Origin: a virus
Reading direction: 5' to 3' (one strand)
Virus record (IMG/VR): IMGVR_UViG_3300037493_002212
Coordinates: 1 to 27,738 of that record
DNA: 27,738 nt
Part shown: positions 1-27,738 of the stretch, in pieces
Numbering within the stretch: the stretch's first letter is position 1
How the letters are laid out: every line of letters begins with the position of its first letter
Made by a program: the position numbers and the translations under genes
Notes under the pieces: generated by a model
Told to the model about the DNA's origin: nothing
Databases searched by the model: none
Seen by the model: the letters and a program-made list of their open reading frames with translations, nothing else

Positions 1-162
1 CCAGATACGATCCGAGCATTTGAAAAGGCAGGATTAAAATTTTACAATGAAGGAATCCTTTTGAATGCAATCGCTTCTGCTTCAATGAGGGCAGATCGAC
101 AATTTTCAGCAGGACAAAAACTTGTTAAGGTTCATCAAAATGTTTTGGTATTTAAAAAATAA
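1..162 (+). CDS. Phage DNA methyltransferase, C-terminal end (partial)
   Basis: The gene enters from the left edge and its last 53 codons are present, ending at a TAA. The visible residues include FYNEGILLNAIASASMRA, then FSAGQKL and the closing HQNVLVF. This arrangement (an aromatic FYNE strand, a small/hydrophobic run, an R-A-x-R-x-F loop and a final HQN-VLVF strand) is the usual end of the SAM-dependent DNA methyltransferases that many phages carry, often beside or fused to ParB-like domains. The catalytic and SAM-binding motifs lie outside the window, so the target base and specificity cannot be read. The likely role is methylating phage DNA against host restriction. A promoter-like element overlaps its stop codon and serves the next gene. 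Confidence 0.75.
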   Translation, partial: PDTIRAFEKAGLKFYNEGILLNAIASASMRADRQFSAGQKLVKVHQNVLVFKK

Positions 163-172
163 TTTACTTTTG
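144..172 (+). promoter_or_regulatory. Bacteroidota-type promoter for the replication genes
   Basis: TTTG (144-147), a 17-base spacer and TACTTTTG (165-172) match the TTG/TTTG -33 and TAnnTTTG -7 elements used by the primary sigma factor of Bacteroidota. The promoter overlaps the end of the methyltransferase gene. Transcription would start near 179 and give a leader of about 110 bases before the ATG at 289. Confidence 0.55.
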
Positions 173-184
173 TTCTTGGATTGA

Positions 185-271
185 CTTCTCACATTATATC
201 AATCTAAAGACATTTTAATTTGCCCTGTTGAAATTTTACGAAGTGAGAAGCGTAACAATTTTGATGGGGCA
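185..271 (+). promoter_or_regulatory. Candidate structured leader before the replication gene
   Basis: CTTCTCAC (185-192) and its exact complement GTGAGAAG (243-250) can pair across a 50-base loop. Inside that loop TGCCC (221-225) can pair with GGGCA (267-271), so the two stems would interlock like a pseudoknot. An 11-base direct repeat, CATTTTAATTT, occurs at 211-221 and 270-280. The sequence lies between the promoter and the ATG at 289. It could be an RNA control element or a protein-binding site; the short second stem may be chance. Confidence 0.3.
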
Positions 272-288
272 TTTTAATTTTAACAATT

Positions 289-1122
289 ATGGCAAATAGA
301 GTATTAAGGGACTGGACCTTCTCGGAAAATATAGACTTATTGAGTTATCCTTCGGAAGTTTTCTTCACTAGATTAATCATGAAAGCAGATGATTATGGTC
401 GTTTTTATGCGTCTCCAAAACTATTAAAAGCTGCTCTCTTTCCTCTTCGAGAAGTATCGAAAGAGGAGATTATTTCAATGCTTAAGGAATGTAACGAGTG
501 CGGAATCATTCGTCTTTATTCCGACAACGAAAAGCAGTATCTTGAAATCGTTGATTTCGGCCAAAGATTAAGGGTAATGAATTCAAAATTCCCAGAACCG
601 CGAACAATTGACAGCGGACCGCGGACAGATGACCGCGCGATGCCGCCTGAAAGAAAGAAAGAAACAGAAGATGAAACAGAAACGAAAGAAACAGAAACGG
701 CATTGACTTCAGTCGTTCCTCCTTCGCTTAAATTTGATTTTAAAAAATCGTTGTTAAAATTTGGATTTGATCCTCAACTCGTCGAGGAATGGCTCAAGAT
801 TCGAAAAACAAAAAAAGCGGTCAACACGGAAACGGCTCTCAACGGGTTTTTAAATGAGATCAAAAAAAACAAATCAACGGATCCGAATTCCATTCTTAGG
901 GTTTGCGTTGAAAGAAGCTGGTCAGGCTTCAAATCGGAATGGCTCAACAATTTAAACTTATCAAAAAATGGAATTAGTCAATCAATCAGCAGAGACGAAC
1001 AAACTGCAAATTACACTCAACAAGTACTGGAATCAATTGGAAAGCAAGTTGACAGCAAAGTCTCAAGCGAAAGTCATGAAAATGGCTCCGATGATTTTAC
1101 AACCTTCACCGAAGTGCGCTGA
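289..1122 (+). CDS. DnaD-like phage replication protein (replisome organiser)
   Basis: A 277-residue protein. The N-terminal region (about 1-100) has the winged-helix pattern of phage replication proteins: RDWTFSENIDLLSYPSEVFF, then FTRLIMKADDYGRF and LLKAALFPL. A charged, low-complexity E/K/T linker follows at about 115-145. A second helical block (about 150-222) contains FGFDPQLVEEWLKIRKTK and ends in RSWSGFKSEW, a C-terminal domain also seen in DnaD/DnaT-type helicase loaders. The likely role is recognising or opening the phage origin and helping to load the host helicase. The start is the first ATG after an A/T-rich leader with no Shine-Dalgarno site. The last 155 bases are overlapped in another frame by the following gene. 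It sits at the head of the replication and recombination genes. Confidence 0.72.
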   Translation: MANRVLRDWTFSENIDLLSYPSEVFFTRLIMKADDYGRFYASPKLLKAALFPLREVSKEEIISMLKECNECGIIRLYSDNEKQYLEIVDFGQRLRVMNSKFPEPRTIDSGPRTDDRAMPPERKKETEDETETKETETALTSVVPPSLKFDFKKSLLKFGFDPQLVEEWLKIRKTKKAVNTETALNGFLNEIKKNKSTDPNSILRVCVERSWSGFKSEWLNNLNLSKNGISQSISRDEQTANYTQQVLESIGKQVDSKVSSESHENGSDDFTTFTEVR

Positions 1123-1774
1123 CGATCAATCTGCGACAATCGCTCTATTGATTAAATTTACTCAGGTTCTTTACGGATTGAGAGTCGAAAATCTTTCGGT
1201 TGAATTATGGCAGGCTTCTTTTGAAGCGATATGCGAGCGTTTTAATGATATAACAATCCAAGACGTTCAACTTGCGTTCAGATACTCTCAAATCGAAAAG
1301 AAAGCCTATCAGACGTTAACGAGAGATGAACTTCTAGAGCCTATTCAAACTTATTGGACTGGTAAACTTGTTTTAATTGCGGAAATTAAACACTTTCAAA
1401 ACCTTTCGAGAGAGGAAAACGAAGCGATCGAGAAAGAGATCCAATTCAAACAAGCAGCAAAAGAGAAATATTTTGAATGTTTGGAACTTGGGAAATGGGA
1501 CGGAGACGAGGCTGAAGCGAATTCGATCGCTCGAAACTTCCGAGAAGTATTCTCTCAAGAAATAAAAAACGAGATATGGGCCAAAGCCAAACAAGAATAT
1601 GCAAAGCGAAAGATTGAAGCAGAAAATTTGTGGACCAACGCAAAAACAAAACGAAGCAACGAGAAGGAGGATTTATCATTATCTTTTAAGTCGGTTCCTT
1701 GCGCGGAGCATATCTTCTCTCGATTGATTATCGAAAAGTGCATTGAAAACAAAACTAAATGGGTGGAGATTTAA
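968..1774 (+). CDS. Probable second replication/primosome protein
   Basis: A 268-residue open frame that overlaps the preceding gene by 155 bases if it starts at the ATG at 968. Other ATGs at 1076, 1082 and 1091 would reduce the overlap to between 32 and 47 bases. Visible features are SPKCADD, a helical block around ELWQASFEAICERF and FNDITIQDVQLAF, and from about residue 140 a highly charged, alpha-helical C-terminal half. The pattern of a W-x-x-x-F-x-x-I helix followed by DI-x-x-A-F resembles small helicase-loader-like proteins found beside replication genes in Bacteroidota phages and mobile elements. No catalytic motif is seen. The call rests mainly on position and this weak resemblance. 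Confidence 0.5.
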   Translation: MELVNQSAETNKLQITLNKYWNQLESKLTAKSQAKVMKMAPMILQPSPKCADDQSATIALLIKFTQVLYGLRVENLSVELWQASFEAICERFNDITIQDVQLAFRYSQIEKKAYQTLTRDELLEPIQTYWTGKLVLIAEIKHFQNLSREENEAIEKEIQFKQAAKEKYFECLELGKWDGDEAEANSIARNFREVFSQEIKNEIWAKAKQEYAKRKIEAENLWTNAKTKRSNEKEDLSLSFKSVPCAEHIFSRLIIEKCIENKTKWVEI

Positions 1775-1779
1775 AATAA

Positions 1780-1812
1780 TTGATACAGATATAAAATTTT
1801 ATCCTATATTTG
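1780..1812 (+). promoter_or_regulatory. Bacteroidota-type promoter for the SbcC-like gene
   Basis: TTG (1780-1782), a 22-base spacer and an exact TATATTTG (1805-1812) fit the -33 and TAnnTTTG -7 pattern. Transcription would start near 1819, leaving a leader of about 18 bases before the ATG at 1837. This means the upstream in-frame TTG at 1810 lies inside the promoter and is not the start codon. Confidence 0.6.
1790..1802 (+). promoter_or_regulatory. Candidate operator, copy 1 (TATAAAATTTTAT)
   Basis: The 13-base TATAAAATTTTAT contains a perfect 12-base palindrome at 1791-1802. It lies between the -33 and -7 elements, where a bound dimer would block RNA polymerase. An identical 13-mer lies upstream of the RecT gene at 4203-4215. 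The two leaders also share ACAAACCAAAT (1817-1827 and 4251-4261). A/T palindromes can arise by chance in such DNA, but the paired position is suggestive. Confidence 0.4.
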
Positions 1813-1836
1813 CAAAACAAACCAAATTTAAAAAGT

Positions 1837-3789
1837 ATGAAAAACGTAGTTTTAAAGGAGTTGACGCTCCGAAATTTCAAGAAACAAAAATCAATTATTA
1901 TTCCTTTCTCCAAAGAAACTGAGATTCACGGAAAGAATCGAGCAGGAAAAACAACAATCGCTGACGCTTATTTCTGGCTTCTTTACGGAAAAAACTCTCT
2001 CGATCAATCGGATTTTGATTTGAAAACTTTGGACGCTCAAGGAAAAGCAATTCCAAAACAAGAACACGAAGTAACTGGAGTTATTGAAGTCGATGGAGAA
2101 TCGATCAAACTCTCAAAAGTTTACAAAGAGAAGTGGGCCAAGAAGAGAGGATCCGAGACGGAGGAAATGACAGGACACGAAACAACTTATTTTGTGAACG
2201 ACGTACCGACTTCAGCTGGAGATTATAAAAAGAAAGTTTCCGAGATTATCGACGAATCAATTTCGAAGATCGTAACTAATCTGACTTTTTTCAACGAGAA
2301 AATGCAATGGAAAGAACGTCGTGCAATCCTTTCAAAAATGACTGAAGAGATAACAAACTCGGAGATATTTGACAAAGTAGCAACTCCAGGAAACGACTTC
2401 GGAGAATTAATTAATATCATAAACTCGGGAAAAAATATCGAGGACGAAAAGAAAGTCATTTCCGTAAAGAAAAAACGATTGAAGGACGAAATCGAACAGA
2501 TTCCATCGAGACTTGACGAGAACAACCGACAACGACCAGATAATTTGAACTGGGAGGAATTAGAATCTGAATCAAATAAATTGGAGGAGGAGATCAAATC
2601 GTGTTCAGAAAAGATTGACGACGTAAATAAATCAATCCAAGATCAAAAAGACAAAGTCCTTTCAATACAAAGACAAAAATTCGAGAAGGAGCAGGAACTT
2701 GATCGATTAGGACGAGAGCAAACTTCGAAGTTGACCGCGAAAGTGTCGGAGCGAAAAGAAAAGATTTCCTCGTTAAAAAGAGATGTTCAAAGATTCAACG
2801 ACGATATTAAATTCCGAGACGATCAAATCGAAAAAAATCAAAGCCTCATTACAACTTTAGGAATTCAAAATGCTTCATTGAGAGCAGACTTTCAAAAAGT
2901 TTCGGCCTTGTCTTTTGAGATGGACGAGTCAAAATCTTGCTGTCCAACTTGCAAACGCTCAATGGATAACGCTTCGGAAATTGAGGAGCAACTTCGAGCG
3001 AATTTCAACAAGGATAAAATTGAGAAGGTCGAACAAATCAACAAGGACGGACTATCAAACAAGAATAGAATCGAGGAATTAACGAAAGAGATTGATTCGT
3101 TTAAAGAAGAGAGAAAAGAGTTCGTCGAACTTCGAGACGCTAAACAATCGGAGGCTGATAAATTAGAATCCGAAACGGAAACTCCTTCGATTCAAATCGA
3201 ACCGACTCAAGAAATGATTTCCCTACAAAAAGAAATTGAAGCGATCGAAATTCCCGAGATTCATTCGGAGGAAATATCCGAGATCCGAGAAAAGATCAAA
3301 GAACTCGAGATGAGAAAAAATGAAGTCGTTTCGAAACTCGCTATAAAAAGCCAAATCGAAAACATTGACAAGCGTACAAACGAACTAAACGAGCAACAAA
3401 GAACGCTCTCTCAGGAACTTGCAGACCTTGAGCGAATAGAAATTCAAATCGATAAGTTTAACAAGGCTAAAATCAATTTGATTGAGTCGCGAATCAATTC
3501 AAAATTCAACCTCGTTAAGTTCAAAATGTTTGAGGAACAAATCAACGGAGGAGAAACTGAAGCGTGCATTTGTACCGTTGACGGAGTTCCATATAATTCC
3601 CTCAATACTGAATTAAAAATCAATGCCTCACTCGATATTATCAACGCTTTTCAGTATCACTTTGGAATTTTGGCTCCCGTATTTATTGACGGAAGAGAAT
3701 CGGTGACAACATTGACTCCGACGGATTGTCAGATCATTTCATTGATAGTTGATCCAAACGAAGATGTATTGAAAATTGTAAACGTTTAA
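1837..3789 (+). CDS. SbcC/Rad50-like AAA ATPase with zinc-hook motif
   Basis: A 650-residue SMC/Rad50-type ATPase. The P-loop GKNRAGKT is at residues 32-39. Two long charged coiled-coil arms run from about 150 to 335 and 385 to 560. Between them lies a CPTC motif (369-372), which matches the CxxC zinc hook that joins two Rad50/SbcC molecules. The C-terminal ATPase lobe has INASLDIINAF, a degenerate signature region, and a Walker B-like FIDGRES with Asp618 and Glu621. Related phage proteins usually read FIDNAES here. Such ATPases gate a nuclease on DNA ends. No SbcD/Mre11-type phosphoesterase is in the window; the nearest candidate nuclease is the metallo-beta-lactamase-fold protein at 5399. 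The start is the ATG at 1837, just after a consensus promoter. Confidence 0.82.
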   Translation: MKNVVLKELTLRNFKKQKSIIIPFSKETEIHGKNRAGKTTIADAYFWLLYGKNSLDQSDFDLKTLDAQGKAIPKQEHEVTGVIEVDGESIKLSKVYKEKWAKKRGSETEEMTGHETTYFVNDVPTSAGDYKKKVSEIIDESISKIVTNLTFFNEKMQWKERRAILSKMTEEITNSEIFDKVATPGNDFGELINIINSGKNIEDEKKVISVKKKRLKDEIEQIPSRLDENNRQRPDNLNWEELESESNKLEEEIKSCSEKIDDVNKSIQDQKDKVLSIQRQKFEKEQELDRLGREQTSKLTAKVSERKEKISSLKRDVQRFNDDIKFRDDQIEKNQSLITTLGIQNASLRADFQKVSALSFEMDESKSCCPTCKRSMDNASEIEEQLRANFNKDKIEKVEQINKDGLSNKNRIEELTKEIDSFKEERKEFVELRDAKQSEADKLESETETPSIQIEPTQEMISLQKEIEAIEIPEIHSEEISEIREKIKELEMRKNEVVSKLAIKSQIENIDKRTNELNEQQRTLSQELADLERIEIQIDKFNKAKINLIESRINSKFNLVKFKMFEEQINGGETEACICTVDGVPYNSLNTELKINASLDIINAFQYHFGILAPVFIDGRESVTTLTPTDCQIISLIVDPNEDVLKIVNV

Positions 3790-3792
3790 AAT

Positions 3793-4194
3793 ATGGAATG
3801 TACAGGAACAAATGTCGGAGGAATCAAAACTCCTCCGACTCCTTCCGAAGTGAAGGAATATGAATTGACTAAAGGAAAGAAGGTTCTTTCTTTGACGTTG
3901 AGTAAAAAACCGTATGAAGTTATGGTGACCGGAGAAAAATTCCTCGAATTTCGAGAAACAAAAACCTGGATAACCTCTCGACTTATTGACAAGAAAACCG
4001 GAAAAAACAAAGAGTTTGATCTTGTTAAGTTTTCGAACGGTTATTCAAAGAACTCACCTCGATTCTATGTAAAATTCGGATGGTTTTTTATTTGTCAACT
4101 TGACAAAGATCTTCAGTTCTCGAATGGATTGAAAGTCGAAGTAAAAACAGGAATGACCGTCATTGTTTTAGGTGATATCAAAGGAATATTTTAA
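3793..4194 (+). CDS. ASCH-domain protein
   Basis: A 133-residue protein starting three bases after the ATPase gene stops, so probably translated from the same message. The core from residue 31 reads LSLTLSKKPYEVMVTGEK, then LEFRETKTW, which matches the ASCH fold pattern in which a lysine in the T/S-G-E-K loop is followed by E-x-R-x-x-x-x-W. A later strand block contains VEVKTGMTVIVLGDI. ASCH domains belong to the PUA-like group and are thought to bind RNA or modified nucleotides; some act as ribonucleases or on modified nucleosides. Its position inside a DNA recombination block suggests a nucleic-acid role, but the substrate cannot be inferred. The first 25 residues are not part of the domain. 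Confidence 0.62.
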   Translation: MECTGTNVGGIKTPPTPSEVKEYELTKGKKVLSLTLSKKPYEVMVTGEKFLEFRETKTWITSRLIDKKTGKNKEFDLVKFSNGYSKNSPRFYVKFGWFFICQLDKDLQFSNGLKVEVKTGMTVIVLGDIKGIF

Positions 4195-4202
4195 TAAAAT
4201 AA

Positions 4203-4216
4203 TATAAAATTTTATA
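4203..4216 (+). promoter_or_regulatory. Candidate operator, copy 2 (TATAAAATTTTATA)
   Basis: A perfect 14-base palindrome whose first 13 bases are identical to the element inside the promoter at 1780-1812. It lies 59 bases upstream of the RecT start. The remaining part of the 80-base gap is A/T-rich and holds ACAAACCAAAT (4251-4261), also shared with the other leader. No exact TAnnTTTG is present; a promoter near TTAGCACTTTAC (4241-4252) is possible but degenerate. Confidence 0.38.
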
Positions 4217-4274
4217 GCTAATTAGAAATAATTAATTAAATTAGCACTTTACAAACCAAATAAAAAAGCAATTT

Positions 4275-5399
4275 ATGACAAAAGCAGAAAACGCAGAACA
4301 CCAAAACCAACCAGCGGTGGTTCAAAAAGCAGCGAGTGAAAAGTTCACCGTCGCAGTAATGAAGGAATTCTCTTCAAACGTCGGAGAATTATCTCTCACC
4401 TCGTTTCAAAAAAGATTGATCCAGAACTATTTTATCAAGTTGGATCGAACCTTGAAGGAGGCCGAAATCAAAAGAATTCAAAAAGGACAGAACGCAGATC
4501 AAACTCCTTTGAATTGGAACAACGTAAATATGCCGAAACTGGCTCAAGATGTCGTCGCTCTTTCCCTCGTTGGATTGGATCCTTTGCAATCGAATCACAT
4601 CAACATGATTCCGTACAAAAACAATTCAACTGGGCTTTATGATATTACTCCATTGATCGGTTATCGAGGAATGGAATTAAAAGCCAAAAAATATGGACTC
4701 GATATTCCAGATGATGTAATCATTGAACTCGTTTATAAAAACGACAATTTCAAAGAGATAAAGAAATCCTCAACGAATAAAATTGAGACGTATGAATTCG
4801 AAATCGTTAACTCGTTTGATCGAGGAGAACTTGTCGGAGGATTCTATTATTTGAACTTCTTTAACAATCCAGAGAAGAATAAAATCCGAGTTTTTAACAA
4901 GGCTCAAATCGAAAAGAGAAAGCCGAAATATGCAAGTCCAGAATTTTGGGGTGGCGAAAAGAAGAAATACAACTCCCAGGAAAAGGAGAAGGTCGAAGGG
5001 TGGTATGACGAAATGGCATACAAAACAATTTCCCGAGCAGCTTACAATTCAATCACGATCGATTCGGAAAAAATAGACGATCATTTCGCTCATATTATCG
5101 GAATTGAGGAGCAGGAAAGAAACTTGAAAGAGATTGAGACTCCAATCGACGTAATGAGAGCCGAAGTAAAAGCCGAAACGGTTTCGCAAACAGTAAACTT
5201 TGAAGAGGTTCCGAATAGTTTTAAGACTATCGAGATAGGAAAACAAAAACCAGTTGAGGAAATTCCGAACGTAATCGCAACCGATACAAAAAAAGGATCC
5301 AAAACTTTAGCTGAAAAAATCGAAGAGGCAAAAGAAAATGGAACTTACCAAGCAAAAGACAATCCGAACGCTGGAATGGAACCTCAACTCAATTTTTAA
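4275..5399 (+). CDS. recT: RecT-family single-strand annealing protein
   Basis: A 374-residue protein. The diagnostic RecT stretch is present at about residues 100-140: SLVGLDPLQSNHINMIPYKN, then YDITPLIGYRGMELKAKKYG. A second conserved block includes GELVGGFYYLNF and, near 245-262, WYDEMAYKTISRAA. The last 90 residues are charged and poorly conserved, as is common in phage RecT proteins. It anneals complementary single strands at ends resected by an exonuclease, for replication, repair or circularisation of phage DNA. Its stop codon shares one base with the ATG of the next gene (TAATG), which suggests coupled translation with that hydrolase. It is preceded by the second copy of the candidate operator. 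Confidence 0.88.
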   Translation: MTKAENAEHQNQPAVVQKAASEKFTVAVMKEFSSNVGELSLTSFQKRLIQNYFIKLDRTLKEAEIKRIQKGQNADQTPLNWNNVNMPKLAQDVVALSLVGLDPLQSNHINMIPYKNNSTGLYDITPLIGYRGMELKAKKYGLDIPDDVIIELVYKNDNFKEIKKSSTNKIETYEFEIVNSFDRGELVGGFYYLNFFNNPEKNKIRVFNKAQIEKRKPKYASPEFWGGEKKKYNSQEKEKVEGWYDEMAYKTISRAAYNSITIDSEKIDDHFAHIIGIEEQERNLKEIETPIDVMRAEVKAETVSQTVNFEEVPNSFKTIEIGKQKPVEEIPNVIATDTKKGSKTLAEKIEEAKENGTYQAKDNPNAGMEPQLNF

Positions 5400-6136
5400 T
5401 GAAGCTGAAAGTTATCTCTTCCGGATCCGTTGGAAATTGTTATATTCTTGAGGCTTCCGACATCGCTCTTTTAATCGAGTGCGGTGTCAAGTTCTCGGAA
5501 ATCAAACAAGCGGTGAACTTTGATCTTATGAAGATTCAAGGCTGCGTTGTTACTCACGAACACGGTGACCACGCTCGAAGTATCTCTCAAGTTATGCAAA
5601 TCGGAGTGCCGGTCGTTGCATCGAAAGGGACCTTCGAAGCCTTGAAAATTGACGAATATCGAGGAAACGTTTCAATCAAACACGGACAGAAAACAAACAT
5701 CGGAGGATTTCAAGTTTCAGCGTTATCGGTTGAGCACGACGCAAAAGAACCGCTCGCATTTTTGATTGAACACGAAGAATGTGGTCGAGTTTTATTTGTT
5801 ACTGATACTTTTGTTTTCAAATACTCAATTCCAAATATTGACCATTTAATTATTGAGTCCAATTATGATGAGAAGATCGTCGAAGCAATCCAAGAAAAGA
5901 AAGGAGTCGATTATGTAAACAAAAGGAGATTCAAGTCTCACATGAGTTTTCAAACAACGATCGAGACAATTTCAAAAATGGACCGCTCCTCAATTAAAAA
6001 TATTGTATTGATACATTTGTCGGATCAAGTTTCAAACGAAAGAGAGTTCAAAACAGAAACTGAACAATTGTTCGGAATACCAACCACCGTGGCGACTTCG
6101 GGGCAAGTCGTTAATTTTAGTAAAAATCCATTTTAA
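5399..6136 (+). CDS. YycJ/WalJ-like metallo-beta-lactamase-fold hydrolase, candidate exonuclease
   Basis: A 245-residue protein with the full metal-binding set of the metallo-beta-lactamase fold: HEHGDH (His53, His55, Asp57, His58), His113, Asp136 and His206. The N-terminal SSGSVGNCY and the later SHMS (180-183) plus IHLSD (205-209) resemble the YycJ/WalJ group, whose studied members degrade double-stranded DNA from the 5' end. Start and RecT stop overlap by one base. Hydrolases of this fold often sit next to RecT genes in phages that lack RecE, lambda Exo or YqaJ-type nucleases. The inferred role is making single-stranded tails for RecT. Substrate and polarity are inference; a role in other phosphodiester hydrolysis is possible. 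Confidence 0.78.
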   Translation: MKLKVISSGSVGNCYILEASDIALLIECGVKFSEIKQAVNFDLMKIQGCVVTHEHGDHARSISQVMQIGVPVVASKGTFEALKIDEYRGNVSIKHGQKTNIGGFQVSALSVEHDAKEPLAFLIEHEECGRVLFVTDTFVFKYSIPNIDHLIIESNYDEKIVEAIQEKKGVDYVNKRRFKSHMSFQTTIETISKMDRSSIKNIVLIHLSDQVSNEREFKTETEQLFGIPTTVATSGQVVNFSKNPF

Positions 6137-6147
6137 AAATCAAAGCA

Positions 6148-6600
6148 ATGGAAAAACAATCATTTAAAGTCGGAGATCATTATGATGAAAAGGTCGCTGC
6201 GCTTCCGCTTCAAGAACGGAAAGATGTTCTCGAGGGTATTTGTTATAAAATGACAAACGAATCCTACACGAAGCAGCTTTCTCAAGAAGAGCAAACAGAA
6301 AAGAAACACGAACTCGCAGAGATTAGTATCTTGATTTCGGAACTCGAGCAAAAAAAGAAAGCAATTCTATCTGAATTGAAAGTCGAAATGACGACTCCTC
6401 TCGAGGAAAAATCGGAACTTTTAAAAGCGATCAAATACAAATCAGAAACAAGAACTGGAATTCTTTTTTATATCGACGATCAAGAATCTGGAACGATGTA
6501 TATTTTCGACGACAACGCAGTTTGTGTTGAGTTCCGTCCTCTTCGACAAGAAGAAAAACAAACAAGAATGAGAACCTTAAACATTGCAGGAAATGAGTAA
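6148..6600 (+). CDS. Hypothetical protein with central coiled coil
   Basis: A 150-residue acidic protein that I do not recognise. Residues about 45-75 form a likely coiled coil (for example ELAEISILISELEQKKK). The C-terminal part has alternating hydrophobic residues (TGILFYIDDQESGTMYIFDD), which suggests a small beta domain. There is no signal peptide, membrane segment or catalytic motif. It starts 11 bases after the hydrolase gene and its stop overlaps the next start in the string ATGAGTAA. It is probably an accessory protein of the replication and recombination block. Confidence 0.55.
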   Translation: MEKQSFKVGDHYDEKVAALPLQERKDVLEGICYKMTNESYTKQLSQEEQTEKKHELAEISILISELEQKKKAILSELKVEMTTPLEEKSELLKAIKYKSETRTGILFYIDDQESGTMYIFDDNAVCVEFRPLRQEEKQTRMRTLNIAGNE

Positions 6601-7384
6601 CGAGAACGAAAACAACGAAGGAAACAAAGAGGGAATATCAGCTGCGAAAGAATTCGCGAAAGCCTTCGAAAGCATTGGAGTAATTATGAGTCATATCAAA
6701 ACAATGAATCCAGAGGTTATTCTTGCTTCTCGGAAAATTTACGACGTAAAGGCCGACAAGGACGTGACTATCTCTGGAGCAATTGACTCACCTAGAAGAT
6801 GGCTCCAAAGAAGAGAGGAGACTTTTAATAAATTAGAATCTCACGCGCTTGTTGATTACGATAAAAGATCGATTGAATTAGTTATCAACGAGACGAACTC
6901 AAATGGTGAACACTACCAAATAAAAGGGCAGATCCAACTATCGGAAAAGTTCACGGATCTTGGAATTAATTCATCATGTCAGTCATATTCTCCCGTCGAA
7001 CTTGCTAACAAGTTGAAACTTTTGAGATCAATCTTCCCTCAAAAAGGTGACCACGCGATAATTGTCAATACGTTGAGAAACTTAAAGGCAAAGATCAACA
7101 AAGCGATGGAACAGACCGACGATCGAAGAGGAAACACTTCGAACAGTTTCGAGCAGACAGTCGAGTCAAATATGCCTGAGTCGTTCAAAATCTGCATTCC
7201 TTTAATCAAAGGAGCGAATCCGATCGAGATTGAACTCTCGGTGATCCTTGAGGCAAAATCTGGAGAAATTAGATGTTTCCTGGAGTCGGTCGAAGCAGCA
7301 GAAAAAATCGACGAGATTTCAGAGAAATTGATCTCGGAAGAAGTTGCGTCTATTGAGGAGTTAACGACCGTAATTTTTAAATAA
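6593..7384 (+). CDS. Hypothetical protein, DUF2303-like layout
   Basis: A 263-residue protein. The ATG at 6593 is preferred over the in-frame TTG at 6584 because it forms the compact ATGAGTAA overlap with the previous stop and follows GCAGGAA. Visible blocks are VTISGAIDSPRRWLQRREE at about 58-76, a central helical part, and PESFKICIPLIKGANPIEIE at about 196-215 followed by FLESVEAAEKIDE. This order (an early repeat-like strand block, then IP-x-F-x-x-x-IP-x-x-x-G and a closing helix) resembles the DUF2303 family that occurs in phage recombination loci. The match is by eye and weak. The role is unknown. Confidence 0.5.
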   Translation: MSNENENNEGNKEGISAAKEFAKAFESIGVIMSHIKTMNPEVILASRKIYDVKADKDVTISGAIDSPRRWLQRREETFNKLESHALVDYDKRSIELVINETNSNGEHYQIKGQIQLSEKFTDLGINSSCQSYSPVELANKLKLLRSIFPQKGDHAIIVNTLRNLKAKINKAMEQTDDRRGNTSNSFEQTVESNMPESFKICIPLIKGANPIEIELSVILEAKSGEIRCFLESVEAAEKIDEISEKLISEEVASIEELTTVIFK

Positions 7385-7602
7385 TGTCCGACCTGACTCC
7401 GTTTGAAAAAAAGTTCGTTAAAAAAGTCCGAACCTTTATGAAAAATAAAGGAGTCACTTTTTTCGAATTAGGCAGATCCGAAGCGGTCCACTATTCCAAC
7501 ATAAAGAAGTTGAAAGAGTTTTTTATCGAGGAAAGAGGCGCAATCCAATCAAATGTGATGGGCCGAATTGACTCCTTTATCGATAACTACAAAAAAAAGT
7601 AA
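7384..7602 (+). CDS. Small basic protein, possible helix-turn-helix
   Basis: A 72-residue, lysine-rich protein whose ATG shares one base with the previous stop (TAATG). The stretch KGVTFFELGRSEAVHYSNIK at about 24-43 can be read as two helices with a turn, like lambda-Cro-type regulators, and the C-terminal half is helical. It is the last gene before the hairpin at 7607-7635, so it closes the early operon. A transcriptional regulator of the candidate operators is conceivable, but the resemblance is too weak to assign. Confidence 0.5.
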   Translation: MSDLTPFEKKFVKKVRTFMKNKGVTFFELGRSEAVHYSNIKKLKEFFIEERGAIQSNVMGRIDSFIDNYKKK

Positions 7603-7606
7603 AACC

Positions 7607-7635
7607 AAAGGAGGAGGACAAGTTTCTCCTCCTTT
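7607..7635 (+). terminator. GGAGGAG hairpin after the early genes
   Basis: AAAGGAGGAG (7607-7616) and CTCCTCCTTT (7626-7635) are perfect complements with a 9-base loop. The downstream T run is only three bases long before AAAA, so termination may be partial. It separates the replication block from the gene at 7648. The stem resembles the terminator at 25397-25426. Confidence 0.5.
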
Positions 7636-7647
7636 AAAATTGAAGTT

Positions 7648-8016
7648 ATGAAAGCAAGTGAATTGAGAATTGGGAATTATTTTAAAGGAATTAGGGTAGG
7701 AATTGTTAAATCAATATTTACTACTCATTTTACAGTTGAGGATGAAAATGGTATACAATTAGGAAATTCAATACAAGATAACTTCCAACCAATACCACTA
7801 ACAGAAGAATGGTTGTTGAAGTTTGGGTTTGAGAAAGACGAAGAATATGATAATACATTTAATAGATATATTTCTGTATTTAATGGTTTTACAACTATAA
7901 CAATTGATATTAGTGCTAATGTTCTTTTATTAGACAATATGGAGATTAAATTACACTTTGTCCACCAACTACAAAACCTTTACTTTGCATTGACTGGGGA
8001 GGAGTTGACGTTATGA
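7648..8016 (+). CDS. Conserved hypothetical protein of Bacteroidota, moron-like
   Basis: A 122-residue protein of a type seen widely in Bacteroidota genomes and prophages. It begins with ELRIGNYF, has PIPLTEEWLLKFGFEK in the middle and ends with VHQLQNLYFALTGEELTL. The function of this family is unknown to me. Base composition differs from its neighbours: codons such as ATA, GTA, AAT and TTA are frequent and TCG/CGA, common elsewhere here, are nearly absent. This suggests recent acquisition. It follows a hairpin and overlaps the next gene in an ATGA junction. Confidence 0.68.
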   Translation: MKASELRIGNYFKGIRVGIVKSIFTTHFTVEDENGIQLGNSIQDNFQPIPLTEEWLLKFGFEKDEEYDNTFNRYISVFNGFTTITIDISANVLLLDNMEIKLHFVHQLQNLYFALTGEELTL

Positions 8017-8231
8017 AAAAAATAGATTTATTCATCATCGTTGGACTTGCTTCTTTGACAGTCGCGACCGTATTATTGACCGATTTCTTTTACGTTGCTA
8101 CAATCGAACCGACGGAAGAGAAAGAAGATCCTCAAGAATACGAATTCAGAGAGCAGAAAGACTGGTTCCTGGATTCGACGTTCACAGAAAAACGTCACAT
8201 TTATTATGAAACGCAAAGCAAATTAAGATGA
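8013..8231 (+). CDS. Small membrane protein
   Basis: A 72-residue protein with one N-terminal membrane segment (about 5-29, LFIIVGLASLTVATVLLTD) and a charged C-terminal part of about 40 residues. The short positive N-terminus (MKK) would favour the N-in orientation, placing the charged part in the periplasm. It overlaps both neighbours through ATGA junctions. A lysis role such as an inner-membrane spanin or an antiholin-like role is possible, but no family is recognised. Confidence 0.55.
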   Translation: MKKIDLFIIVGLASLTVATVLLTDFFYVATIEPTEEKEDPQEYEFREQKDWFLDSTFTEKRHIYYETQSKLR

Positions 8232-8656
8232 AAGAGAAAATTAAAGTCGGAAAGAAAATGACTCGCTTGATCCTTGACGAGGCCATGAATATAATTGAGG
8301 ACTATCTCAACGCTGGAGACAAACAAACAAGGAAAGCAGCTCACGAGAAAGCTAAAATTATTTATGCTCAATATTACGGAATCGAGTATAAAAACAGAAA
8401 CGAGATCGGAGCATGTAAAGAAGAATACTCTGTCTTTGGATCCGTATGGAAATTGGAGCAAATTCAACAAAATGTGGATGCAAAAAATATGACTGATCGA
8501 GTTCATAATAAATTATCTTTTAGAAATATTAAAAGCGGAAATACAAGAACCTTATCTTTAACAGACAAAACGATAAATGAAAATGCCGAATATTTTACTG
8601 ATCTTCATTTGAAACTTTGGACTGGATCTGAACTTGAATTCCTTGAAAATTACTAA
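8228..8656 (+). CDS. Hypothetical protein
   Basis: A 142-residue soluble protein that I do not recognise. The first half is basic and helical (MTRLILDEAMNIIEDYL, then RKAAHEKAKIIYAQYYG); the second half is polar. No catalytic motif is visible. It starts in an ATGA overlap with the previous gene. The last third is more AT-rich than the first. Confidence 0.5.
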   Translation: MKEKIKVGKKMTRLILDEAMNIIEDYLNAGDKQTRKAAHEKAKIIYAQYYGIEYKNRNEIGACKEEYSVFGSVWKLEQIQQNVDAKNMTDRVHNKLSFRNIKSGNTRTLSLTDKTINENAEYFTDLHLKLWTGSELEFLENY

Positions 8657-8672
8657 TTCAAAATAAAAAGCC

Positions 8673-9074
8673 ATGTTAAATTTTGCTATCACATTACTAA
8701 TCGTTTCAATTTTCCTTTTGTTAGTTTCAATCGTTCTTTTGATTGTCCTATTTATCCCAAAGGAAAAACACTTGAATTATAAAAAGGACGGAGGAGGATC
8801 TAAAATCAAACTATTTATGGAAAGCAATTTTGGAAACGTTTTACCACTCCCAGACGGAGAATACAAAGTCGAAGGAGGATCAACCGAACCGACTCAAAAA
8901 CATACATATTTTTCTCTTCGTAAAAAATTAGTAGATTTGAAGAGAGAAGCGACGGAAAACGGATTGACCAAAGAATGCGAATCCGAGATCCAAAAACTGA
9001 CGGAAGAACTCAAGGAAATAGAAAGAAGTACTCAGCAAATTTATGATAATCAAGCATGGAAAAGACATCAATAA
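8673..9074 (+). CDS. Membrane-anchored coiled-coil protein
   Basis: A 133-residue protein with an N-terminal membrane segment at about 3-29 (NFAITLLIVSIFLLLVSIV). A glycine-rich stretch and a predicted coiled coil (about 88-128, rich in K and E) follow. This layout, one anchor followed by a periplasmic or cytoplasmic coiled coil, is also that of inner-membrane spanins, and the next gene encodes a lipobox-bearing protein whose start it overlaps by 19 bases. The pairing is suggestive only; no sequence family is recognised. Confidence 0.52.
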   Translation: MLNFAITLLIVSIFLLLVSIVLLIVLFIPKEKHLNYKKDGGGSKIKLFMESNFGNVLPLPDGEYKVEGGSTEPTQKHTYFSLRKKLVDLKREATENGLTKECESEIQKLTEELKEIERSTQQIYDNQAWKRHQ

Positions 9075-9433
9075 ACGAATTAAAATCAAACTTTGAGAAA
9101 TTTACGGAACGAAAACTTCAGCCGAATTTCTCATCGTATATCGACGAGTTATACAAACGAGAGATTTCTTCAGCGTATAGAAGAGGAATGTATTTCGGAG
9201 TAATTTATCTACTTGCCACAATTGGGATTCTTTCTCTTTTGTTTTCTTGTCAAAAATGCGTACAATGCGAAACAACCACGACAACGATCGACCTGGAAAA
9301 CGTTCCTCAAGGAGAAGCAAAAGAATCTTTTCCCGTTTGTAATCGAACAGAAATCAAATACTGGAACGGAAGAAAAACCCTCGAATCAAAAGGAGGATAT
9401 AAAATTTTGACTTATACAAATTGCGATGAGTAA
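9056..9433 (+). CDS. Cysteine-containing membrane protein or lipoprotein
   Basis: A 125-residue protein. Residues 45-64 form a hydrophobic segment that ends in the lipobox-like LFSC (Cys65), then QKC (68) and QC (71), with further cysteines at 95 and 123. Cysteine-spaced CxxCxxC starts after a lipobox are common in small lipoproteins of Bacteroidota. If translated from 9056 there are 44 cytoplasmic residues before the segment. An internal ATG at 9188 (Met45) would instead give a lipoprotein signal, though without the usual basic residues in front. It overlaps the previous gene by 19 bases and the next by 8 (ATGAGTAA). It may act in lysis or alter the host envelope. Confidence 0.5.
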   Translation: MEKTSINELKSNFEKFTERKLQPNFSSYIDELYKREISSAYRRGMYFGVIYLLATIGILSLLFSCQKCVQCETTTTTIDLENVPQGEAKESFPVCNRTEIKYWNGRKTLESKGGYKILTYTNCDE

Positions 9434-9797
9434 AAAAAGAATTCTAGTAATTGGAGGAGATCAAGCCTTCAAAGATGCGCTTCTCGAATACTCAAACGAA
9501 TCCTTTGAGTTCATTTCGATTGAAAGCTATAAAGACGCAGCTCACAAAGAACCCGTCCTCGTTATTGGAAACGATCGAAACTTGACGAAAGATAAATTAA
9601 TTAGCTTTGCACGAGAAATTGATGAAAATCTTTTGAAAAATTTCGACTCCGTCGAAAAAACAATCGTCATAAAAAATACTCATGAATCAATCAAAGAATC
9701 ATCTCGATTAGTTGAGAACTTTTATGGAACTCCAAAACGATACGGAAAAGGAGATCGAAGAAAAAACAAACTCAAATTCAAAAACCAATTCAGATGA
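9426..9797 (+). CDS. Hypothetical protein
   Basis: A 123-residue protein. The N-terminus (KKRILVIGGDQAFKDALLEY) and a second strand-like VLVIGNDRN suggest an alpha/beta Rossmann-like half, and the C-terminus is strongly basic (from about residue 100, many K and R). No nucleotide-binding loop is complete. The basic tail could bind nucleic acid. It begins in an 8-base overlap with the previous gene and ends in an ATGA overlap with the next. Confidence 0.48.
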   Translation: MSKKRILVIGGDQAFKDALLEYSNESFEFISIESYKDAAHKEPVLVIGNDRNLTKDKLISFAREIDENLLKNFDSVEKTIVIKNTHESIKESSRLVENFYGTPKRYGKGDRRKNKLKFKNQFR

Positions 9798-9982
9798 GCA
9801 AATCTCAAGCAGGAAAATGTCTCTTTTTTATTCCAGATCCAATTGATTTGATTTCAAACTCCGAAGAGGAAAGACAGTTCAAAACAAAAATAAATCTCAG
9901 ACAAAGCCGAAAAACAAAAAGAATGCCTCGAGGAAAAATTGTTTTTGTTGATCGAGAAAACGGAAAAATAATCAGACCATGA
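9794..9982 (+). CDS. Small basic hypothetical protein
   Basis: A 62-residue protein rich in K and R, ending in KIVFVDRENGKIIRP. ATGA overlaps join it to both neighbours, including the terminase small subunit, which supports real translation. No domain is recognised. Confidence 0.45.
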   Translation: MSKSQAGKCLFFIPDPIDLISNSEEERQFKTKINLRQSRKTKRMPRGKIVFVDRENGKIIRP

Positions 9983-10449
9983 CAACGAAGAAAACCGACA
10001 ATCCAAAATCACCGAGAAAGAAAGCAGTTCCGAAGGAAAAGAAAGTCCCTCTTCGAGAAGAAAAAACTGACAAAGTGATTCAGGTAATTGAAAATGAGGG
10101 ACTTAGCTTAACGAGAGCGTGTAAGAAGGTTAAACTTGCGAGGTCGGATTTTCACGAGGTTGTCAATAATGACGCTAAAAGAGCGGACGAATACGCGCGT
10201 GCGCGCGAAAAGAGAGCAGAACTTTATCTCGAGGAGACTATCGAGATAGCTGACGACGAAACTCAAGATAAAACTCCTTTCTATGGAGCAGTCAAAGTTA
10301 AACGCGATCAATTGAGGATCGATGCCCGTCTCAAATACCTTGCGACTATGTACCCGAAGAAATACGGAAACAAACTTGAACTATCTGGAGACAAAGAGAA
10401 TCCACTCCAGGTGACGGTTTTTCAATTACCCGACAATAAACGAGATTAA
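9979..10449 (+). CDS. terS: Terminase small subunit
   Basis: A 156-residue protein. After a lysine-rich N-terminal tail of about 28 residues comes a helix-turn-helix-like block (GLSLTRACKKVKLARSDFHE at about 43-62). A helical segment follows with YARAREKRAELYLEETIEIA, and near the end RIDARLKYLATMYPKKYG then GNKLELSGDKENP. These last two blocks are typical of terminase small subunits that recognise the packaging site and deliver DNA to the large subunit. The gene lies one base into the terminase large subunit gene (TAATG), the classical arrangement. Confidence 0.88.
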   Translation: MTTKKTDNPKSPRKKAVPKEKKVPLREEKTDKVIQVIENEGLSLTRACKKVKLARSDFHEVVNNDAKRADEYARAREKRAELYLEETIEIADDETQDKTPFYGAVKVKRDQLRIDARLKYLATMYPKKYGNKLELSGDKENPLQVTVFQLPDNKRD

Positions 10450-11960
10450 TGAAAGTGATCCGACCTCAAGAAGGTTATCAAATGATGGCCCTGTCCTCTT
10501 CTGCTGATATTGTTATCGGAGGAGGAGCTGCAGGTGTTGGAAAAACCTTCTGTCTTTTATTGGAGCCGTTGAGACATTTGAACCGAGAAGGATTCGGAGG
10601 AGTTATCTTCCGAAGAACTTATCCAATGATCCGAGCCGAAGGAGGACTCTGGGACGCTTCTCAGAAACTTTATGGACAAATACAAGGATCAACTCCTCGA
10701 GAGAGTTTTATGGAGTGGGGAATCGGATCAATGAAATTAAAGTTCGCTCACATGCAATACGAAAAGAACAAACTCGACTGGCAAGGAGCGGAAATTCCTT
10801 TCATCGGTTTTGACGAGTTGACGCACTTCTCAAAGACAATGTTCTTTTATCTATTGACTAGAAATCGATCAACGTGCGGTGTTGCTCCTTACGTCCGTGC
10901 AACTTGTAATCCTGATCCAGACTCTTGGGTGGCTGAGTTTATTTCTTGGTGGATCGATCAAGATACTGGATTCCCTATTCCCGAACGTCAAGGAGTTGTC
11001 AGGTTCTTTATGGTTGACAACGACAACTATATCTGGGGAGATACAAAAGAGGAGGTCATCGAGAAAGGGTGGCACGCTCTCGAATCCTTAGTCGAGCAAG
11101 GAGGAGTTGATCCTCGAGACTTTGTGAAGTCGGTTACTTTTATCGGAGGATCAATTTTCGATAATAAAGAACTCCTCCGAATCAATCCTCAATATTTAGG
11201 AAATCTAAACTCACAACCGAAGGAGATTCGAGCGCAGCTTCTCGAAGGAAACTGGAAGGTGAAGATTTCGGATATTGACATCTATGACTATTATAAATTC
11301 ATGGATATTTTCACGAATGAGCACGTCAAGGACGGGGAAAGATGTGTCACGGCTGATATTGCTTTGAAAGGATCCGATAAATTTGTGGCCTTTGCCTGGA
11401 GTGGTCGAAAGATAATTGACTTCATCGTTTATGGAAAATCAGACGGAAAGCAAGTTGTCGACGCTATCAAGAACCTCGCAATCAAACACCGAATTCCAAA
11501 CTCGAGGATTCTATTCGATAATGACGGTGTCGGAGGATTCGTTGACGGATTTATCTCGGGAGCGAAAGAATTCAAGAACGGGGGAACACCTTTCCCTTCT
11601 ACAATCAAACCGCTGCGAGACAAGAACGGAAAAGCTATTCCAGAGAACTATGCAAACTTAAAAACTCAATGCTATTACAGATCTGGAGATTCGGTCGAAA
11701 GAGGGGATTATTATATTCCTCCCGAAGTAGCTGAAAGAAAGATCGACGAGAACCGAACTCTCAAGGAGGCCTTGATCCAAGAACGTAAAGCAATCAAGAA
11801 GGGAAAGAACACTGACGGAAAGCTGACGCTGATTCCAAAGTCCGAAATGAAAGCATATCTCAACGGAGATTCACCCGACTTTCTCGACGCTTTTATGATG
11901 CGCGAATGGTTCTTTTTGGCTCCTCGATCGGTTGCTCCTTCATCAAGATTAATTCAATAA
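10449..11960 (+). CDS. terL: Terminase large subunit (packaging ATPase and nuclease)
   Basis: A 503-residue protein of the usual size. The N-terminal ATPase has the P-loop GAAGVGKT (26-33) and the Walker B motif FIGFDE (118-123), followed by a coupling motif around ATCNP near 149. The C-terminal RNase H-like nuclease has acidic residues in TADIAL (near 302), LFDND (near 357) and DFLDAF near 480. It drives DNA into the prohead and cuts the concatemer. It directly follows the small subunit. The portal protein, its docking partner, is not adjacent but lies more than 15 kb downstream. Confidence 0.93.
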   Translation: MKVIRPQEGYQMMALSSSADIVIGGGAAGVGKTFCLLLEPLRHLNREGFGGVIFRRTYPMIRAEGGLWDASQKLYGQIQGSTPRESFMEWGIGSMKLKFAHMQYEKNKLDWQGAEIPFIGFDELTHFSKTMFFYLLTRNRSTCGVAPYVRATCNPDPDSWVAEFISWWIDQDTGFPIPERQGVVRFFMVDNDNYIWGDTKEEVIEKGWHALESLVEQGGVDPRDFVKSVTFIGGSIFDNKELLRINPQYLGNLNSQPKEIRAQLLEGNWKVKISDIDIYDYYKFMDIFTNEHVKDGERCVTADIALKGSDKFVAFAWSGRKIIDFIVYGKSDGKQVVDAIKNLAIKHRIPNSRILFDNDGVGGFVDGFISGAKEFKNGGTPFPSTIKPLRDKNGKAIPENYANLKTQCYYRSGDSVERGDYYIPPEVAERKIDENRTLKEALIQERKAIKKGKNTDGKLTLIPKSEMKAYLNGDSPDFLDAFMMREWFFLAPRSVAPSSRLIQ

Positions 11961-11961
11961 T

Positions 11962-12696
11962 ATGATACAACTAAAATCTGAACTTAAAACTTTCAATCTC
12001 AAAACGTCCTTTCTCGATTTGACTCTCGAAGAGTACAAAATTATAATGGACCAAACCTCGACTGAGTTCGAACAAATCAACGCTTTAACTGGATTAAACG
12101 AAATGGAAGCCTCCGTCCTTAATCTCGAATCCTTGTCGGAGTTTATTGAATTTCTGAAAGAGAATCCTTTCGAGACGATTGAGGAATCAAATACTTTATT
12201 GATCGGAGAATCGGTTGTCGTTCTTCCGTCGGAAATCGGAGAAAAATCGTGGGGACAGAAAATAATTTCAACCGAAGCGTTAAAAGAATCGGATCCTTTG
12301 TCGATTTTATCTCCCTACGTTCAGCCAATTTTAACAGGAAAGCCTTTCGACCTTGAAACGATTAAAGAGACTGAGGATCAGCTTTCTCGAATTCCTATGG
12401 AAGATCTATTCTCTGGAGTTAATTACATAAAAAATCAACTTACAAGTTTACTCGAGAGAGAATCAACGCTTTTAAAATCTGAGGTTTCATTCGAGCAAAA
12501 ACGTGCTGGAATTGATATGTTCAACCAACTTGGAGAATTCAATACAATTGATCTAATTGCTCAGGGGAAGCCATGGAAATACAAGGAGGTTCTTGAGATT
12601 GATTACAATACAATCTTAAATAAATTGTTTAAATTGAATTTAACCTCTAAATTTGAGAAGAATTACAGCGAATTACTTAAAGAGAAGAACCAATGA
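11962..12696 (+). CDS. Hypothetical protein downstream of terminase
   Basis: A 244-residue acidic, mostly helical protein starting two bases after the terminase stop. The opening (FLDLTLEEYKIIMD, then QINALTGLNEMEA) resembles the first part of proteins placed ahead of tail genes in Bacteroidota phages, in which an L-T-x-x-EY motif is followed by a short helical repeat. A tail assembly chaperone or neck-assembly role fits this place in the order, but no frameshift site and no second chaperone frame are seen. The function is not assigned. Confidence 0.55.
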   Translation: MIQLKSELKTFNLKTSFLDLTLEEYKIIMDQTSTEFEQINALTGLNEMEASVLNLESLSEFIEFLKENPFETIEESNTLLIGESVVVLPSEIGEKSWGQKIISTEALKESDPLSILSPYVQPILTGKPFDLETIKETEDQLSRIPMEDLFSGVNYIKNQLTSLLERESTLLKSEVSFEQKRAGIDMFNQLGEFNTIDLIAQGKPWKYKEVLEIDYNTILNKLFKLNLTSKFEKNYSELLKEKNQ

Positions 12697-13127
12697 TTCA
12701 GGATATAATTGAGGATATTGTCGGAGAAATGGACGCGAACGGAGATTCTTTCTCCTTTCTTGATGCCGAACGCGACTTTCAAAACGTCGAAGCTGACGAA
12801 GATATTTTTCCAGCCGTTTATATGGATCCTCCTCGATACCTTCCGAAAACGGTCGCAGGTGGAGGAATTCAAATGACTTGGAACTGCCTTCTTTTGTTTG
12901 TTTACAAATCCGAACTTGATAACAGCGCAAGTCAAAGAAGAGCGCGAATGGAGAAATGTTTGAACGCTCAAAGACAATTCCAGATAAAACTCGACAACTC
13001 GGACGCGATCAAATCTTTTACCGTCGGAGAATGTTATCCAGCCTTGAATTTGTTTGATGCAAACGTCGACGCTGTTATTATGCCTTGCTCGATTGTTCCA
13101 TCTGAATATCCTTCGGTATGTCCTTGA
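12693..13127 (+). CDS. Candidate neck or tail-terminator protein
   Basis: A 144-residue protein in an ATGA overlap with the previous gene. It has FLDAERDFQNVEADE at about 22-36, then FPAVYMDPPRYL, and strand-rich sequence (WNCLLLFVYKSEL) followed by a helix with many R and Q. Proteins of this length with an initial helix, a P-rich turn and a beta sheet between terminase and tail genes are often tail-completion or tail-terminator proteins. This is inferred from position and layout; sequence alone does not prove it. Confidence 0.5.
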   Translation: MIQDIIEDIVGEMDANGDSFSFLDAERDFQNVEADEDIFPAVYMDPPRYLPKTVAGGGIQMTWNCLLLFVYKSELDNSASQRRARMEKCLNAQRQFQIKLDNSDAIKSFTVGECYPALNLFDANVDAVIMPCSIVPSEYPSVCP

Positions 13128-13327
13128 GAAAACAAAATCGGATCCTCGATCGATACATGAAAAATCCTCAAAAGGTTTTGAACGATTTGGAGAAAAGCCA
13201 AAATCGAAGAATTCGAACCGCAGAGCGAATTGTCAAGTATAACAAGAAGAGGGGGAATTTCTTGAAAGCGCGAATCTTTATCGGTTCGCTTTTTGCGTTT
13301 ATAATATTTTGTATTTTGCTATCATGA
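13118..13327 (+). CDS. Small protein with C-terminal membrane segment
   Basis: A 69-residue protein. The first 50 residues are strongly basic and the last 22 are hydrophobic (about 52-69, FIGSLFAFIIFCILLS), so the protein looks tail-anchored. It overlaps the previous gene by 10 bases and the next gene in an ATGA junction. It is unexpected among structural genes; a holin-like or membrane-targeting role is possible. No family is recognised. Confidence 0.5.
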   Translation: MSLRKQNRILDRYMKNPQKVLNDLEKSQNRRIRTAERIVKYNKKRGNFLKARIFIGSLFAFIIFCILLS

Positions 13328-13776
13328 CCGACTTAGAAATATTGAAGCAATTCGGGGAAAAGATTGTCCCTGAATTGAAAGCCGTCTCGAAAGGTTTCGC
13401 TGATTCGATCGAGGCGGAATATACCGAAACGAGTTTAACGATAACAGCTTCTCCTTTTATTCGAGTATTGATCGACGGACGTGGACCAACGAAATCTGGA
13501 GCAAAATCTGGAGCCGTTACTCTTCGACAAAGAATTCATTCCTGGATTGAGAAGAACGGAATCCAAGCCAGAGCAATGGCGAACGGAAAAACTCCGACCT
13601 CCGAACAACTTTCTTTTATGATGGCTCGGTCAATTCATAGAAAAGGGACGCTGCTCTATCAACGAGGAGGAGGAAACAATATTTTCGACACAATTATAAC
13701 ACCGTCTCGAATTGAAAATTTGTTAAATTTATTCGGTGAAAGGTATTTGACCGAAGTTAAAAGGATTAATATATGA
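13324..13776 (+). CDS. Candidate neck/tail-completion protein (HK97 gp10-like position)
   Basis: A 150-residue protein. The ATG at 13324 overlaps the previous stop (ATGA) and is preferred to the ATG at 13309. A beta-rich centre (SLTITASPFIRVLIDGRG at about 37-54) leads to a conserved-looking block with SFMMARSIHRKGTLLYQRGG and then IFDTII. Proteins with this ARxIHxxGTxL pattern sit between terminase and tail tube genes in many Bacteroidota prophages and probably connect head and tail. The exact function is inferred from position. Confidence 0.6.
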   Translation: MTDLEILKQFGEKIVPELKAVSKGFADSIEAEYTETSLTITASPFIRVLIDGRGPTKSGAKSGAVTLRQRIHSWIEKNGIQARAMANGKTPTSEQLSFMMARSIHRKGTLLYQRGGGNNIFDTIITPSRIENLLNLFGERYLTEVKRINI

Positions 13777-14837
13777 GTTTGTCAATAATAAAGAAGCCAG
13801 AGCGACTGATTAACGGTCATTTATCCAAATGGAACGCGGTTCACCAACCAGTTAAATTCAAGGTACAGAGACAAGATCAAGCCGTTATCCAAAAATATAA
13901 ATTCACGACTCCAGGATCAACGGTTCGAATCAAGGTGAATGGAGCCATTCCTTCACTTGTTGCGGTCGGTCAACGAATCTATTATTCAAGTAACACTCAA
14001 AAATACCTCCTTACAATTACTCAAATTGTAGGAAATATTATCATAACCGACGGATTGATTTCAGGGACTATTTACGGAGGTTTTGTTAATTATATTGATG
14101 CTTATAAAAACTATTTTATTGAGACGGAAATACTCGTCCGAACAACTTCGAACGTGTATGAATCGGTCGGAACCTCGAGAAGCAAGATCGACGCTCAAGG
14201 AATCGCTTCTATTAACGTAAATGAATGGCTGAGAACGAAGGCCGTGTTCGAAGATCAATTCCTTTATAACGTAATTAACAAAGCGATCAACGGTGAAGGA
14301 GGAAAATTCTCGGTTCGCTTCAAAGAAAACTACAATGGTAATGCTTTGCCATTCCGACCGACTGAAGGAATCGCATACTGGACCAATTCAGCGAAACAAG
14401 TTCTCGAGATCTTTGGAACAAATATGGCCGTTTATGTTCCGACGTATGACGATACTCGAGAAGAGAGGGCAAAGTTTTTGAGCGTATTCGATAAACCGAC
14501 TTATTTTGTCGGATATCCATTCTCTTTATCGTTTATCTATTCGGACAATCTTCTCAATTATCAAATAATTAGAAAGGAATCCACGAAGAATTTGAACGGA
14601 TCGGAAATTGATTTGACTTCCGACAACTTAAACACGACTCAAAGATTTTTCGTTAATCGCTTAATGCTTAAACAAGGATATACTTCAGCGGTTAAACGTT
14701 TGGAGGTTTGGCTCGAAACTGGTTCCGCAGTTGGATCGTCTCCGATTGAAGTTCCTGGAGGTTATTCGGACGGAACAATTTTCAATCCTTTCAAACCAAC
14801 GGAAGATACTTTTATAATTAATCACGAAGTTTTATGA
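13773..14837 (+). CDS. Tail structural protein
   Basis: A 354-residue, beta-rich protein in an ATGA overlap with the preceding gene. It contains WNAVHQPVKFKVQRQD near the start, IDAQGIASINVNEWL at about 138-152, and many short strands with no membrane segment or catalytic motif. The order and length fit a tail sheath-less tail tube, baseplate or distal tail protein in siphovirus-like phages of Bacteroidota. I cannot say which of these it is. Confidence 0.55.
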   Translation: MSLSIIKKPERLINGHLSKWNAVHQPVKFKVQRQDQAVIQKYKFTTPGSTVRIKVNGAIPSLVAVGQRIYYSSNTQKYLLTITQIVGNIIITDGLISGTIYGGFVNYIDAYKNYFIETEILVRTTSNVYESVGTSRSKIDAQGIASINVNEWLRTKAVFEDQFLYNVINKAINGEGGKFSVRFKENYNGNALPFRPTEGIAYWTNSAKQVLEIFGTNMAVYVPTYDDTREERAKFLSVFDKPTYFVGYPFSLSFIYSDNLLNYQIIRKESTKNLNGSEIDLTSDNLNTTQRFFVNRLMLKQGYTSAVKRLEVWLETGSAVGSSPIEVPGGYSDGTIFNPFKPTEDTFIINHEVL

Positions 14838-15292
14838 CAGTAACTGAAAAAAAGATCGTCAAGATTGACCGACAATGTAAAGAGAATCCTGTCTTTGTGA
14901 CTTGGACCACAACTCCTGGAGGTCGTGAGTATTGGTTATTTCATAAGGTTCAGACAAAGCTGATTGATACCGAAGGAGGAGGAGATTTTGAGCCGTATAT
15001 CGAAGAACTTGAAGAGGCTCGAGGGCAGATATTTGACTTGTCAGTCGAGGCTGTTCCGAAGTTAGTTGTCGGAGCAATGGTCGAGATTGAAGATGTCGAA
15101 GGTATCAAAACGATGTTGAATTCCGTTTCGGTTGAAATGTTGACAAACCCAGAAACATGGGAAACTGAAGGACTCAAATGGATGACCGTTCGACCTCAAA
15201 AAGGATCCTTCCGCCTATACGATACCGACGAAATACGAACGACAATCGAGGTCACTTTGTCTTTGCCTTATATCTTTAACCAGCAGCGATGA
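14834..15292 (+). CDS. Hypothetical tail-region protein
   Basis: A 152-residue acidic protein joined to both neighbours by ATGA overlaps. It has a beta-strand start (ENPVFVTWTTTPGGREYWLF) and a closing IEVTLSLPYIFNQQR. No family is recognised, but its place between two large tail proteins and its strand-rich composition suggest a tail or baseplate component. Confidence 0.5.
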   Translation: MTVTEKKIVKIDRQCKENPVFVTWTTTPGGREYWLFHKVQTKLIDTEGGGDFEPYIEELEEARGQIFDLSVEAVPKLVVGAMVEIEDVEGIKTMLNSVSVEMLTNPETWETEGLKWMTVRPQKGSFRLYDTDEIRTTIEVTLSLPYIFNQQR

Positions 15293-17259
15293 ACCGAGAA
15301 TTGATTATCAACGGAAAGATTATGGACTTGTCAAGTGATACAAAAATCGCTGTCACTTATCAGGCGAACAATATCGGAGATTTACAATCTCGACAAGGAT
15401 CATACACCAATACTTTTAAGTTACCGTTGACGGCTCGGAACGTTCAAAACTTGGAATTCGCTCACGTTATTACAGCAAACACAATGCTGCCTTATCGCAA
15501 ATTAACCGCGACGTATAGAGAAAACGGAGTCGAGAGTATATCGGAAGGAGACGCACAAATCACGTTGATTGATGGCTCCTATATTCATTTGAATATTGTC
15601 TCGGGAAATATTGATCTAATCGACGCAATCGGAGACTTAACCGTCGGAGAACTTTATGAAGATGACGTTCCTTTCCTTTGGGACACTCAGTCGGTTGTTG
15701 GATCGAGAAACAAGTCGAAATATTATATTTATCCTTTGATTGATTGGAGGTCGGACATAGACACGTTTTTCTCTTCAGCTTCGGTTGACGTTAGACAAAT
15801 GATTCCTTGTGCTTTAATGACTGGACTCTTCTCTCGACTTTCTGATCGAATTGGATTCTCCTTCTCGGGAAATTATATCGATTCGGATATTCATCAAAAT
15901 ATGTTTTTAACTCCCGACAGTTTTTCGATTAGTCCCGACTACTTACCACAAGAAGCGACGAAAGGAAAATTAACTTTTCCAAGCACTCCGACTTATGCTG
16001 ACGGTTATCAAATTGGATTCCATATCGTTGGGGAAAATTCAGGAGTCAATTACGAAAGATTCTTTCCTATTCAAAACGTATTCGAACCCGAGTTCACAAA
16101 TAACTTATACACTCCGACGGTTGATCATATCGGATCTTTGAAGATAACTTCTCTTTTGAATTGTCGATGGGACAGAAATGAAAATTATGGAATGCTCGAA
16201 ACTCATCAAACTCGAGATTTTTACATCGTTACTCGAATAGTTAGAAGTTCTGACGGAGTGGTCCTTGCTGAAATTACCTCCGAAGTTTGGTCTGGAAAAG
16301 TTCCTTCCGACTGGGTTCAATTTTCAATCAACGTTGAAACGGGAAACATACTTCTCGAGGCTTCCGATACTTACTACTGCGCTCATGATTTCGTCATTGC
16401 GTCTCATTCGAATATCGAAACAACAATGCGATGCAAGGCTCTTTCTTCGGTTTTTACCCATACACCGACAGATATTCTTTCCCCAGGATCTCCGATTAAA
16501 TTCCGAGATATATTCCGAATGAAAGTCCGTGACGTTTTAAAGGATATTCTCAACCTTCGAGGAATAATTATTCAAACGAACTCTTTTACGAAAGAAGTAA
16601 AATTCAACCTCTTTCAAGATCTCGTTGATAATATTCCAATCGCTAAAGATTGGAGTAAAAAAGTCGATCGTCGTTCTTTCAATATGACTTTCAAGTTCGG
16701 ATCCTATGCTCAAAAAAATTGGCTGCGCTTCAAAGAGTCGGACAAAGTCGAGGATCAACTCGGGGACCATTATTTCTTGATTGATAACGAGAATTTTGAC
16801 AAGGAAAAAACAGTCGTTCAAATTGGACATACAGCAACGGAACAGACGAATAAATATCTCGGATATAATATTCCAAAGATTGACGCAATCGATCAGAACG
16901 TTAAATGGCAAAAGCCGACATACAGAATTCTACAGCTAGAAATTCAAAACGTTTCCGTGTCGATTACTTTCGATGATTCGATTTATTCGGTAGCGGAAAC
17001 GACCTCGATTCCTTTCGCTCGGTTTATTGGTTTCGATTTATTAGTCCCTCAATTTTATAACGCTCTCTCGGGAATTCTTGATCGAACGAAAGGAATAAAA
17101 ATTCCCTGCAAACTGAACTCGATCGACATTGAAGAGTTGGACCATACGATTCCGATATTTTTGGACATTCCAGAATTGAATATAAACGGGCATTTTTATC
17201 TCAATAAAATTGAAAATTATAAGGGAGCGTTGACTCCTTGCGAATTAATAAGACTATAA
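15289..17259 (+). CDS. Large tail protein, baseplate/hub-like
   Basis: A 656-residue protein. The N-terminus is characteristic of a tail protein family common in Bacteroidota phages: ELIINGKIMDLSSDTKIAVT, then YTNTFKLPLTARNVQNLEF (about 39-57), where a Y-x-x-T-F-x-LP-x-T-x-x-N pattern recurs. The rest is rich in strands and aromatic residues, with ILNLRGIIIQTNSFTKEVKF at about 419-438. The family probably forms the tail tip or baseplate hub that contacts the host surface. It precedes the tape measure gene by three bases. Confidence 0.65.
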   Translation: MNRELIINGKIMDLSSDTKIAVTYQANNIGDLQSRQGSYTNTFKLPLTARNVQNLEFAHVITANTMLPYRKLTATYRENGVESISEGDAQITLIDGSYIHLNIVSGNIDLIDAIGDLTVGELYEDDVPFLWDTQSVVGSRNKSKYYIYPLIDWRSDIDTFFSSASVDVRQMIPCALMTGLFSRLSDRIGFSFSGNYIDSDIHQNMFLTPDSFSISPDYLPQEATKGKLTFPSTPTYADGYQIGFHIVGENSGVNYERFFPIQNVFEPEFTNNLYTPTVDHIGSLKITSLLNCRWDRNENYGMLETHQTRDFYIVTRIVRSSDGVVLAEITSEVWSGKVPSDWVQFSINVETGNILLEASDTYYCAHDFVIASHSNIETTMRCKALSSVFTHTPTDILSPGSPIKFRDIFRMKVRDVLKDILNLRGIIIQTNSFTKEVKFNLFQDLVDNIPIAKDWSKKVDRRSFNMTFKFGSYAQKNWLRFKESDKVEDQLGDHYFLIDNENFDKEKTVVQIGHTATEQTNKYLGYNIPKIDAIDQNVKWQKPTYRILQLEIQNVSVSITFDDSIYSVAETTSIPFARFIGFDLLVPQFYNALSGILDRTKGIKIPCKLNSIDIEELDHTIPIFLDIPELNINGHFYLNKIENYKGALTPCELIRL

Positions 17260-17262
17260 AAA

Positions 17263-20064
17263 ATGGAGGATAAAACAATTTTGTTGAAAGTTGAACTCGA
17301 CGTGGCTCAACTAAAAAAAGCAGGTGAAGAGGCAGCAGCGAAACTCGATCAACTTAAAGTGAAACAAACTTTAATGCGAAACGAATCGAAACAAGGTTCT
17401 CTCGAATACGCGAAACTATCTCAAGAAATTCGTAAAACCTCGAAGGAGTTAAACGACAACGCGAAAGCGATCGAGATAAACGACCGACTCAATAAAAAGA
17501 ACTCGGGTTCTATGAACGAGATGAAAGATCAAATGCTTGCAGCAAAGATCGCTCTCGGTCAAATGTCGGAGGAAATGAGAAAGTCCGAAATCGGTCAGCA
17601 ATTGATCGCTGATATTGACGCGATGAATAACTCCTTAAAGGACACGGAGGAGTCTTATGGTCAATTTGGGAGAAACGTCGGAAACTATGCTGGCGCACTT
17701 GCTGAGTTGAAAAAAGAACTCAAAGCGATGAAAGGAGAAATGGTCGGACTCGACGCAGACTCCGAACGTTATCAAGAACTTTCAACTCAAGCTGGTATAT
17801 TAGGCGACAAAATTAAAGAGGTCAATGAAAACGTAGCTGCTCAAAGTGGGGGAACTGGATTCGAGAAACTTTCCAACAACTTCGGATTAATTCGAGGAGA
17901 TCTTGAGAATCTTGATTTCGCTGGAGTCTCGGAAAAGATGGGCCAAATGGCCCAGATCTCAAAGTCGATGACTTTCAAGGAAGCATTAGGAGGTTTAAAA
18001 AATATGGGTTCCTCTTTGATTTCTTTGGGAAAAGCGATCCTTTTAAATCCTTTGTTTTTAGTTGCAGGAGCAGTTGTCGGAATCGTCGCTGCTTTGAAGA
18101 TGTGGAACGATTCAGTCAAAGCCGAAGCCGTAGCAGCACAAAAGGCTCATACTCAAGCAATTGAGGACACAATCGCGATGATGGACAAACAAGCGCAACG
18201 AGGCCAGGAAATTTCCGATTTGTTTATTAAACGAGCGGAACTCGAAGGAAAGTCAGCGAAAGAGATCGGAGACATGAAACTCAAGGCGTTCGACGATGCA
18301 AACAAAAGCGAAAAGAAACAAATCGAGGAACATCGAAAAGCGGTCGAATCATTACGAAGAGAGTCAAAACTTGCGGAATCGGAAGAGGATCGAAAAGCGT
18401 TAAAAGACAAAATTAAGGAACATCTTGAGGCTGAGGACGATTTGATCTTCAATCAGACTTTTTATTCAGCAAGGAGAAAAAATCTCGAGATCGAAACAAA
18501 CAACTCAATCCTTGACGAGACGAAAAACTCAAATGAAAAGAGAAAAGCCGAATCTCAAAAAGCCTATGACGACCGAATTTCCCTCGAGAGAAGAATGTCG
18601 GATTTGTTATTGAATGGAATAACGCTTTCAAACGACAACGAAGAGAAACGGATCCTCGCAAAGTATGAATATCTAGTCGCAACCGCTGAAGGAAATAACG
18701 AGGAGTTGATCCGATTAGAAGGAGAAAAGAATCAAGAACTCGCTTCTCTCGATATTAAAACAAAGGAAGAGGAGATCTCAAGAATCACGGAGCAATACCG
18801 CAGAGAGATTGAGGACGCGAAAGGTAAAAAAGACATAATTGCTCAACTCAAGAAAAATGAAGCCCTAGAGAAGGAGCAAATCGATATTGAGTATGAAGCA
18901 AAAAAGAAGGCTCGAGATATTGCTTTCCAAAATCAAAGCGAACAATTAGAGAAAGAGAAGATCGCTCAAGCAAAAAGAAATGCTTCGGAAATTGAATTGA
19001 TCGACTCTCAGATTAATCTCCTAAAGGCCAAAGGAACCGAAGCTGAATTCTCAGCATGGGCTGACGTTCAATTCGCAAAGATTCGACAACTTGAAACGAT
19101 CGCTGCTCTCGAGTTGGAAAATGCAAACTTGACCAAAGAGGAGAAAATCAAAATCGCAAAAGAGACTGAACTCGCAATCGCTCAAATTCAAGTAGAATCA
19201 TTTGAGAAGTCAAAGGAGACAACTTCGAAGCAAAATGAATGGACCGTTGAACAAAAGAAAGATATGGCCCTGGCTTCGGTCAACGCTGCGCAGCAATTGT
19301 CGGACTCACTCTTTCAAATTGCTTCTAATCAAATACAACAAGAACTCAACGACGAGAAAGAAAAATATGATACAAAAACCGAGTTTTTACAAAACCAACT
19401 TGATAATGCTTTAATCACTCAAGCTGAATTCGACGCTCAAAAATCTGCGCTCGATTCTCAATACAACGCAAAGGAGAAAGCGTTGAAAGAAGAGCAATTC
19501 AAGAAAAATAAAGCGAGTCAAATAATTAACGCAACAATCGCCGCAGCGGTCGGAGTTGCGAACGCACTTGCTGCTCCTCCTCCTGCTTCGTTTATTATGG
19601 CGGGGATCGCTGGAGTTCTCGGGGCTGCTCAAATTGCTCTCATTGCATCTCAACCGACTCCGACTTTTGCTCGTGGTGGTGTTGCAAAAGAAGGAACCTT
19701 CGGAGGCCGTTCACATTCTTCAGGAGGCACGAGAGGAGTTTTTGAGGACGGAACACAAGTCGAGGTCGAGAAGGATGAAAAGTTCATCGTTATAAACAAG
19801 AATTCCTCAAGGATGATTTCTGCTCTTTCAAACTTAAACGTCAGAGGAGGAGGAATTCCGTTCATGCAAAATGGAGGTGTTTTGAAATTTGCTTCGGGTG
19901 GTTCGTTTGCTTCTGCCGTATCTCAACCGACTCAAGATCGAATTGATTTCCAAATTCAAATGATTCAGGCCTTGAAAAGTTTACCTCCTGGACGAATCCT
20001 TGTTGAGGATATAAACTCAGCGCAGGGAAATTTGGCCTCCGTAGTTGATCGAGCGAATTATTAA
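17263..20064 (+). CDS. Tail tape measure protein
   Basis: A 933-residue protein, by far the longest here. The N-terminal 200 residues are alpha-helical and K/E/Q-rich. A hydrophobic segment follows at about 250-277 (LFLVAGAVVGIVAALKMW) and very long coiled coils occupy about 280-740. A second hydrophobic, alanine-rich stretch lies at about 750-795, and the end is glycine-rich with repeated FARGG/FASGG motifs, as in tape measure proteins of Bacteroidota phages. It sets tail length and may help DNA cross the host membrane. The length suggests a tail on the order of 130-140 nm by the usual 1.5 angstrom per residue rule, which points to a long-tailed phage; this is an estimate only. Confidence 0.88.
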   Translation: MEDKTILLKVELDVAQLKKAGEEAAAKLDQLKVKQTLMRNESKQGSLEYAKLSQEIRKTSKELNDNAKAIEINDRLNKKNSGSMNEMKDQMLAAKIALGQMSEEMRKSEIGQQLIADIDAMNNSLKDTEESYGQFGRNVGNYAGALAELKKELKAMKGEMVGLDADSERYQELSTQAGILGDKIKEVNENVAAQSGGTGFEKLSNNFGLIRGDLENLDFAGVSEKMGQMAQISKSMTFKEALGGLKNMGSSLISLGKAILLNPLFLVAGAVVGIVAALKMWNDSVKAEAVAAQKAHTQAIEDTIAMMDKQAQRGQEISDLFIKRAELEGKSAKEIGDMKLKAFDDANKSEKKQIEEHRKAVESLRRESKLAESEEDRKALKDKIKEHLEAEDDLIFNQTFYSARRKNLEIETNNSILDETKNSNEKRKAESQKAYDDRISLERRMSDLLLNGITLSNDNEEKRILAKYEYLVATAEGNNEELIRLEGEKNQELASLDIKTKEEEISRITEQYRREIEDAKGKKDIIAQLKKNEALEKEQIDIEYEAKKKARDIAFQNQSEQLEKEKIAQAKRNASEIELIDSQINLLKAKGTEAEFSAWADVQFAKIRQLETIAALELENANLTKEEKIKIAKETELAIAQIQVESFEKSKETTSKQNEWTVEQKKDMALASVNAAQQLSDSLFQIASNQIQQELNDEKEKYDTKTEFLQNQLDNALITQAEFDAQKSALDSQYNAKEKALKEEQFKKNKASQIINATIAAAVGVANALAAPPPASFIMAGIAGVLGAAQIALIASQPTPTFARGGVAKEGTFGGRSHSSGGTRGVFEDGTQVEVEKDEKFIVINKNSSRMISALSNLNVRGGGIPFMQNGGVLKFASGGSFASAVSQPTQDRIDFQIQMIQALKSLPPGRILVEDINSAQGNLASVVDRANY

Positions 20065-20073
20065 AAACTTTTG

Positions 20074-20081
20074 TATTTTTA
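20074..20081 (+). promoter_or_regulatory. Possible promoter -7 element before the HTH gene
   Basis: TATTTTTA differs at one position from TAnnTTTG and lies 6 bases before the ATG at 20088. No good -33 element lies at the usual distance, so the promoter call is weak; the message could simply continue from the tape measure gene. Confidence 0.25.
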
Positions 20082-20087
20082 CGCTAT

Positions 20088-20342
20088 ATGAGTAAAGAGG
20101 AAAAAAAGCAAGTTACAGCTATTGAGGTTTTGGATCGATTGTATGATTCGGGGGAATTGCACCAACTTCTTGACGCTGGATTGATCTCGGTTAATGTAAT
20201 CGTATGGAGAAAGATTTATCACGCTTACAACTTGAGATTATCTCAAGGAGTTAATTCTTTACAGGCTGTTTCGGACACTGCTGACGTTTTTCGGATCTCC
20301 GATCGTTCCGTGTATCGAACAATCGAACGACTAAAAAAATAA
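20088..20342 (+). CDS. Small helix-turn-helix-like protein
   Basis: An 84-residue protein. The C-terminal third, SLQAVSDTADVFRISDRSVY followed by RTIERLKK, reads as a helix-turn-helix: a helix with A-V-S-D-T-A, the turn around FRIS and a recognition helix starting DRSVYR. The N-terminal half is helical and could form a dimer. It stands alone after the tape measure gene, 23 bases downstream. Plausible roles are control of the accessory or head genes, or a DNA-binding assembly factor. Family assignment would need a profile search. Confidence 0.58.
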   Translation: MSKEEKKQVTAIEVLDRLYDSGELHQLLDAGLISVNVIVWRKIYHAYNLRLSQGVNSLQAVSDTADVFRISDRSVYRTIERLKK

Positions 20343-20354
20343 ATTCAAATCAAA

Positions 20355-20738
20355 ATGCAAAAAGATAAATCAACATTATCAAACGGAGATATTCTTCATT
20401 TCAAGTATAAAGGGCCACTCCGATTTTTTAAGAAGTTAAATCCGACTCAATCAGCCGTATTTTTAACAATCAGTGGAATTGACGTTGTGGCGACCGTAAT
20501 CGACGGAAGAGTTATTCTCCTTGATTGGTTTTCGTTTGATCGTCAATTTCAATATGTTTCGAGTTCTCCTCTTTGGAAAAAAAATCCTTTGAGAGCGGTT
20601 CTCGTTAAAATATACTCGAAAGATTATAAAAACTCGGATCAATTTATCGGAGAAATTCTCGGAGCGAAAGATTTCTCTCGATTCAAGAAAGGAGACGTTT
20701 TAAAATATTGCGTAAAGAACGGATGGCTGTCGGTGTAA
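20355..20738 (+). CDS. Hypothetical protein
   Basis: A 127-residue protein with a strand-rich core (LSNGDILHFKYKGPLRFF, then AVFLTISGIDVVATVIDGRV) and a second GDVLKY near the C-terminus. The GD-x-L-x-F opening recalls peptidase folds of the NlpC/P60 and YiiX type, but no catalytic cysteine and histidine pair is in the expected place. The function is unknown. Its 3' end overlaps the next gene by 16 bases. Confidence 0.48.
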   Translation: MQKDKSTLSNGDILHFKYKGPLRFFKKLNPTQSAVFLTISGIDVVATVIDGRVILLDWFSFDRQFQYVSSSPLWKKNPLRAVLVKIYSKDYKNSDQFIGEILGAKDFSRFKKGDVLKYCVKNGWLSV

Positions 20739-21361
20739 TTATTCCAGATCGAGGAGACAGGCCTCAATTCTTGAAGCATTTATTCTTTATGCTTGACCGT
20801 CAAACCGTGAAGCCAGATTTTATTGAGTTGGTAAATTACAAAGCAACCTCAAAGGCTCCAGATCTGACTCCTCGAATTCGCTTCGGTTTCGATTCCCTCA
20901 AGAAAAAAGGGTGTGACGTTGTTCTAATTATGGAGAATGACGATTTCTATTCGGAGGACTACATCGAAACGATGCTCTTTCTTTGGGAGTTAAACGGTAA
21001 GCCCGAAATATTTGGTACAAATTCAACGATTTATTATCATATCGGAAAGAGAGAGTTTCGAAAGCTGGAACACGAAGGACGAGCATCTTTGATGAATACC
21101 TTGATAAGTACAAAGGCAGATATCCAATATCCGAACGATTCGGAAGTTTATCTCGATATGTTTATATGGAAGCAATTGAAAGGAGTCGCGGTTGATCCTT
21201 GTCGAGTTATATCGATCGGAATAAAACACGGGTTCGGACTTTGTGGAGGAAACGGACACAACGGAATGCAATTTAAAAACAAAGACAAAGATCTTTCCTT
21301 TTTGAGTTCGAAGGTTGATCCGATTAGTTTGGAGTTTTACAAATCTTTTTTCAATGATTGA
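20723..21361 (+). CDS. Glycosyltransferase-like protein (GT-A fold)
   Basis: A 212-residue protein starting at the ATG at 20723; the in-frame TTG upstream at 20708 is less likely. The first strand VGVIIPDRGDRPQFL is followed by a helix and FIELVNY, as in family 2 glycosyltransferases where the nucleotide-sugar binding loop follows a strand. The acidic MENDDFY (70-76) sits where the metal-binding DxD motif belongs and is followed by YIETMLFLWELNGKPEIFG. It probably transfers a sugar from an activated nucleotide donor. It is the first of four accessory genes that look like glycan modification enzymes. Donor and acceptor are unknown. Confidence 0.62.
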   Translation: MAVGVIIPDRGDRPQFLKHLFFMLDRQTVKPDFIELVNYKATSKAPDLTPRIRFGFDSLKKKGCDVVLIMENDDFYSEDYIETMLFLWELNGKPEIFGTNSTIYYHIGKREFRKLEHEGRASLMNTLISTKADIQYPNDSEVYLDMFIWKQLKGVAVDPCRVISIGIKHGFGLCGGNGHNGMQFKNKDKDLSFLSSKVDPISLEFYKSFFND

Positions 21362-21839
21362 TATTCACCCGACTGCTGTCATATTTCCTGGGGTTGTAAT
21401 TGAGGACGGAGTCTCGATCGGTCCATATTGTATTATAGGAGCCAAAGCCGAATACAGAAAATTTTGGAATTCCGAGTCTTTGTTCTCGGTCATAATAAAG
21501 AAAGGAACGATTATCACTGGACACGTAACGATTGACGCGGGGACTGATAAGCACACGGAGATAGGAAAGGATTGTTTTATTATGAAAGGTGTTCATATTG
21601 GACATGACGCGACGATTCGAGACGAGGTGACGCTTTCTCCTCACGTTGTAATTGCTGGACATTGCGAAATTGGAGAAAGAACGAATATGGGAATCGGTTC
21701 GATTGTCCATCAACATATAAAAATTCCCGAAGATTGTATGATCGGAATGAATACAACCGTAACAAAAAGGACTCATTTAATTCCTAACTGGGTTTATATT
21801 GGATCTCCAGCGGAGAAACTTCGAAAAAATAAAAAATGA
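21354..21839 (+). CDS. Left-handed beta-helix acyltransferase (hexapeptide repeats)
   Basis: A 161-residue protein starting at the ATG at 21354, which overlaps the previous stop by eight bases (ATGATTGA). Hexapeptide repeats fill the protein: IHPTAVIFPGVVIEDGVSIG, then IITGHVTIDAGTDKHTEIG, VHIGHDATI, VVIAGHCEIG and NMGIGSIVHQHIKI. The end, PNWVYIGSPAEKLRK, is the usual close of sugar O- or N-acyltransferases, related to LpxA and serine/UDP-sugar acetyltransferases. The likely role is acetylating a sugar, with acetyl-CoA as donor. It lies between two glycosyltransferase-like genes. Confidence 0.85.
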   Translation: MIDIHPTAVIFPGVVIEDGVSIGPYCIIGAKAEYRKFWNSESLFSVIIKKGTIITGHVTIDAGTDKHTEIGKDCFIMKGVHIGHDATIRDEVTLSPHVVIAGHCEIGERTNMGIGSIVHQHIKIPEDCMIGMNTTVTKRTHLIPNWVYIGSPAEKLRKNKK

Positions 21840-22594
21840 ATTTACATTTACTTTATACCTATTTTGATGGGTTTGATCAGTTAGTCGAATCGATTGAAAA
21901 AATGATTGATAACGTCGATCAAGTTACGGTTTGTTTTCAAACTCGATCCAATAAAGGGCAAAGGAGAATCGTAAACAAACGCTGCGAGATTATCGATGAA
22001 ATGTTTCAACTCGAGAAGAGATTTCCTTCCGTTAATTTTTTGAAGTTCAGTCCAGATATTTCAAAGACAACAAACGAAAACGAGAGAACGAAGCACAACG
22101 AAATGATTCAAAAGGCAAAGAGAGAAGGATCAACTCACTTCATCCTTGCTGCTTGTGATCACGTTTATTCAAAGGAGCATATTGAATATGGTAAAATTAT
22201 AATGGAGGCCTATAATTATGACCTTTGCATTACTTCAATGTTTACTTATTATAAAACAAAAGAATGGAGGCTCGATCCTTTAGAGGATTATTTTATGCCG
22301 TTTATTCATAAGATGTACCCAAATACGGAAATATTTTTAAAAGAATATCCGGTCCTGGTCGATCCGGCCGTGACCGTTAACACTTCGAGAAGTTTAATTG
22401 TGTTGGATCCGGAGGAATGTATTCTTCATCATTACTCGATGATTCGAAAAGATATGGAATTGAAATTTCGGAATTCAGCTGCTTCCGTCAATTGGTCCTC
22501 CGAAGAGTTGGAAACTTTTATTCGAGAGTATAACGAGGCCAAACTCGGAGATAAAATCACGTATTTTGGTGGTCGTAAATTGGTAAAAGTTTAG
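21836..22594 (+). CDS. Glycosyltransferase-like protein
   Basis: A 252-residue protein in an ATGA overlap with the acyltransferase. It begins LHLLYTYFDGFDQLVESIEK and has ILAACDHVY (103-111), where an acidic residue ends a strand as in GT-A enzymes. Near the C-terminus ILHHYSMIRKDMELKFRNSA is a pattern seen in several glycosyltransferases, where a histidine-rich H-x-S strand leads to a basic helix. The exact family is not certain. The gene ends in TAG, and its last 38 bases overlap the gene on the opposite strand. Confidence 0.52.
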   Translation: MNLHLLYTYFDGFDQLVESIEKMIDNVDQVTVCFQTRSNKGQRRIVNKRCEIIDEMFQLEKRFPSVNFLKFSPDISKTTNENERTKHNEMIQKAKREGSTHFILAACDHVYSKEHIEYGKIIMEAYNYDLCITSMFTYYKTKEWRLDPLEDYFMPFIHKMYPNTEIFLKEYPVLVDPAVTVNTSRSLIVLDPEECILHHYSMIRKDMELKFRNSAASVNWSSEELETFIREYNEAKLGDKITYFGGRKLVKV

Positions 22595-23096
22595 AAAGTT
22601 CCGAGTACTTATTCCCAACGTATAAAACGACTCCTCTCTTTTGAAGTTCAATCGAGAGGTTTTTAAAATCGTTTAACGCTCGATCCTTTGAATTCCCTTT
22701 GAAATGTTTGTGGGTTTTGAAATCAACTCCGTGAAGTATTATTTCTTTCGCTCCTAACTTATAAGCCAAAACCGTGGCGACGTATGGAGATGAATTCGAA
22801 TAACAAAATCTATCTGAGTCCAATCCGTCAAGAATTCCTCGTCCTCGATTGAATTCTATTTTTTGAAAGTTTTCGACCATATAAAGATGCCACTCGAATA
22901 ATTGAGAATAAAATCCTTTGCACTCGGTTTTGAGAATTGTCTCGAGTCGTTCAGGAGAAAAAACCTCAGGATGATCAACGCAAACAACAAAATCTGTTTT
23001 TACTCTCGAGTAAATATCGTTGACTCCGATCGAGATATTTCCGTCCTCTTTGTAATATTTTAGACTTTCACCAAGTCCTAACACGTTTATAGTCAT
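22557..23096 (-). CDS. MptE/DUF115-like Rossmann protein, lone minus-strand gene
   Basis: A 179-residue protein and the only gene on the minus strand. The start chosen is the ATG at 23096, which begins MTINVLGLGESLKYY; an upstream in-frame ATG at 23150 would add 18 unlikely residues. LGLGESL resembles the GxGxSL loop of MptE/DUF115-type proteins. A second block has SIGVND and a DFVVCVDHPEVF strand. Near the C-terminus, YVATVLAYKLGAKEIILHGV followed by D is the conserved A-x-x-L-G-x-x-x-I-x-L-x-GxD block. Such proteins occur with glycan and flagellin-glycosylation genes, and sialyltransferase-like relatives share the same layout. The 3' end overlaps the + strand gene by 38 bases. It may act with the sugar genes beside it. 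Confidence 0.62.
   Translation of the reverse strand: MTINVLGLGESLKYYKEDGNISIGVNDIYSRVKTDFVVCVDHPEVFSPERLETILKTECKGFYSQLFEWHLYMVENFQKIEFNRGRGILDGLDSDRFCYSNSSPYVATVLAYKLGAKEIILHGVDFKTHKHFKGNSKDRALNDFKNLSIELQKRGVVLYVGNKYSELSKLLPIYDHQNT
22633..22664 (+). terminator. Candidate intrinsic terminator for the tail/accessory operon
   Basis: CCTCTC (22633-22638) pairs with GAGAGG (22654-22659), and the inner TTG/CAA can extend the stem around a loop; five T residues follow (22660-22664). It lies 39 bases after the stop at 22594 and would end + strand transcription while sitting inside the minus-strand gene. Confidence 0.42.
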
Positions 23097-23134
23097 TGAC
23101 AACTTTCTTTCAATAAACGACGAATTTAAAAAAA

Positions 23135-23142
23135 TACCTTTG
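23135..23142 (+). promoter_or_regulatory. Bacteroidota-type -7 element for the head operon
   Basis: TACCTTTG is an exact TAnnTTTG. It lies 30 bases before the ATG at 23173. The -33 element is weak (a TTTC near 23108). It sits in the 76-base divergent gap between the minus-strand gene and the protease gene and would start a separate head operon near 23149. The in-frame TTG at 23140 overlaps this element, so the ATG at 23173 is the better protein start. Confidence 0.5.
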
Positions 23143-23172
23143 AAATTCAAGATTTTAAATAAATCATTTTTT

Positions 23173-24294
23173 ATGGTTGGAAACGTTCATATTATCGGTC
23201 AAATCGGAAACTCCTACAAAGAGGACGGATCGATCCTTGAGAAAGGAGTCGAACTTGTTGACGTTATTTCACAAGTCGAGCCTTTGAAAGATTGTGAAAT
23301 AATCAACGTATGGATTAATTCAGGAGGAGGACTTGTTTCGGTAGGCGACGAAATCGCAAATTATCTGGCCTCAAAGAAAAATGTCGTTACAATCGCAGAC
23401 GGTTTTTGTGCCTCAATCGCTACAAAGATACATTTGTCGGTTCCGTTGGAAAACCGAAAAGTGGTTGCTGGAACTCAATACATGATCCATAATCCTTTAT
23501 TCTCGGAGATCAAAAACGCGAACGCGAACGACTTGAAAGAGGCTGCAGCGGTTTTGGAACCGATTCAAAAAGGACTCGTTTCGATGTACGTCAAATCTAC
23601 TGGAACATCAAAACAAGCGATCCAATCATTAATGAATTTGGAGTCTTCACTTTCGGAGGAGGATCTTATTAATTTGGGTTTTGCTTCGGAGATAATCAAC
23701 AAAGTACAGTTGAAAGCGGTCGCGTTTATCGATCAAAAAAAAGTAATCAATTCAAACACAAATATGTCAAACGTTAAACTAAACCTTTTTCAAAGAGCGA
23801 TGGCGAAAGTCAACGGTCGTGAAATTAAGGCGATCGTGGAAGATGTTGAGCAAGGGACAATAGAAACTCCTTTCTCAGATCTTATGGTCGGAGATCCTAT
23901 TATGTTAGGAACCGAAGCTGCTCCAGCTGATACTTACGTATTAAGCGACGGAACACAAATCGTTGTTACCGAAGCTGGTATCATCGGAGAAATTATCGCT
24001 GCGAGCGGTGATCCTGTTGAGTACACGGATTTGATGAACAAAATCGCTGAATTACAAGCTGAGAACACGGCTTTGAAATCGGAGAAAGAAGCACAAAACG
24101 CTGTAATTGCAGAAATGGAGAACGAACACAACGAGGTTCTGGCGGTCGTTAATCAGTATAAAGCGAAAGACAAGTCGTCTTTTGTTCCTCCAGCTGCGAC
24201 GGCTTCTTTCAAAAGAACTCCAGGAGGAGAACCTTCAAAAGTTGAGGCGTTGGCGCAACGTAGAGAGGAATTAAAAACCAAAAAAACAAAATAA
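23173..24294 (+). CDS. ClpP-type prohead protease with fused scaffold-like tail
   Basis: A 373-residue protein. The first 190 residues follow the S14 (ClpP) pattern: INSGGG (48-53), the nucleophile in GFCAS (Ser81) and the histidine in MIHNP (His106). A strand-rich linker follows with DTYVLSDGTQIVVTEAGIIG at about 258-277. Next comes a coiled coil at about 290-330 (for example MNKIAELQAENTALKSEKEA), and the basic end is typical of internal scaffolds. This reads as a protease-scaffold fusion that directs capsid assembly and then removes the scaffold. It lies four bases before the capsid gene. Confidence 0.83.
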   Translation: MVGNVHIIGQIGNSYKEDGSILEKGVELVDVISQVEPLKDCEIINVWINSGGGLVSVGDEIANYLASKKNVVTIADGFCASIATKIHLSVPLENRKVVAGTQYMIHNPLFSEIKNANANDLKEAAAVLEPIQKGLVSMYVKSTGTSKQAIQSLMNLESSLSEEDLINLGFASEIINKVQLKAVAFIDQKKVINSNTNMSNVKLNLFQRAMAKVNGREIKAIVEDVEQGTIETPFSDLMVGDPIMLGTEAAPADTYVLSDGTQIVVTEAGIIGEIIAASGDPVEYTDLMNKIAELQAENTALKSEKEAQNAVIAEMENEHNEVLAVVNQYKAKDKSSFVPPAATASFKRTPGGEPSKVEALAQRREELKTKKTK

Positions 24295-24297
24295 GAA

Positions 24298-25389
24298 ATG
24301 GCACTTTTTGATCCAAATGAATTAAATTTCAACGGTGACGAGTTAAAATCGTCAGCAACAGCCGTATTCGAATCTGCGTTCAGTACGCAGGCAGTCGGAG
24401 AATTGATGACCGTGGTTAACGGAATCAAAGCAAAAACACAAATCGCAATTTTAGGTCGTTTCACAAGTTTACTTGGTAACGGTTCAGGACTTTGCAAAAC
24501 GGAAGGGAGAACGGTCAAAACTTCAATGTCTCAAAAACTTTGGGAACCAGCAACGGTTTCTGATAAAATTGGATATTGCTGGAACGACTTGAAAGGAACT
24601 TTCTGGATTTGGGGGACGAAAAACGGAATCGCGAAAGCTGATTTAACTGCGACGGATTTCTTGATCTACATTGAGGAGTTATTGACGGTTGAATTAAAAG
24701 AAACGGTTTTGAGAATCGGATGGTTTAACGATACAGACGCAGCGAATTTCAATGATTCACCTGCCGGAGTAATTACGAACACAACTGACCTGGCTTTCTT
24801 CAATAAGATTGACGGAATATGGAAACAGTTGTTCACAATCGGAACAGCAAACGCTGCAAGAATCACTTCAGTTTCTTCCGGAATTACAGCGAAAAACGGT
24901 CAAGCGAATTATACTCTTCAGGCATTTGACGCAACCGATACGACGAACAGAATCGTCATGAAAACTTTGGAGAACATGGGCTATGAGGCTGACTCTCGAT
25001 TGATGGAACAGGAGGGAATTGTCTACATCGCGACGAAATCCGTGTATGACCAATACCAAAAAGAGTTGAAAGCAGCGAACATTGCCTACACTACAGAGAG
25101 ATTGGAAAACGGAATGACTCAACTTATTTGCGGTGGTATCACAATCGTTCGTTATGAGTTTTGGGATCGTATGATTAAGGCTCATTTTAACAACGGAACA
25201 AAGTACCACATTCCTCACCGTGTTATCTTGGCAAATCCAGATAATTTGCAAATCGGAACGGAAGATGAGTCGACTTTGTCTGAGTATAAAGTATGGTTCT
25301 CGGAGGACGACGACACCGTGTATGTAAAGTTTCAATTCGACATCGACGCGAAAGTGATCGAGGATGAAATGGTCCAAATGGCATACTAA
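24298..25389 (+). CDS. Major capsid protein
   Basis: A 363-residue protein directly after the protease-scaffold gene. The sequence begins MALFDPNELNFNGDELK and has the long helical/extended N-terminal part and a C-terminal ITIVRYEFWDRMIKAHF then YHIPHRVILANPDNLQIG. These last blocks are typical of HK97-fold capsid proteins of Bacteroidota phages. Protein length is normal for the fold. A strong terminator follows its stop, consistent with high expression. Confidence 0.82.
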   Translation: MALFDPNELNFNGDELKSSATAVFESAFSTQAVGELMTVVNGIKAKTQIAILGRFTSLLGNGSGLCKTEGRTVKTSMSQKLWEPATVSDKIGYCWNDLKGTFWIWGTKNGIAKADLTATDFLIYIEELLTVELKETVLRIGWFNDTDAANFNDSPAGVITNTTDLAFFNKIDGIWKQLFTIGTANAARITSVSSGITAKNGQANYTLQAFDATDTTNRIVMKTLENMGYEADSRLMEQEGIVYIATKSVYDQYQKELKAANIAYTTERLENGMTQLICGGITIVRYEFWDRMIKAHFNNGTKYHIPHRVILANPDNLQIGTEDESTLSEYKVWFSEDDDTVYVKFQFDIDAKVIEDEMVQMAY

Positions 25390-25396
25390 AAAATCG

Positions 25397-25426
25397 GAGG
25401 AGGATTTAAGGATCCTCCTCTTTTTT
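25397..25426 (+). terminator. Intrinsic terminator after the capsid gene
   Basis: GAGGAGGAT (25397-25405) pairs perfectly with ATCCTCCTC (25412-25420) around TTAAGG, followed by six T residues (25421-25426). It lies eight bases after the capsid stop. The stem closely resembles the hairpin at 7607-7635. Confidence 0.78.
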
Positions 25427-25448
25427 CAAAACCTTTTAAAAAATAAAG

Positions 25449-26207
25449 ATGAAAACTTTAAATTTAATTATCTCAATTTTGTTCGTCGTCCTTTCCTTGT
25501 TGTTAGGTAGTGCGATCGTTTCCTTTGCTGGAGTCCCTCCAGTTCTTTCCATTGCGATTGTTTTCGGTTTTGCCGTTTCTTTTGCCCTATTGGAAAAGTA
25601 TTCGTTTAAATTCCGCTCCTTTGGATATGGGCTCTCGTTTGTTACGGTTTGCGGTAAAATATCGGCCAACATTACGAAATCTTGTACAAATCCACTTCAA
25701 GCAGGAGTCAGGGATCGAGCGATCATTATCAATTATACCGATTTACTAGACAAGGTGTATGCAACCGACGGAGAAACGATTGAGGATATTCTTCTAAACT
25801 CTGGAGCGACCGCATTTCAAATTGACGGGAAAAATAACTCGATCAAACCAAAAGCCACAATGATAGGACAAGCCTATGAAAATATGTTTGATCATTCCGT
25901 CGAGGTTATCGGATTCGATATTTCTCCCGAAACAAAAGCGGAACTAAACGCAGGGAAAAACGGTCGATACATAATCATAACCGAGAATTATTTCAAAGGA
26001 GACGCAGGAGAATCTGCCTTCGAGGTTTACGGATTAACGACGGGACTTGAGATCACCGTGATTGAAAGAGATCCAAATGATCAAGATACTCAAGGAGCGT
26101 TTAAAATTACATTCATGACGAAAACCAACAAGGAGCCGAAACTACCGAACGGATTCTTTGACACGGATTACGCGACAACAAAAGCAATTGTCGACGGCCT
26201 TTTGTAA
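25449..26207 (+). CDS. Structural protein with N-terminal membrane domain
   Basis: A 252-residue protein. Residues 4-48 form two hydrophobic segments (LNLIISILFVVLSLLLGSAI and PPVLSIAIVFGFAVSFALL). From about residue 66 the sequence changes to CGKISANITKSCTNPLQAG and is soluble and beta-rich to the end. The second part resembles structural proteins that follow the capsid gene in Bacteroidota phages and normally start near the CGKIS block. Here no ATG, GTG or TTG lies in frame just before that block, so the two parts appear fused. Whether the membrane part is kept or removed is unknown. A terminator precedes and another follows. Confidence 0.6.
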   Translation: MKTLNLIISILFVVLSLLLGSAIVSFAGVPPVLSIAIVFGFAVSFALLEKYSFKFRSFGYGLSFVTVCGKISANITKSCTNPLQAGVRDRAIIINYTDLLDKVYATDGETIEDILLNSGATAFQIDGKNNSIKPKATMIGQAYENMFDHSVEVIGFDISPETKAELNAGKNGRYIIITENYFKGDAGESAFEVYGLTTGLEITVIERDPNDQDTQGAFKITFMTKTNKEPKLPNGFFDTDYATTKAIVDGLL

Positions 26208-26230
26208 TTAAATAAAAAATTGTAATTTTA
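26201..26230 (+). promoter_or_regulatory. Candidate promoter overlapping a terminator
   Basis: TTTG (26201-26204), an 18-base spacer and TAATTTTA (26223-26230) are one base from the TTTG/TAnnTTTG consensus. Transcription would start near 26237, inside the left arm of the hairpin at 26230-26256, which gives a short leader of about 24 bases before the ATG at 26261. Confidence 0.42.
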
Positions 26231-26260
26231 AAGCGTGGAAACAAATTCCACGCTTTTTTT
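26230..26260 (+). terminator. Strong intrinsic terminator abutting a start codon
   Basis: AAAGCGTGGAA (26230-26240) and TTCCACGCTTT (26246-26256) are perfect 11-base complements around ACAAA, and seven T residues run from 26254 to 26260. The next base begins the ATG of the following gene. It would end transcription from the gene at 25449. Confidence 0.82.
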
Positions 26261-27097
26261 ATGGAAGAATTAATCGAAAGAGTAAAAGCAAGTGAGCCGT
26301 TAAAATCCGTATGGAGACAAGATCCTCAATCTATTCAATGGAAAGAGGCTTCGAAATTAAACAAGATCCTAACAGGCCTACCTCTCAACACTTCGGCAAA
26401 ATGCGACTGCATCGAAGATCTTTTTTTTCTACTAAAAAGAGAAAACATAATCGAAAAAATCGAACAAAAAATGGAAAAGAAATTCTTTTTGAAAAAAGGA
26501 AAGCTGCTTCAATCCGCAGACTTTGCAAACGTCGGAGAACAATCTTCGGACGAGTTAATGATTAAGGCCTTGAAGAGATCTCCAGGACTGATCAAACATT
26601 TTAAAACCGTTCCTGACAATTGGAGGGAAATCTGCGGACTCGACGAAGAGAAAGCAACGGAAGGAAAGGAGACGGAAGGAAAGTCTCTCTATGATTCAAG
26701 AAAAGAAGCCTTGATGCCTTTTTGGGAATTCATGAAAGAGGACCATCTTTCAATTGATTTCGGAGCGTTGCCTAAAGAATCATTCGACATTATCCTTCAA
26801 GAAGTTGAGGAGGCGTTCGATAAAGCTCAAGAAGAGCAACTTTTAAACGCTTCAAAAGGAACTGAAGATCTTGGAAAACCTGGAGATTCTGACGCAAACA
26901 AAAGCGACGAAGGGAAAGAAGAGTCGAAAGAGATTAACAGTAAAACCGATGAAAAGTCAACGGTTCCAACTTTTGACGAATTAAATGTTTTACAAGTGTC
27001 TCAATTAAGACAATTGATGATCGATAAAAATGTCGAAATTCCGAAAAATATCTCAAGAAAAAAGGATCTCATCGATTTTATCATCAAACTAGGATAA
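26261..27097 (+). CDS. Hypothetical protein with C-terminal SAP/HeH-like motif
   Basis: A 278-residue, very acidic and basic mixed protein. The ATG lies directly after a terminator T run, so there is no normal ribosome-binding region. An N-terminal helical domain includes LTGLPLNTSAKCDCIEDLFF. The linker at about 195-240 is low-complexity K/E/S. The C-terminal 35 residues (NVLQVSQLRQLMIDKNVEI, then NISRKKDLIDFII) match the two-helix pattern of SAP/HeH/LEM-type DNA-binding motifs, as in Rho and small phage proteins. It precedes the portal gene by 13 bases. The role is unknown; DNA or portal binding during assembly is possible. Confidence 0.55.
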   Translation: MEELIERVKASEPLKSVWRQDPQSIQWKEASKLNKILTGLPLNTSAKCDCIEDLFFLLKRENIIEKIEQKMEKKFFLKKGKLLQSADFANVGEQSSDELMIKALKRSPGLIKHFKTVPDNWREICGLDEEKATEGKETEGKSLYDSRKEALMPFWEFMKEDHLSIDFGALPKESFDIILQEVEEAFDKAQEEQLLNASKGTEDLGKPGDSDANKSDEGKEESKEINSKTDEKSTVPTFDELNVLQVSQLRQLMIDKNVEIPKNISRKKDLIDFIIKLG

Positions 27098-27110
27098 AAA
27101 CTTTTTTATA

Positions 27111-27738
27111 ATGGCAAAAGTTAAAGCAACCGCAAACAAGATCGAAAAAAGAACTTACAATCCAGAGAATAAATCTCTCGGGATTTTGAACTATGATTTC
27201 GATAATCGCTACACTCAAAGAGTTGAGGACATTGTCAACGACTCTGGGACTGCGACAACTTGTCTGCGGTTGTTTTCTCGTTTCGTTATGGGAGGAGGAG
27301 TCAAGGATCTTGAGTTCTATAAAGCAAGGATAAACTCCAAAGGCTTAACAGTCGACAAGTTCCTTCGAAAGATTGTCAAATCAAAAGGGACGTTTAACGG
27401 GATAGCTGCTCATATTAATTACAACGCTTTAATGCAAAAGGTCGAGATCAATTTTCTACCTTTTGGATATTGTCGTCTCGTTGGTGAATCCAACGAAGAA
27501 CACGCAGGAAAAATAGCGGTTTATGATGACTGGGGAATGACTCAAAAGAAGTCAATCAAAAAACAAGACATTATCTGGATCAACCAATACAATCCAGACA
27601 CGGTTCTTCAGGAGGTTGAAATCGCTGGTGGTTGGGAAAACTACAAAGGCCAGGTTTTTTATTGGACTCCCGAAGGAATGGAATATCCTCTTTGTCCTTT
27701 CGACTCGGTTCTCGAGGACATGATCACGGAGGCTCAAT
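27111..27738 (+). CDS. Portal protein, N-terminal part (partial)
   Basis: The gene runs off the right edge after 209 codons. The ATG at 27111 follows an A/T-rich gap. Residues include NPENKSLGILNYDFDNRYTQ, then VNDSGTATTCLRLFSRFVMG, FLPFGYCRLVGE and IKKQDIIWINQYNPD. This order (a pair of helices with residues for clip/wing entry, then a strand pattern and the I-x-W-x-N block) is that of Bacteroidota phage portal proteins, which form the dodecamer at the head vertex where the terminase docks. The remainder lies outside the window. Confidence 0.75.
   Translation, partial: MAKVKATANKIEKRTYNPENKSLGILNYDFDNRYTQRVEDIVNDSGTATTCLRLFSRFVMGGGVKDLEFYKARINSKGLTVDKFLRKIVKSKGTFNGIAAHINYNALMQKVEINFLPFGYCRLVGESNEEHAGKIAVYDDWGMTQKKSIKKQDIIWINQYNPDTVLQEVEIAGGWENYKGQVFYWTPEGMEYPLCPFDSVLEDMITEAQ

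Follow-up and report, generated by a model that had tools for sequence, protein, structure and literature searches.

In this phage genome, the tail and head operons meet at a slot whose cargo varies among relatives and which here contains a four-gene glycan cassette. The phage is an uncultured, tailed, siphovirus-like virus, probably of a Bacteroidota host, and the glycan enzymes probably decorate phage particles or the host surface. Our leading model, which we hold tentatively and at slightly less than an even chance, is that soluble enzymes made late in infection use sugar donors from the host to add a glycan to a protein that the phage itself makes (a virion protein), and that swaps of the outer enzymes alter the glycan.

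Results

A glycan cassette lies between the tail and head genes

We analyzed a virus record of 27,738 bases, the whole of which we call the window. It has a siphovirus-like gene order: the terminase gene is at 10449, tail genes lead up to a tape measure gene at 17263-20064, and a ClpP-type head maturation protease and the capsid gene (24298) lie downstream. The slot is marked on its left by an 84-aa helix-turn-helix (HTH) gene at 20088-20342 (plus strand; Pfam HTH_23, 0.0053), and on its right by the protease (ORF from 23140; conserved ATG at 23173, ending at 24294; plus strand), which matches PF00574 (1.1e-20) and the PHROG head maturation protease. The cassette, at 20723-23096, consists of four genes encoding a glycosyltransferase (GT1), a hexapeptide acyltransferase (LbH), a second probable glycosyltransferase (GT2), and a DUF115/MptE-like protein. 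A preliminary description of this DNA had reported just such a set of glycan-assembly enzymes between tail and head genes; the genes are found there, and for three of the enzymes fold and family support the identification. A detail absent from that description is that the DUF115 gene lies on the minus strand, antisense to the other three.

The plus-strand genes follow in the order p127 (encoding a 127-aa protein discussed below), GT1, LbH and GT2, with overlaps of 16, 8 and 4 bp, and continue the tail operon. The four cassette genes are more than chance open reading frames, as homologues code for the same proteins at 50-65% identity. Judged from pairwise dN/dS values of ~0.05-0.15, all four are under strong purifying selection (GT1, ~0.07-0.13, and DUF115, 0.05-0.15, in the closest pairs; LbH and GT2, ~0.05, from one pair each). 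None of the four proteins contains a hydrophobic stretch.

Predicted activities of the cassette proteins

Structure prediction identifies GT1 (20723-21361, plus strand) as a GT-A fold, family-2-like glycosyltransferase. Its AlphaFold2 model (pLDDT 90.5) aligns over ~160 residues with the GT-A enzymes SpsA, WrtF, TarP and RmlT (VIA Z 14-15), with SpsA at Z 14.7 (Foldseek 1.6e-6), and its structural neighbours include transferases that build surface glycans, namely the teichoic-acid enzymes TarP, TarS and RmlT. In Pfam searches, PF00535 did not match GT1 of the window itself and matched 6 of 12 homologues (best 1.4e-6). The protein carries an acidic DxD-type motif, NDD (N72, D73 and D74), and a conserved GIKHG...GGNGH; E71, D73 and D74 are invariant across the 12 homologues, which read either ENDD or EDDD. 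A phage of an unrelated type (L054/L055) also encodes a GT1 homologue, located among its genes for virion proteins and packaging.

The DUF115/MptE-like protein (22557-23096, minus strand) is predicted from its model to be a single-domain glycosyltransferase of the Maf/CstII type. The best structural match to its AlphaFold2 model (pLDDT 90) is the Maf glycosyltransferase 5mu5 (Z 14.0, rmsd 3.3, 169 residues), followed by MptE-type HPPK and then by CstII sialyltransferases. The structure-based searches proposed in the preliminary description returned GT-A enzymes for GT1 and Maf for DUF115. Maf proteins have a three-domain architecture whose central domain, PF01973, resembles Cst-II, and enzymes of this class glycosylate Ser/Thr residues of flagellin (PMC11339370). 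At 179 aa, the phage protein is a bare single domain whose match to Maf is confined to the central catalytic domain. PF01973 scores 19.0 bits on the window protein (E 0.0013), below the curated cut-off of 34.6, and matches 13 of 15 homologues (best 2.4e-5). Sequence conservation extends to H129, D125 and an LGxGE loop near the N-terminus, which are candidates for the catalytic and CMP-binding residues of GT42 enzymes. Stand-alone proteins with the DUF115 fold also occur in other uncultured phages, the best BFVD match being 43% identical. DUF115 was not found in a genome collection, nor were DUF115 and GT2 found in 395 Bacteroidota genomes; both searches were run without a positive control, so these absences are weak.

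LbH (21354-21839, plus strand) is classed by sequence as an LpxA-like hexapeptide sugar acyltransferase with a left-handed beta-helix. It matches Pfam Hexapep (PF00132, 6e-21), its nearest PDB entry is 8e62 (1.4e-45), and its alignment to LpxA 4eqy runs through vHIGHD and keeps the GHD region of the catalytic histidine. We rejected its identification as LpxA itself: it scores 104.8 bits against the NCBIfam LpxA equivalog, whose cut-off is 226, and its 161 residues do not include the LpxA C-terminal helical domain. A match to NeuD was also far below cut-off.

GT2 (21836-22594, plus strand) is probably a GT-A enzyme, and is the weakest identification of the four. Its homologues are 26-52% identical, and two of them match PF00535 marginally (0.017). 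A profile match to SpsA was likewise marginal (0.054) and was not reproduced with a broader alignment, and the GT2 and GT1 profiles showed no significant similarity to each other. The motif HH.S..R.D is invariant in GT2 and its homologues, while at the DxD position the window protein carries ACDH, without the first Asp present in some relatives. Searches with tblastn also found homologues in Lak phages; one of these (L071:3968-5863) forms the N-terminal part of a 631-aa protein that can be read only with TAG as Gln.

Slot content is variable and nested

Single-sequence searches of viral contigs with GT1, GT2 and DUF115 returned no relatives. Alignments were required, and with alignments of capsid, DUF115 and GT1 we gathered ~20 contigs that share the junction. 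Two contigs that matched through ClpP only (L006 and L011) proved to be unrelated high-GC phages and were discarded. Searching with tblastn using GT1, DUF115 and two distant homologues, we found no cultured phage record that carries the set.

Among the relatives, gene order is constant from the tape measure and HTH genes to the ClpP and capsid genes, and the cargo between them varies. L002 has only p127 and an antisense DUF115; in L021/L023, a fibre-like gene and a gene for a C92-type protein accompany DUF115; G002 and G008 carry p127, GT1 and DUF115. GT1 and DUF115 are found in L015, L016, L019, L020 and L026, preceded, in contigs that extend far enough, by a long gene, fibre-like or otherwise, and L025 has an additional methyltransferase in its slot. 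The full GT1-LbH-GT2-DUF115 set of the window recurs in L017 and L022. L052/L053 carry GT1, another glycosyltransferase, a 2OG-Fe(II) oxygenase, GT2 and an antisense DUF115. In the distant contigs L028-L030, several glycosyltransferases are followed by DUF115 on the late strand, accompanied by an epimerase in L030 and by a methyltransferase and a GT32-like enzyme in L029. The junction lacks recognizable glycan genes in L056 (a Mucilaginibacter prophage), L035 and the cultured Bacteroides phage BS-TP3.

DUF115, which is antisense throughout the near clade, is present in every glycan-bearing slot, and GT2 and LbH are never found without GT1 in the loci seen. By gene content the slot is modular, and its modules are nested: DUF115 comes first, GT1 joins it next, and GT2 and the acyltransferase come last. 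In a capsid tree, the GT1-lacking L002 and L021/L023 fall within GT1-bearing groups, and two distinct lineages carry LbH with GT2. In the GT1 tree, G002/G008 cluster with L017/L022, a conflict with the capsid tree that suggests exchange. The preliminary description had pictured an inserted cassette. GT1, GT2 and the acyltransferase do come and go, whereas DUF115 is a near-constant resident; and by the criterion set in that description, individual losses show that the set is not an indivisible unit. Recent insertion of the whole cassette in one piece can be rejected, as DUF115 and GT1 have occupied the slot for longer.

Other cargo in the relatives' slots comprises fibre-like, methyltransferase, patatin-like and secreted-protein genes. 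The fibre-like protein (461-470 aa; L015:7522-8904, L022/G010 18277-19683 and L025/G012 24080-25492) has a conserved N-terminus, MKIYKKGNYI..., and is encoded between the HTH gene and the cassette; it is absent from the window. In L056, the slot (5699-6951) contains a pair of secreted 164-aa paralogues, perhaps further moron cargo, beside the tape measure gene. The 2OG-Fe(II) oxygenase (L053:7313-7981) shows weak similarity to YhhC, an oxygenase that modifies peptides.

Flanking genes and promoter signals

Almost every relative has an HTH homologue adjoining the tape measure gene, whether the cassette is present or absent. One is retained in L056, which has no glycan gene in its slot, and the gene in the same place in BS-TP3 is annotated as a Mor-domain protein. 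Because the HTH gene is constant at the junction whatever the cargo, the earlier suggestion that it might control the cassette is unsupported.

Between the HTH gene and GT1, p127 (20355-20738, plus strand) has no Pfam match. Its 160-aa homologues (L021:6519-6998 and L025:7648-8127) match PF05708 (1.9e-5) and NCBIfam YaeF/YiiX, and retain the His/Cys motifs SHTA and ICSEF, both of which p127 lacks. From these comparisons, p127 appears to be a degenerate, catalytically dead relative of the C92 (YaeF/YiiX) permuted papain-like enzymes, and not a glycan enzyme.

A Bacteroidetes-type -7 box, TACCTTTG (23135..23142, plus strand), lies ahead of the ClpP/capsid operon. Of the 12 near-clade loci listed, 11 carry the pattern TAnnTTTG in the DUF115-ClpP interval, oriented toward ClpP; its background frequency is 0.05 per 100 bases on each strand. 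The one locus without it is L022, where a 94-aa gene intervenes. Being related, these loci are not independent observations. This conserved box implies that the cassette ends the tail unit and that the head unit starts separately. In most relatives (L015, L021, L025, L036 and others) the ClpP ATG follows the box by only a few bases, and the head operon mRNA may, from this spacing, be leaderless. Scans for sigma-70 promoters and terminators gave nothing useful above chance, and are uninformative here because Bacteroidota promoters differ.

Functions absent from related records

We searched seven records, alongside positive controls; two of the seven carry 123-bp terminal repeats and are therefore complete. 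These records contain no NeuB, GtrA, Bac_transf, integrase (tyrosine or serine recombinase), resolvase, or thymidylate-synthase-type hydroxymethylase, while the positive controls were detected; the window itself is incomplete. Given the absence of NeuB, a nonulosonic donor, if one is used, must be supplied by the host. The lack of GtrA, Bac_transf, recombinases and hydrophobic stretches argues against serotype conversion of the gtr type.

Discussion

In the model that we lean toward, the enzymes would be soluble and made late, alongside the structural proteins. The Maf-like DUF115 protein would add the first sugar to a hydroxyl group of a phage-made, probably virion, protein, and by analogy with its family might use a CMP-nonulosonic or similar acid from the host. 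GT1 and GT2 would then lengthen the chain, and the LpxA-like enzyme would acylate the sugar or the sugar nucleotide. When outer enzymes are swapped or lost, the glycan, and hence the virion surface, would change. The 2OG-Fe(II) oxygenase encoded beside glycosyltransferases would fit hydroxylation of protein side chains before glycosylation. We favor a phage-made protein as the target because of the late position of the genes, the soluble enzymes, and a Maf-type transferase class that modifies Ser/Thr, and also because of the oxygenase in a sister cassette and the GT1 homologue in the structural and packaging region of L054/L055. A more specific proposal, which we consider rather doubtful, is that the stand-alone Maf catalytic domain starts cytoplasmic O-glycosylation of a virion protein, and that gain or loss of glycosyltransferases, acyltransferase and 2OG hydroxylase in the slot makes the glycan growing and exchangeable. 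Position in the slot is by itself no proof of a virion role, since the slot also holds fibre-like, secreted and patatin-like cargo. The antisense DUF115 gene is not simply co-transcribed with the cassette, and GT2 of the window lacks a full DxD; both points count against the model.

Enzymes of these types also build capsule and O-antigen in the cytoplasm of the host, whose glycans could instead be the target. On this view a surface glycan of the infected cell (O-antigen, capsule or S-layer sugar) might be modified on the cytoplasmic side, masking the receptor and so excluding other phages or keeping progeny from sticking to debris. We regard this as quite possible, if not probable, and as a real rival: it fits the enzyme types nearly as well as a virion target does, given TarP, TarS and RmlT among the neighbours of GT1, and given that an LpxA-like enzyme and, in relatives, neighbours of the GT32, epimerase and methyltransferase types are all characteristic of loci for envelope glycans; several slots also contain the fibre-like gene. 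We nonetheless favor the virion, as the seven records offer no membrane protein, GtrA or initiating lipid-linked transferase, the absence of integrase and resolvase makes lysogenic conversion unlikely, and a late-operon position leaves little time for envelope remodeling. The enzymes might also share no pathway, with independent glycan-type moron genes piling up in a permissive slot and acting separately on host metabolism or glycans. Variable content, single-gene losses, the unrelated cargo in the same slot, and the grouping of G002/G008 in the GT1 tree would all suit such a history; we think it unlikely, because content is nested and not random, with DUF115 in every glycan-bearing slot and GT2 and LbH always with GT1, and because the GT1, LbH and GT2 genes overlap one another in the window.

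The preliminary description had also raised modification of a nucleic acid. For DNA, glycosylation by the cassette enzymes as protection from restriction strikes us as very improbable. The seven records lack a thymidylate-synthase-type hydroxymethylase, no base-hypermodification family appeared among the scanned genes of the window or G010, and G010 has ordinary N6/N4 methylases instead. Neither DUF115 nor an LpxA-like acyltransferase is known to belong to a DNA-glycosylation pathway. On the other side, virus-encoded glycosyltransferases that hypermodify DNA are known, as reported in work cited in PMC12619734 (Pyle 2024).

Phage glycosyltransferases, serotype conversion, DNA glycosylation, mycobacteriophage virion glycosylation and flexible gene modules are all known already. 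The glycosyltransferases Che8 gp110 and Corndog gp38 of mycobacteriophages modify capsid and tail-tube protein, according to the accounts of Freeman 2023 in PMC12363180 and PMC12619734. The likeness to our cassette lies in phage-encoded glycosyltransferases as a kind of enzyme; the present cassette, known from genes alone, has a Maf-like transferase and an acyltransferase. With the Maf flagellin glycosyltransferases (PF01973; 5mu5, CbMaf), the DUF115 protein has the fold of the catalytic domain in common, but it lacks the Maf N- and C-terminal domains and its activity is predicted. Its match to the CstI/CstII sialyltransferases (GT42) extends over the full length (Foldseek 3.6e-7, Z ~11), but at only ~15-20% identity. 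TarP, a prophage-encoded teichoic-acid glycosyltransferase, is a phage enzyme with the GT-A fold (Z 14.3 to GT1), yet GT1 has the core domain only, and teichoic acid would be absent from the inferred Gram-negative host. The gtrABC serotype-conversion cassettes likewise modify glycans, but the records tested here have no GtrA-type membrane protein and no integrase. The flexible gene modules of aquatic phages (PMC7468147) similarly combine a fixed position with interchangeable cargo, sometimes glycosyltransferases; the excerpted text of that survey describes neither this slot nor a DUF115-centered module. In a limited open-access set of literature we found nothing on phage DUF115/Maf proteins, and within that set the slot and its Maf-like constant member appear to be undescribed.

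Most phage glycosyltransferases are annotated singly, without a target. A fixed slot with nested content provides a natural series, from DUF115 only, to DUF115 with GT1, to the set with GT2 and the acyltransferase, and comparing virions or hosts across this series could reveal both in which sequence the glycan is assembled and on what target. Phages use sugar coats to evade recognition or to exclude rivals. If the target is the virion, virion glycosylation would extend from mycobacteriophages to phages of Gram-negative Bacteroidota, and would include a Maf-type initiating enzyme.
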